DNA of 64,000 nucleotides from Sphingorhabdus rigui (GTDB lineage Bacteria > Pseudomonadota > Alphaproteobacteria > Sphingomonadales > Sphingomonadaceae), in contig NZ_JACIEA010000001.1 of assembly GCF_014196595.1 (NCBI RefSeq), forward strand, positions 1,420,546 through 1,484,545, in the 5' to 3' direction. Both the position numbers and the translations under genes were made by a program. Within the stretch, counting starts at the first letter, position 1, and the number at the start of each line of letters is the position of its first letter. The notes under the pieces were generated by a model, which saw nothing but the letters and a program-made list of their open reading frames with translations, was not told where the DNA came from and made no database searches. Of this stretch, positions 1 to 64,000 are shown piece by piece.

Positions 1-1
1 C

Positions 2-406
2 ATCGGCAAAGGCAAATCGCAACTTGATCTCTATCTTGAGGCTGCGGCAAAGGCCGAAGGCCGGACACCTGAAACGGAACCGACACCGGAAAAGGGCTTC
101 TACTACCGCTCTGACCATTTCAGCTTTGCAAAGCTTGGCGTGCCGATGGTGTATTTCGAAGGCGGGGACGATCTTGTCACCGGCGGTAAGGCCGCTGCAA
201 AGGCCGCTGCGGAAGATTATGAAAAGAACCGTTACCACGCCCCCGGCGACGAATTTGACGAAAAATGGGATTGGTCCGGCGTCATGTCCGATTTGAAACT
301 ATACTATCGCATCGGGCGGATGTTGGCGATGACCGACGCATGGCCAAACTGGAACGACGGCGACGAATTCCGCGCGGTCCGCGACAAGAGCCGCAACGGG
401 AAATAA
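2..406 (+). CDS. M28-family metallopeptidase, C-terminal part (cut by window edge)
   Basis: Only the last ~134 residues are present; the frame is open from base 2 and stops with TAA at 404-406. The stretch reading FYYRSDHFSFAKLGVPMVYF matches the end of the zinc aminopeptidase fold of family M28, where an S/D-H-x-x-F motif supplies part of the metal site, and the following YHAPGDEFD is typical of the same family (peptidases resembling aminopeptidase Y). The enzyme would hydrolyse peptides, probably in the periplasm, but the N-terminus with any signal peptide lies outside the window. The next gene starts 4 bp downstream, so the two may be co-transcribed. The family call is fairly secure; the substrate is unknown. 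Confidence 0.8.
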   Translation: MGKGKSQLDLYLEAAAKAEGRTPETEPTPEKGFYYRSDHFSFAKLGVPMVYFEGGDDLVTGGKAAAKAAAEDYEKNRYHAPGDEFDEKWDWSGVMSDLKLYYRIGRMLAMTDAWPNWNDGDEFRAVRDKSRNGK

Positions 407-410
407 GCCA

Positions 411-1391
411 ATGACGTTCCGTATGCCCGCCGAATGGGCGCCCCATGAAGCCGTCTGGATTGGCTTTCCCAGTTCTGCGGAATATTGGGGTGCGCCGCTC
501 CAACGCGCGCAGCAGCAGATGGCGGCCTTTGCCAATGCGGTACACGCATCGGGCCAGGGCGAACGGGTGCATGTGATTGCCGGTAACGCAGAGGCCATGG
601 CCGTCGCCGAAGGACTCCTTGACGCTGGCGTCCATGTGGAACTGCGCCAAATTGGCGATGTTTGGTTGCGTGACACAGGCTGCATCATCGTGAAAGATGG
701 GGATCGGCGGATTGCCCGTAATTTTGGCTTCAATGGTTGGGGAAACCGGTTTGACTATCCCGGCGATCAAACCATTGGCCAAGAATTGGCGGCGGATTTC
801 GGTTTTGAAATTGCACAGGCGGATTGGATATTTGAAGGCGGATCGATTGATGTTGACGGTGAAGGTCTGGCCGCGACCACCGTCGATTGCCTTTTGAACC
901 CGAACCGCAACCCAACGCTTGATAAGGCTGCAATTGAAGACCGGCTGCGCACTGATTTGGGGATAGAACGGTTGCTTTGGTTGGGCGACGGCCTCGCCAA
1001 CGACCATACCGACGGCCATATTGATAATTTGGCGCGCTTTGTTGGCCCGAACCATATTCTGGTTCCAAGCAGCGCTGGACTCGACGATCCAAACCAATCT
1101 GTCTTTGAAGATGCCCGCGCGCGCGCCGAAGCGTTCGGATGCAAAGTAACGCTGATGCCCTCAGTTGGCCGTTTTGAACAAGACGGGGAAATCGTGCCAG
1201 CAAGTTATATGAATTTCTACATCGGCAACCGCGCTGTCGTCGTGCCCATTTATGGCGGCGCAAACGATGACGCCGCGATTGACGTGTTGGCAAGCATCTA
1301 CCCCGAACGCGACGTTATCGGTGTCATGGCGGATGCTGTATTGACCGGCGGCGGAAGCTTTCATTGTTCCAGCCAACACGTGCCCGTTTGA
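411..1391 (+). CDS. aguA: Agmatine deiminase
   Basis: A 326-aa protein of the guanidine-modifying (peptidyl-arginine deiminase-like) superfamily that hydrolyses agmatine to N-carbamoylputrescine and ammonia in the cytoplasm. Visible signatures: WLRDTG at residues 85-90, EGGSIDVDG at 142-150, DGHIDN near 201-206, and GGGSFHC near the C-terminus, whose Cys319 is the expected catalytic nucleophile. The family usually has GGGNIHC there; Asn-Ile to Ser-Phe is a mild deviation. Length is slightly short of the usual ~340-370. The partner amidase (aguB) lies 1.1 kb downstream on the same strand, which supports the pathway call. The ATG at 411 follows the preceding stop by 4 bp. Confidence 0.93.
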   Translation: MTFRMPAEWAPHEAVWIGFPSSAEYWGAPLQRAQQQMAAFANAVHASGQGERVHVIAGNAEAMAVAEGLLDAGVHVELRQIGDVWLRDTGCIIVKDGDRRIARNFGFNGWGNRFDYPGDQTIGQELAADFGFEIAQADWIFEGGSIDVDGEGLAATTVDCLLNPNRNPTLDKAAIEDRLRTDLGIERLLWLGDGLANDHTDGHIDNLARFVGPNHILVPSSAGLDDPNQSVFEDARARAEAFGCKVTLMPSVGRFEQDGEIVPASYMNFYIGNRAVVVPIYGGANDDAAIDVLASIYPERDVIGVMADAVLTGGGSFHCSSQHVPV

Positions 1392-1456
1392 TGATATTGG
1401 ATATCGACGCGAAACATAGCATAATCCCAAAACAACCAACCAAGAGGACGCCCCCA

Positions 1457-2317
1457 ATGAAAAAGACTTTTCTGATTGCCCTCGCCGCCACTGCGCTTGC
1501 AGCACCTGCCTTTGCTGATCATCACAGCATGAGCAAAGCCGAACATGACAAAATGCATAAGGAACATAGCGAACGGCTTGCAAAAATCCTCGCCGACCCG
1601 TCGCGCGGTGCCGATGCCAAGCGCGATCAATATCGTCATCCTGCCGAAACGTTTGAATTTTTCCGTTTGCACCCTGACCACGTCATTGGCGAATATGCGC
1701 CGGGTGGTGAATGGGTTTCGCGTATCCTTGGCCGTTATGTGAACGAAAATGGCAGATATACCGGCCTGTATTTCGGCACAAAAAGCTACTTCAGCGATCA
1801 ACAGAAAACCGGCATTGCCGCGGGCATTGCAAAGTTCCCTGCTGATGTCGCTGCAGTATCCGGACGTCCGGCGACAGATTTCAACGCGTTTTCGCTCAGT
1901 GAAATCCCAGAAGGTGCAAAGGGCTCGTTTGACCGCATAATTGTGATGCGCATGCTGCACAATATGATGAACTGGAACATCGCAGATTCCGAAATCAAGG
2001 CGATGCGCGACCTGTTGAAGGAGGATGGCTTGCTCGGCATCGAACAACATCGCGCCAAGGCAGACGCGCCGTTCAGCTATACCGACGGTACCAAGGGCTA
2101 TATGCGTGAGGCCGATATCATCAAATTCATGGAAGTGAACGGATTTGAGCTGGTCGCCAAAAGCGAAATCAACGCCAATCCAAAGGACAGTGCAAATTGG
2201 CCCGATGGCGTCTGGACTCTTCCGCCAGCGTTGCGTTTGAAAGATGTCGACCGCGTGAAGTATGAAGCGATTGGGGAATCCGACCGCATGACCTTGCTGT
2301 TCAAAAAACGGCCCTGA
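1457..2317 (+). CDS. Exported class I SAM-dependent methyltransferase-like protein (COG4798 type)
   Basis: A 286-aa protein starting MKKTFLIALAATALAAPAFA, a clear Sec signal peptide with likely cleavage after AFA (residue ~20), so the mature protein should be periplasmic. The remainder resembles the predicted-methyltransferase group COG4798: an FFRLHPDHVIGEYAPGGEW segment takes the place of the usual SAM-binding glycine loop, followed by an FDRIIVMRMLHNM core strand. The ATG at 1457 is chosen over upstream in-frame starts because it begins the signal peptide. An exported SAM enzyme is puzzling, since no periplasmic SAM pool is known, and the substrate is not established. It sits between the two agmatine-pathway genes, possibly by chance. 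Confidence 0.72.
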   Translation: MKKTFLIALAATALAAPAFADHHSMSKAEHDKMHKEHSERLAKILADPSRGADAKRDQYRHPAETFEFFRLHPDHVIGEYAPGGEWVSRILGRYVNENGRYTGLYFGTKSYFSDQQKTGIAAGIAKFPADVAAVSGRPATDFNAFSLSEIPEGAKGSFDRIIVMRMLHNMMNWNIADSEIKAMRDLLKEDGLLGIEQHRAKADAPFSYTDGTKGYMREADIIKFMEVNGFELVAKSEINANPKDSANWPDGVWTLPPALRLKDVDRVKYEAIGESDRMTLLFKKRP

Positions 2318-2346
2318 TTGTTGGATGAGTGCTGCCCAGCCGGCCG

Positions 2347-2481
2347 ATGCCCCCCTTAATGCCGTGGATTTTGCGGTTGGGGCATCGCCTGTTGGGCACG
2401 CTGGTCGCTGGCATAGCAACGACAATATTATTGTATCTGATCACAATCGTGATTGCAGCGCGTTTCGGCGTCCGGCTATAG
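2347..2481 (+). CDS. Possible small membrane protein (~44 aa)
   Basis: A short frame reading MPPLMPWILRLGHRLLGTLV followed by a hydrophobic run (residues ~15-36) and a basic ARFGVRL end, so it would make one membrane helix with an arginine-rich tail. It can start at ATG 2347, ATG 2359 or GTG 2329 and stops with TAG at 2479-2481, 7 bp before the aguB start. No strong Shine-Dalgarno sequence is visible and the function is unknown. It may be a chance frame; the helix-like composition and neat spacing to aguB are the only support. Confidence 0.28.
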   Translation: MPPLMPWILRLGHRLLGTLVAGIATTILLYLITIVIAARFGVRL

Positions 2482-2488
2482 ACGCGGA

Positions 2489-3355
2489 ATGACCCGAAAT
2501 ATCACCGTTGCCGCGTTGCAACTGCCCCTGTCGGCAAGCGAAGCCGAAAATATCGATGCTGTATGTGACCTCGTGTCACAGGCTGCAGAGCAGGGCGCGC
2601 AAATCATCCTGCCGCCTGAACTGTTTTCAGGCCCCTATTTCTGCAAAACGCAGGAGGAAGAACATTTTGCGCTGGCGCGGCCAACGCGTGAGCATCCATC
2701 AGTCGTCGCCATGGCGAAACTTGCCAAACAACTTGGCGTGGCCATTCCCACAAGCTTTTTCGAACGTGACGGCGCGCATTTTTACAACAGCGTCGCGATG
2801 ATTGGTCCCGATGGCGAGATTATGGGCATTTATCGCAAAAGCCATATTCCCGACGGCCCCGGCTATCAGGAGAAATATTATTTCCGCCCTGGAAACACCG
2901 GGTTCAAAGTTTGGGAAGTCTTTGGCACGCAAATCGGCGTCGGCATCTGTTGGGACCAATGGTACCCCGAATGCGCACGGGCCATGGCGTTGATGGGTGC
3001 CGAGCTACTGTTCTATCCCACCGCCATTGGCGCAGAGCCACAGGATTCAACGTTGGATACGCGGCACATGTGGCGCCGGGCCATGGTCGGCCACGCGGTA
3101 TCAAACTGCATGCCCGTCATCGCGGCAAACCGTATCGGCGCGGAAAACGACCATGGCGGTCTGGCACAAAAATTCTACGGCACCAGCTTCATCGCGAACG
3201 AATGGGGCGATGTTGTCTGCGATTTGGATGATGCAGAAACCGGCATATTGGTTGCAACATTCGATCTGGACCAAGCCCGCGCCCACCGCGCAAGCATGGG
3301 CTTCTTCCGCGATCGGCGCCCGCAATTATACAGTCGGCTTGTAGAGGATATCTAA
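2489..3355 (+). CDS. aguB: N-carbamoylputrescine amidase (nitrilase superfamily)
   Basis: A 288-aa carbon-nitrogen hydrolase that converts N-carbamoylputrescine to putrescine, CO2 and ammonia, the step after agmatine deiminase. The catalytic triad is visible: Glu44 in LPPELF, Lys in YRKSHIP, and Cys in GICWDQWYPE. The motif GPGYQEKYYF is characteristic of the N-carbamoylputrescine branch rather than of beta-ureidopropionase. ATG 2489 is preferred to the longer frame from 2453 because family members begin a few residues before the VAALQL strand. folK follows within 2 bp. With aguA at 411 the pair gives a two-step agmatine-to-putrescine route; no arginine decarboxylase is seen in the window. 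Confidence 0.93.
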   Translation: MTRNITVAALQLPLSASEAENIDAVCDLVSQAAEQGAQIILPPELFSGPYFCKTQEEEHFALARPTREHPSVVAMAKLAKQLGVAIPTSFFERDGAHFYNSVAMIGPDGEIMGIYRKSHIPDGPGYQEKYYFRPGNTGFKVWEVFGTQIGVGICWDQWYPECARAMALMGAELLFYPTAIGAEPQDSTLDTRHMWRRAMVGHAVSNCMPVIAANRIGAENDHGGLAQKFYGTSFIANEWGDVVCDLDDAETGILVATFDLDQARAHRASMGFFRDRRPQLYSRLVEDI

Positions 3356-3356
3356 G

Positions 3357-3872
3357 CTGTCACATCTCTACCTCATCGGCATTGGCTCTAATCAGCCACA
3401 TGCAATCATCGGCGCGCCAAACAAGATCATCGTGCAAGCGGTCGCCGCGTTGGAGATGGACGATATCGACGTCTTCGCGCATTCGGCGACGGTCCAATCA
3501 AGCCCCATCGGGCCTTCCTCACGCCTATTTGCAAATGCGGCGGCGGTTGTGTCCACCGATCTTGAACCCCCTGCTCTGCTGGCGCGTCTGCAAGAGATTG
3601 AGCACCACTTCGGACGCGTTCGGCGCGGGCAAAGCTGGCGCGCGCGTGTTCTCGACCTGGATATCCTGTTATGGTCCGGCGGCGCGTGGGCGGACAGCAA
3701 TCCGGCCTTGGCCATTCCCCATCCCGGACTGTGTTCGCGGGGATTCGTCCTGACCCCTGCAGCCATGATTGCCCCCGATTGGCGTGAGCCGCTGACGGGC
3801 CTGACCATAAGGCAGCTACAATCGCGATTTAACCGACCAAAGGCGCTTGACCGCACAAGTTCCCGCCATTAG
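3357..3872 (+). CDS. folK: 6-hydroxymethyl-7,8-dihydropterin pyrophosphokinase, apparent CTG start
   Basis: Transfers pyrophosphate from ATP to 6-hydroxymethyl-dihydropterin in folate biosynthesis. The signature WRARVLDLDILL (residues ~94-105) and the downstream IPHPGL are diagnostic of HPPK. The first canonical start is GTG 3432, but that would delete the conserved N-terminal strand LYLIGIGSNQ, which reads in frame from 3366. In-frame TAG at 3342-3344 limits the start, and the only plausible initiator left is CTG 3357, preceded by GAGG at 3344-3347 with 9 nt spacing. I therefore annotate ~171 aa from CTG. The gene begins 1 bp after the aguB stop, so coupling may help initiation. A sequencing error is an alternative explanation for the missing ATG. 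Confidence 0.85.
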   Translation: MSHLYLIGIGSNQPHAIIGAPNKIIVQAVAALEMDDIDVFAHSATVQSSPIGPSSRLFANAAAVVSTDLEPPALLARLQEIEHHFGRVRRGQSWRARVLDLDILLWSGGAWADSNPALAIPHPGLCSRGFVLTPAAMIAPDWREPLTGLTIRQLQSRFNRPKALDRTSSRH

Positions 3873-3912
3873 GGGGAGCGCTCTCGCACGGACCAATTCG
3901 CGGTCTGGTAGG

Positions 3913-3988
3913 GGGCCCTTAGCTCAGTCGGTAGAGCAACTGACTTTTAATCAGTAGGTCGCTGGTTCGAACCCAGCAGGGCTCACCA
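3913..3988 (+). tRNA. tRNA-Lys (anticodon TTT)
   Basis: A 76-nt cloverleaf reads by eye. The acceptor GGGCCCT pairs with AGGGCTC (one G-T pair). The D-arm contains AGCTCAGTCGGTAGAGC. The anticodon stem is ACTGA/TCAGT around loop CTTTTAA, with anticodon TTT. The T-arm is CTGGTTCGAACCCAG, and discriminator A is followed by an encoded CCA. The insertion carrying the peptide cluster begins immediately after it, and tRNA 3' ends are common integration points. Confidence 0.97.
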
Positions 3989-4296
3989 TATATTTCAATG
4001 GTTTAGCTACATTCCCTTCGGGGAAACCGATATTTAGGTCGGACAAAGGTTTAACCTAGGTTTCACCGTTGCGTCGAAGCTATTCGGCCGGCTGCCGAGG
4101 TGAAACGAGCACTTACACCCCTCCCCCCTTCAAAACCTCTGCTCATCCAGACCCCATGGGGGTGCCCCCTTTTCTGGCTAATGGGACCTAGAGTTCCTTT
4201 TTACATATCGTTCTGCTCGCCCGGTTAGATGCACTCTGTTCTAGGCTTATTAGGATGGTAGGTAGACATTCTATGCACCCTTGCGGAAGTATACCT
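3989..4296. other. Non-coding stretch between tRNA-Lys and the XRE gene
   Basis: About 300 bases with no convincing reading frame. Composition is patchier and richer in A/T than the flanking genes. A G/C-rich palindromic patch (CCCCATGGGG followed by GTGCCCCC and four T, around 4153-4174) could form a hairpin. I found no second copy of the tRNA 3' end here or after 5772, and no integrase remnant. It is likely the junction of the small insertion with the core chromosome. Confidence 0.4.
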
Positions 4297-4554
4297 TCAG
4301 CATTCTTGGTATCCATGTAGAGCCTTTGACGTCTCGGCTATCAATGCGAGGGGATCCCCGCCTAATGCATCCATGATTGTTAGAAATTCGATCACATCCA
4401 GCCGTCGTTCCCCACATTCAAATTTTGAGACGAACGACTGCGGCTTGTTTAATTTGTGGGCTAGCTCGATCTGACGCATACCTGCCTTTTTGCGCGCGCC
4501 TACTAATAATGCGGCGAATACCGAGTAAGGTTGGCTGTAGACCGATTTTTTCAT
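4297..4554 (-). CDS. XRE/Cro-type HTH transcriptional regulator
   Basis: An 85-aa protein with a helix-turn-helix domain over residues ~15-70. RKKAGMRQIELAHKLNKPQS contains the first helices, and FVSKFECGERRLDVIEFL has the typical recognition-helix and capping residues of the Cro/C1/XRE fold. ATG 4554 (MKKSV) is chosen because AAGGGGG precedes it; a TTG at 4581 would add nine residues and run into the palindrome. It is transcribed away from the precursor-peptide gene, and the perfect palindrome at 4582-4602 lies in the shared promoter region, so it probably represses both itself and the peptide operon. A ligand-sensing domain is absent, so the inducing signal is not evident. Confidence 0.85.
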   Translation of the reverse strand: MKKSVYSQPYSVFAALLVGARKKAGMRQIELAHKLNKPQSFVSKFECGERRLDVIEFLTIMDALGGDPLALIAETSKALHGYQEC

Positions 4555-4581
4555 CCCCCTTCTATTTATAACTTCTTGCAA

Positions 4582-4602
4582 AATATCCCATATTGGGATA
4601 TT
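4582..4602. promoter_or_regulatory. Perfect 21-bp palindrome, probable XRE operator
   Basis: AATATCCCA-TAT-TGGGATATT: two exact 9-bp arms around a 3-bp centre, lying between the divergent XRE gene (start 4554) and the precursor-peptide gene (start 4639). A TTGCAA (4576-4581) directly before it and TATTCC (4599-4604) at its right edge, 17 bp apart, could be a weak sigma-70 promoter for the peptide operon; binding here would block it. The palindrome is seen directly; its use by the XRE protein is inference. Confidence 0.7.
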
Positions 4603-4623
4603 CCTTATGGAACCGAAACCTCT

Positions 4624-4629
4624 GGAGGG
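4624..4629 (+). promoter_or_regulatory. Shine-Dalgarno sequence fixing the precursor-peptide start
   Basis: GGAGGG sits 9 nt before ATG 4639. No comparable site precedes the longer in-frame start at 4531, which would also overlap the XRE gene and operator. This is the main reason for calling a 77-aa precursor. Confidence 0.75.
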
Positions 4630-4638
4630 AAAAATCTA

Positions 4639-4872
4639 ATGTCAGCCGTTCTATTAATCACACCACTCATGCTCGCTACCGCGGCACCAACATTTGACAT
4701 TCAAGCACCTGTTTACAGCCACGCTACACAAACAACAGCCGGTGCAACGCTCGCACAATACCAGACTATGTACTGCTCAACGACCACGACATTTAACGGC
4801 ACGCAGACATTTACGGCCAGTGGGAAACCCTTCGATAGCGATAGCGACAGCGACCAACAGGGTGATTGCTAA
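4639..4872 (+). CDS. Putative graspetide precursor peptide (77 aa)
   Basis: A small protein with an uncharged hydrophobic N-terminus (residues 1-17), a Thr/Gln-rich middle, and a C-terminal putative core. The core has a Thr block (Thr48-51, Thr55, Thr57, Thr59), a GKPF turn (62-65), and an acidic block FDSDSDSD with Asp66, 68, 70, 72 and 76, ending in Cys77. Graspetide cores pair Thr/Ser hydroxyls (or Lys amines) with Asp/Glu carboxylates through ATP-grasp ligases, and a Thr strand facing an Asp strand across a Gly-Lys-Pro turn suits a hairpin of several ester links. The DNA of the acidic block is a run of GAT/GAC-AGC hexamers (4834-4854). The ligase gene starts 6 bp downstream. I do not recognise this exact precursor family. 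The leader/core boundary and cleavage site are not visible; the N-terminus could also be read as a weak signal peptide. Confidence 0.75.
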   Translation: MSAVLLITPLMLATAAPTFDIQAPVYSHATQTTAGATLAQYQTMYCSTTTTFNGTQTFTASGKPFDSDSDSDQQGDC

Positions 4873-4878
4873 AGCTTA

Positions 4879-5772
4879 ATGTTACTTTTGTTTTCAGGCT
4901 CGTATGACGGGACAGTCGATAGGATTGTCCTGTCATATGGTGATGACGTTTTTCGTTTCAACTATGATCTTTGGCAGGAATATGACCTGTCTTTCACAGA
5001 GCACGGCTGGATAATTCGAAACCCCGCCGGGCGCGAGATCACTTCAGAGACCGTCACGGGAGCATATTGGTGGAAAGCTTTTGCATTTTTCACCCAAGAC
5101 GACAAATATGTTAAAGCAGAAGTAAAGTATACCTTGCGTGATGTATACGGCTGGTGCCAAGTGCGTGGCATAGCCAAGGGCAACTCAATTGATTACCACA
5201 ACAAGCTGGGGAAAATGACAATCCTAGGGCTTGCAAGGGAATATTTTTCTGTCCCTGACACATTAGTTACATTTCGAAAATTTAATGCGTCAAGATTAGA
5301 AGGTTCTCAAGTCGTAGCGAAAAGCTTGGCATCCGAGCTATCGGACAGCAAGGGCGCCTTGATGACCACGCAGGTGAACGTTGCAGAGATTGATCCTTCA
5401 TTTCCGTGGTACTTGCAATCCAAGATAGACAGCGCGTGGGACGTGACCGTATTTTTTTGCAACGGGCAGTCGTTTCCATTCCGTAGAAGTCGCGCGGGGC
5501 TTTCTGGACTTGACTGGCGAGCAGAACAAAATTTTGAAACGCTGGTTGAAGAATGGGAGCCAATGGCTCTGGGCAACACTTTCGCCAACAAAATTCTCAA
5601 CTTGTCCAATAAACTTGGCGTCGAGTTTGGGCGCTACGATTTCATGACGGTTGGCGATACAGACGACCTAGTGTTTCTTGAATTTAACGCCAATGGGCAG
5701 TGGGTGTTTTTGGATCCCTTTGATAAGCATGGGCTTCTTGATTGCGTAACAAACTGGCTTCGATCCGCTTAA
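4879..5772 (+). CDS. MvdD-like ATP-grasp ligase (graspetide maturase)
   Basis: A 297-aa ATP-grasp protein of the ribosomal-peptide maturase type. Residues ~1-110 form the pre-ATP-grasp region with FRFNYD (26-30) and AYWWKAF (62-68), equivalent to the WxR-like segment of MvdC/MvdD relatives. VVAKSL (145-150) carries the nucleotide-binding Lys148. YLQSKIDSAWDVTV (178-191) and DWR (212-214) follow. The C-terminal FGRYDF (250-255) and FLEFNANGQW (266-275) supply the Mg-binding Glu268/Asn270 and the NxNGQW hallmark of graspetide ligases. Such enzymes phosphorylate Asp/Glu side chains of a precursor and close esters with Thr/Ser or amides with Lys. It is about 20-30 residues shorter than microviridin ligases. 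The start has a poor Shine-Dalgarno and is probably coupled to the precursor stop 6 bp upstream. No transporter or protease gene adjoins. Confidence 0.88.
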   Translation: MLLLFSGSYDGTVDRIVLSYGDDVFRFNYDLWQEYDLSFTEHGWIIRNPAGREITSETVTGAYWWKAFAFFTQDDKYVKAEVKYTLRDVYGWCQVRGIAKGNSIDYHNKLGKMTILGLAREYFSVPDTLVTFRKFNASRLEGSQVVAKSLASELSDSKGALMTTQVNVAEIDPSFPWYLQSKIDSAWDVTVFFCNGQSFPFRRSRAGLSGLDWRAEQNFETLVEEWEPMALGNTFANKILNLSNKLGVEFGRYDFMTVGDTDDLVFLEFNANGQWVFLDPFDKHGLLDCVTNWLRSA

Positions 5773-5914
5773 GAGAAACGCCCGTTCTTCATTAGCACCA
5801 ATGGCACCGATTTGATTCTCTGGCGACGGTCACGACATTTCAGCTCATAATCGGCCTTTGCACTAAAGCCGTCCCGCTACGAACGGCGCAAGTTCAACGT
5901 TCCACGATGCCAGA

Positions 5915-7132
5915 CTAAGCCAGTCTCTCGAACGTTAGCCCCGCATGCGCCTCAAGCCGCTTGATTAGCTTATCCCCTAAAATCGTTGCTGGCGTCCAGA
6001 AGCCGCCCGGAACATCGTCAGGCACGTCTTTGGCAAGGCAGGCGGCGGCCTGAGACAGCATCTTTGCCGTTGATCCATAGCCCGGATCTCTGTCTCCCGT
6101 AACGCGGCAACGGATCGTTTCTCCCTTGGCCGTTGACCCGAGGAAAACAATGTCAAAATTCCCCTCAAGCTGCGCTTTTTCGCTTGGCCCCTCACCCGGC
6201 TTGGGCAAGACCATAGTTTCCAGCAGCCAGCGGATTGGGGGCACGGCCAGACCGATCATAAGGGCATTGGCACCCCAATGCGCCGCGCGCGCCTTTTGCT
6301 TGCCGGAACCGCCCTGGCCCGTCACCACGGCTTCCTCATACTTGAATTCAATGCCATAGCTGTTGTTGCTCAGGGCGTTTGACCGGTACACAACCCGAGT
6401 GTTGATACCCGCCATAATAAAAGGCGCGATCCAAGCGCCATAGACATTGTCATATGCGATCTTCACATCGGGCTGCGCGATAGTGAACCCATGATTTTGT
6501 GGGCAGAGGCTATAAGGGTCTTTAAGTTCGCGCCGCAGATCGGCGTCGCTGACCGCTTCCTTGACCATGTTAATCATGCTTGCGATGGTGCCGCCGGACG
6601 CGCCGCCCTTCATGCTGACAACCCGCATGTTTATCCGGTCACAACTATGCCCGAATTGTTCCAATGCGCCGCGTTGCAGGAAATGGACGCCCAGATCGGA
6701 CGGGATGCTGTCAAAGCCACAACAATGCACAATCCGCGCACCGCTTTTGATTGCGTCGGCTTCATGCCGCAATTGCATTTTGCGGATCCACTGCGGCTCG
6801 CCTGTTAGATCGCAATAATGGGTCCCCGTGGTGGCGCAGACCTGAACGAGCAAGTCACCATACAGCGCATAGGGGCCGACCGTCGACATAACGACAGTGG
6901 TCTGCGCACACATTTGCTTCAGCGCATCTTCATCGGCAGCGTCAGCAACGATAATCTCTATGCCCGGCAGTCCAACGGTATCGCGGACCTGCTTAAGCTT
7001 GCTGAGCGAACGCCCTGCGATAGCCCATTTTACCGATCCATCGGCGAACTGCTCTTGCATGTAGCGTGTGATGATCTGGCCCACAAAGCTGGTGGCTCCA
7101 TAGACGATGATATCAAATTTTTTATCAGCCAT
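5915..7132 (-). CDS. Saccharopine dehydrogenase-family NAD(P)-binding oxidoreductase (trans-acting enoyl reductase-like)
   Basis: A 405-aa protein with an N-terminal Rossmann nucleotide-binding motif (YGATSFVGQIIT, ~residues 12-23), an IAGRS strand and the CDLTGE segment typical of the saccharopine dehydrogenase C-terminal-like group. Members annotated in mycobacteria act as trans-acting enoyl reductases on lipid chains; others are uncharacterised. Start ATG 7132 (MADKKFD) is preferred over the longer frame because of a GGGGGA about 6 nt upstream. It is the last gene of the leftward acyl-CoA cluster, but the gap of ~90 bp to the preceding gene means co-transcription is only likely. A role in reducing an acyl or lipid substrate is inference. 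Confidence 0.75.
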   Translation of the reverse strand: MADKKFDIIVYGATSFVGQIITRYMQEQFADGSVKWAIAGRSLSKLKQVRDTVGLPGIEIIVADAADEDALKQMCAQTTVVMSTVGPYALYGDLLVQVCATTGTHYCDLTGEPQWIRKMQLRHEADAIKSGARIVHCCGFDSIPSDLGVHFLQRGALEQFGHSCDRINMRVVSMKGGASGGTIASMINMVKEAVSDADLRRELKDPYSLCPQNHGFTIAQPDVKIAYDNVYGAWIAPFIMAGINTRVVYRSNALSNNSYGIEFKYEEAVVTGQGGSGKQKARAAHWGANALMIGLAVPPIRWLLETMVLPKPGEGPSEKAQLEGNFDIVFLGSTAKGETIRCRVTGDRDPGYGSTAKMLSQAAACLAKDVPDDVPGGFWTPATILGDKLIKRLEAHAGLTFERLA

Positions 7133-7219
7133 TGTTATTCCCCCGCGCAAAGCAACTTTGCATGTTTACCCGTGTTCTATGATGTTAGCTGACGGCGTCG
7201 CACATGAATGAAGCATCGG

Positions 7220-8386
7220 TCATTCACGCGTTCCAAGCAAATCGCGGGCGACCACCCAATTGTGGATCTCGCTCGGTCCATCATAAATGCGCATCGTGCG
7301 TAGCTTGTTTGAAAGCAGATATAGCGGCATTTCGCGTGTCATGCCCATGCCACCGAACATCTGCATCGCATGGTCAACGATGTCATATGCGGCTTCGGTG
7401 CAATAGGATTTGATCATCGAAATTTCCTGCCGCGTGTCGCGCCCTTCATCGATTTTCCACGCGCAGTCATAGGTCATCAAACGCATGGCATGAATGCGTG
7501 TGGCGGCATCGGCTATCCAATTTTGAACCGTCTGACGCGAAGACAAAGGCTTGCCAAATGTGACGCGTTGTGGCGCATATTCAACCATCATGTCCAACGC
7601 GCGCTGCGCCATGCCGATCGACCAGGACGCCATTTCAATACGCCGCGTGCCAAGCCGCACCTGCATGGGCAGAAACCCCTGCCCGCGCGTCCCGAGCAAT
7701 TTCCAGCCCGGAACACGGCAATCGTCCAGCGCGATTTCATAGGTCGCGGTGCCGTCAATCATTGGGATTTTACGTAACACGTTGAACCCGGGCGTATCGC
7801 GGTCCACCAAAAATGCAGACATGCCATTGCGTCCATTGGCATTCTTGTCGGTTACGGCCATCAAGATCGTGAAATCGGCTTCATCCGCTTTGGTAATCCA
7901 GATTTTGCGGCCGTTAATGATCCAGTCGTCGCCATCTTGGACGGCGGTGGTTTTCATCAATTGCGGATCAGCACCAGCGCCAGGCTCCGAAATGCCAATG
8001 GCAGAAATCGTTTCTCCCCGCACATAAGGCGCAAGATAATGCTCGCGCTGCTTTTCGTCCGCAGCCGCCATCATCATGCGCAAATTCGGAGAGTCTGGCG
8101 GCAGTGTATATGGCGTTGCGGTACGACCCAATTCCTCACCGACCCCAACCATCGCCACCATCGGCAAATTCATGCCGCCGACTTCTTCAGGCGCATCGAG
8201 CCCCCACAGACCAAGGTCTTTCGAGACCGCGTCAACCTTGGCCTGTTCATCCTTGGTCAGATAGCTGCCCTTGCCTGCAGTATCGCGTGCCAGAACCTCA
8301 CTTTCGAGCGGCACCAATTGGGTGTCCACAAATTTGCGGACCAGATCCTTTAACATCCGATGTTCTTCGGCGAGTTCAAAATTCAT
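7220..8386 (-). CDS. Acyl-CoA dehydrogenase family protein (FadE-like)
   Basis: A 388-aa flavoprotein with the full ACAD fold: an N-terminal helical domain, the FAD/substrate segment ISAIGISEPGAGAD (~130-143), WIINGRKIWIT (~155-165), and the C-terminal helical domain with QMFGGMGMTREMPL and RIYDGPSEIH. The catalytic base position in the C-terminal motif reads YDGPSE rather than YEGT; Asp at this spot occurs in ACAD subfamilies acting on branched or unusual acyl-CoAs. It oxidises an acyl-CoA to the 2-enoyl form, passing electrons to ETF. The ATG at 8386 follows the upstream dehydrogenase gene by 66 bp. The chain specificity cannot be read from sequence. Confidence 0.87.
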   Translation of the reverse strand: MNFELAEEHRMLKDLVRKFVDTQLVPLESEVLARDTAGKGSYLTKDEQAKVDAVSKDLGLWGLDAPEEVGGMNLPMVAMVGVGEELGRTATPYTLPPDSPNLRMMMAAADEKQREHYLAPYVRGETISAIGISEPGAGADPQLMKTTAVQDGDDWIINGRKIWITKADEADFTILMAVTDKNANGRNGMSAFLVDRDTPGFNVLRKIPMIDGTATYEIALDDCRVPGWKLLGTRGQGFLPMQVRLGTRRIEMASWSIGMAQRALDMMVEYAPQRVTFGKPLSSRQTVQNWIADAATRIHAMRLMTYDCAWKIDEGRDTRQEISMIKSYCTEAAYDIVDHAMQMFGGMGMTREMPLYLLSNKLRTMRIYDGPSEIHNWVVARDLLGTRE

Positions 8387-8452
8387 CCAATGGGCCTTTA
8401 TTGACTGATGTGGCGGCTGTGTTGTCGATTTTCATGTCCGAAATCATGTCAA

Positions 8453-9610
8453 TCAATAGCTGCGGGGAAGGCCGAGAACATGCTCGGCAAGATAGCTTAG
8501 GATCAGGTTGGTGCTGATCGGGGCCACGGTGTACAGCCGTGCTTCGCGGAACTTGCGTTCGACATCATATTCTTCGGCAAAGCCAAAGCCACCGTGCGTT
8601 TGGACGCACATGTCCGCGGCGGCCCAGCTGGCTTCCGATGCAAGGAGCTTCGCCATATTCGCCTCTGCCCCCGGGTTACCTCCGGTATCAAATACCCGCG
8701 CTGCATGATGCACCATCAGTTCCGCTGCGCACATTTGGGCGTAGCAACGCGCGATCGGGAACTGCACGCCTTGGTTCTGGCCAATGGCGCGACCAAAGAC
8801 GTTGCGTTCGCTGGCATAATCGCTGGCTTTTTTAATGAACCATTTGGCGTCGCCAATGCACTCTGCGGCAATAAGGATACGCTCGGCATTCATGCCTGAC
8901 AGGATGTAGCGGAAACCTTTGCCTTCTTCGCCAACCAAGGCCGAGGCGGGGATACGCATATCGTCAAAGAATATCTCGGTCGTTGAATGGTTCATCATCG
9001 TGCGAATGGGTTTAATGGTCATGCCGTTTCCGACCACCTTGCGCATATCGATGAGGAAAACTGAGAGCCCCTCCGTCTTGCTGGTGACACTTTCACGCGG
9101 TGTCGTGCGTGCCAGCAACAGCATCAGGTCGGAATATTCCGCGCGGCTCGTCCATAATTTTTGGCCATTGATGACATATTCGTTACCGTCCCGCACAGCC
9201 ACCGTCCGCAAGGAAAGCGTGTCGGTACCGCTGGTCGGTTCGGACACACCAAAAGCCTGCAGCCGCAGCTCGCCTGTCGCGATACGCGGCAGATATTCCT
9301 GCTTCTGTTCTTCGCTGCCATATTTCAACAACGTGTTCATGATGTACATCTGTGCATGGGCCGAAGCGCCGTTGCAGCCTGACGCCTGAATTTCCTCCAT
9401 GATAATGGCCGCGTCAGAGAGTGCGAGTCCCGACCCACCATAAACTTCCGGTATCAACGCCGCGAGGAACCCGGCCTTGGTCAGCGCATCGACAAATTCG
9501 CCCGGATAGGCACGGGTGCTGTCTTTTTCCCGCCAATATGCACCCGGAAAATCGGCGCATAATGCCTGAACCGCACGGCGGATTTCGGCGATATTTTCAC
9601 TCTCACTCAT
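8453..9610 (-). CDS. Acyl-CoA dehydrogenase family protein
   Basis: A 385-aa ACAD with FGVSEPTSGTD, YVINGQKLWTS, and the C-terminal QTHGGFGFAEEYDVER segment. The usual YEGT/IYEG catalytic motif is replaced: after EEYDVERKFREARLYTV the sequence goes on to APISTNLILSYLAEHVLGLP, as in the ACAD group often annotated beside MaoC hydratases and CaiB-type CoA-transferases. ATG 9610 (MSESEN) is chosen because it starts one base after the stop of the MaoC gene, indicating translational coupling. It probably works on the same CoA ester pathway as its neighbours; a substrate cannot be assigned. Confidence 0.87.
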   Translation of the reverse strand: MSESENIAEIRRAVQALCADFPGAYWREKDSTRAYPGEFVDALTKAGFLAALIPEVYGGSGLALSDAAIIMEEIQASGCNGASAHAQMYIMNTLLKYGSEEQKQEYLPRIATGELRLQAFGVSEPTSGTDTLSLRTVAVRDGNEYVINGQKLWTSRAEYSDLMLLLARTTPRESVTSKTEGLSVFLIDMRKVVGNGMTIKPIRTMMNHSTTEIFFDDMRIPASALVGEEGKGFRYILSGMNAERILIAAECIGDAKWFIKKASDYASERNVFGRAIGQNQGVQFPIARCYAQMCAAELMVHHAARVFDTGGNPGAEANMAKLLASEASWAAADMCVQTHGGFGFAEEYDVERKFREARLYTVAPISTNLILSYLAEHVLGLPRSY

Positions 9611-9611
9611 G

Positions 9612-10469
9612 TCAAATATGTCCTTGCGCCGAAGCTGCCATGATCTGTCGTCCGTCGCCTGCAAAGGCGGCCAGTTCAATCTCGTTGCCTGATCCCCGCA
9701 TCACCAGATGCAAGGCCTCTCCACAGATTGCTGGAGATAGACCCCGGAATGCGAAACTGGCCAATGCGTTGTCCCCCAACGCCCGGCGGGCGAGGTCCAG
9801 CAGCAAACTCGCGGTCAACGGACCATGGACCACCAACCCGCGATAGCGTTCTTCATCGCGCGCATATGGCAAGTCATAGTGGATCCGGTGGCTGTTGAAC
9901 GTGAGCGCGGAATAGCGAAAAAGCAACGGCTCGCTTGGGACAACAACGCGCTGAGCGTCCCAACCATTGGCATCAAAGCTGCGCGCGCTTTCCACGGGTG
10001 GTGATAGCGGCGTTTCTAACCCCGCGGCCGCGCGATACACGATGCTTTGAACCTCGCGCACGGCCAGTCCGTTTTCACTGGACGTTTCATGCGCGACATC
10101 GACAAATACCAATTGCCCGGAATTGCCGGACTTTTCGGATATCGACAATATGCGCGACGTCCGCGTGACGACCGCACCAACATGCAATGGCTGCAGAAAC
10201 GCGACTTTGCTTGAGGCCCACATACGGCGCGGCAGCGGCACGGGGGGTAGGAAGCTTGCTAAGCCATCATCGCGCAAGGGATGCCCATCAGGCCCCAGCT
10301 TTGCGGTTGGTGCGTCCGGCAGACATAGGCACCAGTGCAAACCCTGCGGCACATTGCCATCGCTCGGCGCATCCCGGTCAAAGGTTGCAAGCCAGCGCGA
10401 AACCAGTCCCGCATCCACCCTGTCTGTCCGCACCTCCTCGCGACCAATCCAAGCATCCCATGCCCCCAT
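9612..10469 (-). CDS. MaoC-like (HTD2-type) acyl-CoA hydratase, mesaconyl/itaconyl-CoA hydratase-like
   Basis: A 285-aa double hot-dog protein: a degenerate N-terminal FAS1-like dehydratase half (residues ~1-140) and a C-terminal MaoC half with the hydratase signature FNSHRIHYDLPYA followed by GLVVHGPL, which holds the active-site Asp and His. Enzymes of this size and layout hydrate mesaconyl-C4-CoA or itaconyl-CoA to citramalyl-CoA, or act as 3-hydroxyacyl thioester dehydratases. Its start overlaps the stop of the long acyl-CoA dehydrogenase gene by one base. With a class III CoA-transferase two genes upstream, a branched C5-dicarboxyl-CoA role is plausible but unproven. Confidence 0.8.
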   Translation of the reverse strand: MGAWDAWIGREEVRTDRVDAGLVSRWLATFDRDAPSDGNVPQGLHWCLCLPDAPTAKLGPDGHPLRDDGLASFLPPVPLPRRMWASSKVAFLQPLHVGAVVTRTSRILSISEKSGNSGQLVFVDVAHETSSENGLAVREVQSIVYRAAAGLETPLSPPVESARSFDANGWDAQRVVVPSEPLLFRYSALTFNSHRIHYDLPYARDEERYRGLVVHGPLTASLLLDLARRALGDNALASFAFRGLSPAICGEALHLVMRGSGNEIELAAFAGDGRQIMAASAQGHI

Positions 10470-12058
10470 TAGTTTACGCCTCCCATCAGGCCTTTGGCGA
10501 TCACCTGCGCCTGAATTTCTGCGGCACCTTCAAAGATATTCAATATCCGCGCATCACATAAAATGCGGCTGATTTCATATTCCAACGCATAGCCGTTGCC
10601 GCCATGAATTTGTAAGCTCGCGTCGGCATTGCTCCACGCCGCGCGGGCCGCCAGCAACTTCGCCATGCCCGCCTCAATATCGCAGCGTTTGGCCGAATCC
10701 TTGGCGCGGGCAGCAGCATAGGTCAGTTCACGGGTCATCACGAAATCGGCCACGCTCATGGCCAATTTATCCGCAACGCGGGGAAAGTGTATGATCGCCT
10801 TGCCAAACTGTTTGCGGTTGACGGCATAGTCGAGACCCAGCTCCAACGCGCGTTTGGCAACACCCACGGCGCGCGCTGCGGTCTGGATACGTGCGCCTTC
10901 AAAGGTACGCATCAACTGCTTAAAGCCCTGCCCCTCTTCGCCGCCCAACAAAGCGTCATCAGGGGCAAGCATGCCATCAAATTGCAAGGCATATTCGCGC
11001 ATGCCGCGATAGCCCAGCACTTCAATCTCACTGCCGGACATGCCCGTCGCCGGAAACGGGTCGCTATCCGTTCCGCGCGGCTTGGGGACGAGCAACATCG
11101 ACAGCCCCGCATAGCCTTTCGCGTCGGGCAAAGTGCGCACCAGCATCGTCATCAGATCGGAACGGCTGCCATGCGTAATCCATGTTTTGGCTCCATTGAT
11201 CGTCCATCCATCAGCGGTCCGTTGCGCGCGGGTTTGCAGCGCGCCGAGATCAGACCCTGTGTCGGGTTCGGTAAACACGGCCGTCGGCAAGGCTTCTCCG
11301 CTCGCGATTTTCGGCAGCCAATGCGCCTTTTGCGCCTCTGTGCCGCCCATGGAAATCAATTCACCGGCGATTTCAGACCGTGTGCTCAGCGACCCCGCGC
11401 CGATCCAGCCGCGCGACAGCTCTTCGGTTATCACACACATGACCAGCTTGGACAAACCAAGGCCGCCATATTCGGCAGGAATACACACGCCGAACGTGCC
11501 AAGCGCGGCCATTGCCGAAATCGTGTCATCGGGGATCAAATCATTGGCCAAATGCCATTGATGCGCGTGCGGCAAAATCTCGCTGTTGGTAAAGCGGCGA
11601 TATTGATCGCGAATGGCGTCAAGCTCTGCGTCGTGAAGGCTTTCGCTCGGCATCGCACCTGACGCCAGCGCCTGCGCCACATCGGCGCGGACCGCGGCAT
11701 GATCTGCACCCAATAGATCTTCGCAACGTGCGGCCAACAGTGCCGCCTGTTGCGACATGCCAAGATCAACGGGACGGAATATTTCATTCTGTCCCATCGG
11801 TAATCCGCCGGTCAATTGCCCAAGCGTTTCGGCAAAAATCAGCGTCGCAATGTTTCGATCAAGGTCGGTTCCGCCATCATGCAGGCGAAGCCAATCCGCC
11901 ACTGCCGCAAGCGCAGCCACGCTTGTCCCAATCCACGAAAAGCCGTGGGCCGCTCGTTGGTCGGCGTCCATCGACCGCTCTTTTACCCGGTCGGCAAGCG
12001 CCGCCTTCGCCGCATCGCGGTAGCCCTCAGCAGCTTCGAGAGCGGCCGCAAAACTCAT
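10469..12058 (-). CDS. Long acyl-CoA dehydrogenase with ~165-aa N-terminal extension (methylsuccinyl-CoA dehydrogenase-like)
   Basis: A 529-aa protein. Residues ~1-150 are a helical extension rich in Ala/Asp/Leu not found in ordinary ACADs; a full ACAD module follows from ~150, with TAVFTEPDTGSDL, WTINGAKTWITHGSRSD, the FAD-domain loop QIHGGNGYALEYEI and the catalytic-Glu motif NIFEGAAEIQ. Methylsuccinyl-CoA dehydrogenase of the ethylmalonyl-CoA pathway is about this long and has a comparable extension; other large ACADs also exist. ATG 12058 overlaps the thiolase stop by 4 bp, so the genes form one transcription unit. Flavin dehydrogenation of an acyl-CoA is secure; the substrate is inference. 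Confidence 0.82.
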   Translation of the reverse strand: MSFAAALEAAEGYRDAAKAALADRVKERSMDADQRAAHGFSWIGTSVAALAAVADWLRLHDGGTDLDRNIATLIFAETLGQLTGGLPMGQNEIFRPVDLGMSQQAALLAARCEDLLGADHAAVRADVAQALASGAMPSESLHDAELDAIRDQYRRFTNSEILPHAHQWHLANDLIPDDTISAMAALGTFGVCIPAEYGGLGLSKLVMCVITEELSRGWIGAGSLSTRSEIAGELISMGGTEAQKAHWLPKIASGEALPTAVFTEPDTGSDLGALQTRAQRTADGWTINGAKTWITHGSRSDLMTMLVRTLPDAKGYAGLSMLLVPKPRGTDSDPFPATGMSGSEIEVLGYRGMREYALQFDGMLAPDDALLGGEEGQGFKQLMRTFEGARIQTAARAVGVAKRALELGLDYAVNRKQFGKAIIHFPRVADKLAMSVADFVMTRELTYAAARAKDSAKRCDIEAGMAKLLAARAAWSNADASLQIHGGNGYALEYEISRILCDARILNIFEGAAEIQAQVIAKGLMGGVN

Positions 12059-13269
12059 GCGCGCTCAAACACCGCCGCTATGCCCTGACCACCGCCAATG
12101 CACATTGTTTCCAGACCATAACGCACATCACGCCGCTGCATTTCACGCGTCAGGTTCGCCAATATACGGCCACCGGTTGCGCCGATTGGGTGGCCAAGCG
12201 ATATGCCCGATCCATTGACGTTAAGCATGTCATGGCGGCTGTCATCATCCGACCAGCCCCATCCTTTGAGACAGGCGAGAACCTGCGGCGCAAACGCCTC
12301 GTTCAATTCAATCAAACCGATGTCGTCCCAAGAAAGGCCATTGCGCGCAAAGAGCCGCTCTGTCGCGGGAACAGGACCAAAGCCCATGCGTGATGGCTCG
12401 CAACCCGCTGCGGCCCAGCTGTGGAAATAGGCTATGGGTTCCAAACCAAGCTCTTCAAGCTTGTCCTCTGCAACGACAAGGCATGCGGCTGCAGCGTCAT
12501 TTTGTTGGCTGGCATTGCCCGCAGTGACCACGCCGCCTTCGAGCGGGCGTAACGCGGCCATTGTCTCAGGCGTTGCGTCGGCGCGGTAGCCTTCATCATG
12601 ATCAAAGACTATTGCGTCGCCTTTCCGTTGCGCGATGCTGACGGGCACCAATTCATCGTCAAACAGACCATTTGCCCATGCCGCCGCCGCGCGCTGGTGC
12701 GATCGGGCCGCATAGGCGTCACAAGCTTCGCGGCTGATATCATGGTCTTTGGCCAGATTTTCGGCGGTTTCGATCATCCCCGAAATCACGCCAAAGCGTT
12801 CAACGGGCTGGCTCATAACGCGTCCGCGGGTCAACCGGTCATGCAAGGTCAGATTACCCGCCCGAACACCTTTGCGGATGTCGGTGGTGTAATGTTCGAC
12901 GTTGGACATGCTTTCACATCCGCCTGCGACCACCATGTCGCTCACCCCTGTTTGGACCATCATCGCGGCATTCACGATCGCCTGAAGCCCGGAACCGCAA
13001 CGACGGTCGATCTGGTAACCTGGCACTTCAATCGGCAAGCCAGCGGCCAGCCATGACCAATGCCCGATACACGGCGCCTCACCGCTGCCATATCCTTGCG
13101 CGAACACAACATCGTCCACGCGGGACGGGTCAATCTTCGTCCGCTCGACAAGTGCTTTCAATATGATGCCACCCAGCTCGCCCGCGTTTAAGGACGAAAG
13201 CGCACCGCCGAACTTGCCAACGGGTGTGCGGATGGGCGCGACGATTGCGGCACGGCGAAGCTTATTCAT
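12055..13269 (-). CDS. Acetyl-CoA C-acyltransferase (thiolase)
   Basis: A 404-aa thiolase. Active-site residues are visible: Cys91 in DRRCGSGLQAI, the His in ELNEAFAPQ, the His in SGISLGHPIGATGGR, and the proton-donor Cys in ETMCIGGGQG close to the C-terminus. It cleaves 3-ketoacyl-CoA with CoA or condenses two acyl-CoAs. The start overlaps the CoA-transferase stop by 4 bp and its own stop overlaps the long ACAD start by 4 bp, tying it to the cluster. Whether it is degradative or biosynthetic is not evident from sequence. Confidence 0.93.
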   Translation of the reverse strand: MNKLRRAAIVAPIRTPVGKFGGALSSLNAGELGGIILKALVERTKIDPSRVDDVVFAQGYGSGEAPCIGHWSWLAAGLPIEVPGYQIDRRCGSGLQAIVNAAMMVQTGVSDMVVAGGCESMSNVEHYTTDIRKGVRAGNLTLHDRLTRGRVMSQPVERFGVISGMIETAENLAKDHDISREACDAYAARSHQRAAAAWANGLFDDELVPVSIAQRKGDAIVFDHDEGYRADATPETMAALRPLEGGVVTAGNASQQNDAAAACLVVAEDKLEELGLEPIAYFHSWAAAGCEPSRMGFGPVPATERLFARNGLSWDDIGLIELNEAFAPQVLACLKGWGWSDDDSRHDMLNVNGSGISLGHPIGATGGRILANLTREMQRRDVRYGLETMCIGGGQGIAAVFERA

Positions 13270-14468
13270 TTGGCAATTCCTACTATTCCAGAGTCGATGA
13301 GATGGGCGATTTCGCCCGAGGATAGGCCGAGCGAAGCACTCAATATTTCCTCGCTATGCGCCCCATTGCGCGGCGCTGCCTTTGAGTCGCCACGCGGCAA
13401 TTGGGGAATAGTGGCAAAAGCACCGGCAGCGGGATAATTGAAGCCCGACGGGTTTGCGTCAAAGTCGCTAAACATCGGATTATTACCGACCAAGCGTGGA
13501 TCATGTGCAGCATCCAACATCGTTCGATAGGCCGAATGCACAATTCCGGCCTCATCCAGCGTTGCAGCCATCACCGCGTGATCGAGCGAACCAATTGCCC
13601 TTTCAAATAACGGATAAAGCGCATCGCGGTGCTGAAAGCGAAGTCCATCGTCGTTGGCGAAGCTCACTCCGCGCTCCGCCTCTATCGCCTCCACCTGCGC
13701 CTTCAAACCAAGCGCACCAATAAGGTTCGCCCATTGCCGGTGGGTGACAACGACCACCATCGTGCGCACATTGTCTTTGGTCACAAAATCGCGGCCGAAC
13801 AGTCCATAGACCGCGTTGCCGAGCCGAGGACGATTGGCATTATTGTGCAACACTTCTGCTAGACTGCCCAGATTGGCAACGGTGCCAATGGCGACGTCCG
13901 ACAGGGGAATGCGCACCTCACTGCCCTCGCCCGTCTGTTCGCGCCTACGAATGGCAGCCAGCATAGCGAACGCCGCATAAGCGCCGCTGATGACATCCCA
14001 AGCGGGCAACACATGATTGACGGGTTCGGGGCCAGCCCCAGTCATCATGGGATAGCCAACCGCATTATTCACCGTGTAATCCAGCGCAGGCGCCCCGTCC
14101 GCCCAGCCCATGACCCGCACGGTTACAAGATCGGCGCGTCCTTCAGCCAATTTTGCGTGCGACAGAAAACCTTCGGCGGGGAAATTGGTTATGAACTGAC
14201 CGGTGGCCCGCACCAGTTCCTGCAACAACTCGCGCCCCTGCGGGCTGGATAGATCAAGTGCGACCGATTTTTTGGCGCGGTTTAGATTTTCCCAATACAG
14301 CGAGTCATCCGCCTCCGTCACTGGCCAGCGATGGTAATCCGGGCCGCCGCCAATCTGATCGACACGGATCACCTCCGCCCCGAATTGCGCGCAATATAGG
14401 CCAGCTGTCGGCGACGCCACAAAGGACGACGCCTCGATAATCTTTAGACCATCCAGCAAATTATACAT
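13266..14468 (-). CDS. Class III (CaiB/BaiF) CoA-transferase
   Basis: A 400-aa family III CoA-transferase moving CoA between carboxylic acids through an aspartyl-CoA intermediate. The N-terminal LDGLKIIEASSFVASPTAGL and FGAEVIRVDQIGGG are typical, and the catalytic Asp is expected in LPAWDVISGAYAAF (Asp ~158). Related enzymes include L-carnitine CoA-transferase, itaconate CoA-transferase and mesaconyl-CoA C1-C4 transferase; the adjacent MaoC-type hydratase makes the last two attractive. It begins 3 bp after the upstream ACAD stop. Substrate inferred only from neighbours. Confidence 0.88.
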   Translation of the reverse strand: MYNLLDGLKIIEASSFVASPTAGLYCAQFGAEVIRVDQIGGGPDYHRWPVTEADDSLYWENLNRAKKSVALDLSSPQGRELLQELVRATGQFITNFPAEGFLSHAKLAEGRADLVTVRVMGWADGAPALDYTVNNAVGYPMMTGAGPEPVNHVLPAWDVISGAYAAFAMLAAIRRREQTGEGSEVRIPLSDVAIGTVANLGSLAEVLHNNANRPRLGNAVYGLFGRDFVTKDNVRTMVVVVTHRQWANLIGALGLKAQVEAIEAERGVSFANDDGLRFQHRDALYPLFERAIGSLDHAVMAATLDEAGIVHSAYRTMLDAAHDPRLVGNNPMFSDFDANPSGFNYPAAGAFATIPQLPRGDSKAAPRNGAHSEEILSASLGLSSGEIAHLIDSGIVGIAK

Positions 14469-14471
14469 GCA

Positions 14472-15626
14472 TCAGGCCTGAGCCGCCCATTCACGCAGCA
14501 TATGTTTGGCAATTTGAAGCTGCAGGATCTGCGTTGTGCCTTCATAAATCCGGTAAATGCGTGCGTCACGATAGAAACGTTCCGCATCATATTCTGCGAG
14601 ATAACCGGCACCACCGTAAATCTGAACCACGCGGTCAACCACGCGGCCGCACATTTCGGATGCAAACACCTTGGCCGCCGCGGCTTTGCGCAGCACATTT
14701 TCACCGGCATCGGCGCGGCGGGCCGCGTCATCCAACATGCATTCTGCGGCGTAAATCTCGATTTCACTGTCCGCCAGCATTTGTTGGATAAGCTGGAAAT
14801 TGGCAATCGGTTCGCCAAATGCCTTGCGCTCATTGGCGTAACGCAGCGCGCTGTCGAGCGCACGCCGCGCATAGCCCGTCGCCGCCGCACCGACCGACAT
14901 GCGTCCGTTGTCGAGGCTCTTCATAGCAAAGGCAAAGCCCTTGCCCTCTTCACCACCCAATATGGCGTCGGCAGGCAGCTTCACATCTTCCATGATGATA
15001 TCGGCGATATGGCTGCCGGACTGCCCCATTTTCTTGTCGGACTTACCAACGGTGATACCCGCCGTGTCCATCGGAACGATAAAGGCCGAGACATGCGCGT
15101 TTTTCGGCAAGGCTTCCTTGCTTGTCCGCGCCATGATCAACGCGACATTCGCGAATGGCGCATTGGTGATGTACCGTTTTGTACCGTTCAGCACCCAGCC
15201 ATTGCCTGACTTCACCGCTGTGGTTTGCATCGCCGCGGAGTCGGATCCGGACCCTGGTTCTGTCAGACCAAAGGACGCAATTTCGCCAGCCGCCAAACGC
15301 GGCAGCCATTCCGCCTTTTGCGCATCCGTCCCGCCATTTTTGAACGCGGAACACACCATCCCGACATTGATGGACGTGACCGAACGAAAGCATGGTGCCG
15401 CATAGCTGAATTCACGCATGGTGCGGATATATTGCTGAATATTCATTCCAGCGCCGCCATATTCCTCCGGAACCGTCAACCCGAACAATCCGAGGTCGCG
15501 CATTTCGGCCATGATCGCTTCAGGGATCATTTCCGTTTCGAGCACTTCCTTTTCCGCCGGAATTAACCTTTCACGAATATAGCGTCGCAGCTGTTCCGTG
15601 AATTGTTCGAAAATGTCGTTATCCAT
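14472..15626 (-). CDS. Acyl-CoA dehydrogenase, first gene of the acyl-CoA operon
   Basis: A 384-aa ACAD of the medium/short-chain type: SFGLTEPGSGSD (~125-136), WVLNGTKRYITNA, QIYGGAGYLAEYDAERFYRDARI and the catalytic RIYEGTTQI with Glu about 20 residues from the end. ATG 15626 (MDNDIF) follows GGAGAGGAA by a few bases and is preferred to an ATG 14 codons earlier. It heads a tightly packed leftward series (ACAD, CoA-transferase, thiolase, long ACAD, MaoC hydratase, ACAD), so the promoter should lie in the gap before cysD. Confidence 0.9.
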   Translation of the reverse strand: MDNDIFEQFTEQLRRYIRERLIPAEKEVLETEMIPEAIMAEMRDLGLFGLTVPEEYGGAGMNIQQYIRTMREFSYAAPCFRSVTSINVGMVCSAFKNGGTDAQKAEWLPRLAAGEIASFGLTEPGSGSDSAAMQTTAVKSGNGWVLNGTKRYITNAPFANVALIMARTSKEALPKNAHVSAFIVPMDTAGITVGKSDKKMGQSGSHIADIIMEDVKLPADAILGGEEGKGFAFAMKSLDNGRMSVGAAATGYARRALDSALRYANERKAFGEPIANFQLIQQMLADSEIEIYAAECMLDDAARRADAGENVLRKAAAAKVFASEMCGRVVDRVVQIYGGAGYLAEYDAERFYRDARIYRIYEGTTQILQLQIAKHMLREWAAQA

Positions 15627-15988
15627 TATGTTCCTCTCCGCTCCCATGCAAAATTTGCGCTTCGTCATGGATTACTGTTAGTTTTTGAAATTCAAAAGTA
15701 CCCGTTCGACAAAACCGTGACATTGCGTTCAACGCTTGTCGACTGAAATGCGGCTTTTTCATCCCTTTGATGTATAAAAATCCGCTGAGAACGCAGCTTC
15801 GCCGTGGCGCGCCAGCCAATAATCGTCGGTAAGCTGCGCACAATCGGAACATCACAATCTGCGCATAGGAAAAGCTCTTGTGACTTGCTAAATATATCTT
15901 GAAACAGAGATAATCGAGCGTGCAAGAATGTCTTGTTTGCGCGCGGCGTCCAGTTCTGACAGTAGCGTCTGCAGGAAGTGACCAGACT
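15627..15988. other. Divergent intergenic region between the acyl-CoA operon and cysD
   Basis: About 360 bases without a credible gene, holding the promoters for the leftward acyl-CoA operon and the rightward cys operon. The stretch around 15890-15915 (TAAATATATCTTGAAACAG) is the most A/T-rich. I see no clear riboswitch, palindromic operator or terminator hairpin. AGGAAG at 15973-15978 is the ribosome binding site for cysD. Confidence 0.5.
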
Positions 15989-16891
15989 ATGACGAAAACG
16001 CTGACCCATCTTGAGCGCCTTGAGGCTGAGGCGATCCACATCATGCGCGAGGTTGTGGCCGAAGCGGAAAAGCCCGTCATGCTGTATAGCGTCGGAAAAG
16101 ACAGCGCCGTTATGCTGCATCTGGCGCGCAAGGCATTCTACCCCTCGCCGCCGCCATTCCCATTGCTGCATGTCGACACGACGTGGAAGTTCAAAGACAT
16201 GTATGCGCTGCGCGAAAAGGCCGCGCGCGATGCGGGCATGGAGTTAATCGTTCACCAAAATCCCGAAGCGATTGCGCGCGGGATCAATCCATTCGATCAT
16301 GGATCGCTGCACACCGATATGTGGAAGACAGAGGGCCTGAAGCAAGCGCTCGACACATATGGTTTTGATGTCGCATTCGGTGGTGCGCGCCGCGATGAAG
16401 AGAAAAGCCGTGCCAAGGAGCGTATCTTTTCATTCCGGACAGCGACGCATGGTTGGGACCCCAAGAACCAGCGCCCGGAACTCTGGAATCTGTACAATGC
16501 CCGCAAGGCGAAGTCCGAAAGCATCCGGGTATTTCCCATCTCAAACTGGACGGAGCTGGACATCTGGCAATATATCCATCTCGAAAATATCGAGATTGTA
16601 CCGCTTTATTTCAGCGCGCCGCGTCCCACGGTAACACGCGATGGCATGCTGTTGATGGTTGATGACGAACGCTTTCCATTGCAGGATGACGAAGTGCCCG
16701 TGGAACGGTCCATCCGGTTCCGAACGCTGGGCTGCTACCCGCTGACGGGTGCGGTCGAAAGCACGGCATCCACATTGCCCGAAGTCATTCAAGAAATGTT
16801 GCTGACCACCACCTCCGAACGCCAAGGTCGGGCGATTGACCATGATCAGGCCGCAAGCATGGAAAAGAAGAAGCAGGAAGGATATTTCTAA
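15989..16891 (+). CDS. cysD: Sulfate adenylyltransferase subunit 2
   Basis: A 300-aa PP-loop ATP pyrophosphatase, the small catalytic subunit of ATP sulfurylase that makes APS from sulfate and ATP. The nucleotide motif SVGKDS lies at residues 34-39, followed by [16 protein letters not shown], and the C-terminus is the usual [11 protein letters not shown] 15989 is chosen over an in-frame start at 15920 because it has AGGAAG at proper distance and gives the family length. The stop TAA shares its last base with the start of cysNC, so both are translated from one transcript. Confidence 0.96.
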
Positions 16892-18813
16892 TGACTGCTT
16901 CCTTAGACAACCCGGTCATTTATAAAGCCGATGAACTGATTGCGTCGGATATTGATGCCTATTTGGATGTGCATCAACATAAATCGCTGCTGCGCTTTAT
17001 CACCTGCGGTTCGGTTGACGATGGCAAGTCCACACTTATCGGTCGGCTGCTGTACGATTCAAAAATGATCTTTGAAGATCAACTAGCGACGCTTGAGTCC
17101 GATTCCAAGCGCATGGGCACCCAAGGTCAGGACATTGACTTTGCGCTGCTCGTGGATGGGCTGGCCGCCGAACGCGAACAGGGCATCACGATTGACGTCG
17201 CCTATCGCTTCTTCGCCACAGAGAAACGCAAATTCATCGTCGCCGATTGCCCGGGGCATGAACAATTTACCCGCAATATGGTCACTGGAGCATCGACGGC
17301 GGACCTCGCGGTTATCCTCATTGATGCGCGCAAGGGCGTCCTCGTGCAGACACGCCGGCATAGCTATCTTGCGAAGCTGCTGGGTATTCGTAATATCGTG
17401 CTCGCGGTGAACAAGATGGACCTGATCGACTATGATCAGGCAAAATATGACGCCATCGTTGCCGAATATACCGAATTTGCCGCCAGTATCGGCATCAGCG
17501 ATTTCACGCCGATGCCCATTTCGGGTTTCAAGGGCGACAACATCACGGAAATCTCGCCAAATACCCCTTGGTACAATGGCCTACCGCTAATGGCCCATCT
17601 GGAAACCGTTGCACTCGATAATGATGCTGATCAGGCCAAGCCTCTGCGCATGGCTGTCCAATGGGTCAATCGGCCAAATCTCGATTTCCGCGGCTTTTCC
17701 GGCCAAATTGCGACAGGGACGGTCCATCCGGGCGACGCCATTCGTGTTTTGCCATCGGGCAAGACAACCACCATCAAAAAAATCGTAACACTTGATGGCG
17801 AGCTTCAGGAAGCCGTGGCCGGCCAATCGGTCACCTTATGCTTTAATGACGAAATCGATTGTTCGCGCGGTGATGTTATCGCCGCTGCTGACAATCCGCC
17901 AGAGGTAGCCGACCAGTTCGAAAGCACTATTGTGTGGATGGCGGATGACGCGCTTGTCCCTGGCCGTTCTTATTGGTTGAAACTTGGCACGCAGATGGTT
18001 TCTGCGACTGTGCAAGCGCCGAAATATACCGTCAACGTGAACAGCATGGAGCATATGGCGGCCAAAACGCTGGAGCTTAACGCGATCGGCGTTGCGGAAA
18101 TTTCGACCGACAAGCCCATTGTGTTCGCGCCTTATGCGGAAAACCACGCACTCGGCGGCTTCATCCTGATCGACAAGATAAGCAACGCGACCGTTGCTGC
18201 TGGAATGTTGCACTTTTCGCTGCGCCGCGCACAAAATGTCCATTGGCAGGCGACCGACATTGGTCGTGACGCGCACGCCATGTTGAAGAACCAAAAGCCG
18301 AGGATTTTGTGGTTCACCGGCCTGTCGGGTTCTGGAAAATCGACCATCGCTAACGAGGTGGAAAAGGCGCTTCACCTAATGAACCGGCACACATTCCTGC
18401 TTGACGGTGACAATGTCCGGCACGGTTTGAACAAGGATTTGGGCTTCACGGAAACCGACCGGATCGAGAATATCCGCCGCGTCGGCGAAGTCGCCAAATT
18501 GATGGCGGATGCGGGGCTGATTGTCCTGACCGCGTTCATTTCACCATTCCGCGCCGAACGCGACATGGTGCGGGCGATGTTACCCGAGGGCGAATTTGTC
18601 GAAATCTTCGTTGATACGCCATTGGAGGTCGCCGAAGCGCGCGATGTGAAGGGCTTGTATAAAAAGGCGCGCGCCGGCCAACTTAAAAACTTCACCGGTA
18701 TCGACAGCCCCTATGAACCGCCCGAACATCCCGACATTCGCGTGAACACCGTCGAGATGAGCCCGGCCGAGGCAGCCGAATATATCGTGCGCCAGTTGAT
18801 GCCGCTCAAATGA
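16891..18813 (+). CDS. cysNC: Bifunctional sulfate adenylyltransferase subunit 1 / adenylylsulfate kinase
   Basis: A 640-aa fusion. The N-terminal EF-Tu-like GTPase half shows GSVDDGKST (40-48), DCPGHEQF and NKMDL, and drives ATP sulfurylase with CysD. The C-terminal APS kinase half starts near residue 465 with the Walker [10 protein letters not shown] (~477-485), NVRHGLN and FISPFRAER, and phosphorylates APS to PAPS. Fused CysN-CysC is common in alphaproteobacteria and actinobacteria. It overlaps cysD by one base and cysQ by four (ATGA), giving a compact sulfate-activation operon. Confidence 0.96.
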
Positions 18814-19562
18814 CGATCATCGCTGACGATACAGAGCTTGCCGCATATTTGGCAAAGGCCGCAGGCGCGCTGGTTCTCGAAATGCGTGATACCAGTGGGT
18901 TGGTCGCGAAGGAATTGGGCAACGCGGGCGATCAAACCGCCAACCAGTTCCTGATCCGTGCGCTTGCCGAACAACGCCCTGATGACGGTCTTTTGTCGGA
19001 AGAAAGCAAAGACACCGACGCCCGCCTTTCAAAATCGCGCGTGTGGATTATCGATCCAGTCGATGGAACACGCGAATATAGCGAAGGCCGGTCCGATTGG
19101 GCGGTCCATGTCGCGCTGGCCATCGACGGTGCGCCCGTCATTGGCGCCGTTGCGCTTCCGGCTTTGGATTTGGTTCTGCGCACGGATCAGCCAGCCATCA
19201 TCCCCCCTGCCCCTGTAAAACTCCGCATGGTGGTCAGCCGGACGCGCCCGGCACCCGAGGCTGTCGCCGTGGCCGAAGCATTGGGCGCTGAGCTCATCCC
19301 CATGGGGTCTGCGGGGGCCAAAGCGATGGCCGTGGTCCGCGGCGAGGCCGATATCTATCTGCACACCGGCGGGCAATATGAATGGGATAGCTGCGCACCC
19401 GTTGCGGTCGCGGCTGCCTATGGCTTGCACGTTAGCCGCGTTGACGGCAGTCCGTTGGTCTATAACCAGCGTGATGTGTACATGCCCGACCTGCTCATTT
19501 GCCGCAAAGAACATGCTGCGCACGTGTTGGCACTGGTGCAGTTATCAGCGGAAAAGAACTGA
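18810..19562 (+). CDS. cysQ: 3'(2'),5'-bisphosphate nucleotidase CysQ
   Basis: A 250-aa inositol-monophosphatase-fold phosphatase that removes the 3'-phosphate from PAP (or PAPS), recycling the by-product of sulfate assimilation and controlling PAPS level. The metal-binding motifs are LSEES (~62-66), DPVDGT (82-87) and [12 protein letters not shown] (192-203). It is the third gene of the operon and overlaps cysNC by 4 bp. The following S41 protease gene is convergent and ends 37 bp away. Confidence 0.93.
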
Positions 19563-19599
19563 CCCGGCGCGCTGACGTCTTTATTGCCGTTCGGAATCT

Positions 19600-21036
19600 T
19601 CAAAACAAACCTGGCACGTCGCGTTGGGCGGCGCGCGCATCTACTGGCGCAGGAAGGACCCGGCGTTCGGTGCGCGTGGAGACGCCTTGCGCGGTTTGGG
19701 CAACGACCACCGGCGTGCAACTGCGGCCAGCAATAAAGTCCAACGCTGTGCGCAATGATGCCTCAAGCGGATCGCCCAAGGGCCGGCTAATGTCGTCCGC
19801 TGCTGCGCATGTCGCGCGCATTGTGCCCGCCAGTCCCGAATAATAGTCGCCCTGTCCGGCTGCATTTTCTTTGGCAAAGGCAACAACGCGAATTCGGTCA
19901 TCGCATGCGGACTGGTCCAGCGCGATTTGTCCGACGGGTTTGCCATAGCTGTTGCTGCCAATCAGTGCGGCATTCACGCCCAAATAGGGCCCAAAACTGT
20001 TCATCACCAACTCGCTGGCCGAAGCGGTGGCACCGGTTGCGATAAAGGCAATTTTAATGGGCGAAACCGACTGGGTTTGTGGCGCAAAGCGACGGGTTTC
20101 GTTGTTGGATGATTTTGACGCGCGAAAACGCGTGACCGTAAAGATGTCGCTGGGCAAGCGGTTGCCAGCCATCAGGTCGCCCATCAATTCAGCCGTCGAA
20201 ACCAGCCCGCCGCCATTGTACCGGAAATCGATAACAAAATTGGTGATCCCCTGAGCCCGGAAATCGGCAAACGCGGTTCGCAACTGATTATCTGCCGTGG
20301 AAATAAACGTGCGCATATTGATGTAGCCAACGCGCTGACCACCATTGTCGATCACTTTCACGCCATAGCGCGGCGACAATGGCGCGATATTATAGTCGGC
20401 CTTCGCCACCGTCACATTCCGCGTGCCGCCGGCGTCGGTAATGCGCAATACCCGGCTTGTACCAGCCGTGCTTGGTCCCAGCGCGCTCGTGATCCCGCTT
20501 GTACCCTGCGCGGTGATGATATCAGCGACGGGCGTAAGATTTGCGGCATCGGTTCCAATCGCCAGAACTTCGGTTCCGCGATCAATGCCCGCAGCAAGCG
20601 CGGGTGCACCTTCAAACGCTTCAATAACGAAAACGCGGTTGCCCTGAAACGCGAAACGTACGCCAAGACCGGCAGTCGAACCCGATGCGTAATAGGCATT
20701 CTCTTCCTGAATGGACGTCACATAGGTAAAGTACCGATCACGTCCCTGCGCACGCGCATTGGCGGTGAGCGCATCAATATAGGATTGCACAGACGTATAA
20801 GGTGCCGTCGCTAATGACCCCGGAAGGGTTTCTGGAAACAAATACCATTCATTCAAAACCGAAAAGGCAAAATCTTGCCGGCTGCTCAGACTGCACGCCG
20901 ATGATGTGGGCGGTGACGTGGGGGGCGTCGGCGGAACTGTGACGGTTCCACCGCCGGAACTGCTACCGCCGCCACCGCATGCCGTTAGGGCCGCCGCCAA
21001 GATGACAATGACGTTCTTCAACGCGCCGTTTTTCAT
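19600..21036 (-). CDS. Lipoprotein S41-family peptidase (C-terminal processing protease-like)
   Basis: A 478-aa protein with a lipoprotein signal peptide ending in LTAC (lipidated Cys20) and then a Gly/Ser and Pro/Thr-rich tether (to ~residue 46), so it should be anchored to a periplasmic membrane face. A PDZ-like segment (~115-200, VFVIEAFEGAPALAAGIDRG) precedes the S41 protease core with FRYNGGG, the probable nucleophile Ser in TASASELVMNSF (~340) and the Lys in NSYGKPVGQ. Such enzymes cut tails of periplasmic or outer membrane proteins. The gene is alone, convergent with cysQ. Confidence 0.88.
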   Translation of the reverse strand: MKNGALKNVIVILAAALTACGGGGSSSGGGTVTVPPTPPTSPPTSSACSLSSRQDFAFSVLNEWYLFPETLPGSLATAPYTSVQSYIDALTANARAQGRDRYFTYVTSIQEENAYYASGSTAGLGVRFAFQGNRVFVIEAFEGAPALAAGIDRGTEVLAIGTDAANLTPVADIITAQGTSGITSALGPSTAGTSRVLRITDAGGTRNVTVAKADYNIAPLSPRYGVKVIDNGGQRVGYINMRTFISTADNQLRTAFADFRAQGITNFVIDFRYNGGGLVSTAELMGDLMAGNRLPSDIFTVTRFRASKSSNNETRRFAPQTQSVSPIKIAFIATGATASASELVMNSFGPYLGVNAALIGSNSYGKPVGQIALDQSACDDRIRVVAFAKENAAGQGDYYSGLAGTMRATCAAADDISRPLGDPLEASLRTALDFIAGRSCTPVVVAQTAQGVSTRTERRVLPAPVDARAAQRDVPGLF

Positions 21037-21259
21037 GCCAGTCTATCTCCCCCTCAGGTCGGTTTATGCAGTAACAGGTGCACGGGAAGGCGGCCGTCGG
21101 CAAGGTGGATTTCGCATAATAACGCAACTTCATGTAAAATTTTCAAACGTCATTCTTGGTCGGCCTATTCATTGGGCCAAGAGATAATTTGGGTCGCTTG
21201 CCTTGTCTAATTCGTCACGCCCCTCATATTGAAGTCTTACTTCATCGAGACCCTCACCC

Positions 21260-22582
21260 ATGCCACCTGAAGAATTTCGGTCCAAAGGACTGCGTGTACC
21301 CAGCGGGCGGCTTTCGCGTATCGCCCGTTTTGGCAATATGGCGACGGGCATTGCGGGAAGCATGTTGCTTGATGGTGCCAAGCAGTTTGCATCTGGACGG
21401 CGGCCGACGGTGGCCGATTTGCTTCTGACACCAGCAAACGCATTAAAGGTTACCCTGCAACTGGGACAAATGCGCGGCGCGGCGATGAAATTGGGGCAGC
21501 TTGTGTCCATGGACACCGGCGATTTCCTTCCGCCCGAGCTTGCGGATATATTCGCGCGACTACGTGCGGATGCGCAGCATATGCCGCCAGCCCAGTTGAA
21601 CGCGGTGCTCGCAGGGCATTGGGGCAGGAATTGGCGCGAACAATTCATTCGCTTTGACGACCGCCCCATTGCGGCAGCCTCCATCGGGCAAGTCCACCGC
21701 GCGCTGACCCTCGACAATGAAGATGTCGCAATCAAGATCCAATATCCCGGCGTCCGGCGCAGCATTGATAGCGATGTCGATAATGTCGCTACGCTGTTGA
21801 AACTGTCGCACCTCTTGCCGAGCACACTCGACATCGCGCCATTGCTGGTCGAGGCAAAGCGCCAGTTGCATGAGGAAGCCGATTATGTGCGCGAGGGCGA
21901 CTATCTGGCACAGTTCGGGGCGCTTTTGGCTGATAACGCGGCGTACACCGTTCCGGCGCTGCATCCGGCCTTAAGCGGCAAAAACGTGCTGGTCATGTCG
22001 TACATTGAAAGTGTCGCAATAGAATCGACAGTGACTGCGCCGCAGGAAGAACGCGATCGGATCATGACGTTGCTGATTGAACTAGTCTTGCGCGAACTGT
22101 TTGAATTCAATCTCATGCAAACCGACCCAAATTTCGCCAACTATCGTTACGACCCGGCAACTGGGAAAGTCGTGCTTCTCGATTTCGGGGCAAGCCGCCC
22201 ATTACCGAAAACGGTCGTCGACCAATATCGCCATCTGCTTCAGATGGGATTGGCCGGTGACCATGATGGCGTTTTGGCGGCGGTCATCGATATGGGCTTT
22301 ATGAACGCCCAGACGGCAAAGTTGAATAGCCGCGAGATCAGGAACATTGTCGCGACGGCAATCAACATGGTGCAGCAGCAAGGCCCGTTCGATTTCGGCC
22401 AAACAGGGTTCGTGGGCGACATGCGCGACGAAGGCATGAATATAGCCGCCGACCGCCGCAACTGGCACATCCCGCCGTCCGAAATGCTATTTGTGCAACG
22501 CAAGTTAGGCGGCGTGTTTTTGCTGGCAAGCCGGTTAAAGGCCCGTGTTGATGTGCGCAGCATGTTGGATAGTTATGTGTAA
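21260..22582 (+). CDS. ABC1/UbiB-family atypical kinase, COQ8-like
   Basis: A 440-aa protein-kinase-like (ABC1/ADCK) protein. The family KxGQ motif is present as KLGQ (77-80) followed by DTGDFLPPELADIFARLR. Further motifs are AAASIGQVHRA, the ATP-lysine motif VAIKIQYPGV, EADYVRE, QTDPNFANY (287-295) and DFG (308-310). The QTDPNxxN motif is that of mitochondrial COQ8/ADCK3, whereas most bacterial UbiB proteins have HxDxHPGN. It likely supports ubiquinone biosynthesis as an ATPase acting on lipid intermediates. No ubi genes adjoin. No C-terminal membrane helices are evident, unlike gammaproteobacterial UbiB. Confidence 0.9.
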   Translation: MPPEEFRSKGLRVPSGRLSRIARFGNMATGIAGSMLLDGAKQFASGRRPTVADLLLTPANALKVTLQLGQMRGAAMKLGQLVSMDTGDFLPPELADIFARLRADAQHMPPAQLNAVLAGHWGRNWREQFIRFDDRPIAAASIGQVHRALTLDNEDVAIKIQYPGVRRSIDSDVDNVATLLKLSHLLPSTLDIAPLLVEAKRQLHEEADYVREGDYLAQFGALLADNAAYTVPALHPALSGKNVLVMSYIESVAIESTVTAPQEERDRIMTLLIELVLRELFEFNLMQTDPNFANYRYDPATGKVVLLDFGASRPLPKTVVDQYRHLLQMGLAGDHDGVLAAVIDMGFMNAQTAKLNSREIRNIVATAINMVQQQGPFDFGQTGFVGDMRDEGMNIAADRRNWHIPPSEMLFVQRKLGGVFLLASRLKARVDVRSMLDSYV

Positions 22583-22730
22583 TACATCCCGGATACACTG
22601 CACCGCGACCCCACATATCGAATTATCGGAAAAAACGATTAGTCATTGCAAAAACGGTTGCTGGACTAAATAACAGAATTCGTGTTGGGGAGCGTCAGAA
22701 TTTCAAAAACCACCATCGAAAGGATTTCAC

Positions 22731-23294
22731 ATGGGTATCATCGGTTCAAGCATTAAGCCGTTCACAACGCAGTCGTACAAGGCTGGCAAGTTCGTTGAAG
22801 TTTCCGACGCCGACGTAAAGGGCAAGTGGGGCGTATTCTTCTTTTACCCAGCTGACTGGACATTTGTATGCCCAACCGAGCTGGAAGACCTTGCTGACCA
22901 ATATGCGGACCTGCAAGCCATGGGCGTTGAAGTATTCGCAGTGTCGACCGACACGCATTTCAGCCACAAGTCATGGCATGACAGCTCGCCAGCGATCAGC
23001 AAGATCAACTACCACATGCTTGGCGACCAGAACCACGTCATCAGCAACAATTTCGGCGTATTGCGCGAAGGCCAAGGCCTTGCTGACCGTGCGACCTTCG
23101 TAGTTGACCCAGACGGCGTCATCCAGGTCATGGAAATCACCTGTGAAGGCGTTGGCCGCAACGCGGTTGAACTCGTCCGCAAGATCAAGGCTGCGATCTA
23201 TGTGCGCGAGCACCCCGGTCAGGTTTGCCCTGCGAAGTGGGAAGAAGGCGGCGAAACGCTTGCACCTTCGATCGACCTCGTCGGCAAGATCTAA
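22731..23294 (+). CDS. ahpC: Alkyl hydroperoxide reductase subunit C (2-Cys peroxiredoxin)
   Basis: A 187-aa typical 2-Cys peroxiredoxin that reduces H2O2, organic peroxides and peroxynitrite. The peroxidatic Cys47 is in [13 protein letters not shown] and the resolving Cys166 in [15 protein letters not shown] lies 6 nt before ATG 22731. ahpF follows after 112 bp, with a hairpin between. The ~150-bp upstream gap probably carries an oxidative-stress-controlled promoter, but I could not identify an OxyR site with confidence. Confidence 0.97.
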
Positions 23295-23303
23295 TATATA
23301 TTC

Positions 23304-23331
23304 GGGTGTCGCGTTCTTTAGCGCGGCACCC
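23304..23331 (+). terminator. Hairpin between ahpC and ahpF
   Basis: A 10-bp stem (GGGTGTCGCG paired with CGCGGCACCC, one G-T pair) around an 8-nt loop lies 9 bp after the ahpC stop. It is followed by a run of nine C rather than a T-tract, so it may be a partial terminator or an mRNA-stabilising structure that lets ahpC exceed ahpF expression. Confidence 0.5.
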
Positions 23332-23406
23332 ACCCCCCCCCAATATTTGACCAATTTAGCCGCCATCCGTTGCGGCGTGAACGTGCTTGCGTGAAAGAGA
23401 CCCAAG

Positions 23407-24957
23407 ATGCTTGATGCTGCTACCACTGCCCAGTTGAAAACGTATCTGGCAAACCTGCGCACCCCTGTTGAGCTCGTCGCGACCCTCGACGATAGCCCTA
23501 AATCTGGGGAAATGCGCGCTTTGGTTGAAACCGTCGTCGAACAATCGCCCCTGCTGACCGCGCGTTTTGATGGGCATGCGGATCGCGTGCCTTCATTCGC
23601 TATCCGCCGCGCTGACGGCACTGCTGAAACGCATTTTGCAGGCCTGCCATTGGGGCATGAATTCACATCGTTGGTCCTCGCGCTTCTGCACATGGGCGGC
23701 CACCCGCCCAAGGAAGAAGCCGAGTTACTCGATTCCGTGAAGGCGCTTGAAGGCGACTTCCACTTCGAAACATTCTTTTCGCTGTCGTGCCAGAATTGCC
23801 CTGACGTCATTCAGGCCATCAACATCATGGCCGCGCTCAATCCAGGCGTCAGCCATGTGGCAATCGATGGCGCCATGTTCCGCGACGAAGTTGAAACCCG
23901 CAAGGTCATGGCCGTCCCTGCCATTTACCTGAATGGTGAACCCTTTGGCCAAGGCCGGATGGACCTCGCGCAGATCATGGCCAAGTTAGACACAGGTACC
24001 GTTGCCCGCGCTGCGGAAAAGATCGCAGCCAAGGAACCGTTTGAAGTCTTGGTCGTCGGCGGCGGTCCAGCCGGTGCGGCGGCAGCCATTTATGCGGCGC
24101 GCAAGGGTATCCGCACCGGCGTTGTTGCGGAACGATTTGGTGGTCAGGTGCTCGATACGATGGGCATTGAGAACTTCATTTCGATCCAGCACACCGAAGG
24201 GCCAAAACTGGCGGCGCAATTGGAACAGCATGTCCGCGAATATGACGTCGACATCATGAACCTTCAGGCCGCGACGGAGCTCATCCCCGCTGCCGAAGGC
24301 GGCTTGCATGAAGTGAAGCTCGCGAGCGGTGCAACGTTAAAGGCACGGACGATCATATTGTCGACAGGTGCCCGTTGGCGGCAAATGGGCGTTCCCGGTG
24401 AAGAAGAATATCGCAACAAGGGCGTGGCATATTGTCCGCATTGCGATGGTCCGTTGTACAAGGGCAAGCGCACCGCCGTCATTGGTGGTGGTAACTCCGG
24501 CGTTGAAGCGGCCATCGACCTTGCAGGCATTGTCTCCCACGTGACGCTCGTCGAATTTGACTCGCAACTGCGCGCGGATGCAGTGCTGCAAAACAAACTG
24601 CGCAGCCTGCCCAATGTCGACATCATCACGTCGGCATTGAGCACGGAAGTGTTAGGCGACGGCGAAAAGGTTGAGGCATTGGTCTATACCGACCGCCTGA
24701 CCGGCGCGTCCCATCGCATCGATCTTGAAGGCATCTTCGTGCAAATCGGGCTGGTTCCGAACACCGAGTGGTTAAAAGGACCGCTGCAGCTTTCGCCGCG
24801 CGGGGAAATCGAAGTCGATGCGCATAACGCGACGAATATCCCCGGCGTTTTCGCTGCTGGCGACGTTACGACCGTCCCGTACAAGCAAATTATCGTCGCG
24901 ATGGGCGAAGGTACAAAGGCAGGCCTGTCTGCGTTCGATCACATCATCCGGCATTAA
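23407..24957 (+). CDS. ahpF: Alkyl hydroperoxide reductase subunit F
   Basis: A 516-aa flavoprotein disulfide reductase that passes electrons from NAD(P)H to AhpC. The N-terminal thioredoxin-fold domain has the CQNC redox pair (Cys128/Cys131). The FAD-binding [17 protein letters not shown] follows near residue 217, then the thioredoxin-reductase-like centre CPHC (343-346) and an NAD(P)H-binding [14 protein letters not shown]. Domain order and length match the family. Directly downstream of ahpC. Confidence 0.97.
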
Positions 24958-24960
24958 TAG

Positions 24961-25010
24961 TCCTGCCGCAGCGGGCCGGGAACGGGCGTTCTCGGTTCGC
25001 TGCGGCAGGA
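24961..25010 (+). terminator. Strong hairpin after ahpF
   Basis: A perfect 13-bp inverted repeat (TCCTGCCGCAGCG / CGCTGCGGCAGGA) with a 24-nt loop begins 3 bp after the ahpF stop. The following TAATGTTTCG has only a short T run, so it is probably a weak rho-independent or rho-assisted terminator closing the ahpCF unit. Confidence 0.6.
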
Positions 25011-25116
25011 TAATGTTTCGCCTTTAGAAGTGCTTTCGTCGAAATCTGCTGTTAATAACGGTTAAGTTCCGCCAACACGCGAACTTCGATATCCATCTCC
25101 CCTCACCGGTGAAAAA

Positions 25117-26163
25117 ATGCGCAAGCCACTCATTCTATCGTTGATGCTATGTGTCGCTGCCTGTGGCGGCGGTGAAGAAAAACGCGACCGCCCTGCGCCT
25201 TTGGTCACACTGGGTTCTGCAACACAGCATGTATTTTCGGACCGCTACGTTGCCGTTGGCACCGCGAACGCAAATGAGCAGGTTTCGGTTCGCGCGCCTG
25301 TGACCGAACGCATCACGCAGCTTGGCTTTTCCGACGGCGACTATGTACGGCAGGGCCAGATGCTGGCCGTTCTGGCGCAAGGGCAGGAAACGGCATCACT
25401 CGCCAGCGCGCAGGCGCGCGCGCGTCAAGCCGATCAGCAACTGGCGCGGATTAGTGAGCTCCATCGGCGCGGCTTTGCAACCAACGCCAATCTTGAGGCG
25501 CAAACCGCATCTGCGGCATCGGCAAGAGCCGCCGCCAATGAAGCGCGCGCGACGATTGGCGACCGCGTTGTGCGGGCACCCTTTTCGGGACAAGTGTCGC
25601 TGCGCCGCATATCGGTTGGCGCAGTTGTAAGCGCTGGCGACGAAATTGCCGCCGTCAGCGACCTGAGTGCAATTAAACTGGATTTCACCATACCCGAAAC
25701 GATGTTGGCGAACGTCCGTGTTGGCCAAGACATCAGTGCGAAGGCGGCGGCTTTCCCCGATTATATCGCTTCAGGAAAAATCATTGCGATCGATCCCGTG
25801 GTGAACCCGCAAACGCGGACCGCCACGCTGCGCGCGATATTGCCGAACCGCAACGGACAGTTAAAACCGGGAATGTTGTTGTCGGTCACAATTACATCGA
25901 AAACGCGAAACGCCCCGGCGGTCCCTGAACTCTCGCTCGTCCGTGAAGGCGATGCGAGCTTCGTCTACATGCTGGATGCCGATCAAAAGGCAAAACGTAT
26001 TGAGGTTAAGACAGGTGGACGCGACGGCAATCTGGTCGAAATCATCAGCGGACTTAAAGTCGGCGACAAAATCGTAACCGAAGGCGTCGTGAAGCTGTCG
26101 GATGGTGCCAAAGTGCGCACCGGAAAAGCCAAAGCTGGCGAAGCCCCCGCAAAAAGCAAATGA
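25117..26163 (+). CDS. RND efflux periplasmic adaptor (membrane fusion) lipoprotein
   Basis: A 348-aa adaptor of the HlyD/AcrA type. The N-terminus has a lipobox VAAC (Cys16), so the protein should be anchored in the inner membrane by lipid. The barrel-lipoyl segments VSVRAPVTERITQLGFSDGD and RVVRAPFSGQVSLRRISVG flank a coiled-coil hairpin (~residues 85-145, rich in Ala/Gln/Arg). The beta-barrel and membrane-proximal parts follow, up to IVTEGVVKLSDGAKV. It links the RND pump 12 bp downstream to an outer membrane channel; no TolC-like gene is in the window. Substrates are unknown. Confidence 0.92.
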   Translation: MRKPLILSLMLCVAACGGGEEKRDRPAPLVTLGSATQHVFSDRYVAVGTANANEQVSVRAPVTERITQLGFSDGDYVRQGQMLAVLAQGQETASLASAQARARQADQQLARISELHRRGFATNANLEAQTASAASARAAANEARATIGDRVVRAPFSGQVSLRRISVGAVVSAGDEIAAVSDLSAIKLDFTIPETMLANVRVGQDISAKAAAFPDYIASGKIIAIDPVVNPQTRTATLRAILPNRNGQLKPGMLLSVTITSKTRNAPAVPELSLVREGDASFVYMLDADQKAKRIEVKTGGRDGNLVEIISGLKVGDKIVTEGVVKLSDGAKVRTGKAKAGEAPAKSK

Positions 26164-26175
26164 TGCAGGTTTGAG

Positions 26176-29100
26176 ATGACACTTTCCGACATCTCGGTCC
26201 GCAGACCCGTATTCGCAGCCGTAATTGCGATCTTGATGGTGCTGGTCGGCATTGTCGGCTTTTTAAACTTACCCGTTCGCGAATATCCCGACACGGAACC
26301 CCCGATTGTGTCGGTTGGAACCGCCTATACCGGCGCTGCGGCCAGTGTCGTCGAAACGCGGGTGACGCAGGTGCTCGAAAATGCGCTTGCCGGCATTGAA
26401 GGCATTCAAACCATCACGTCCCGTTCGCGCGACGGGCAGTCCGAGATCACCATCGAATTCGCGCCGGGCCGCACCGTAGACAGCGCAGCGAACGATGTCC
26501 GCGACCGTGTCGGTGGGGTTGCGGATGATTTGCCCGAAGAAGTGCTCGCGCCTGAAGTGCGCAAGGTCGATGCCGATGCATCGCCCATTCTCTTTCTCGT
26601 GGTGTCTAAACCGGGTTGGTCGCGGCTTGAACTCAGCGACTATGTCGACCGCAATCTGGTGGACCGGTTCTCCGCCCTCGATGGCGTGGCGCGCATATTT
26701 GTAGGCGGCGAAGCCCGGCCATCGATGCGTATTTGGCTGCAGCCAGACCGCCTTGCGGCATTGGGCCTCACGCCGCTTGATGTGGAAAATGCGCTGCGCA
26801 GCCAGAATGTCGAACTGCCCGCCGGTCGCTTGGAGTCTACCGATCAAAACGTAACCCTGCGCGTCAGCCGACCATTTGGGAATGAGGCCGAGTTCCAGCA
26901 GCTGATAGTTGCACGCGGAGCCGACGGTTCGCTCATTCGTCTGGCGGATGTGGCGCGCGTCGAAACCGGTCCGGAAAATCCCTATGCGGCATTCCGGCTG
27001 AACGGCGAATCTGCGCTCGGTATGGGCATCGTCCGCCAGTCGGGTGCCAACACTTTGGCTGTCGCCGAAAGCGCAAAGGCGCTCGCCGAACGCATCAAAG
27101 GCGACCTGCCAAAGGGCATGACCATTACCGTTGGATCGGATGACTCGCTGTTCATCAGCAAAGCGATCAGCGGCGTGTGGACCACCTTGGCGGAAGCGGC
27201 GGCATTGGTTGTCTTAGTCATCTTCCTGTTTTTGGGCAGCTGGCGCGCAACGCTTATTCCGGCGATCACCGTGCCCATCTGCTTGCTCGCAACCTTTGCG
27301 GTGCTGTGGCTGTTCGGATTTTCCATCAACCTGTTAACGCTGCTGGCGCTTGTCCTCGCAATTGGGCTGGTGGTCGATGACGCCATCGTGGTGTTGGAAA
27401 ATGTCTACCACCGGATTGAACAAGGCGAGCCTCCCCTTGTCGCGGCGGTGACGGGTACGCGGCAGGTCGCTTTTGCGGTTGTATCAACCACCATCGTCGT
27501 CTGCGCGGTATTCGTGCCCGTTATGTTTCTGACAGGCCAGACCGGCTTGCTATTCCGCGAGCTTGCAGGTGCAATGATTGCCGCCATCGCCTTTTCGGGC
27601 TTTGTTGCGCTCAGCCTTGCGCCGATGCTGTGTTCGAAACTGCTCAAGCAGGAAAAGCGCGGACGTGTTGCGTCATGGGTGGATGACAAATTCCAACGCG
27701 TGGAGACGCGCTATACGCATATGCTGTCCCGCGCGATTGCCAAGCCCTTGGCCGCGATACTTGGCGTCATTGGATTTTTGCTTGTCGCAGGCCTTTTGTT
27801 CACGACGCTGCAGTCTGAACTCGCGCCAGCCGAGGATGTGGGCATCTTGAATGCGAACATTTCGGCGCCCGAAGGCACTGGCTTCCAAGCGATGGACAAA
27901 TATATGTTGGATGCGTCCAAACCGCTTTTGGAATTGCTCGATAAGGGTACGGTTCGGTCCATCATTCAACGCACACCCGGCGGCTTTTCCGCGAGCGACG
28001 ACTTCAATTCTGGTACTTTCGTCATCTTCCTGAAACCATGGGAAGAGCGCACCGAGAAGACCGAAGATGTCGTCGCACAGGTCAACAAAATCCTTGCTGA
28101 TCTGCCCGCTGTGCGCGGTAATGGCGCGGCGCGGTCGTCTATCGGACGTGGCCGGGGCCAGCCGCTGAACTTTGTCATCGCAGGTTCGACTTATGAATCC
28201 CTAAGCGTTGCGCGTGACAGGATATTGACTGCCGCGCGGGAAAATCCGGGCATTGTGAACCTTGATTCCGACTATAAGGAAACGAAACCGCAAATGGAGA
28301 TTCAGGTCGACACGGCACGCGCCGGTGACCTGGGTGTATCCGTTGCCGACGTCAGCCAAGCGCTGCAGTCGCTATTGGGGTCGCGCCGTGTCTCAACCTA
28401 TGTGGATCGGGACGAAGAGTATCGCGTGATTGTTCAGGCCGATGCCCAAGACCGCGCAACGGCCGAGAATTTGGCCGCTATCCAGCTGCGGAGCCGCGAT
28501 GGTTCCTTGGTGTCGCTCGCCAACCTCATCACCTATAAAGAAACCGCCGGCGCACGCGACCTTGGCCGTTATAACAAGCTGCGCGCCATTACGCTGTCTG
28601 GCGGATTGGCGCCCGGCTATTCAATGGGGCAAGCACTCACGTTTCTGGAAGAGCAAGCCGCTGCATCGCCAGAAGTGCTGGCCGTCGGCTATCGCGGTGA
28701 AAGCCAAGCGTATAAGGAAACGGGCGGTTCCATCATCCTCGTGTTTTTCATCACGATCCTGTTGGTCTATCTCGTCCTTGCGGCGCAGTTCGAAAGCTTT
28801 GTCCACCCTGCGACAATTATCACCACCGTTCCATTGGCCGTCGGCGGTGGTATCATTGGACTTGCGCTGACCGGGATGACGCTCAACCTCTACAGCCAGA
28901 TTGGCATCGTCATGCTCGTCGGGCTTGCGGCAAAGAACGGCATTCTGATTGTCGAATTTGCAAACCAGTTGCGCGATGAAGGCTTGGAAATTCTGGAGGC
29001 GATCCAGCAAGCTGCAGCGCGCCGTTTGCGACCAATTCTGATGACCTCGATTGCGACCGTGTTCGGTGCAATCCCGCTTGCTATTGCCAATGGCGCTGGC

Positions 29101-29280
29101 GGTGCGGCGCGGTCTTCTATAGGGGTGGTGATTGTCTTCGGTGTAACGCTCGCCACGTTGATAACGCTGGTCCTCATCCCGCTGATTTATGCGCGGCTTG
29201 CGAAATATACGGGATCGCCAGAAGCGGTCACGCGCCGTTTGCAGCAGGAACTGGCTGAACAGGAAAAAGGCGCAGCCTGA
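26176..29280 (+). CDS. RND-family multidrug efflux pump (HAE1/AcrB-type)
   Basis: A 1034-aa inner-membrane proton-driven antiporter. It starts MTLSDISVRRPVFAAVIAIL, the standard first helix of HAE1 pumps, with two large periplasmic loops (~35-330 and ~560-850) and twelve helices. The proton-relay aspartates in helix 4 are Asp401-Asp402 (GLVVDDAIVVLEN), and the second-half GQ/NG motif appears as GLAAKNGILIVEFANQ. Together with the preceding adaptor it forms the inner part of a tripartite exporter. Sequence alone does not give the drug range. It ends with a Gln/Glu-rich cytoplasmic tail. Confidence 0.95.
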   Translation: MTLSDISVRRPVFAAVIAILMVLVGIVGFLNLPVREYPDTEPPIVSVGTAYTGAAASVVETRVTQVLENALAGIEGIQTITSRSRDGQSEITIEFAPGRTVDSAANDVRDRVGGVADDLPEEVLAPEVRKVDADASPILFLVVSKPGWSRLELSDYVDRNLVDRFSALDGVARIFVGGEARPSMRIWLQPDRLAALGLTPLDVENALRSQNVELPAGRLESTDQNVTLRVSRPFGNEAEFQQLIVARGADGSLIRLADVARVETGPENPYAAFRLNGESALGMGIVRQSGANTLAVAESAKALAERIKGDLPKGMTITVGSDDSLFISKAISGVWTTLAEAAALVVLVIFLFLGSWRATLIPAITVPICLLATFAVLWLFGFSINLLTLLALVLAIGLVVDDAIVVLENVYHRIEQGEPPLVAAVTGTRQVAFAVVSTTIVVCAVFVPVMFLTGQTGLLFRELAGAMIAAIAFSGFVALSLAPMLCSKLLKQEKRGRVASWVDDKFQRVETRYTHMLSRAIAKPLAAILGVIGFLLVAGLLFTTLQSELAPAEDVGILNANISAPEGTGFQAMDKYMLDASKPLLELLDKGTVRSIIQRTPGGFSASDDFNSGTFVIFLKPWEERTEKTEDVVAQVNKILADLPAVRGNGAARSSIGRGRGQPLNFVIAGSTYESLSVARDRILTAARENPGIVNLDSDYKETKPQMEIQVDTARAGDLGVSVADVSQALQSLLGSRRVSTYVDRDEEYRVIVQADAQDRATAENLAAIQLRSRDGSLVSLANLITYKETAGARDLGRYNKLRAITLSGGLAPGYSMGQALTFLEEQAAASPEVLAVGYRGESQAYKETGGSIILVFFITILLVYLVLAAQFESFVHPATIITTVPLAVGGGIIGLALTGMTLNLYSQIGIVMLVGLAAKNGILIVEFANQLRDEGLEILEAIQQAAARRLRPILMTSIATVFGAIPLAIANGAGGAARSSIGVVIVFGVTLATLITLVLIPLIYARLAKYTGSPEAVTRRLQQELAEQEKGAA

Positions 29281-29323
29281 CGGCTATCGCAGGGGCCTCC
29301 CAAGGGGCCCGCCCTTTGACGCT

Positions 29324-29336
29324 GTGACTTCGTCAC
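29324..29336 (+). terminator. Weak hairpin after the RND operon
   Basis: GTGAC-TTC-GTCAC followed by TTCTT, in the 117-bp gap before wecB; a GGGCC/GGCCC pair lies just before it (about 29293-29310). Together they could end the RND transcript, but both stems are short. Confidence 0.35.
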
Positions 29337-29397
29337 TTCTTAACATGTTGGGCTTAGACGGCCACCTGCACAGGCGCATCGACTGCAGGAACCCGAC

Positions 29398-30528
29398 ATG
29401 CATAAGAATATGGTTATCTTTGGCACGCGGCCAGAAGCCATAAAGTTATTTCCTGTGGTCAATGCGCTGGCAATCTACGCCAATATGCGCACGGAAATAT
29501 TGGTGAGCGCGCAACACCGGCAGATGCTTGATCAAGTGCTGGCCATCAGCGGCATCGTCCCGGATTATGACCTCGACCTCATGCAACCCGGGCAGTCGCT
29601 TGATGCGCTCACAGCGCGCTTGTTGGAGGCTATTGGCCGCGTGCTCGATTCTACAAAACCCGACCGCGTGATCGTCCAAGGCGACACCGCAACCGCGATG
29701 GTCGGCGCACTCGCCGCTTATTATCGCCAAATTCCCGTGAGCCATGTCGAGGCGGGTTTACGCAGCAACAATATCCGCCAGCCATGGCCTGAGGAAGTGA
29801 ACCGCAAGATTATCGGCTCGATTGCGGATCAGCATTTCGCACCAACCGCTGTGTCTGCGGCTGCGCTTACCGCAGAGGCGGTTTCACCCGAAAACATTTA
29901 CGTCACCGGCAACACAGGTATTGATGCGCTGCATTGGGTAACCGATCGCATCGCGCAAAACCCAGCATTGGCAGCAAACCTTGCGCCATATGAAGAGCGG
30001 TTCCGTGGCCGCAAGATCATTGGCATCACGGCGCACCGTCGGGAGAATTTCGGCGATGGCATGGGCAACATCGCATCGGCCATTCGGGCCATTGCGGCGC
30101 GGGACGATGTCGCGTGCATCTTCCCCGTGCATATGAACCCAAATGTGCGGGCAGTCATGGAAGCCGCACTGGATGACTTACCCAACGTCGCCATGATTGA
30201 ACCCTTGGATTATCCCAACTTCGCCCGCTTACTGTCGATATCCCACATCATGTTAACCGATAGCGGCGGCGTTCAGGAAGAGGCTCCCGTGCTTGGAAAG
30301 CCGGTGTTGGTCATGCGCGACACCACCGAGCGCCCGGAAGGCGTCACAGCGGGCACAGCCAAGCTAATCGGCACCGATAAAGACCGCATCATTGCCGAAA
30401 TTTTCACGCTTTTAGACGATGATGCCGCTTATGCAGCCATGGCCCGTGCGCACAACCCATTTGGGGATGGTCAAGCCAGCAAGCGCATAGCGGAAATCAT
30501 CGATCATACCCGTCGTCGAGCAGCCTGA
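29398..30528 (+). CDS. wecB: UDP-N-acetylglucosamine 2-epimerase (non-hydrolysing)
   Basis: A 376-aa GT-B-fold epimerase interconverting UDP-GlcNAc and UDP-ManNAc. Signatures seen: FGTRPEAIKLFPVV at the N-terminus, VQGDTATAMVGALAAYY, SHVEAGLRS, ITAHRRENFG, and LTDSGGVQEEAPVLGKPVL. AGGAA lies about 7 nt before the ATG. The nucleotide-sugar dehydrogenase gene 102 bp downstream suggests a shared role in making activated sugars (ManNAc or its uronate) for a surface polysaccharide. Confidence 0.95.
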   Translation: MHKNMVIFGTRPEAIKLFPVVNALAIYANMRTEILVSAQHRQMLDQVLAISGIVPDYDLDLMQPGQSLDALTARLLEAIGRVLDSTKPDRVIVQGDTATAMVGALAAYYRQIPVSHVEAGLRSNNIRQPWPEEVNRKIIGSIADQHFAPTAVSAAALTAEAVSPENIYVTGNTGIDALHWVTDRIAQNPALAANLAPYEERFRGRKIIGITAHRRENFGDGMGNIASAIRAIAARDDVACIFPVHMNPNVRAVMEAALDDLPNVAMIEPLDYPNFARLLSISHIMLTDSGGVQEEAPVLGKPVLVMRDTTERPEGVTAGTAKLIGTDKDRIIAEIFTLLDDDAAYAAMARAHNPFGDGQASKRIAEIIDHTRRRAA

Positions 30529-30630
30529 CATACGCGCGTTCGGCTGAACATGCCGACGCAAGACTTGTTCCTGTCATGATAAAGGCATAAGGCGCAAGCA
30601 ATCGGCAGTCGCCTCCAAAAGGGTATCGTA

Positions 30631-31932
30631 ATGAAAATCGCAATGATCGGTTCGGGCTATGTTGGCCTTGTATCTGGCGCATGTTTTGCAGATTTCGGGC
30701 ATGAAGTTGTCTGCGTCGACAAGGATGAGGGCAAGATATCGCGCCTGAACGCCAATATCATGCCGATTTACGAACCGGGGCTTGATGCTTTGGTCAAGAC
30801 CAATGTCGATGCCGGCCGTTTGAGCTTTTCAACCGATGTCATGCAATCGGTCAAAGGGTGCGGTGCGATCTTCATCGCCGTTGGCACACCGTCACGCCGC
30901 GGCGATGGCCATGCGGACTTGAGCTATGTCTATGCCGCAGCCGAAGAGCTGGCGCGTGCAATTGATCCCGGCACGGTTGTTGTGACGAAGTCCACGGTTC
31001 CTGTGGGCACCGGCGACGAGGTTGAGCGCATCATTCGGCAAACCAGCCCTGACCTTGAATTTGCCGTTGTTTCAAACCCGGAATTCCTGCGCGAAGGCGC
31101 AGCCATTGGCGACTTCAAACGCCCCGACCGCATTGTTGTGGGCAGCGATGTCGAATGGGCCCGCGATGTCATGCGTGCGATTTACCGTCCCTTGTTCCTG
31201 AATGAATCGCCCTTGCTGTTCACCAGCCGCCGTTCGTCAGAGCTGATCAAATATGCCGCAAACGCATTTCTCGCGACGAAGATCACTTTCATCAACGAAA
31301 TGGCGGATTTGTGCGAGAAACTGGGTGCTGATGTGCAAGACGTCTCGCGCGGCATTGGCTTGGATAACCGCATTGGGCCAAAGTTCCTGCATGCGGGGCC
31401 GGGCTATGGCGGCAGCTGCTTTCCAAAAGACACGCTGGCCTTGCTCAAGACCGCACAGGACAATGAAACCCCGGTCCGCGTGGTTGAAGCCGTCGTTCAG
31501 GCCAATGACCTTCGAAAGCGAGCGATGGGCCGCAAGATCATCAATGCCTTGGGCGGTGATGTGCGCGGCATGAAGATCGGGTTGCTTGGTCTGACCTTCA
31601 AACCCAATACCGACGATATGCGCGATGCGCCGTCGATTGCGATTATCCAGACGCTACTGGATGCCGGGGCCATTGTGCACGCCCATGATCCCGAAGGCAT
31701 GGAGGAAGCCGCAAAGATCTTGCCCGACGTGGTCATGACCGACAGCGCGTACAGCGCCGCGCAAGACGCGCATGCCGTTGCCTTGGTGACCGAGTGGGAC
31801 GCCTATCGCGCGTTGGACCTCAAAAAGCTCCATGCCGCGATGGCAGGCGACGTGCTGGTCGACCTGCGCAACATCTATCGTCCGGAAGAAGCGCAGGCCG
31901 CAGGGTTCAATTATGTCAGTGTCGGCCGCTAA
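30631..31932 (+). CDS. ugd: UDP-glucose/UDP-N-acetylhexosamine 6-dehydrogenase
   Basis: A 433-aa NAD-dependent dehydrogenase that performs two oxidations to a UDP-sugar uronate. The N-terminal Rossmann motif is MIGSGYVGLVSGACFA. The conserved KSTVPVGTGD, SNPEFLREGAAI and the catalytic Cys264 in GYGGSCFPKD follow, and the C-terminal LTFKPNTDDMRDAPS is present. The overall pattern fits UDP-glucose 6-dehydrogenase best, but the wecB neighbour makes UDP-ManNAc a possible substrate. AAAAGGGT precedes the ATG. Convergent with the ligase gene ending 10 bp later. Confidence 0.92.
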   Translation: MKIAMIGSGYVGLVSGACFADFGHEVVCVDKDEGKISRLNANIMPIYEPGLDALVKTNVDAGRLSFSTDVMQSVKGCGAIFIAVGTPSRRGDGHADLSYVYAAAEELARAIDPGTVVVTKSTVPVGTGDEVERIIRQTSPDLEFAVVSNPEFLREGAAIGDFKRPDRIVVGSDVEWARDVMRAIYRPLFLNESPLLFTSRRSSELIKYAANAFLATKITFINEMADLCEKLGADVQDVSRGIGLDNRIGPKFLHAGPGYGGSCFPKDTLALLKTAQDNETPVRVVEAVVQANDLRKRAMGRKIINALGGDVRGMKIGLLGLTFKPNTDDMRDAPSIAIIQTLLDAGAIVHAHDPEGMEEAAKILPDVVMTDSAYSAAQDAHAVALVTEWDAYRALDLKKLHAAMAGDVLVDLRNIYRPEEAQAAGFNYVSVGR

Positions 31933-31942
31933 GCCAACGGAC

Positions 31943-33502
31943 TTAATTTACCTGCCGGTCATATCCGGCCCAATAAGGTGCGCGTAAATCCTTACGCAAA
32001 ATCTTGCCCGATGCGTTGCGCGGCAGGGCTTCGATGACATCCACCGAGCGCGGTACCTTGAACCCTGCGATACGTTCGCGGGCCCAGTTCATCACGCTCT
32101 CAACATCAATCTGCGTGCCGGGTTTGGGCACACAAACAGCTTTCACCGCCTCGCCCCATTTGGCATCGGGTACACCAATGACGGCGACTTCCAGAACATC
32201 GGGGTGGCCGTAAATCGCGCTCTCGACCTCAGCAGGGTAAACATTTTCGCCACCGGTGATGATCATGTCTTTGACGCGGTCGTGAATGTATAAATAGCCG
32301 TCTTCATCCAGATATCCGGCATCGCCCGTTTTAATCCAGCCGCCGTCGGCGACGGTGCCTTTGGTTGCATCGGGCAAATTCCAATAGCCGATCATATTGT
32401 TCGAAGACCGCGTCCACACTTCACCGACCGCTCCCACCGGCATGTCATTGCCCGCGCCATCAACAATGCGCAGATCAACGCCGGGCAACGGCTTTCCGGC
32501 CGAGCGCATCCGCTTGTTGCCATTGGGGTCATGGTCTTCGGGCGGCAGCATGCAGATTGTGCCTGTTGTTTCGGTCATGCCATAGACTTGAATGAACTGC
32601 GCGTTGAACACATCCATGGATTGTCGCAGCAGCTCGAGCGGAATCGGCGCCGCACCGTAGAGAATATATTTCAGGCGGCTGTAATCCACCGAGCGGCAAC
32701 GCGGGTGATTGACCATCATTTGCAAGGCGGCAGGCACAATGAACAACCGCGTCGCGCCGCCTTTTTCAATCGCATCAAAAACCGCATCCGGCGAAAATTC
32801 AGCCTGAACCAACCCTGGCAAGCCAGACGCAAGCGCCATGATGCCGAGCCCCGTCCCGCCAATATGCGCGCAAGGCATGGCGATAAGGACGACTTCATCA
32901 TCCTCCCATTTGGTATAGGCATGTTCGGAATCGGCAGAATGCTTGCGCAGGGCAAACAGGTTGCGGTTCGACAGCACGGCGCCCTTGGGATTACCCGTCG
33001 TCCCTGATGTGTAAAGCTGCAGCGCGGCATCATCGGCGCCAGCAGGTTCAAACGCAGCGCGTGGTGTCGCATCGATCATCCGTCGCGCATCATCTTCTGC
33101 GATAACATGCTCAACACCCGGAACGTCTTTGGCAAGTGCCTGAACGCCCGCGTCAAACCCCTGCCCCGCGAACAAAACGCGCGCGCCGGTGTCTTTCGCA
33201 ATATATGCCCATTCGGCAGGAGCCAACCGCCAGCCAATCGGCACCATGACGATGCCAACGCGTGCCGCCCCGTAAAACAGCGAAAAATACAGGTCGCTAT
33301 TTTTGCCAATCCACGCAATGCGGTCGCCTTTTTTAAGCCCCATAGCCATCAGCATCGACGCGATTTTCGCGGTGTGCTCTTCGAGCCCGGCATATGTAAA
33401 AGCGCGGTCATCTTGCGACAGAGCGGGCCCATCGGGGCGGTCCTTTGCCCAAAGGGTTAGAAAACCGTCAAAGGTCAATATGTCGAAGTCGGCCACCGCC
33501 AT
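31943..33502 (-). CDS. Fatty-acyl/long-chain acid CoA ligase (AMP-forming)
   Basis: A 519-aa adenylate-forming enzyme that activates a carboxylic acid with ATP and CoA. Motifs: P-loop-like YTSGTTGNPKG (164-174), VYGMTETTG, WIKTGDAGYLDEDGYLYIHDR, and the C-terminal catalytic Lys in RNASGKILRKDL (~504). It stands alone between ugd and the DUF938 gene, but acts on the same class of compounds as the acyl-CoA cluster at 7-15 kb. Chain specificity cannot be read. GGGAGAG a few bases before ATG 33502 is a good ribosome binding site. Confidence 0.92.
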   Translation of the reverse strand: MAVADFDILTFDGFLTLWAKDRPDGPALSQDDRAFTYAGLEEHTAKIASMLMAMGLKKGDRIAWIGKNSDLYFSLFYGAARVGIVMVPIGWRLAPAEWAYIAKDTGARVLFAGQGFDAGVQALAKDVPGVEHVIAEDDARRMIDATPRAAFEPAGADDAALQLYTSGTTGNPKGAVLSNRNLFALRKHSADSEHAYTKWEDDEVVLIAMPCAHIGGTGLGIMALASGLPGLVQAEFSPDAVFDAIEKGGATRLFIVPAALQMMVNHPRCRSVDYSRLKYILYGAAPIPLELLRQSMDVFNAQFIQVYGMTETTGTICMLPPEDHDPNGNKRMRSAGKPLPGVDLRIVDGAGNDMPVGAVGEVWTRSSNNMIGYWNLPDATKGTVADGGWIKTGDAGYLDEDGYLYIHDRVKDMIITGGENVYPAEVESAIYGHPDVLEVAVIGVPDAKWGEAVKAVCVPKPGTQIDVESVMNWARERIAGFKVPRSVDVIEALPRNASGKILRKDLRAPYWAGYDRQVN

Positions 33503-33657
33503 GTCATCTCTCCCAAGATCGGGCCGCGTTTGGCAGCAACCCTGATGTATTTTGTCGAGAGATTATAGCCAGTTGTCAACAAACTCATTATGTCTTGGTT
33601 TCCCCCTTTGAATGCGCGGATTAAGGAGAAGCCAAAGTTTATCGGCGACTTGACTGG

Positions 33658-34287
33658 CTAAGCCCGGAATAGCAGCAGCAGATTGTTGGCAGGCATTTCG
33701 ACGATCTGGTCGAGGCGCAAGCCATTCTCGCTTGCGGTTTCGTTGATATTCTCCACCGACCGCAAACCCCATTCGGGGTTTTGTTGGCGCAATGACGCAT
33801 CAAATGCAGCATTGCTCTCCGCAAGGGGAACACCGCGCTGACGGAATGGCCCATAGATGCACAGCGGTTCGGGCGGTCCAAGCGTTCGCGCTGCATTGCG
33901 CAGCAATCCGACGGTGGCCGCCCATGGGCTGATATGCACCATATTGATGCACAGCACCGCATTGGCATGCGTCATGGGCCAATCGGATGCCGCGTCCAGC
34001 AACATCGCAGGTAGGACATTCGCCGCATTCTCGTCCGCACGCCACGCGTCAATCGACGCCACCGCAATGGGATCGGGGTCGGTCGGCTGCCATGTCAAGG
34101 CGGGGAACAGCTTGGCAAAGTGCACCACATGTTCGCCCGTGCCGCTCGCGATTTCCAGCACGAGCCCGCGTTCAGGTAGCAGTTTGGCAAGTGCTTGCGC
34201 AATCGCATCGCGATTACGCACGGTCGCTGGCGCGTGCCGCTTTACCTCGGGGCCGCGTTCAAACACAAAAGGCTGCGGCGTGGTCAC
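33658..34287 (-). CDS. DUF938 family SAM-dependent methyltransferase, GTG start
   Basis: A 209-aa class I methyltransferase-like protein of DUF938. The SAM-binding motif is VLEIASGTGEHVVHF, followed by WQPTDPDP, INMVHISPW and a C-terminal MPANNLLLLFR, all typical of the group. The substrate is unknown. GTG 34287 is chosen because it forms a 4-bp GTGA overlap with the gcvPB stop; the longer open frame would reach into gcvPB. It is therefore the last gene of the glycine-cleavage operon, probably by operon extension rather than by function. Confidence 0.8.
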   Translation of the reverse strand: MTTPQPFVFERGPEVKRHAPATVRNRDAIAQALAKLLPERGLVLEIASGTGEHVVHFAKLFPALTWQPTDPDPIAVASIDAWRADENAANVLPAMLLDAASDWPMTHANAVLCINMVHISPWAATVGLLRNAARTLGPPEPLCIYGPFRQRGVPLAESNAAFDASLRQQNPEWGLRSVENINETASENGLRLDQIVEMPANNLLLLFRA

Positions 34288-35852
34288 TCCGCCGCAACTG
34301 CCTGTTCGGGTTCGCGCCACACGAGCACGGGTTTACGCGCAGCTTGGGTTTCATCCAAGCGACGGCGTGGCGCGTGATGTGGCGCGGATTTCAGCATCGG
34401 GTCCCCTGCCTTCGCCCGTTGCACGACCGAGCGCATCGCACCAATAAACTGGTCAAGCGTGGCCTTGCTCTCGGTTTCGGTCGGCTCGATCAACATGGCA
34501 CCATGCACGACGAGTGGGAAATAGACCGTCATCGGGTGATAGCCTTCGTCAATCAGGCCCTTGGCGATATCGAGCGTTGAAAAGCCCTCGGCTAAGCCAT
34601 TGTCGCTAAACAATGCCTCATGCATGCACGGACCGCTATGCGCAAAGGGCGCCTCAAGCACATCCTCAAGACTGCGCAAGATATAATTGGCGTTCAACAC
34701 TGCATCTTCGGCAACCTGACGCAAACCATCGGCACCATGCGACATGATGTAGGACAGCGCGCGCGTGAACATGCCCATTTGACCATGGAAGGCAACCATG
34801 CGGCCGAACGTGGACTCATGGTGCTCGCCAGCGGTCTCTTCCTCAACAAGGACATAACGCTCGCCGTCCTTGTCAACGAAAGGCAACGGCGCAAAAGGCG
34901 CTAGCGCTTCGGACAGCACAACGGGGCCGGAACCGGGTCCGCCACCACCGTGCGGCGTCGAGAATGTCTTGTGCAGGTTGATGTGCATGGCATCGACGCC
35001 CAAGTCACCGGGACGCACGCGGCCGACGATGGCGTTGAAGTTCGCGCCGTCGCAATAGACATAGCCGCCAGCAGCATGGACTGCGTCCGAAATCTCGCGC
35101 AAGTCGCGTTCGAACAGACCGCAGGTGTTGGGATTGGTAATCATCACGCCCGCAACATCTGGACCCAGCCGCGCCTTCAGCGCAGCCAAATCAACGCGGC
35201 CTTCCGACGTTGCCGGGATATTTTCGACCGCATAGCCAGCAAAGGCAGCGGTGGCCGGGTTGGTGCCATGCGCGCTTTCAGGGCAGAGGATGACCGAGCG
35301 GGCATCGCCACGCGCGGTCAAAGCAGCGCGGATGGCAAGGATACCGCACAATTCGCCATGCGCACCTGCCTTGGGTGACATCGCAACGGCTTTCATCCCC
35401 GTCAGCGTGACCAGCCAATGCGCCAGTTCGTGAATGACGCCCAATGCGCCCTGTACCGTTTCAACGGGCTGCAACGGGTGGACATCGGCAAAGCCCTCCA
35501 TCCGCGCGACTTTTTCGTTGAGCCGCGGGTTATGCTTCATGGTGCAGCTGCCCAGCGGGAAGAAGCCCAGGTCGATGGCATAATTCTGACGGCTGAGGCG
35601 GGTGTAATGCCGCACCGTTTCGGGTTCCGACAGGCCGGGAAGGCCGATGTCGCGATGGCGGGCCAAATTGCCAAGGCGCGACGTGACCTTCGGCGCGTCG
35701 GCCAGATCAACGCCCGTTGTTCCGGTCGTGCCGATTTCGAAAATCAACGCCTCTTCTAGCATCAGCGCCTTGTTGCCGGTATATGTCGCGGGGCCGGTCT
35801 CGCCCGCACTGCCCATTTCGGGCTTCCAACCGCTTTGATTGATCGTACTCAT
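34284..35852 (-). CDS. gcvPB: Glycine dehydrogenase (decarboxylating) subunit 2
   Basis: A 522-aa PLP subunit of glycine decarboxylase (P-protein), which with GcvPA decarboxylates glycine and loads aminomethyl onto lipoyl-GcvH. The PLP lysine is Lys295 in [16 protein letters not shown], and [14 protein letters not shown]-type and [10 protein letters not shown] segments are conserved. ATG 35852 (MSTINQ) overlaps the gcvPA stop by 4 bp and gives the normal length. The C-terminus is longer than usual, ending in an Arg/Glu/Val-rich tail after the RRRLDE motif. Confidence 0.95.
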
Positions 35853-37207
35853 GCCAAGACCTCCTGCAATGCGGCGGCAAATGTTTCCACATCCTCCATG
35901 GTCGCGGCTTCGGTCACCGCGACCACCAGACCATTGGCGAGCGCATCCACATCGGGATATAAGCGGCCTAAGGAAACACCGCCCAAGACTTTCCGGTCGG
36001 CCAATGCCCGCACGACGGGGCGTGCTTCCTTCGGCAGCTTCAACGTAAATTCGTTGAAAAATGTGTCGTTGATGCATTCAACGCCAGCGATTTGCGAAAG
36101 CCGGTCGGCGGCTTGGACGGCAAGACCGTGGTTGAGTTCCGCCAATCCGCGCAGCCCTTTTTCACCCAGCAATGTCAGATGAATGCTGAAGGCCAATGCG
36201 CAAAGACCTGAATTCGTACAAATATTTGACGTCGCCTTTTCGCGGCGAATATGCTGTTCACGCGTGGACAGCGTCAGCACGAAACCGCGCTTGCCCTCGG
36301 CATCCACAGTCTCACCACATAAGCGACCGGGCATTTGGCGAACGAATTTCTCCTTGCACGCAAACAGCCCGACATAAGGCCCGCCGAACTGAAGACCGAC
36401 GCCAAGCGACTGCCCCTCACCCACAACAATGTCCGCGCCCATGTCCCCCGGCGCCTTGATGGCACCCAATGCGACGGGTTCGGTGACCACAGCAATCAAC
36501 AGCGCGCCATTTTCATGCGCCTTGGCCGCAATCGCGGACAGATCTTCAATACGGCCAAGAATATCGGGATATTGCACAACAACGCAGCTTGTCTCGCCGT
36601 CGATGGCATTCAGCAAGCGTGCGCTATCGGTGGCAGGCGAAAGCTGCGGCAAGGCAGTGTCCAGCGTATCGCCGGTATATTGCGCCATCGTCTTTGCAAC
36701 GCTGACATAATGCGGGTGCAGCCCCGACGAGAGTACCGCTTTGCTGCGCTTCGTGATGCGGCCCGCCATGCCAATGGCTTCCCAACATGCGGTCGAACCA
36801 TCGTACATCGATGCGTTGGCCACATCGCAGCCAAACAGCCGCGCAACCTGCGTCTGGAATTCGAAGAGCATCTGCAGCGTGCCCTGCGCGATTTCGGGCT
36901 GATACGGCGTATAGGCCGTCAGGAATTCGCCGCGCTGGATGATATGGTCAACACTTGCCGGGACATGGTGCTTGTACGCGCCTGCCCCCAAAAAGAACGG
37001 CGTGTGCGACGCGGTCATATTTTGCCGGGCGAGATTGGAAAAATGCCGCTCAACCGCCATTTCGCTGGCGTGGTTGGGCAAGCCATGGATCGGCCCGTCC
37101 AGCTGCGCCTCCGCAGGCACATCGGCGAACAAATCATCAATCGATTTGGCCCCAATGACACCAAGCATGGCCTGACGGTCGGATGGGGTGAGCGGCAAAT
37201 AACGCAT
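35849..37207 (-). CDS. gcvPA: Glycine dehydrogenase (decarboxylating) subunit 1
   Basis: A 452-aa alpha subunit of the split P-protein, starting [15 protein letters not shown], the family-typical N-terminus. The motif [12 protein letters not shown] and the segment [23 protein letters not shown] (here IQRGEFL...) are characteristic. A longer frame extends upstream to 37324, but its extra residues are translated from the REP-like repeat and are not protein-like for this family. It overlaps gcvPB by 4 bp. Confidence 0.95.
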
Positions 37208-37231
37208 GTCTGTCAGCTTTCTTTCTACTGG

Positions 37232-37322
37232 GTCATCCCCGACTTGATCGGGGATCCATGGTCTGAAGTGGCCGTTTAAACGCCTGTTGCAGGCCATGGA
37301 TTCCCGCTTTCGCGGGAATGAC
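37232..37322. repeat. REP-like dispersed palindromic repeat between gcvH and gcvPA
   Basis: A 91-bp imperfect palindrome: GTCATCCCCGACTTGATCGGGGATCCATGG at one end and CCATGGATTCCCGCTTTCGCGGGAATGAC in inverted form at the other, each with its own hairpin (CCCCGA/TCGGGG and TTCCCGC/GCGGGAA). This sequence style is found as dispersed repeats in many proteobacterial genomes and, when translated, gives the familiar 'FPRKRES...WIPDQVGDD' false peptides. It may stabilise or attenuate the mRNA between the two gcv genes. Only one copy is in the window. Confidence 0.75.
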
Positions 37323-37330
37323 AAATATCC

Positions 37331-37702
37331 CTACAGCCCGTCGACAAATGCCTTGTACGCGGCCGCGTCCATCAGGCTGTCGAGCTCGCTGGTGTCGCTG
37401 AGCGTGATCTTGAAGAACCAGCCTTCGCCTTCCGGGTCGCTGTTCACGAGTGCGGGGTCGCCTTCCAAGGCGTCATTGCCCTCAATCACGGTGCCGCTGA
37501 CGGGTGCGTAGACATCCGACGCGGCCTTGACCGATTCCACAACCGCAGCATCGCCGCCTTTTTTCAGCGTCGCGCCAGTCGCGGGGACTTCAGCGAACAC
37601 GATGTCGCCCAACTGGCTTTGTGCATAGTCCGTAATGCCAACAGTGGCGCTGTCGCCGTCGACTTCGATCCACTCATGATCTTCGGTGAAATAACGGGTC
37701 AT
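37331..37702 (-). CDS. gcvH: Glycine cleavage system H protein
   Basis: A 123-aa lipoyl-domain carrier shuttling the aminomethyl group between P, T and L proteins. The lipoylated Lys59 is in [17 protein letters not shown], and the ending WFFKI plus helix is typical. ATG 37702 overlaps the gcvT stop by 4 bp. It is followed by the REP-like repeat and then gcvPA. Confidence 0.97.
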
Positions 37703-38847
37703 GTCTGCGCTCCTTTGCGATGATAATGATGTGGGATGAAGGGTAAGGATGAAACCGTGACGGACACACGCTTGCCGCGCACCTCCGCCTCAAGCATGCT
37801 GCCGGTGGCGTTATGGCCAGCGTCAATATAGCCCATGGCAATCGGCGCGCCGACGCTTGGACCAAAGCCGCCCGACGTAATGACGCCAACCTGCGTATCG
37901 CCTGCAAAAACGGGTGCGCCTTCGCGCACGGGCATTTTGCCCTCGACCGAAAGCCCGACAAGCTTGCGTGCGGGGCCATTGGCCAAGCCATTTAGGATGC
38001 GATCCGACCCGAAAAACCCGCCCTCGGCACGGCGGCGCTTCGACACGGCGAATGCTGCGCTCGCCTCGACAGGGTCGATGTCGGGGTTCATGTCATGGCC
38101 GTACAGCGGCAAGCCTGCCTCAAGCCGCAAGGAATCGCGTGCGCCAAGGCCAATGGGCTTTACTTCAGGTTGCGCACAGATTTGGTCCGCAAGTGCCTTT
38201 GCATGGGCCGCAGGCACCGAAATTTCGAAGCCATCTTCGCCAGTGTACCCCGAACGGCTGATCCACAGCGGCTCCGGATCGGTCTTGGGTCCCCAGAAGA
38301 AGGAACCGGCCTCCATGAAATAGAGCGCGTCAACACCGGGCACCACGCGGACAAGCGCGTCCACGGCCTTTGGACCTTGTAACGCCAGCAATGCGCGGTC
38401 ATCCATATGGTTGATGGTAATCTCATCGGGCAAATGCTCCCGCAAATAGCCCATATCGTCCCATTTCACCGCGCCATTGACGACCACATACAGCCCCATA
38501 GGCACGGCCGTAATCATCATGTCGTCCAGAATGCCGCCATCTTCACCCAGAAGCAGCGAGTAACGCATCTTGCCCTCTTTAAGCGCAGATATGTCACCGG
38601 GGACCATCGCCTCAAGCGCTTCGGCCGCGCCTTCACCGGTCAGCATCAGCTGCCCCATATGGCTGACATCGAACAGCCCCGCATTCTCGCGGGTCCAAAT
38701 ATGTTCGGCCATGATTCCTTCATATTGGATCGGCATGTGATAGCCGGCAAACTCGACCATACGCGCGCCCTTGTCGCGGTGCCATGCGTCGAGCGGCAGC
38801 TCCAATATTTCGATGGGTTCTAGTTCGAATTCGTCTTCTTCACTCAT
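37699..38847 (-). CDS. gcvT: Glycine cleavage system T protein (aminomethyltransferase)
   Basis: A 382-aa tetrahydrofolate-dependent aminomethyltransferase that releases ammonia and forms 5,10-methylene-THF. The folate-binding core is visible in [34 protein letters not shown] and the C-terminal domain. ATG 38847 (MSEEDEF) adds an acidic N-terminal stretch of ~25 residues before the domain; a start 15 codons upstream would enter the riboswitch side and is less likely. First gene of the operon, behind a tandem glycine riboswitch. Confidence 0.95.
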
Positions 38848-38901
38848 ATCAGTCCGTTCAAGAGTCGCAGCGACCGACGCCGGTTGGCGCATAGTCTGCT
38901 G

Positions 38902-39107
38902 CCCCCTCTGTCACGGGTACCTGAGAGCTTTATCCGCCTTGGTTGCCATCAACGATGGCAAAGGCAGGTTACACCTTCGGTGGCATGTCGTTGCAAATGG
39001 CAAAGACATGCGCTTTCCAGAGTGTCGCAAAAGCCGAAGCGGTCCTTTTGCCTGAGAGATTCCGGGGCGGTTGCTCCTTCGGCGGCCCCTTAAAGGGACG
39101 CTCTCCC
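38902..39107 (-). ncRNA. Tandem glycine riboswitch in the gcvT leader
   Basis: Read on the minus strand, two glycine aptamers lie in series. The first (39107 to 39041) contains CGGGAGAG, GCCGCCGAAGGAGCAACC and ATCTCTCAGGCAAAAGGACC. The second (39024 to 38902) contains CACTCTGGAAAG, CACCGAAGGTGTAACC and CTCTCAGGTACCCGTGACAGAGGGGG. These CCGAAGG...CTCTCAGG blocks are the signature of the gcvT class. The glycine-bound state normally turns expression on. No obvious terminator stem with a T-tract follows, so control may act on translation. Confidence 0.93.
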
Positions 39108-39152
39108 GCTTCGTCAGCGACGAATCCGCATTGGCCTTACCGCCTTGGAGAG

Positions 39153-39809
39153 TCAACCAGCCAGCGCGTTTATCGATTCATTTTCGTGGATAAACACGCC
39201 ATCGTCGCCCGATTTTGCCAAGTTGGCGATGGCCTTTGCGACTTTGCCCGACGGCGTGGACGCAAATTTCCGCATCGGTCCAAACATCAAAATGTCCACA
39301 AATGGCGACAGCAATATGCCCAATGCCTCGCCCGGACGGCGGTCGTCACGCTGCCCACCCGTCAGCAGACTGGGCCGCATGATATCAAGGCGTTGGAAGC
39401 CGATGTTACGCAGCCCCTGCTCCATGTCCGCTTTCGTTCGCAAATAGAAATTGCTGCTCGCGGGCATCGCGCCGACGGATGATATCGTAATGAAATGCCG
39501 TGCGCCGGCATCATGGCTTTCCTGCGCAAAGGCGAGCACCAGATCATGGTCAACGGCCTTAAAGGCTTCGCGCGATCCGGCTGTGCGTATCGTCGTCCCC
39601 AAACCGGAAATGGCGACGTCCGGCTTTATGCTTGCCACAATCGCTGGCCAGTCGGCGGTTGGCGCGACATGCTCCTTTATGTCCGGAGCCAATGTGTGCG
39701 ATGGGCGGCGCGACACGAGGTGGACCGCAAACCCGGCGCGCGCCAACATGTCCGCCGCCTGTTTGCCCACTAGGCCTGAACCGCCCGCGATGACTATCTT
39801 GCGGCTCAT
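39153..39809 (-). CDS. NAD(P)-binding oxidoreductase / NmrA-like short-chain family protein
   Basis: A 218-aa atypical short-chain dehydrogenase fold. The N-terminal nucleotide motif is [11 protein letters not shown] (6-16), then VHLVSRRPS, and [10 protein letters not shown] with Ser/Gly where the catalytic Ser/Tyr/Lys set would be. [12 protein letters not shown] supplies a Tyr-x-x-x-Lys-like pair. Relatives (HTATIP2-like) bind NADPH and often have unknown substrates. It overlaps dgt by 4 bp and lies 46 bp from the start of the riboswitch region, but on the same strand as the gcv operon. Confidence 0.78.
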
Positions 39810-40957
39810 GCGATGGTTCCACAGATTTCGCGGTGCCGATCGGTTGCATAACGGTCGGTCATGCCCGCAAGAAAATCCCCGATATGGCGGCTGCGCTGCG
39901 GTTCTTCGCTGGGCAGGCTGTCACGCCATTCATCCGGCAATAATGCAGGATCGTCGCGGTAGGCGGCAAACAGTTCACGCACAATTTTGGTTGCCTCTTC
40001 TGCCGCCGCCAATTGCGTCGGATGGTGGTACAGCTTTTCATACATGAATGATTTAAGTTGCCGTTCGCGCGCCGCCATTTCTGCCGAAAACCCACCAATC
40101 ATGATACCGGCTTTACGGACGTCATCAGCGGTTTTGATACCCGCCTGCGCGATTCTGGCGCGTGTTGATTCAATCACATCATTGACCATCACGCCAATCT
40201 GCTGGCGCGTCAGCTCACCGATCAGGCGGCGCTGCGGCACGTCTGGATAGCGGTCCAAAATCGCTTCCCAACGCTGTGCTACGAACGGCAGATCCAGCAG
40301 CTGTTCGATGTCCAGCAACCCTGCCCTGATGCCATCGTCAATGTCATGATTATCATATGCGATATCGTCGCTGATCGCCGCAATCTGCGCCTCAAGTGAT
40401 GGCCAGTCGGTCAGGCTCAGGTCGAACTGCGCGTTGACTTCGGACAATGCCCAGCCCGGACGGGCAACGGGTCCATTATGCTTTGCCAGCCCTTCCAGCA
40501 ATTCCCAGCTGAGGTTCAGGCCCGGCCATGACGGATAAGGCGATTCCAGCTGCGTCAGCGTGCGCAACGTCTGCGCATTATGGTCAAACCCGCCAAATGG
40601 CTTCATCGTCGCCTCAAGTGCGTCTTCGCCCGCATGGCCAAAGGGCGGATGCCCGATATCGTGCGCCAGACATAATGCCTCGGTCAGGTCTTCATTCAGG
40701 CCAAGCGCGCGGGCAATGGTGCGGCCAATTTGCGCGACTTCAAGGCTGTGCGTCAGGCGCACACGATAATGGTCGCCGTCGGGCGAGATGAACACCTGCG
40801 TTTTGTGGCGAAGCCGCCGGAACGCAATCGAATGAATGATGCGATCACGGTCACGCTGGAATATATCACGCGGGCCGCGAATATCGCGATCGGGCTCGGA
40901 ATAAAATCGGCCGCGGCTGTGGCCGGGAAGTGATGCGTAGGAAGCCAGTTGCGACAT
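39806..40957 (-). CDS. dgt: Deoxyguanosinetriphosphate triphosphohydrolase-like protein
   Basis: A 383-aa HD-domain dNTP triphosphohydrolase that cuts dNTPs to nucleoside and triphosphate. The metal-binding His70 (RLTHSLEV), His99-Asp100 ([16 protein letters not shown]) and a downstream Asp ([13 protein letters not shown]) are in place. ATG 40957 (MSQLAS) is preferred to the TTG at 40972. Length fits the short proteobacterial type-2 Dgt group. It overlaps the oxidoreductase gene by 4 bp, so the two are probably co-transcribed. Confidence 0.9.
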
Positions 40958-40996
40958 GCAGCGCTTATGCAACCAAGGCGCCGCGACAGGAAGCTG

Positions 40997-42640
40997 CTAT
41001 TTTACGTTTAAGGCATTCACTGGAACGCCAATCTCGCTTTTCCACATAAATGCGTCGCCGCCCGCTTTCTTGAACTCGCCTTCCCATTTTTTGGCGGCCT
41101 TCACATCCGGGAACGGGCCAACCAGCAGTCGTGCGGTCTTGCCCCATGGAGATGTCCACGGCTTCTGCGCCTTGAACAATATAGGGTTGTTCTTCGTCAA
41201 TTTGCGATAGTCGAAACCAAGCCCACTGGCTTCGCCCGTTGCGATTTGCACCCAGATGCGCGCTGGATTTGCAGCCTCTAACTTGGCTTTGGCGGCAGCC
41301 TTCGGGTCAATTTTGGCGGCTTTGCTGGCGTCTGCCGCTGCCTTGGGTGTCACGGGTTTAAGCTTTTTCAAATCGACCGGAACTTCCGAAGGCCGTTGCT
41401 CACTCTCCGGAATTTCGATGGCGCCAACAATGGCATCCAGACTGAAGCCCGCCGAGGCAGTGGAAGCAGGTACAGCTGTTGGTGCCGCGATGATTTTAGC
41501 GGGAGCGGGTTGCGGGGGCGTTGCCGCCGCAAGCGATACCGGTTCTTGCGCGGTTGGCGTCGTCCCCGCGACCGTTGCTGCCAGATCAACCTTTGCAACA
41601 ACAGGATCAGGCCGGGGCGTTGTTGGAACCGCGGCCTGAACTTCGGTACGTTCCTGCGTTTTTCGGTCCGGCTTGCTCTGTGGCTTTGCTTCGCTTTTTG
41701 CGTCGCGCGCTGCTGTCGGCTTTGTTCCCAGCGGCGCGCCTGATGGAATGAGGCGGTTTTGGTTGGGGGCGACGGCAGGCTGCTGCGCGGTTGCGGCGAC
41801 ACGGCGAACCTGTTCGCTGTCACGCCCGACCGATTGGCTGGTTGGAAAATGCCCCAGATGAATGGCGGCCGCCTGCTGCGCGCCGGTTAAATTTGGCATC
41901 AAGCGGAAGAACCGCTCCATCTTTTGCGCCGATGCTGCGTCCATGAAGCCCTGCGCAACCTTGTTGGATTCGCGCAAGTCACCACGCGCGGCCAACATAA
42001 AAGCCCGGGCGCGCCATGCCGTCGGACTGTTGCGCTGCAAGAGCGGCACAAGCATCGCGTCGGCCTGTTCCTTTTGCCCCGCAAGCGAGAGAGACACGGC
42101 CTGACGGATGATGATATCATCAGATGATGCCGCGGTCCGCGCCAGTTGATAATCCTGTTGTGCACGGCCGAAATTGCCCAGCAAATCAAACGCCAGCGCG
42201 CGGTCGGCGGCAATCGAACGTTCGTTCGCACCCAACCGAACGGCATCATCAAACAGGCGCAAAGCCTCAAACGGGTTTTCTGTCCGCACCGTTGCTATGG
42301 CCAGGCCGGACACGATCCGGCTGTTATTAGGGCGTATCGCATTGGCGCGCGTGAAGAAATTGAGCGCGGCATTGGCATCACCCAGCAACAAAGAGGCATT
42401 GCCGGCATCCGCCAAGGCATCTGCATCGCTTGGGTTAAAAGAAATGCGCCGCATCGCGGCCCGCAGTTCCACCGCGCCAGCGGGCTCGGCAACATTTGGC
42501 ACGACCGCCGGCGTTTGCCGATCAAGCGCCTCCAGCGCGCTTTCATCAACGGCCTGTGCATGCACGGCAGGTGACAGACCACCTGCCGAAAATAGCAGCG
42601 CGCTGCCGAATCCAAGGCTACGTAATATTGTCACATCCAT
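40997..42640 (-). CDS. Secreted TPR-SPOR domain protein
   Basis: A 547-aa protein. Residues 1-28 form a signal peptide ending in AVHAQA. Tetratricopeptide-like helical repeats (~residues 55-250; ADALADAGNASLLLGDANAA, LAFDLLGNFGRAQQDYQLA) come next, then a long Pro/Ala/Thr/Lys-rich linker (~270-450), and a C-terminal SPOR domain (~455-547; RIWVQIATGEASGLG and ARLLVGPFPDVKAAKKWEGE). SPOR domains bind denuded septal peptidoglycan, so the protein is likely periplasmic and recruited to the division site. It lies just downstream of ftsZ on the same strand, separated by 106 bp. Exact function unknown. Confidence 0.85.
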   Translation of the reverse strand: MDVTILRSLGFGSALLFSAGGLSPAVHAQAVDESALEALDRQTPAVVPNVAEPAGAVELRAAMRRISFNPSDADALADAGNASLLLGDANAALNFFTRANAIRPNNSRIVSGLAIATVRTENPFEALRLFDDAVRLGANERSIAADRALAFDLLGNFGRAQQDYQLARTAASSDDIIIRQAVSLSLAGQKEQADAMLVPLLQRNSPTAWRARAFMLAARGDLRESNKVAQGFMDAASAQKMERFFRLMPNLTGAQQAAAIHLGHFPTSQSVGRDSEQVRRVAATAQQPAVAPNQNRLIPSGAPLGTKPTAARDAKSEAKPQSKPDRKTQERTEVQAAVPTTPRPDPVVAKVDLAATVAGTTPTAQEPVSLAAATPPQPAPAKIIAAPTAVPASTASAGFSLDAIVGAIEIPESEQRPSEVPVDLKKLKPVTPKAAADASKAAKIDPKAAAKAKLEAANPARIWVQIATGEASGLGFDYRKLTKNNPILFKAQKPWTSPWGKTARLLVGPFPDVKAAKKWEGEFKKAGGDAFMWKSEIGVPVNALNVK

Positions 42641-42746
42641 GTTTTTCTATGTAGCTGCCGACTGCCGAACACAAAGCGCATTCACGCTTTGGTCCGACAA
42701 ACGGTTGCATAGAAACGACAAGATGACGGTGCGCTTGCCGCGCGTC

Positions 42747-44237
42747 TTATGAGTTGTTCTGACGGTCAAGAAAGCTTGGGAAGCCTATACCATTTGCACC
42801 TTCATTGCCCTTTTCCGCGTCGTCTTCGGAACGGGTGAGACCACGCGACAGGTTGGACATGCGTTCAAACAATGTACCGCCTGTTGGAATGCGGGGTGCA
42901 GCGCGTTCGGGTGGCTCAGTCACGTCGACCGGCGCCGCAGATGCGAAGCCTTCGGTCACAGGCGTATCGAGGTCAAGTGCGTCGGCATTCGCCCAAGAGT
43001 CCGTGGGGCTGGCATTATAATCAGCATGTGCTGCTGCCGCTTCTTCTTCAGCTTCGCCTGAATCCCTGACCGCAAAATCGCTACCAAGGACCAAGCTGTC
43101 ATCGTCTGCTTCATTTTCGAATTCAGCTGGAGCCGTTTCTTCGGCTGTTGATGTGTCAGCTGCACTTTCAAACAATGAAGTTGCCGCAGGTGCGGCCTCG
43201 ACAACAGGCTCAGCCGCAGGACGGCTGAACGAGAATGGCGTTCTTTGTGACGCCGTCGTCGGTGTAAAACCTTCGTTATCGATGCCTGTTGCGACAACCG
43301 AAACGCGAATTTTGCCGTTCAGATTTTCATTGAATGCCGAACCCCAGATGATGTTTGCATCGGGGTCAACCAGCTCACGGATATGGTTGGCAGCTTCGTC
43401 AACTTCCATCAGGCGCATATCTTCGCCACCGGTAATCGATACGATGACGCCCTTTGCGCCCTGCATCGACACGCCGTCGAGCAATGGGTTGGCAATGGCT
43501 TTTTCCGCAGCTTCGAGCGCGCGGCCGTCGCCTTCAGCTTCACCAGTGCCCATCATTGCCTTGCCCATTTCGTGCATGACTGAACGGACGTCGGCAAAAT
43601 CGAGGTTGATGAGGCCAGGCATAACCATCAGGTCCGTTATGCCACGGACGCCCTGCTGCAACACTTCATCAGCAAGCTGGAACGCTTCCTTGAAAGTGGT
43701 GTTCGGGTTGGCCACCAGGAACAAATTCTGGTTCGGAATAACGATCAGCGTATCGACATGTTGCTGCAGTTCGATGATACCCGATTCTGCGGACCGCATG
43801 CGGCGCGAACCTTCAAACATGAACGGCTTGGTCACGACACCGACCGTCAAAATATTCATTTCGCGCGCGACCTTGGCGATAACCGGCGCAGCACCCGTTC
43901 CGGTGCCGCCGCCCATGCCAGCCGCGATGAAGCACATGTGGCAACCGGTCAGCGCCACTTTCACTTGCTCAAGCGTTTCTTCAGCCGCAGCACGGCCAAC
44001 TTCGGGGCGTGAACCTGCACCAAGGCCCTGCGTGATTTCAGGTCCAAGCTGAATGCGATATTCGGCAGGCGACGCGTTCAGCGCCTGTGCGTCGGTGTTG
44101 GCAACAACGAAGTCGACGCCTTCTACCCTTGCGCTGATCATGTTAGCGACGGCGTTACCGCCTGCACCACCAACACCAATAACTGCAATTTTTGGCTTCA
44201 ACTCGTCAACCATTGGTGGACCGATATTGATGCTCAT
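42747..44237 (-). CDS. ftsZ: Cell division protein FtsZ
   Basis: A 496-aa tubulin-like GTPase that forms the Z-ring. The tubulin signature GGGTGTG is at 109-115, [10 protein letters not shown] near 21, and the catalytic T7-loop [11 protein letters not shown] follows. After the globular part (~330) comes a long acidic Glu/Ala-rich linker and the conserved C-terminal tail ending [10 protein letters not shown] that docks onto FtsA and other partners. The gene is last of the dcw cluster; 104 bp separate it from ftsA, so it may have its own promoter. Confidence 0.98.
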
Positions 44238-44341
44238 AACTTTATCCCCCTAGCCTCTGTGGCTTGTTCGAAATTTTCACGCTTTTGACACAAAAGGACA
44301 AAGTGCACACTCAAAAATTACCGCTTTTGCACAGGTTTCTG

Positions 44342-45607
44342 TCAGAAATTCTCTCGTACCGCGCGTTTTATCCGTTCGATTAACCCCGGCATCGTCCCGG
44401 CCATCTGTTCGACACGCAAATCATAACCTGATTTCAGGTCAACACGTTCCGACGCGGCGTAATGAATCAATCCGACGAGCGTTGAAAATGCAGGTCCCGA
44501 ATGTGCCTCGGGAATACTATTAAGGCCCGAAGGACGGCCAATGCGGACCGTGCGACCCAACGCGCCTTGCATATGTTCCGCCGCGCCCTTCAACTCGGCA
44601 CCGCCGCCGGTCAACACCACCTGATGCCCAGATGGGCCGGAGAAACCCAAAGTTTTAAGCGCTTGTGCGATTTCGGTAACGATAGAGTCCACGCGCTGAC
44701 AGACCACGGCATTCAACTGAGCCTTGGTGATGCGTGGTGCATTAGGGCCTGCTTCAATGCCGTTTTCATCAGGACCAATGTCGAGCACTTCCTGGTGATC
44801 GCGCGGGCTGGTTAAGGCAGAGCCGTGGAAGCATTTCAGCCGTTCGGCCTGTGCCCGGCGAATACCAAAGGCCGATGCGATGTCGTCGGTGATATCAGAC
44901 GCGCCCTTTTGAATGGTTTCAAGCCCAACGAGCATGCCGCCGATGAAAACCGACACATTGGTCACCGCAGCGCCAAATTCGACAAGGGCGACACCAAGCT
45001 CACGTTCTTCCGCCGTCAGACATGCAAGGCCAGTGGCCACGGGACCAACGACGAGCGACTCAACATCAAGATGCGCCGCGCGTACCGTCATATCCATGTT
45101 CCGAACAGGCGACTGGTCCGCCAGAACGACATGGACATCGACCCCAAGGCGGTCGGCGTGCAGCCCAAGCGGATTCGCAACGCCGCCTACGCCATCCAGC
45201 GAATATAATGTTGGCTGAATATGAAGCGCAATTTTGCCGCCGGTCTGAATGTTCGCACGTCCAGCCTGCAGCAATTCGTCGACATCTTCCTGCGTGATGC
45301 GATCGCCACCCAGTTCAATTTCAACAGGCGCGAGCAAGCTATCAAGCCCGCCGGCCGACATGCCCACCCACACGCGGTCGATGTTCAGCCCGGCAATCCG
45401 CTCGGCCTGTTCAACGGCATGGCGCACGGACAATTCCGCTTGTTCGACATCCGCAATACAGCCGCGCGTGACGCCCCGGCTTTCGCGTTGGCCGGTACCC
45501 AACACCAACAGTTCGCCGCTATCGGTTTGCCCGACGATTAATGCCGAAACTTTCGAAGAGCCAATATCAATGGCCGAAATCAGTTTTTCAACGCGTGCAG
45601 CTTTCAT
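44342..45607 (-). CDS. ftsA: Cell division protein FtsA
   Basis: A 421-aa actin-like ATPase that tethers FtsZ to the membrane. AIDIGSSKVSALIVG at the N-terminus, ITQEDVDELLQAGR (subdomain 1C), VVLTGGGAELKG and a C-terminal amphipathic helix LIERIKRAVRENF, which inserts in the membrane, are all visible. ATG 45607 overlaps the ftsQ stop by 4 bp. Confidence 0.97.
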   Translation of the reverse strand: MKAARVEKLISAIDIGSSKVSALIVGQTDSGELLVLGTGQRESRGVTRGCIADVEQAELSVRHAVEQAERIAGLNIDRVWVGMSAGGLDSLLAPVEIELGGDRITQEDVDELLQAGRANIQTGGKIALHIQPTLYSLDGVGGVANPLGLHADRLGVDVHVVLADQSPVRNMDMTVRAAHLDVESLVVGPVATGLACLTAEERELGVALVEFGAAVTNVSVFIGGMLVGLETIQKGASDITDDIASAFGIRRAQAERLKCFHGSALTSPRDHQEVLDIGPDENGIEAGPNAPRITKAQLNAVVCQRVDSIVTEIAQALKTLGFSGPSGHQVVLTGGGAELKGAAEHMQGALGRTVRIGRPSGLNSIPEAHSGPAFSTLVGLIHYAASERVDLKSGYDLRVEQMAGTMPGLIERIKRAVRENF

Positions 45608-46518
45608 ACTTCTCTTCCACTCGTTGTCGACGTTATGCCGCCGCTCTCTACTTTAACAGGTTCGACCTTTGGCGCCTTGCGAAAATATGCACGTTCGGGA
45701 TCGCGCAGGTCGAAATGGATCAAGTCGCGGCCAAGGAGCCGGTGGATACCATCCATCCGCGCAAAATTGAGCAACGCCTCGGCCGCTGCCTTTTCACCTT
45801 CGGGCAATGCCAATGTTTCACCGCTTTGAAACTGCAAATCCCAGCGGCGGTTGCCTACCCATGTTGCGCCAATGACTTGTGCTTTCAGTGCGGAGGCATT
45901 GTCGAGCAGGGTGTTGAGCGCGACAGCATGCCGGTTCGCATCAATGCCATTCAATGTCGGCAAATCGCCACCTTCGCCCGCCGCCACATTTTGCAGGACA
46001 ATTCCGTTGGCATCGATCAGCGAATATTTGCCGTTGCGTTGCCAAATCGCCGCGGGTTTGCGTTCAACGATTTCGACCGCAAGCGTATCGGGCAAACGGC
46101 GCGCCACGCGGGCGTCTTTGATCCAGCCATATTTCAGTAAGTCTGCGCGGACCTTGTCGATGTCGACCAATGGCATCGCACGGTCTTTTTCGGCAAGGAC
46201 AAGTTGATAGACCCGAACTTGGTCCACACGTTCCATACCGGTGACTTCAACGCGCTGCACCTGAAAGCCGGCCTTTGCGGCGAGCGCTGCATATTGCTGA
46301 TACGCCGCGGCGGTGACGCCGGCATATTGGGCAATGGCAAATAGCAGCACCGCAAGCGCGGTTACAAAAATCCATGTGAGTGCGCGCTGCACATCTTCTT
46401 CCGAAATCGGCAGGATCCGCATGATCCGGTCAACCCAGGATATTTGCAGCACTTTTTTGCGCGGGTTCGGCGAAGCGGCCTTGCGCTTTGCAGCGGGTTT
46501 TCGTGCAGCGGCCGCCAT
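45604..46518 (-). CDS. ftsQ: Cell division protein FtsQ
   Basis: A 304-aa bitopic divisome protein. A basic cytoplasmic N-terminus (KPAAKRKAASPNPRKK) is followed by one transmembrane helix (~51-70), then a POTRA domain (VQRVEVTGMERVDQVRVYQLV, ~82-150) and the beta domain that contacts FtsB/FtsL. It connects early and late divisome parts. The stop overlaps ftsA and the start is one base inside the ddl stop region, within the packed operon. Confidence 0.95.
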   Translation of the reverse strand: MAAAARKPAAKRKAASPNPRKKVLQISWVDRIMRILPISEEDVQRALTWIFVTALAVLLFAIAQYAGVTAAAYQQYAALAAKAGFQVQRVEVTGMERVDQVRVYQLVLAEKDRAMPLVDIDKVRADLLKYGWIKDARVARRLPDTLAVEIVERKPAAIWQRNGKYSLIDANGIVLQNVAAGEGGDLPTLNGIDANRHAVALNTLLDNASALKAQVIGATWVGNRRWDLQFQSGETLALPEGEKAAAEALLNFARMDGIHRLLGRDLIHFDLRDPERAYFRKAPKVEPVKVESGGITSTTSGREV

Positions 46519-47441
46519 TATGCCAACGCCTCTTTCACGATCATGTCGACCAATTGTTCATAGCTGATGCCAACGTGCCGCGCCTGTTCAGGCACGAGGC
46601 TCAACGGCGTCATTCCGGGCTGCGTGTTGGTTTCCAGCACGAACACGCCGTTTTTGCCCAATTCATCGTCCCAACGGAAATCGGTGCGCGATGCCCCTTT
46701 GCAGCCAAGTAACCGGTGCGCATCCAATGCGACATCCAACATATATTGCGCAATATCCTCGGGGATTTCAGCCGGACAAATATGCTCAGTCAGGCCATCG
46801 GTATATTTGGCATCAAAATCGTAAAAGCCACCCTTTGGCTTTAACTCGGTAACGCACAGCGCCTTGCCACCCAGCACCGCCACCGTCAGTTCGCGGCCCT
46901 TGATAAAGGGTTCGGCCAGCAATGTTGCAAATTCCTGCCAAGGCCCCTTGGCATCGCGCGAGATGGGGTTTCCGTAATTGCTGTTTTCGGTGACAATCGC
47001 CACGCCAACCGAGCTGCCTTCATTGACGGGCTTCAACACATAAGGCCGCGGCAATGGGTCGGCGGAGAACAGGCTTTCGCTATCCACCATCGTACCCTTT
47101 GGCATCGGAATGCCGGCGGGCACCAACCGCTGCTTCGTCAATTCCTTGTCGATGGCAATCACCGACGTCACCATGCCGCTATGGGTATATTTAATGCCCA
47201 TCAGGTCGAGCATGCCCTGCACCGACCCATCTTCGCCCGGAACGCCATGCAGCGCGTTAAACACCACATCGGGGCGAAGCGCGGCCAGAACCTGCGCAAC
47301 ATTGCGGTCCATATCGACACGGCTGACCTTATAGCCCACTTTCTCAAGCGCATCGGCGACGCCATTGCCGCTCATCAACGACACAGGCCGTTCGTTTGAC
47401 CAGCCACCCATCAGTACCGCTACGTGGATCTGCTCACTCAT
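46518..47441 (-). CDS. ddl: D-alanine--D-alanine ligase
   Basis: A 307-aa ATP-grasp ligase that makes D-Ala-D-Ala for the peptidoglycan stem. The N-terminal VAVLMGGWSNERPVSLMSG and FNALHGVPGEDGSVQGMLD, the VKPVNEGSSVGV nucleotide segment and FVLETNTQPGMTPLSLVPEQ metal-binding end are all present. The 'GGWSNERPVS' variant of the GGxSxEHxVS motif is usual in alphaproteobacteria. Overlaps murB by 4 bp. Confidence 0.97.
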   Translation of the reverse strand: MSEQIHVAVLMGGWSNERPVSLMSGNGVADALEKVGYKVSRVDMDRNVAQVLAALRPDVVFNALHGVPGEDGSVQGMLDLMGIKYTHSGMVTSVIAIDKELTKQRLVPAGIPMPKGTMVDSESLFSADPLPRPYVLKPVNEGSSVGVAIVTENSNYGNPISRDAKGPWQEFATLLAEPFIKGRELTVAVLGGKALCVTELKPKGGFYDFDAKYTDGLTEHICPAEIPEDIAQYMLDVALDAHRLLGCKGASRTDFRWDDELGKNGVFVLETNTQPGMTPLSLVPEQARHVGISYEQLVDMIVKEALA

Positions 47442-48334
47442 TTTGTTTCACCCACGCGTTGTATTTCCCAATGCAGGTCAATGCCTGACTTCGCCTTTAC
47501 GCGCTGGCGAACTTCATCGCCCAACGCCTCAATATCGGCGCTTGTCGCATCGCCTGTGTTAATCAAAAAGTTGGTATGCTTTTCCGACACCTGCGCGCCG
47601 CCGATTTGCAATCCGCGGCATCCGGCTTCGTCAACCAACTGCCATGCTTTATGTCCATCTGGATTTTTGAATGTCGACCCACCCGTTTTTGAACGCAGCG
47701 GCTGCGATGCTTCGCGCGCGGCGCTGATCCGGTCCATCTCGGCCTGAATGGCGTCTGCGGCGCCCGGCACACCGCGAAAGCGCGCACCGACCACAATGGC
47801 ACCATCGGGAAGCTGTGAATGGCGATAGCTATAATGCAGCTCATCAACCGACAGGGTCGCAAGCGCGCCATCGCGCATCACGACATCGCAATCGACCAAT
47901 ATATCCTTCACCTCGCCGCCATAAGCGCCGCCGTTCATGCGGACAAAGCCGCCGACTGTCCCGGGAATAGACCGCAGAAATTCAAGCCCCGAAATGCCAT
48001 TGTCCCGCGCGGTTGACGATACCAATATGCCCGACGCCCCGGCCCCGCAATTCAGCGTGACGGCGTCAACGGATGTTACTTTGGCAAAGGCTTTGCCAAG
48101 GCGAACGACAACGCCTTTTACGCCGCCATCACGCACAATCAGGTTGGAGCCAAGGCCAAGCGCCATGACGGGCACATTTGGATCAAGCTGACGCAGAAAT
48201 TCTTGCAGGTCGTTGATGTCTTTGGGTTCGAAAAGATATTGCGCGCTGCCGCCCGATTTGAACCACACCAATGGCGCAAGCGGCGCGTCAGGCGTCAACT
48301 TGCCTTCAACCTTTGGAAGGATGTTCACGCTCAT
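47438..48334 (-). CDS. murB: UDP-N-acetylenolpyruvoylglucosamine reductase
   Basis: A 298-aa FAD enzyme reducing UDP-GlcNAc-enolpyruvate to UDP-MurNAc with NADPH. The N-terminal [14 protein letters not shown], the FAD motif [33 protein letters not shown] and the substrate loop [13 protein letters not shown] show a type I/II MurB of normal length. Overlaps murC by 4 bp. Confidence 0.97.
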
Positions 48335-49737
48335 GCACGGGCTGCCTTAATGGCGTCCGCAAGTCCCGCTGCCCATTTGGTGATGTCGCCCGCGCCAAGG
48401 CAGACAACCATGTCATTTTCCTGCACCGTTTCTGCAAGCTTCTCTGCAAGCGCCTGCGCATCGGCGATGGTCGCCGCCGAACGATGCCCGCGCGCCTTTA
48501 TACCGTTCACGAGCGCGTCGGAATCGACGCCATCAATGGGCGCTTCGCCTGCTGCGTAGACGGGCGAAATGAAAACCATGTCGGCGTCGTTAAACGCCTG
48601 TTGGAAATCATCCATATGGTCGCGCAGGCGGGTGAAGCGATGCGGTTGCGCCACCGCAATCACGCGGCCCTGTGCACCTTCGCGTGCTGCAGACAGAACC
48701 GCGCGGATTTCAACGGGGTGATGACCATAATCGTCGATTATGGTCACACCATCGACTTCGCCAACCTTGGTAAAGCGTCGTTTGACACCACCGAATTTGT
48801 CAAAGCCGTGCGCGACCGCTTCATCGCTCATGCCCATTTCAAGGCCGACGGCGATGGCAGACAAAGCATTCTGCACATTATGCCGTCCGGGCATTGGCAA
48901 GATGACGCCCTCTATCGTGCGTTGCGATCCGTCGCGCGCGCGGACAACGACATCGAAGCGGTTGCCACCGGGGAACGGCGTAACATTTTCGCCGCGAATA
49001 TCGGCCTGCGCCGAAAAACCGTAAGTGATAATCCGGCGATCGCGGATCTTGGGCAAAATTGCCTGAACCTCTGGATGGTCGAGGCACATGATTGCCGCGC
49101 CATAAAAAGGCACGTTTTCGACAAATTCGACAAAGGCCCGTTTGATGGCATCAAAATCGCCATAATGGTCAAGATGCTCTGGATCGATGTTGGTGACAAC
49201 CGCCAGCGTCCCGTCGAGGCGCAGGAAGCTGCCGTCGCTTTCGTCGGCCTCAACCACCATCCAGTCACTCGCACCCAGACGCGCGTTTGAACCATAGCTG
49301 TTGATGATGCCGCCGTTAATCACGGTGGGGTCAATGCCGCCATGATCAAGCATCGCTGCAATCATAGACGTCGTCGTTGTCTTGCCATGCGTCCCTGCCA
49401 CGGCAACAGTGTTCTTCAACCGCATCAGCTCGGCCAGCATTTCTGCGCGGCGCACCAGTGGAATGCGGCGTTCAAGCGCAGCATCGCGTTCGGGATTGCC
49501 TTTTTTGACCGCAGTCGACGTCACCACAACAGCCGCATCGCCAAGATTATCCGCGCTATGTCCGATCATCACCTTGATCCCGCGCTTGCGCAGGCCATCG
49601 ACAACATAGCTGTCGGCAATGTCGCTGCCCTGCACCTGATAGCCAAGATTGTGCATGACCTCGGCAATGCCGGACATCCCGATGCCGCCAATGCCGACAA
49701 AGTGGACGATGCCAATATCCGTTGGGACGCCCTTCAT
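48331..49737 (-). CDS. murC: UDP-N-acetylmuramate--L-alanine ligase
   Basis: A 468-aa Mur ligase adding L-alanine to UDP-MurNAc. Rossmann-like N-domain [20 protein letters not shown] (11-30), ATP-binding [17 protein letters not shown] (114-130) and the C-domain [10 protein letters not shown] are diagnostic. Start overlaps the murG stop by 4 bp. Confidence 0.98.
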
Positions 49738-50915
49738 GATATGCTCTTTCGTGCGAGTGCAGGTGCGGCACCGAATGATGCCGATGTTTCGGGCTTTGTG
49801 GTCAGACCGTGCATGATTGGCGCGCGGCCAAAGGATTCCACAAGGTCGGCCAAATCGGAAACCGCGTTGGGACGGCCACAGCTTTTGGCCGCCTTTGCCG
49901 CATTTTCGAGCGCGCCGGGTTCAAGCGCAATTTTCTGTATTTGCTTGGCGAGCTCAACCGCGGTGAAGGCGGGCTGCGCAATTGCGCGCGCGCCGCCGGC
50001 TGCGACCATTTCTTTGACGTTGTAGCTTTGGTGATTATCGGTCGCGCTTGGCAGTGGTACCAAAATTGCGGGACGTCCGGCGCAGGTCAGTTCGGACACC
50101 GTTGATGCCCCAGCACGCCCGATGACCATATGCGCCCAGCCCAAACGTTCGGGCAGGTCCGGCAGATAGGTTGCAAGCTCTGCCGGAATATCATGTGCGG
50201 CATATGCCTGACGGACCGTCTCAATATCTTCTTCGCGGCACTGCTGCGTTACCTGAAGACGGCGGCGCAAATTCAACGGCAATCGCGCAAGGCCATCGGG
50301 GACAATGTCGGACAATATGGTCGCGCCTTGGCTTCCCCCCGTCACAAGCACGCGAAAAATGCCATCGGCCAAAAGCGGGGGATAGGGCTCATCACGCAGC
50401 GCCAAGACTTCTTCGCGCACCGGATTTCCAACCAGATGCACCTTGCTGGCGTAACGCGGCGACAGGCGCAGCACGTCGGGATAGGCCGTCGCAATAGCGT
50501 TCACTTGCCGCGCGGTGAATCGGTTCACACGGCCGAGCACGGCATTTTGTTCGTGAATGATCGTGGGAATTTTTTCGGCAAATGCGCCCAACAAGGCCGG
50601 GAATGCCGGATATCCGCCAAAGCCAACAACAGCCGTTGGTTCAAAGCTGGCGTACAAGCGCCGCGCCATCGTGCGACCTTCCGCGATAGCCCGAATGCCG
50701 GGCAACCAGCTGCGCGGGCTTTTCGTGAGACGACCTGCGGGTAAAATGTGCGTCGCGATCTGTTCGGGGCAGCCCGGAATTTTCGCACCGCGCGCGTCGG
50801 TTATCAACGCAACATGGTGGCCTCTGTTCAGAAGCTCCTGACCCAGCGCGAACGCAGGGATAAGATGCCCCCCTGTCCCGCCAGCGGCCAACACATAATG
50901 CCGAGAAATCGTCAT
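49734..50915 (-). CDS. murG: Undecaprenyldiphospho-muramoylpentapeptide beta-N-acetylglucosaminyltransferase
   Basis: A 393-aa GT-B glycosyltransferase that converts lipid I to lipid II at the inner membrane face. The N-terminal [46 protein letters not shown] and [13 protein letters not shown] plus the UDP-binding [22 protein letters not shown] are the MurG signatures. About 30 residues longer than E. coli MurG at the C-terminus. Starts 5 bp after the ftsW stop. Confidence 0.98.
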
Positions 50916-50920
50916 GGCCG

Positions 50921-52135
50921 CTATCCCTTCACCATATACAGCGACCGGTCAAGATATGGGTTTCGCTTCGTCAGCGCGAGGATAAGACCGCAGGTCATCG
51001 ACAGCGCCAAAATGGACGATCCACCGTAACTGATAAATGGCAAGGTCATGCCCTTTGACGGGAAAACGCCAAGGTTCACGGCCATATTGATCATCGCCTG
51101 GCCAATGAATTGCGCGCCAAGCCCGGTGACGGCCAGAACCACAAACTGGTCCTTTTCATCGAGCAGGCGAATGATGATGCGGACCAATATGGCGAAATAC
51201 AAAATCGCGATAACCATGCACGCCAGCAGACCGAATTCTTCACCGATGACCGAGAAGATATAATCGGTATGCCCTTCAGGCAGCGAATATTTCTTGATGC
51301 CAAGGCCGGGGCCAAGACCAAAGAAACCACCGTTGGTCAAAGTCGCCAACGCCATCTTGTCATGCGTCAGGCCTTCGGTTCCAAAAATCCACGCATCGAT
51401 ACGCTGCGTTGCGACCGGATAGAAATTATAGGCCAGCACGATAAACACCACGCCGCTGATGATTAACCCCCACAGCCGTGATGCCGGGACGCCGGACACC
51501 ATCATCAACGCAAACCAAGTGCCCATGAACAAAATGGTCTGGCCAAGGTCAGGCTGCATCAACAAGAGGAAGCAGACGAAACCCGTCACGATGCTGCTTA
51601 AGACGAGCACCGGCAAGGATGGGTCTTTCAGACGCCAGCTGATAATCCATGCCATTGCAACGGCGTAAAAGGGTTTTAGAAATTCAGATGGTTGAAGCCC
51701 CGCAAAACCCGCACCAATCCAGCGTTGCGACCCGTTCACCTCGCGGCCCATGATCGGCACAAGCGCCAGCAGCACGAAGAATATGCAAAAGCCAAAGACC
51801 GCAAAGCGGCGCGCCTGTTCGCGCGGATACATCGACACGAGAAGCATCAACGGCACCCCGAAAATGACCCACATCAATTGCCGGTAAAAGAAGTGTAATG
51901 ATGACAATTGCGTTGTAGACGACGACAGGCGCTGCGCACCCGCAGGCGACCCCGCGGCAACAGCCAACAACCCTATCGCGATCAACACCATCATGAGCGA
52001 CAGCAGCACGCGGTCGAGTTCCCAGAACCATACACCAAGCGGCGATCGGTCGCCGCGGCCAAGGCGGTTCGCAAAACCGATTTTGCCGGTCTTTGCCGCC
52101 AGCACCCAAGGAACTTCTTTACGTTCGCCGTTCAT
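50921..52135 (-). CDS. ftsW: Lipid II glycan polymerase / cell division protein FtsW
   Basis: A 404-aa SEDS-family membrane protein that polymerises lipid II at the septum with FtsI. A cytoplasmic N-terminus of about 45 residues precedes ten hydrophobic segments. FLKPFYAVAMAW contains a Phe-Leu-Lys-Pro helix start, MQPDLGQTILFMGTWFALMMVSG holds the conserved Asp-Leu-Gly, and FISYGGSSILALSM the conserved loop. Overlaps murD by 4 bp. Confidence 0.95.
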   Translation of the reverse strand: MNGERKEVPWVLAAKTGKIGFANRLGRGDRSPLGVWFWELDRVLLSLMMVLIAIGLLAVAAGSPAGAQRLSSSTTQLSSLHFFYRQLMWVIFGVPLMLLVSMYPREQARRFAVFGFCIFFVLLALVPIMGREVNGSQRWIGAGFAGLQPSEFLKPFYAVAMAWIISWRLKDPSLPVLVLSSIVTGFVCFLLLMQPDLGQTILFMGTWFALMMVSGVPASRLWGLIISGVVFIVLAYNFYPVATQRIDAWIFGTEGLTHDKMALATLTNGGFFGLGPGLGIKKYSLPEGHTDYIFSVIGEEFGLLACMVIAILYFAILVRIIIRLLDEKDQFVVLAVTGLGAQFIGQAMINMAVNLGVFPSKGMTLPFISYGGSSILALSMTCGLILALTKRNPYLDRSLYMVKG

Positions 52136-53421
52136 AGCGCCTCAACAATCGCCCGGAACGCGTCACCGCGCGCCTCAAAATCTTTAAACTGGTCGAACGA
52201 CGCGCAAGCGGGCGACAGCATGATGACATCGCCGGGTTGGGCTTGGGCAGCGGCGGAACAGACCGCCGTGCCCATCATTTCGCTACGCTCGACCGGCATG
52301 TGCGGTGACAGCAGCTCGTTAAACAATGGTCCGGCCTCACCAATGGTATAGGCTTTCACGACATGGCCGAAATTGGGAATACACTCATCCAGATTATCTG
52401 ATTTCGGCAAACCGCCGACGATCCAGTGGACGCGTGGATAGGCCGCGAGCGCGGGTGCAGTCGATGCTGCATTGGTGGCTTTGCTGTCATTGACGAACAA
52501 GACGCCATTGCGTTCGGCAACGACCTCCATACGGTGCGCAAGACCCTGAAATGTCGCCATTGCCGGGCGCCATTGCGCCTCCGTCACACCAAGCGATTCC
52601 ACAATCGCGATGGCGACGGCAATATTCTGAAGATTATGGGGGCCTTGCAACGAAGGCCAATCCGCTTGCCCCGCGACCAACGCCGGGTCTGCCAGATGGA
52701 CCAATTCGGCGCCGCGCCGCGCCAGCACATCGCGATAGACCTGCTCGGTATCAGCATCGCCTTTACCAAAGACGGAATGTGTATTTCCGGTCTGCATGTC
52801 GAACAGCCGCGCCTTGGACGCGACATAGCCTGCATAACCATCATAGCGATCCAAATGATCGGGCGACAGATTAATCAGCGCGGCCGCATCGCACGACAGG
52901 GAACGCGTAATGTCAATCTGGTAGCTGGAAAGTTCCAACACATATACGCCGCCTGCTGGCAACGGCATCTGCGACAAAATTGGCAAGCCAATGTTTCCGC
53001 CCATGCGAACGGGCAGCCCAGCGCTTTCCAACACATGGTGAACCAAGGCCGTCGTCGTCGATTTCCCATTGGTGCCGGTAATGCCAACAACATGGTGCGG
53101 CGGCAGGCTTGCCCGCGCCATTGCGAATAATTCGATATCGCCGATTAACGGCAGCCCCTCGGCCTTTGCCTTGTCCGCTATGGGATGGCGGTTGATGGGC
53201 ACGCCGGGCGACACAACAATCGCATCATAGCCCGAAAGGTCCGCCAACAATGGATCAGCAATATGTGCGATATCGGCGATTTTGGCGCGCGCGCCTTCGT
53301 CATTATCCCATGCAAGGATTTCCGCCCCGCCCGCAACAAGCGACCGCGCAGCCGCAAGGCCGGAGCGCGCAAGCCCCAGTATCGCAAACTTACGGTCTTT
53401 GAAGGCGGGGGTCGTAATCAT
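52132..53421 (-). CDS. murD: UDP-N-acetylmuramoyl-L-alanine--D-glutamate ligase
   Basis: A 429-aa Mur ligase adding D-glutamate. N-domain [14 protein letters not shown] (12-25), the ATP site [15 protein letters not shown] (112-126), LELSSYQID and [15 protein letters not shown] are diagnostic. 4-bp overlaps join it to mraY upstream and ftsW downstream. Confidence 0.97.
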
Positions 53422-54488
53422 CTGAGCTTGAGCGTTGATAGCCCTGCAAGCGCAAGCACGAAAGCGACAATCCAGAAACGGATAACAACGGTCGGCTCCG
53501 ACCAGCCAAGCTGTTCAAAATGGTGGTGGATGGGCGCCATGCGGAAAATACGCTTTCCGGTGCGTTTGAACCAGAATACCTGAATGATGACCGACAGCGC
53601 CTCGATCACGAAAAGCCCGCCGATGATGGCGAGCACGAATTCATGATGTGCGACAACCGCGATCGCGCCCAATGTGCCGCCCAAGGCAAGGCTGCCGGTA
53701 TCGCCCATGAACACCGCAGCAGGCGGCGCGTTGAACCACAGGAACGCCAAACCAGCGCCAACAATTGCGCCGCACAACATCGCAAGATCGCCAGCGCCCA
53801 AGTAAAAGGGGATGCCCAAATAGGCCGCATATTTAGCGTTACCCACCATATAGACGATCAGCATGAATGCGACTGACGCGATAATCACGGGCATAGTGGC
53901 CAAGCCGTCAAGCCCATCGGTCAGGTTCACCGCATTGCCAAAGGAGACGATGACAAACGCGCCAAACGGCACATACCACCAACCCAGATCGACAACGGGG
54001 CCATTGACGAAGGGCAGATATAACATACCGCCCGATTGCGAGACGATCAGAGATACCGCAACGCCCGCAATCGCAAACTCCATCAGCAGCCGGACCCTGC
54101 CCGAAACGCCCTTGTGACTGCGCTTTTTGACCTTGTCATAATCGTCGAGGAACCCGACGGTGCCAAAGCCTGCGGTGACCAACAGACACGCCCAAACATA
54201 GACATTGGTCAGGTCCATCCACAGCAGCATCGAGACACCGACCGACACCAAAATCATCAAGCCACCCATGGTCGGGGTGCCGACCTTGGCGAGGTGCGAT
54301 TGCGGACCGTCGCTGCGAATGGGCTGGCCCTTGCCCTGACGGACACGCAGCATGCTGATGAAGCGCGGACCGATGAGCAGACCGATGACAAGCGCGGTGG
54401 CAACGGCTGCCCCCGAACGGAAACTGAGATAGCGGATAAGGTTCAAAATACCCGGGAAACCAAGATATTCAGCCAATATATACAGCAT
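53418..54488 (-). CDS. mraY: Phospho-N-acetylmuramoyl-pentapeptide-transferase
   Basis: A 356-aa polytopic enzyme making lipid I from UDP-MurNAc-pentapeptide and undecaprenyl phosphate. The signature aspartates and loops are present: [52 protein letters not shown] and the histidine-rich [15 protein letters not shown]. About ten hydrophobic helices. Its ATG shares one base with the murF stop. Confidence 0.97.
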
Positions 54489-55873
54489 TAGTTTTTCCCA
54501 CCCGTCAGCGCGCTGACGATGGAGGAAAGTCCCATGCTATTGGAACCTTTGACCAAAACCGTGTCTGATGCGCAAAGATAATTTTGCAGAAGGGCCAATG
54601 CCTCCTGCGCGGTCGCGCAATGCGCGAAATTGGCTGGTCCCTCAACCCCTGCTTTCAACTCTTCGGCGAGAATTTCCATCTCTTGACCGACAAGCAGTGC
54701 AAAATCCACCTTTGCGGCGGCCAAGGGTGCGGCGAGTGCGCTGTGATATTGCGCACTTTTTGCGCCGAGTTCCTTCATCGAGCCCAAAACAGCAATCCGG
54801 CGGCCACCGGATGCTTGTCCCAACTGGCCGATCGTCGCCAGCATCGATGCAGGGTTGGCGTTGTAGCTTTCGTCAATAAGATGGCCCGTACCGTCGCCAA
54901 TGCGGATAACATGGCGCGCGCCGCGCCCGGCAAGGCCGCCCATTTCCGCCATGGCAAGGCCAGCCGAAGCCAGATCGCCGCCTGCTGCGCAAACCGCGGC
55001 CAAAACCGCCATGCTGTTGCCAATCCAATGCGCGCCGGGCTGCGACAGCGTGAAGGACAGCATATTCTCGCGCACTTTCGCGGTGATCAGCGTGCCGCCC
55101 TCTGCAGGCATATGGTCGACCACGCGGACATCGGCATCCCCGCTAAAGCCAAAGGATAGGATATTGCCGGTATATTTTTCCGCCGCGGCACGAAGCCGCG
55201 CATAATGCGGACTATCGGCGGGCAGGATGGCCGTGCCACCTTCGGCCAAGCCTTCAAATATCTCGGCCTTGGCATCTGCAATGGCGCCCTCGTCCTTGAA
55301 AAATTCGATATGCGCCGGGGCAATGGTGGTGATAATCGCGACGTCGGGACGCACAATTTTGCTGAGCGCCCGCATTTCACCGGCGTGGTTCATGCCCATC
55401 TCGAAAATACCGAAATCGCAGTCTGCGGGCATGCGCGCAAGGCTGAGCGGGACGCCGACATGGTTGTTATAGCTTTTGACCGACCGGTGCGCGCGCCCGC
55501 GTGAATAGCGGTCCAGTGCGGCATAGAGCGCCTCTTTCGTCCCCGTTTTACCCGCAGAACCCGTTACCCCGATAATCTTGGCCTTGGTACGTGCGCGTGA
55601 CGCATGGCCGAGCGCCTCAAGCGCCTGCATCGTGTCGCTGACCAGAATATGCGGAAACGGCACAGGCTGCGACACAATCGCGCCGGCTGCACCATTGGCA
55701 AATGCTGTTTCGACAAACCGATGCCCGTCCGTTTCCGCACCCTTGAGCGCAAAGAACAAATCCCCTGCCCCGATTTCACGGGAGTCGAACGCAACGCCGT
55801 GGACATCAAAATGTCCGGCAGCGGTCCCGCCGGTCGCGGCCAGCAATTCTTCAAAAGTCCACAAGGGCGTCAT
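54488..55873 (-). CDS. murF: UDP-N-acetylmuramoyl-tripeptide--D-alanyl-D-alanine ligase
   Basis: A 461-aa Mur ligase adding D-Ala-D-Ala. The N-domain [17 protein letters not shown], the ATP motif [14 protein letters not shown] (~103-116), [14 protein letters not shown] and [15 protein letters not shown] are characteristic. ATG 55873 gives an ATGA overlap with the murE stop and is preferred to the ATG three codons earlier. Confidence 0.97.
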
Positions 55874-57297
55874 GCTGCACATTCCCGCGCGACTTCGACA
55901 TCGTCAAACGGCAACACGCGGCCCATGATGATTTGTCCTTGTTCGTGCCCCTTGCCCGCGATCAGGACGATATCATCAGGTTCGGCATGTTCGATGGCAA
56001 AGGCAATGGCATAGCGCCGGTCGCCAATTTCATGTGCCCCGGGCGCGCCCGCCATGATGTCCGCGCGAATAAGCGATGGATCTTCGCTGCGTGGATTATC
56101 GTCGGTCACGATCACGACGTCGGAATCCGCAACCGCAACCGCACCCATTTCCGGACGCTTGCCCGTATCGCGGTCACCACCTGCACCAAAGACGGTAATC
56201 AGCTTGCCCTTTGTATGCGGACGCAATGCCGCGATTGCGGCGCGCAGGCCATCGGGCGTGTGGGCATAATCGACATAAACGGGTGCACCGCTTTTGGTGA
56301 TAACGGCGCGCTCCAGTCGGCCACGGACGGGCTGCAACCGCGCGAGATGCGACAGCAGGCTTTCCACGTCGCCGCCACTCGCCATCACGACGCCCGCGGC
56401 GACAAGCGCGTTTGCGGCTTGATACGCCCCAATCAGCGGCAGTTTCACTTTGTACACATCGCCCTGAATACGCAGCTCAAGCGTCTGGCCCAGCTGCGTG
56501 GCTTCGCGCGAGAGCAACTGCACACCCTTGCCCTTTTCGCCGACGGTAATCATCCGCAGGTCGCGTTTGCGCGCCCGTGCAATGACTTGGTCCGACCAGA
56601 CATCATCTGCCCAGATAACGGCGCAGCCATTTTCATCGACAACCTCGTCAAACAAACGCATCTTCGCGTCGAAATAGCTTTCCATTGTGCCATGATAATC
56701 AAGATGATCGCGGCTCAAATTCGTGAATGCGGCGACCGAAACCCGAACGCCTTCGCTGCGATATTGCGACAGGCCGTGGCTGGATGCTTCAAATATCGCG
56801 TGGCTTATGCCTTCGCGGGCCAGACCGGACATGTTCGCAAGAAAGGTCACAATATCAGGCGTTGTCAGACCCGTTGTCGTTTGGTCCGACGCCGTTGTGA
56901 TGCCCAATGTGCCGATCGACGCTGCATTATGCCCCGCCATCCGCCACAGCTGGCGGGTGAGTTCAGCGGTCGATGTCTTGCCATTTGTGCCCGTGACGGC
57001 GGCAATCTGTCCGGGAAAGGGACGGAAATAATTGGCGGCCAATTGCGCAAAGGCGCGGCGTGGTTCCGCATCGGCGATATGCAATGCGCCTGTGACCTGT
57101 GCCTCCGGACGCGCGACGACAGCCACCGCACCCGCGGCAATCGCGGCATCAATGAAATCTTCGCCATTGAAACTGGCACCCTGAAAGGCACCAAAAACCG
57201 TTCCGGGCGCAATCTTCCGATGGTCGATGGCAAAGCCGGTCACTGTTCTGTCGGCACATGCCGGATCGGCATCGCTTACCAATTGCCCGAGCTTCAC
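55870..57297 (-). CDS. murE: UDP-N-acetylmuramoyl-tripeptide synthetase (meso-diaminopimelate-adding)
   Basis: A 475-aa Mur ligase adding the third residue of the stem peptide. ATP motif VTGTNGKTST (101-110), YHGTMESYFDAKMRLF and the DNPRSEDP box (~399-406), whose Arg is the meso-DAP specificity determinant, show a DAP-type enzyme. GTG 57297 is chosen because it overlaps the ftsI TAG stop by one base and gives the family N-terminus MKLGQLV; an ATG eight codons upstream inside ftsI is the alternative. Confidence 0.94.
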   Translation of the reverse strand: MKLGQLVSDADPACADRTVTGFAIDHRKIAPGTVFGAFQGASFNGEDFIDAAIAAGAVAVVARPEAQVTGALHIADAEPRRAFAQLAANYFRPFPGQIAAVTGTNGKTSTAELTRQLWRMAGHNAASIGTLGITTASDQTTTGLTTPDIVTFLANMSGLAREGISHAIFEASSHGLSQYRSEGVRVSVAAFTNLSRDHLDYHGTMESYFDAKMRLFDEVVDENGCAVIWADDVWSDQVIARARKRDLRMITVGEKGKGVQLLSREATQLGQTLELRIQGDVYKVKLPLIGAYQAANALVAAGVVMASGGDVESLLSHLARLQPVRGRLERAVITKSGAPVYVDYAHTPDGLRAAIAALRPHTKGKLITVFGAGGDRDTGKRPEMGAVAVADSDVVIVTDDNPRSEDPSLIRADIMAGAPGAHEIGDRRYAIAFAIEHAEPDDIVLIAGKGHEQGQIIMGRVLPFDDVEVARECAA

Positions 57298-59033
57298 TAT
57301 TGCTCTCCCTTCGCCTTCCACAATAAAGGCATGAGTTCCGATACATCAACATCGCGTTTCACGTCAGGGATAATTCCCATCAATGGACCGATGCGTGTAA
57401 TCGTCTTTCGCACCACCGGCGCTGCGGTAAAGCCTGCCGTCCGTTGAAAGCTGGATGCTTCGGTGCCCTGTGGCTCATCCAGCATCGCAAGCACAACATA
57501 ACGCGGGTTATCCATCGGGAATGCAGAGGCAAAGGTAGAGACAACCAGATTGCGGCTATAACCGCCAACGCCGGGCTTTTCGGCCGAACCTGTCTTGCCG
57601 CCCACGCGATAGCCCAAGGCGTCGGCTTGGTTGCCCGTGCCGTCAACGACGATCATCCGCATCAATTGCCGCATCCGCGCGCTGGTCGCCGCGGTAAAGA
57701 CGCGCTTGCCGGGAATCTTGGCATCCGATTTCATCTTGAACATCGTGGCCGGGCGGTAAATGCCGCCATTGACCATCGCCGCATAAGCGCTGGCCAAATG
57801 CATGGGTGTAACCGCGATACCATGTCCGAAACCAACGGTCATATTGGTCAGACGATCCCATGATTTGGGATAGAGCGGTCTTGCCTTTTCTGCGAGTTCG
57901 ATGTCCGGACGCACGTCAAAATGCAAATTACGCAACATGGCATCCATTCGGGCCGCACCCAATGTGTCGGCAATTTGCGCGGTCACAATATTCGAACTGT
58001 GGATCAATGCCTCCGGCGTGTTCATCCAGCGGCCCGACGGATGCGAATCCCGGATCTTGAACCGCCCGAATTGAAGCGGCTTGGTCGCATCATACCGTAC
58101 CGACAGGTCGCGCACTGTGCCTGCGTCCAACGCAGCAGCCACGGTCAGCGGCTTAAAGGTAGAGCCGAGTTCATACACGCGGTTGGTGACGTTGTTCGTT
58201 TGCCGCGAAATGGGGTAGCGGCCATCGACGATTGGTTGTCCAAGGTCGGGAATATTTGCGAACGACGGCCGGTTGGGGTTGAACGACGGCAATGTTGCCA
58301 TGGCGATGACTTCACCCGTCGCAACATCCAATATGACGCCAGCGCCACCTTTTGCGTTCGTTGCAGCCATGCCCGAAGCAAGCTCGCTTTCAAGCGCGGC
58401 CTGCACGCGGACATCCAACGCCAAATTCAGCGGGGTCGACCGCTTCGAAGGGTCGCGCAGGTAATCGTTCATGACCCGCTCCATCCCCATCGCGCCGCGG
58501 CCATCGCGGTTTACGAAACCGAGGACGTGCGCCGCCATGTCGTGCTGCGGGTACAGACGCGTTGCCTCACGCGGGAATTCAATGGCAATCTCGCCAAGGT
58601 CGTGGACTTGCTTGACTTGCTCGGGCAGCGCGCGCTTGCGCAGATAGCCGGGCTTGTCCGCAGTCAACTTGGCATAAAATTCTGCCGCCGGTGTATCGGG
58701 GAAGATAGCAGCCAGCTGGTTGGCCAATTGCTTGCGGTCGCCCAATAGGTCAGCAGGCTTCACCCAAATGGCGTAGCCATAGATGCTGCGCGCCAAAGGA
58801 ACGCCGTTGCGGTCAACAATATCGCCACGCTCGGGCACATATTCCGTGCTGGTTGCGCCATAAGCCCGCGAGCTTTCAAACAAGGCGAGCGTCGCCAAGC
58901 GCCCGATGAGCAAGACGACGAACATGCCAAAAGCGGCGAGTAAAACCAGCAGCCGCCAAAAACCGTGCGCTGCAAATGGAGGCGTACCGACGCCGCTTTT
59001 CCGGGTCGTGGTGCGGGCCGTTTGCGGCGTCAT
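57297..59033 (-). CDS. ftsI: Peptidoglycan D,D-transpeptidase FtsI (PBP3)
   Basis: A 578-aa class B penicillin-binding protein that crosslinks septal peptidoglycan. One N-terminal transmembrane helix (~26-48), the pedestal domain with GDIVDRNGVPLA, and the transpeptidase domain with Ser291 in GSTFK (SxxK), SSN (~346) and KTG (480-482). Beta-lactams acylate Ser291. Its stop overlaps murE; its start shares a base with the ftsL stop. Confidence 0.97.
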   Translation of the reverse strand: MTPQTARTTTRKSGVGTPPFAAHGFWRLLVLLAAFGMFVVLLIGRLATLALFESSRAYGATSTEYVPERGDIVDRNGVPLARSIYGYAIWVKPADLLGDRKQLANQLAAIFPDTPAAEFYAKLTADKPGYLRKRALPEQVKQVHDLGEIAIEFPREATRLYPQHDMAAHVLGFVNRDGRGAMGMERVMNDYLRDPSKRSTPLNLALDVRVQAALESELASGMAATNAKGGAGVILDVATGEVIAMATLPSFNPNRPSFANIPDLGQPIVDGRYPISRQTNNVTNRVYELGSTFKPLTVAAALDAGTVRDLSVRYDATKPLQFGRFKIRDSHPSGRWMNTPEALIHSSNIVTAQIADTLGAARMDAMLRNLHFDVRPDIELAEKARPLYPKSWDRLTNMTVGFGHGIAVTPMHLASAYAAMVNGGIYRPATMFKMKSDAKIPGKRVFTAATSARMRQLMRMIVVDGTGNQADALGYRVGGKTGSAEKPGVGGYSRNLVVSTFASAFPMDNPRYVVLAMLDEPQGTEASSFQRTAGFTAAPVVRKTITRIGPLMGIIPDVKRDVDVSELMPLLWKAKGEQ

Positions 59034-59674
59034 TAACGGCGGCGTTCTTTAGCAGCTTTTGCCGAAATATCGCGCAACAGGTCGTCGGACAAAAGCTTTT
59101 CATCCATCCGCGCCAAACGCTCGGTGCGGCTCTGCTCAACTTTCGGAGCCTCTACTTTCGCGGGCGCACGCTTTACTGGGTTGGCAAAGATTTTAACGTC
59201 GTTGGCCGCAAGTTTCGTGGCAGCAGCCTTAGTTGCCACGGCCTTGGTGGCCACGGCCTTTGGCGCGGCTTGCTTTGGCGCTTCAACAACAGCTTCCTTT
59301 ACAACCTCAGGCTCGGCAACAACTTGTGGCGCCGGGACATCTGCCGCGGCCATCATGACTGGCTTAGCATCAGGAAGATCGCCGGTCAGGCTAGCAAGCG
59401 CGGCTTCGCCATTTACAAATTGTTCAGCCGATGGGGGCTGATAACCGTACAAAAGTTCGTTCCACTCTTCCAACTGCTGCAAGCTGGCGCGGGTGCGGAT
59501 TTCCGCCTGAAGGAAGCTGATTTCACGCTTCGTATCCATTATTTCACGGTCAACCGCGACAAGGTCAGTGTGCATCGCCGCAACGTTGAGCGACAGAGGG
59601 TACAGCAGGATCGCAACCATGAATACCAGCGCAAGCCAGCCCAGGTTTCTAAGTCTTTTCATGGCGAGACTCAT
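59033..59674 (-). CDS. ftsL: Cell division protein FtsL with long Ala/Lys/Val-rich C-terminal extension
   Basis: A 213-aa bitopic protein in the ftsL position between rsmH and ftsI. A transmembrane helix (~10-29) and a leucine-zipper-like coiled coil (~36-70; [20 protein letters not shown]) are the FtsL core. After residue ~85 comes an unusual periplasmic tail of Ala/Pro/Val/Lys repeats ([20 protein letters not shown]) ending in a charged helix. The core is the length of E. coli FtsL; the tail roughly doubles it. ATG 59674 gives an ATGA overlap with rsmH. Called from position plus topology, since FtsL sequences diverge. Confidence 0.85.
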
Positions 59675-60627
59675 GCTGCCAGTCCTCCTGTTGCCCATGC
59701 GGGTGCGTGTGTACGGGTTGCCGATCGCAAGGTGGCGGAACGCGACCTTGGATTGCGGGTAAGTTCGGCTTCTGAAGGGCGAATGGCTTTATCCGCCTTT
59801 TCAAAGGTAGGTTGCGGTCCGGCGCTGCCGACCATCGGCACATGACGTGAGCCAGCGCTTTCTGCGCCACTGCGGCGACGCAAGAATTGCTTCACGATGC
59901 GATCTTCAAGGCTGTGAAAGGTGACGACAGCAAGACGACCGCCTGGCTTGAGCATCCGCTCGGCAGCTTCCAATCCGTCGGTCAATTCATCCAGCTCGCG
60001 GTTCACATGAATGCGGATCGCCTGAAAAGCCCGGGTGGCAGGGTCTTTTGGCGCGCCGGGCTTGTGACCAACTGCCTTACGAACGATGGCCGCGAGTTGC
60101 GCAGTGGTTTCAATGGGCCGTGCCGCAACAATCGCACGGGCGATGCGCCGCGAGCGGTGCTCTTCGCCATAGCGATAGATGATATCGGCAATGTCGGCTT
60201 CGTCGGCTTCGTTGACAAAGTCAGCGGCAGACATGCCGTCCTGTGCCATGCGCATATCGAGCGGGCCATCTTTTTGAAACGAAAAGCCACGCTCCGCGCG
60301 GTCGAGCTGCATCGACGACACACCGATGTCGAGAACGACGCCATCGACCGACATTATGTCGTCCGCCATCAAAACGTCGTCCATGATAGAAAAGCAGGCC
60401 GGGTAAAGACGCAAGGCGCCCCCACTGCGGCCTGCAAGGTCCGCACCTTCTGATAGTGCATCAGGATCGCGGTCAAACGCATAAACGCGCGCACCGCCAG
60501 CCAGTATCGCTTGGCTGTATCCGCCTGCACCAAAGGTACCATCCACGATCTCATCGCCAGGGGTGATGGCTAGAGAGTGAATCACTTCATCCAGTAAGAC
60601 TGGAATATGGGGGGCCGGCGCGCTCAT
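59671..60627 (-). CDS. rsmH: 16S rRNA (cytosine(1402)-N(4))-methyltransferase
   Basis: A 318-aa SAM methyltransferase (MraW) that modifies C1402 in the ribosomal P-site. [13 protein letters not shown], the SAM loop [13 protein letters not shown] (~30-42), [11 protein letters not shown], the [10 protein letters not shown] segment and [10 protein letters not shown]-like [13 protein letters not shown] are characteristic. ATG 60627 overlaps the mraZ stop by 4 bp; the longer frame would start inside mraZ. Confidence 0.97.
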
Positions 60628-61124
60628 TTGTCGCGCTTGCCTTGGGACAGCCAATAATTGAGCTCGTCCTTGACGGGGTTGAATGCCGCTGGCGCTTCCT
60701 TCAGGAAAACGTCAGGGTTCCAAAGCATGAAATGCGTGGTTGCACCGAAGAAAAATGCGCGGTCGTCAATGCGGCCAAAATGCTTGAGCATCGGCGACAG
60801 CACGAAACGGCCGCTGGCTTCAAAAGCGGTTTCAAAGATGGAGGATGCAGATACGCCAGCCAGTTCGCGATCAAAGTCTGTGCCGCGGTTAACGGCGCTT
60901 TGCCATTGCGCCTCAATATCTGCGCGCAGCTTAAGACGTTCGGCGCTGCCAAAACCGATGAGGCAAGGAAGGCTGCTGTGGCGCGAAATGCATACGCTGT
61001 TGCTGCCGCTGGATTGCAATACGCTGTCGCGGATCTCGGCGGGTATAGTCGTGCGGCCCTTGGCGTCGACACCCGACACCCCCGAACCTGCATAGACCAC
61101 CAACGCTGACACCGTCCGAAACAC
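60624..61124 (-). CDS. mraZ: Transcriptional regulator MraZ
   Basis: A 166-aa protein with two SpoVT-AbrB-type half domains: [21 protein letters not shown] (~15-35) and [22 protein letters not shown] (~105-125), the DxKGR / D-x-x-GR pattern of MraZ being degenerate in the second copy. MraZ binds repeats ahead of its own gene and tunes the dcw operon. The start is GTG 61124 (MFRTVS); GTG 61112 is equally possible because an AGGGG lies 11 nt before it. First gene of the cluster. Confidence 0.92.
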
Positions 61125-61418
61125 CCCTGTAAAAAAGGGCGCAGAACGACAATCATGGCAAAGCCCTTTGCCATGCGGACGCCGTAACGACCGATATTAT
61201 CAGTTATCCACCCCTTGGATGACTTTGCATAGCAAGGGATTTTATGGATGAAAAGAGGGATTTTATGGGAAAATTAGGGTGTTAAATATTAATATACTGA
61301 AAACATTATATAATTTTTTTCCTCATATAAAAATAATGTGCGAAATGAACATAAATCCTTGGGCAGACATGGGTGTGCAGCATGGATTTTCCGCAGATTT
61401 CCGGTGCCAAGCCCATTT
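61125..61418 (-). promoter_or_regulatory. mraZ upstream (Pmra) region
   Basis: Nearly 300 bases between the GldG-like gene and mraZ; very A/T-rich from about 61275 to 61345 (long runs of A and T), where promoter elements are likely, followed in transcription direction by the G/C-triplet boxes at 61235-61280. No gene is credible in it. I could not fix the exact -35/-10 pair. Confidence 0.5.
61235..61280. promoter_or_regulatory. Array of five TGGGN-like boxes (putative MraZ-binding repeats)
   Basis: On the plus strand the units AGGGA, TGGAT, AGGGA, TGGGA and AGGGT start at 61235, 61245, 61256, 61266 and 61276. Each is separated by 5 bp (one gap of 6 bp), and the spacers are A/T only apart from a single G in the 6-bp one. 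MraZ of E. coli is known to bind direct TGGGN repeats with 5-bp spacers ahead of mraZ. Here the G-rich strand is the one opposite to the mraZ coding strand. Confidence 0.6.
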
Positions 61419-62252
61419 CTACCCCGAATGTCCCACAAAATCCCCGGATATGGAATCGCTTTCGTGCAATCGCGCCAGCAATGATTCCACCCACGCCAAA
61501 TTGCCGAATTCATCGCCACCGGTCAGCACGCGCATGCCCCGTCCCTCCCAATAGACCGTATCGAGCAAATCGGCGTCCGCGACGAGCAAAGCGCGGCCTT
61601 TGCCAATCTTGCAATCCGCCAACAGGCCGCCCTCCTCTAACGCACATCGCGCTGAACCGCCGCGACCGATCTTTAGCCACTCGCCGGGCGTCTGCGTGCG
61701 GATGCTCAGCTGGCCAATCTTGCGGATAGCCATCGGCTCCGCATCGGCGATGGGCAGCACAAGCTCAAGCCCCCAATGCGCAAATAAGGGCGATAGCATC
61801 GATGTGAACAACGGCCTGCGCTTGTCGCCCAATGGATAAAGGCTCCCCCACTGCAGCGCAGGATCAGCGAGGATCAAAACACGCCCGCCCTTGCGCACCC
61901 AACTATCCAGTTGGACAAGTTCGGCCGGGCTAAATGCCCGCGGCTGCGCCAACAACAGCAGGCGCCGTTCTGCAAGGTCGCGCACATCATCGAGCGGCTG
62001 CACATCATAGCTTTGGCCAAGCCGCGCGAACGCGGGGTGCGGTTGCGCGTCGTCGGCAAGATCCGCCTCAACGCCGCCCTCGCTCCATTGCAGCGGCAAC
62101 GTCGTCATCAATCCCAAACTGGGTTTCGGGCCATCGGGCGCAGGCTGGATAAAGGCATAAGCCAGCAGCGACGACATGAGCACCAGAACAACGGCGAGCA
62201 GCAGCAAAAGCGGGCGCCTTTTGCCGCCGAAATGCGCGCTCACGTTCGTCAT
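61419..62252 (-). CDS. GldG-like/DUF4350-type membrane-anchored protein
   Basis: A 277-aa protein with one N-terminal membrane helix (~13-34, LLLLLAVVLVLMSSLLAYAF) and a periplasmic remainder. The segments RRLLLLAQPRAFSPAELVQL and WVRKGGRVLILADPALQW resemble the glutamine-amidotransferase-like fold of GldG / DUF4350 proteins, which lack catalytic residues and usually partner ABC transporters. No transporter gene adjoins here. The stop is the last of the cysK operon and lies 294 bp before mraZ. Function unknown. Confidence 0.65.
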   Translation of the reverse strand: MTNVSAHFGGKRRPLLLLLAVVLVLMSSLLAYAFIQPAPDGPKPSLGLMTTLPLQWSEGGVEADLADDAQPHPAFARLGQSYDVQPLDDVRDLAERRLLLLAQPRAFSPAELVQLDSWVRKGGRVLILADPALQWGSLYPLGDKRRPLFTSMLSPLFAHWGLELVLPIADAEPMAIRKIGQLSIRTQTPGEWLKIGRGGSARCALEEGGLLADCKIGKGRALLVADADLLDTVYWEGRGMRVLTGGDEFGNLAWVESLLARLHESDSISGDFVGHSG

Positions 62253-62257
62253 AATGG

Positions 62258-62533
62258 CTACTGCGGTCGGCCGCGCGGTGGTGTGGCGCTCTTCGGCGGC
62301 GTCGCGCTTTCATTCTTGGCCACCGGGGTCACGCCCAGTTCAGCCAGCGGCTCATCCGGCGTTTGTTTCTTTATTTCGGTTATTGGGGTCGCCTCCATTG
62401 CACCCGGCACCTGCGCACTGTCGCTGACGCGATCAAGAACCATCGTCGCCAAGGTCACAAACAGGAGCACGACGACCAAGCCAACCACGCCGACCTGAAT
62501 ACGCTGAATTGCGGATTGCTTTTGCTCAACCAA
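62258..62533 (-). CDS. Small single-pass membrane protein, probable TTG start
   Basis: About 91 aa: a basic N-terminus (VEQKQSAIQRIQ), one transmembrane helix (~14-35, VGVVGLVVVLLFVTLATMVL), and a Pro/Glu/Thr-rich periplasmic tail with three Pro-Pro clusters. An ATG start would have to lie inside the cysteine synthase gene; TTG 62533 has AGGAG 7 nt upstream and begins 29 bp after the cysK stop, so I take it. Not recognised as a named family. It is followed after 5 bp by the GldG-like gene, so the two likely act together. Confidence 0.65.
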   Translation of the reverse strand: MVEQKQSAIQRIQVGVVGLVVVLLFVTLATMVLDRVSDSAQVPGAMEATPITEIKKQTPDEPLAELGVTPVAKNESATPPKSATPPRGRPQ

Positions 62534-62562
62534 CTGCGATCTCCTGTAAACCGTCGTGCGCG

Positions 62563-63564
62563 TTATTGCGCCGCGCTGTCCATTTGCCAAGGCATAGGGT
62601 CTAGATTTTTGCTGCGCATCCATTCCGGATTGTAAATCGTCGACAGATAACGGAAACCCGTGTCGCACAAGATCGTCGCGATGCGCGCATGGGGGCCAAG
62701 CAGTTTGCCCAAGGCGACAGCACCGGCAACGTTAATGCCGGACGACAGTCCAAGGCAAAGCCCCTCCTCCGCCAACAAACGCCGGACCCATATCATGCCC
62801 TCTTCGTCCGATATGCGGAACTGCGTATCAATCGGCGCGCCATCCAGATTGGCGGTGATGCGTCCCTGCCCAATGCCTTCGGCAACCGACGTGCCTTCCG
62901 CGCTTAGTTCGCCATTGGCATAATAATTATACAATGATGCACCATGCGGGTCGGTCAAGGCGATGGTGACATTTTCATCCTTCGCCTTCAGGCCGAGCCC
63001 GACCCCAGCGATGGTGCCGCCGGTCCCAGCGGCACAGGTAAAGCCATCAACCCGGCCCTCCATTTGCGCCCAGATTTCTTCGGCCGTGGTTTCGATATGC
63101 GCGCGGCGGTTGGCGATATTATCAAACTGGTTCGCCCACACCGCATTGTCGGTCTCTTCGGCCAAACGGCGCGAGGTGTGCACGAAATGCCCGGGGTTCG
63201 AATACGGCGCAGCAGGGACAAGCACGAGCTCCGCGCCAAGCGCGCGCAACGTGTCTTTTTTCTCCTGGCTTTGCGTTTCGGGCATGACGATGATCGTTTT
63301 GTACCCCAGCGCATTGGCAACGAGCGCAAGGCCAATACCGGTATTGCCCGCCGTCCCTTCCACAATCGTGCCGCCGGGCTGCAACAGCCCCTGCCGTTCG
63401 GCATCGCGCACAATATATAATGCAGCGCGATCTTTTACCGACGCGCCGGGATTGGCAAATTCGCACTTGCCAAAAATGTCGCAACCCGCCGCATCGCTTG
63501 GGCCTTTCAGGCGAACGAGCGGTGTGTTGCCGATTAAATCCAATGTCGAAGTAAGCATGTTCAT
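62563..63564 (-). CDS. cysK: Cysteine synthase A-like PLP enzyme
   Basis: A 333-aa fold-type II PLP enzyme that makes cysteine from O-acetylserine and sulfide. The PLP lysine Lys44 is in NPGASVKDRAA, the phosphate loop is GTAGNTGIGLA and GTGGTIAGVG binds the cofactor phosphate. ATG 63564 (MNML) or 63558 is the start; the longer frame reaches into the palindromic region and is unlikely. The final segment (STIYNPEWMRSKNLDP) differs from E. coli CysK, so a related beta-replacing enzyme cannot be excluded. Gene heads a leftward three-gene unit. Confidence 0.9.
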   Translation of the reverse strand: MNMLTSTLDLIGNTPLVRLKGPSDAAGCDIFGKCEFANPGASVKDRAALYIVRDAERQGLLQPGGTIVEGTAGNTGIGLALVANALGYKTIIVMPETQSQEKKDTLRALGAELVLVPAAPYSNPGHFVHTSRRLAEETDNAVWANQFDNIANRRAHIETTAEEIWAQMEGRVDGFTCAAGTGGTIAGVGLGLKAKDENVTIALTDPHGASLYNYYANGELSAEGTSVAEGIGQGRITANLDGAPIDTQFRISDEEGMIWVRRLLAEEGLCLGLSSGINVAGAVALGKLLGPHARIATILCDTGFRYLSTIYNPEWMRSKNLDPMPWQMDSAAQ

Positions 63565-63684
63565 AGCCGAGATAGTTAGTCGCGTTGTTGGCCGTCCGCA
63601 ACCCGGTGTCGCGTAAAGGGCAGTCTTCGGCGCGCCATTAAGACCACATGACATCGCGCGCGCCGCCGAACGAGAATTGGGTAT

Positions 63685-63699
63685 TGATATATTATATCA
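63685..63699. promoter_or_regulatory. 15-bp palindrome between cysK and the TonB receptor gene
   Basis: TGATATA-T-TATATCA: perfect 7-bp arms around one base, in an A/T-rich stretch ~55 bp before the receptor start and ~120 bp before cysK. Such sites upstream of TonB-dependent receptors are often bound by metal regulators (Fur or Zur); the sequence is closer in style to alphaproteobacterial Zur sites, but this is a guess. Confidence 0.45.
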
Positions 63700-63754
63700 T
63701 ATTGTGTAAGCAGTCGCTTCATTGTTTCATATCCGACAGGATGAACGTAATCTC

Positions 63755-64000
63755 ATGAAAATCCCCCGCTTTCACGTTTTCGCCGCTAGCATGACAGCAT
63801 TGTCGGTTGCGCTATCTGTGCCTGCTTATGCCCAGCAAACGGGCAGCACCGGCGCTTCAGAAGCCGCGCCGCAGACAGATGATTTTCACGGCAGTGAAGA
63901 AATCGTTGTCACCGCACCTTATGTTGAGCGGCTCGATATTCTGTCCGGAACCTCTGCGGTGACAGGGGACCTATTGGCTGAGAAAACCCGCGCGCAATTG
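63755..64000 (+). CDS. TonB-dependent receptor, N-terminal part (cut by window edge)
   Basis: The first 82 residues: a signal peptide (MKIPRFHVFAASMTALSVAL, cleaved after AYA near residue 28), a low-complexity Gly/Ser/Thr/Asp stretch, then EEIVVTAPYVERLDIL, a TonB-box-like segment followed by the start of the plug domain. It is an outer membrane, energy-dependent importer of a metal chelate, vitamin or sugar; the ligand cannot be told from this part. ATG 63755 is used; an ATG at 63741 opens only a six-codon frame. Confidence 0.85.
   Translation, partial: MKIPRFHVFAASMTALSVALSVPAYAQQTGSTGASEAAPQTDDFHGSEEIVVTAPYVERLDILSGTSAVTGDLLAEKTRAQL

Follow-up and report, generated by a model that had tools for sequence, protein, structure and literature searches.

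Background

Graspetides (omega-ester RiPPs) are known to be very diverse. One survey lists 174 families (PMC8939145), while 21,584 predicted graspetides have been divided into groups 1-43, which are network groups at alignment score 70 (Carter et al. 2026, PMC13097080). In the latter work, groups 27, 28 and 35 are described as consisting of synthetase and precursor only, and a DFR-type motif is named as critical for graspetide synthetases. In rosaritide from Micromonospora rosaria (group 21), residues S8, S9 and T11 are joined to D22, D24 and D26 by a TIGR04187 synthetase with an obligatory partner, MirC, and the cluster also contains a peptidase-transporter (PMC13097080). Fuscimiditide, a member of the graspimiditides (group 13), carries nested esters, the inner one between T7 and D18 and the outer one between T3 and D22 (PMC12291112, PMC13003496). 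Neither 'Sphing' nor 'XRE' occurs in the available portion of the main text of PMC8939145, and a literature search returned no paper pairing 'graspetide' with 'Sphingomonas'; a single paper dealing with ATP-grasp enzymes, RiPPs and sphingomonads was found, in which the passage on sphingomonads is about a lasso peptide. The loci described below may already be inside one of the numbered graspetide groups.

Gene content of the inserted segment

The locus analysed here lies in a stretch of 64,000 nucleotides from Sphingorhabdus rigui, referred to as the window. The original prediction proposed a compact graspetide cluster behind tRNA-Lys, with a divergent regulator and a 77-aa ORF followed, 6 bp away, by a 297-aa ligase; all these elements and the spacing were confirmed (Table 1). 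Its description of a self-contained three-gene system turned out to be literally correct, since comparison with empty sites reveals an insertion of ~1.8 kb at the tRNA gene. In four of the 14 loci of the same genus that were compared (L036-L039 of L036-L049), 137-150 bp separate tRNA-Lys from the sequence beginning at 5835 in the window, hence the additional segment. One of these four genomes (G137) has a cassette of its own elsewhere. We recognised no ORF as a gene in the insertion beyond the regulator, precursor and ligase, and, as had been predicted, neither a protease nor a transporter gene is present within it. The divergent regulator and precursor genes are separated by 87 bp, and a GGAGGG sequence is found nine bases 5' of the precursor ATG. 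A scan for promoters and terminators gave hits no commoner than in shuffled sequences.

Table 1. Features of the segment inserted at tRNA-Lys (positions in the window)
Feature	Position	Strand	Basis
tRNA-Lys(UUU)	3913..3988	+	ARAGORN; 3' end is the insertion site
Left end of tRNA-associated integrative element, ~200 bp	3989..4227		Alignment; boundary approximate
Inserted segment, ~1.8 kb	4010..5834		Comparison with empty sites L036-L039
XRE-type (HTH_3) regulator	4297..4551 from ATG, or to 4581 from TTG	-	Pfam
Candidate operator AATATCCCA-TAT-TGGGATATT	4582..4602		Perfect 9-bp arms; aligned in L013, L014
Predicted graspetide precursor, 77 aa	4639..4872	+	Alignments of 10 and 11 homologues
Predicted graspetide synthetase (ATP-grasp), 297 aa	4879..5772	+	NCBIfam, PDB sequences, fold, alignment, tree

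The ligase

The ligase belongs to no Pfam family, and its matches in NCBIfam are to four models, each of a RiPP ATP-grasp maturase and each with a score far below the curated cut-off (TIGR04187: 62.6 bits, cut-off: 350; TIGR04185 (MvdC): 52.9, cut-off: 425; TIGR04184 (MvdD): 40.7, cut-off: 475; grasp-with-spasm: 30.3, cut-off: 230). The enzyme had been described as MvdD-like, which holds insofar as graspetide maturases including MvdD are matched, but the score is below the MvdD cut-off and the best, albeit weak, score is that of TIGR04187. The search against PDB sequences reported five matches, all to graspetide synthetases, and the nine best rows for the predicted fold were likewise graspetide synthetases, with ~16-22% identity to the nearest solved structures over the fold alignment. 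The ligase thus has a predicted ATP-grasp fold and is related in sequence to graspetide synthetases that have been characterised. A grouping with RimK-type or other non-RiPP ATP-grasp enzymes, which would have spoken against the prediction, was not observed with NCBIfam, PDB sequences or the fold; a RimK-type ligase was considered and rejected, as there is no sequence likeness to RimK and the fold ranking favours graspetide synthetases.

All 11 ligases of the clade share K148, the 'DFR'-type motif D212-W213-R214, D254, E268 and N270; K148, D254, E268 and N270 are presumably the ATP/Mg-binding residues. At position 190, in the [DE]-x-R motif, all 11 members of the clade possess Thr, in contrast to Arg in 16/16 outgroup ligases. 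Arg190 is not known as a published defining feature of synthetases, and Thr190 is recorded here as a departure. As Thr190 replaces Arg190 in the whole clade, its catalytic pocket is predicted to differ from that of the outgroup ligases. The tree included 16 of the 20 outgroup loci (L011, L025, L026 and L028 had no ORF passing the end-motif filter and were omitted), and the L021 ligase row begins inside a longer ORF, at an internal codon. Other ligases from the sphingomonad family, e.g. those of L003 and L004, fall outside the clade.

The precursor peptide

The precursor comprises a leader, from residue 1 to about 47, with the motifs L-x-T-P-h-h-h-A and Y-[SD]-H-x-x-Q, and a core that reads T51-x3-T55-x-T57-x4-G62-x-P64-x-D66-x-D68-x-D70 in the window. 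The T-P and hydrophobic residues of the leader agree with the leader motif Phhx(1,2)h given in PMC8939145. Twelve positions are invariant among the 11 precursors (T8, P9, A13, H28, Q31, T55, T57, G62, P64, D66, D68, D70), and Y26, T51, Q56 and F58 are kept in 10/11, with T51 replaced by Ser in L017 (the row of L021 begins two codons 5' of the ATG). The 20-residue core [TS]-x3-T-x-T-x4-G-x-P-x-D-x-D-x-D occurs without insertions in every one of them. The original prediction had set a Thr strand (T48-T51, T55, T57, T59) against an Asp strand (D66, D68, D70, D72, D76); T51, T55, T57, D66, D68 and D70 are indeed conserved, but T48-T50, T59, D72 and D76 are not (11-row alignment). A conserved leader motif together with conserved Ser/Thr donors and Asp acceptors, in a precursor encoded next to the ligase, is what is expected of a graspetide peptide.

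In all ten other loci with a complete ligase region, a small ORF lies directly upstream of the ligase, which argues that it is not a chance ORF; L022, where the ligase is cut by the contig end and the upstream region is absent, was left out of the precursor count. Homologous loci devoid of the small ORF, which had been named as evidence against the prediction, were not encountered: it is present in every testable locus. The pattern T-x-T-x(4,5)-G-x-P-x-D-x-D-x-D, searched in six-frame translations of 376,411 bases (records partly redundant), was matched only by these precursors. That scan preceded the addition of L069 to the locus set, and since L069 had no part in defining the core pattern, it serves as an out-of-sample test. 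In the L013-L014 comparison, dN is 0.072 and dS 0.833 for the precursor (NG86), with dN/dS of 0.09 (NG86) or 0.21 (YN00), and the ligase dN/dS is 0.08-0.16; this is the one pair with unsaturated dS, and the precursor ratios for pairs with the window, where dS exceeds 2, were not used. Both precursor and ligase are under purifying selection.

Profile searches reported weak matches to TIGR04186, the target family of the TIGR04187 enzymes, for 2/11 precursors (best E-value 0.0081). The precursor from the window matched no NCBIfam family, revealed a sub-cut-off match to DUF2946 (E-value 0.012) and has no second copy in its own genome at E<=1. A secreted peptide with a Sec signal was judged unlikely, because the cleavage site is variable while the T-P is kept.

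Distribution and genomic context

The scan of GTDB contigs identified 10 further loci. The ligase is complete in nine of them (L013-L021, 40-93% identity) and truncated in L022. The nine are from two Sphingorhabdus-like genomes, a Methylococcus MAG, Azospirillum oleiclasticum, a Burkholderiales MAG, an alphaproteobacterial MAG and three uncultured bacteria. Among 369 genomes of another class, one more member was detected (G1314, L069) with 225 bits against the 10-row profile; its ligase exhibits 28% identity to that of the window and the same peptide is encoded directly upstream. In the class, phylum and other-class genome samples, close members of the clade were found only in the window's own genome and in G1314. 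Within the genus the cassette is rare (3/45 genomes); the matches in G137 and G416, on contigs with the same lengths as those of L014 and L013 (57,225 and 110,864, respectively), were taken to be these two loci and not counted twice. Searches of INPHARED phages and PLSDB plasmids (tblastn, 1e-5) and of IMG/VR (two protein scans and one DNA pattern) reported no homologue, with one ligase, the 10-row alignment and one strict pattern as queries, which distant forms may escape.

In L016 and L017 (5915-6406 in both) a gene for a 163-aa protein begins 24 nt past the ligase stop, while the other neighbours differ. The L016 copy has no match in Pfam or PADLOC. It is possible that this is a fourth gene, e.g. 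one for immunity or for a partner protein.

Insertion at tRNA genes is not limited to the window: in L013 the cassette occupies ~1.9 kb behind tRNA-Asn, which in L062 directly adjoins the right flank. The ~200 bp beside the tRNA in the window recur in L013 and L014 as well as in three genomes where the cargo is different (G405, G427, G398). The G405 island (L071, G405:C15:100000-112247; L054) spans ~19 kb at tRNA-Lys, has the same left end as the window (3989-4227), and terminates at its far end in a 58-bp repeat of the tRNA 3' half (98%) beside a tyrosine integrase. No such repeat is among the matches listed for the window's own genome, thus the element in the window is probably a remnant. 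An integrase, tRNA-Ala and a resolvase are found around L021, a resolvase near the L018 cassette and a sub-cut-off terminase match near L020, while no mobile gene was seen in the searched subset of genes flanking L015, L016, L017 and L019. Altogether, the minimal cassette turns up here and there in unrelated bacteria, carried by mobile DNA.

The contig with the most divergent cassette (L070, G1314:C24, 8,199 bases) encodes a Rep3 initiator, a MobA/MobL relaxase, a resolvase and a Phd/PemK-like pair, and is apparently a mobilizable plasmid. The cassette of L014/L056 (G137:C4) has the shared left end with no adjoining tRNA; upstream of it is an EF-hand gene, while the gene downstream is SIR2-like and resembles a SIR2-like start present in L072, beyond the tRNA-Asn cargo of G398.

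The regulator and its candidate operator

The XRE regulator matches Pfam HTH_3 (31.5 bits, cut-off: 23) and best resembles HipB-like antitoxin models (30.9 bits, cut-off: 71.65). A palindromic operator had been predicted. The palindrome does lie in the gap of the divergent gene pair, and the two close relatives have it as well, L013 and, altered at one position, L014; perfect 9-bp arms with a spacer of up to 5 occur at four distinct places in the window, this one included. The XRE protein is probably an autorepressor as well as the repressor of the precursor-ligase pair.

A divergent XRE-type gene lies upstream in 8/11 loci (HTH_3 above the cut-off in the seven tested), and in L020 another small ORF is located between it and the precursor. 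The L014 XRE is 84.5% identical to that of L013. The XREs of different loci nonetheless form groups and are not close orthologues, hence every element apparently came with a regulator of its own. In L018, L021 and L069 no XRE gene was recognised by eye, and the divergent position in L069 is taken by a Phd-like gene instead (25.7 bits, cut-off: 29.8). Given these two observations, the regulator cannot be counted as a strict component of the system.

Proposed mechanism and alternative explanations

The interpretation as a graspetide cluster is supported by the restriction of the NCBIfam and PDB matches to graspetide enzymes, by the Thr/Asp core and by the small ORF in the testable loci. To the extent that sequence allows such an assignment, the locus is a graspetide one, and graspetide biosynthesis there is well supported. 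We consider it likely (probability about 0.82) that the genes form a minimal graspetide cassette, carried as cargo of mobile elements and switched by an XRE regulator, whose ligase closes three omega-ester rings. Several points weigh against this reading: the sub-cut-off family scores, Thr190 in place of Arg, the lack of an NCBIfam match and the DUF2946 match of the precursor in the window, the absence of protease and transporter genes, the inconstant regulator, and the likeness of D-x-D-x-D to calcium-binding loops. In the mechanism that we infer, the XRE protein would bind the palindrome and repress both promoters; once repression is lifted, the precursor and a translationally coupled ligase would be made. 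The ligase would dock on the conserved leader, through a T-P-hydrophobic helix and perhaps also Y-[SD]-H-x-x-Q, and phosphorylate D66, D68 and D70 in turn with ATP, whereupon attack by T51, T55 and T57 would generate three omega-ester rings (-54 Da) that span the G-x-P turn, with D72 and D76 left free. The three-ester pattern is deduced from the conservation of three Thr(/Ser) and three Asp residues. The rings could form a nested hairpin (T57-D66, T55-D68, T51-D70) or be interlocked as in rosaritide, and leader removal and export, if any, would have to be carried out by host proteins. By analogy with microviridin and plesiocin, protease inhibition would be the default guess for the role of the peptide.

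Could the ligase instead add an amino acid, or form an amide with another partner, by RimK-like or PGM1-like chemistry that leaves no internal esters? This is unlikely, considering that its sequence matches are to graspetide maturases only, that the DFR-type motif is intact, and that ring closure calls for just this arrangement, three Thr/Ser and three Asp residues at constant distances on the two sides of a turn. We regard it as very improbable that the small protein is an unmodified exported, calcium-binding or toxin-like peptide and that the ligase acts on something else. The hydrophobic N-terminus, with an A-x-A-like end in some members, the resemblance of D-x-D-x-D to calcium-binding loops and the weak DUF2946 match could be read in this manner, but the signal-peptidase -1 residue varies (A, E, Q, S) and is followed by Pro while T8-P9 are invariant, the Thr residues 51, 55 and 57 and the G-x-P lie outside any calcium loop, and in none of the 11 loci is the precursor or the ligase gene found without the other.

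A role as a toxin-antitoxin-like or phage-defence module, in which the XRE protein would be the antitoxin and the modified peptide a toxic or defensive effector, is conceivable but rather doubtful; such a role would leave the chemistry untouched and could hold alongside the graspetide explanation. The HipB-like resemblance of the regulator and the mobile setting at tRNA sites, with integrase, resolvases and a plasmid backbone, are in its favour, but the regulators are not orthologous between loci. A known defence system was rejected, as PADLOC reported nothing for the ligase or precursor and only weak generic HTH matches for the XRE protein. We would also only tentatively entertain a more far-reaching version of the graspetide explanation, namely a distinct class defined by the synthetase clade with the rearranged Arg, free of partner, protease and transporter, acting as an intracellular trait of mobile elements and switched by the element's own XRE, for instance by inhibiting a host or phage protease on the element's behalf.

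Comparison with known graspetide systems

To return to the graspetide cassette itself, its sequence features make it look like a variant of known graspetides, very probably with multi-ring Thr/Asp stapling. The rigid core, divergent clade and export-free mobile setting place it above a routine additional graspetide, and its occurrence as cargo of small mobile elements that lack export genes raises the question of whether some graspetides work inside the producing cell. The nearest solved structures, by sequence and fold, are MdnB/MdnC and AMdnB (microviridin), CdnC (chryseoviridin), PsnB (plesiocin) and PruB (prunipeptin). These share the DFR-type motif with our clade, but differ in the core motif, the leader motif and Arg190, and the Thr-for-Arg change constitutes a natural experiment on the synthetase active site. 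Other sphingomonad-family ligases (e.g. L003 and L004) belong to the same superfamily and also have a small precursor gene just upstream (772-1116 and 1092-1478, respectively), but their precursors contain repeated TKT...E-[TSA]-D-D cores, a different graspetide type.

With the graspimiditides the cassette has in common a leader-guided ATP-grasp synthetase and Thr-to-Asp esters, predicted in our case, around a longish loop; theirs, in contrast, number two and are nested, with donors and acceptors each spaced by 4 residues, and their aspartimide-forming methyltransferase has no counterpart here. Rosaritide resembles it in the TIGR04187 kind of synthetase, the D-x-D-x-D acceptor triplet and the three macrolactones, which here are predicted, but its donors are S-S-x-T as opposed to T-x3-T-x-T. 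MirC and the peptidase-transporter of the rosaritide cluster are absent from the 1.8-kb insertion, and as there is no PpiC-like partner gene in it, the locus lacks that feature of the rosaritide type (group 21). This two-gene stapling pair with its rigidly conserved 20-residue core thus offers a simpler system than rosaritide for studying the placement of three esters.
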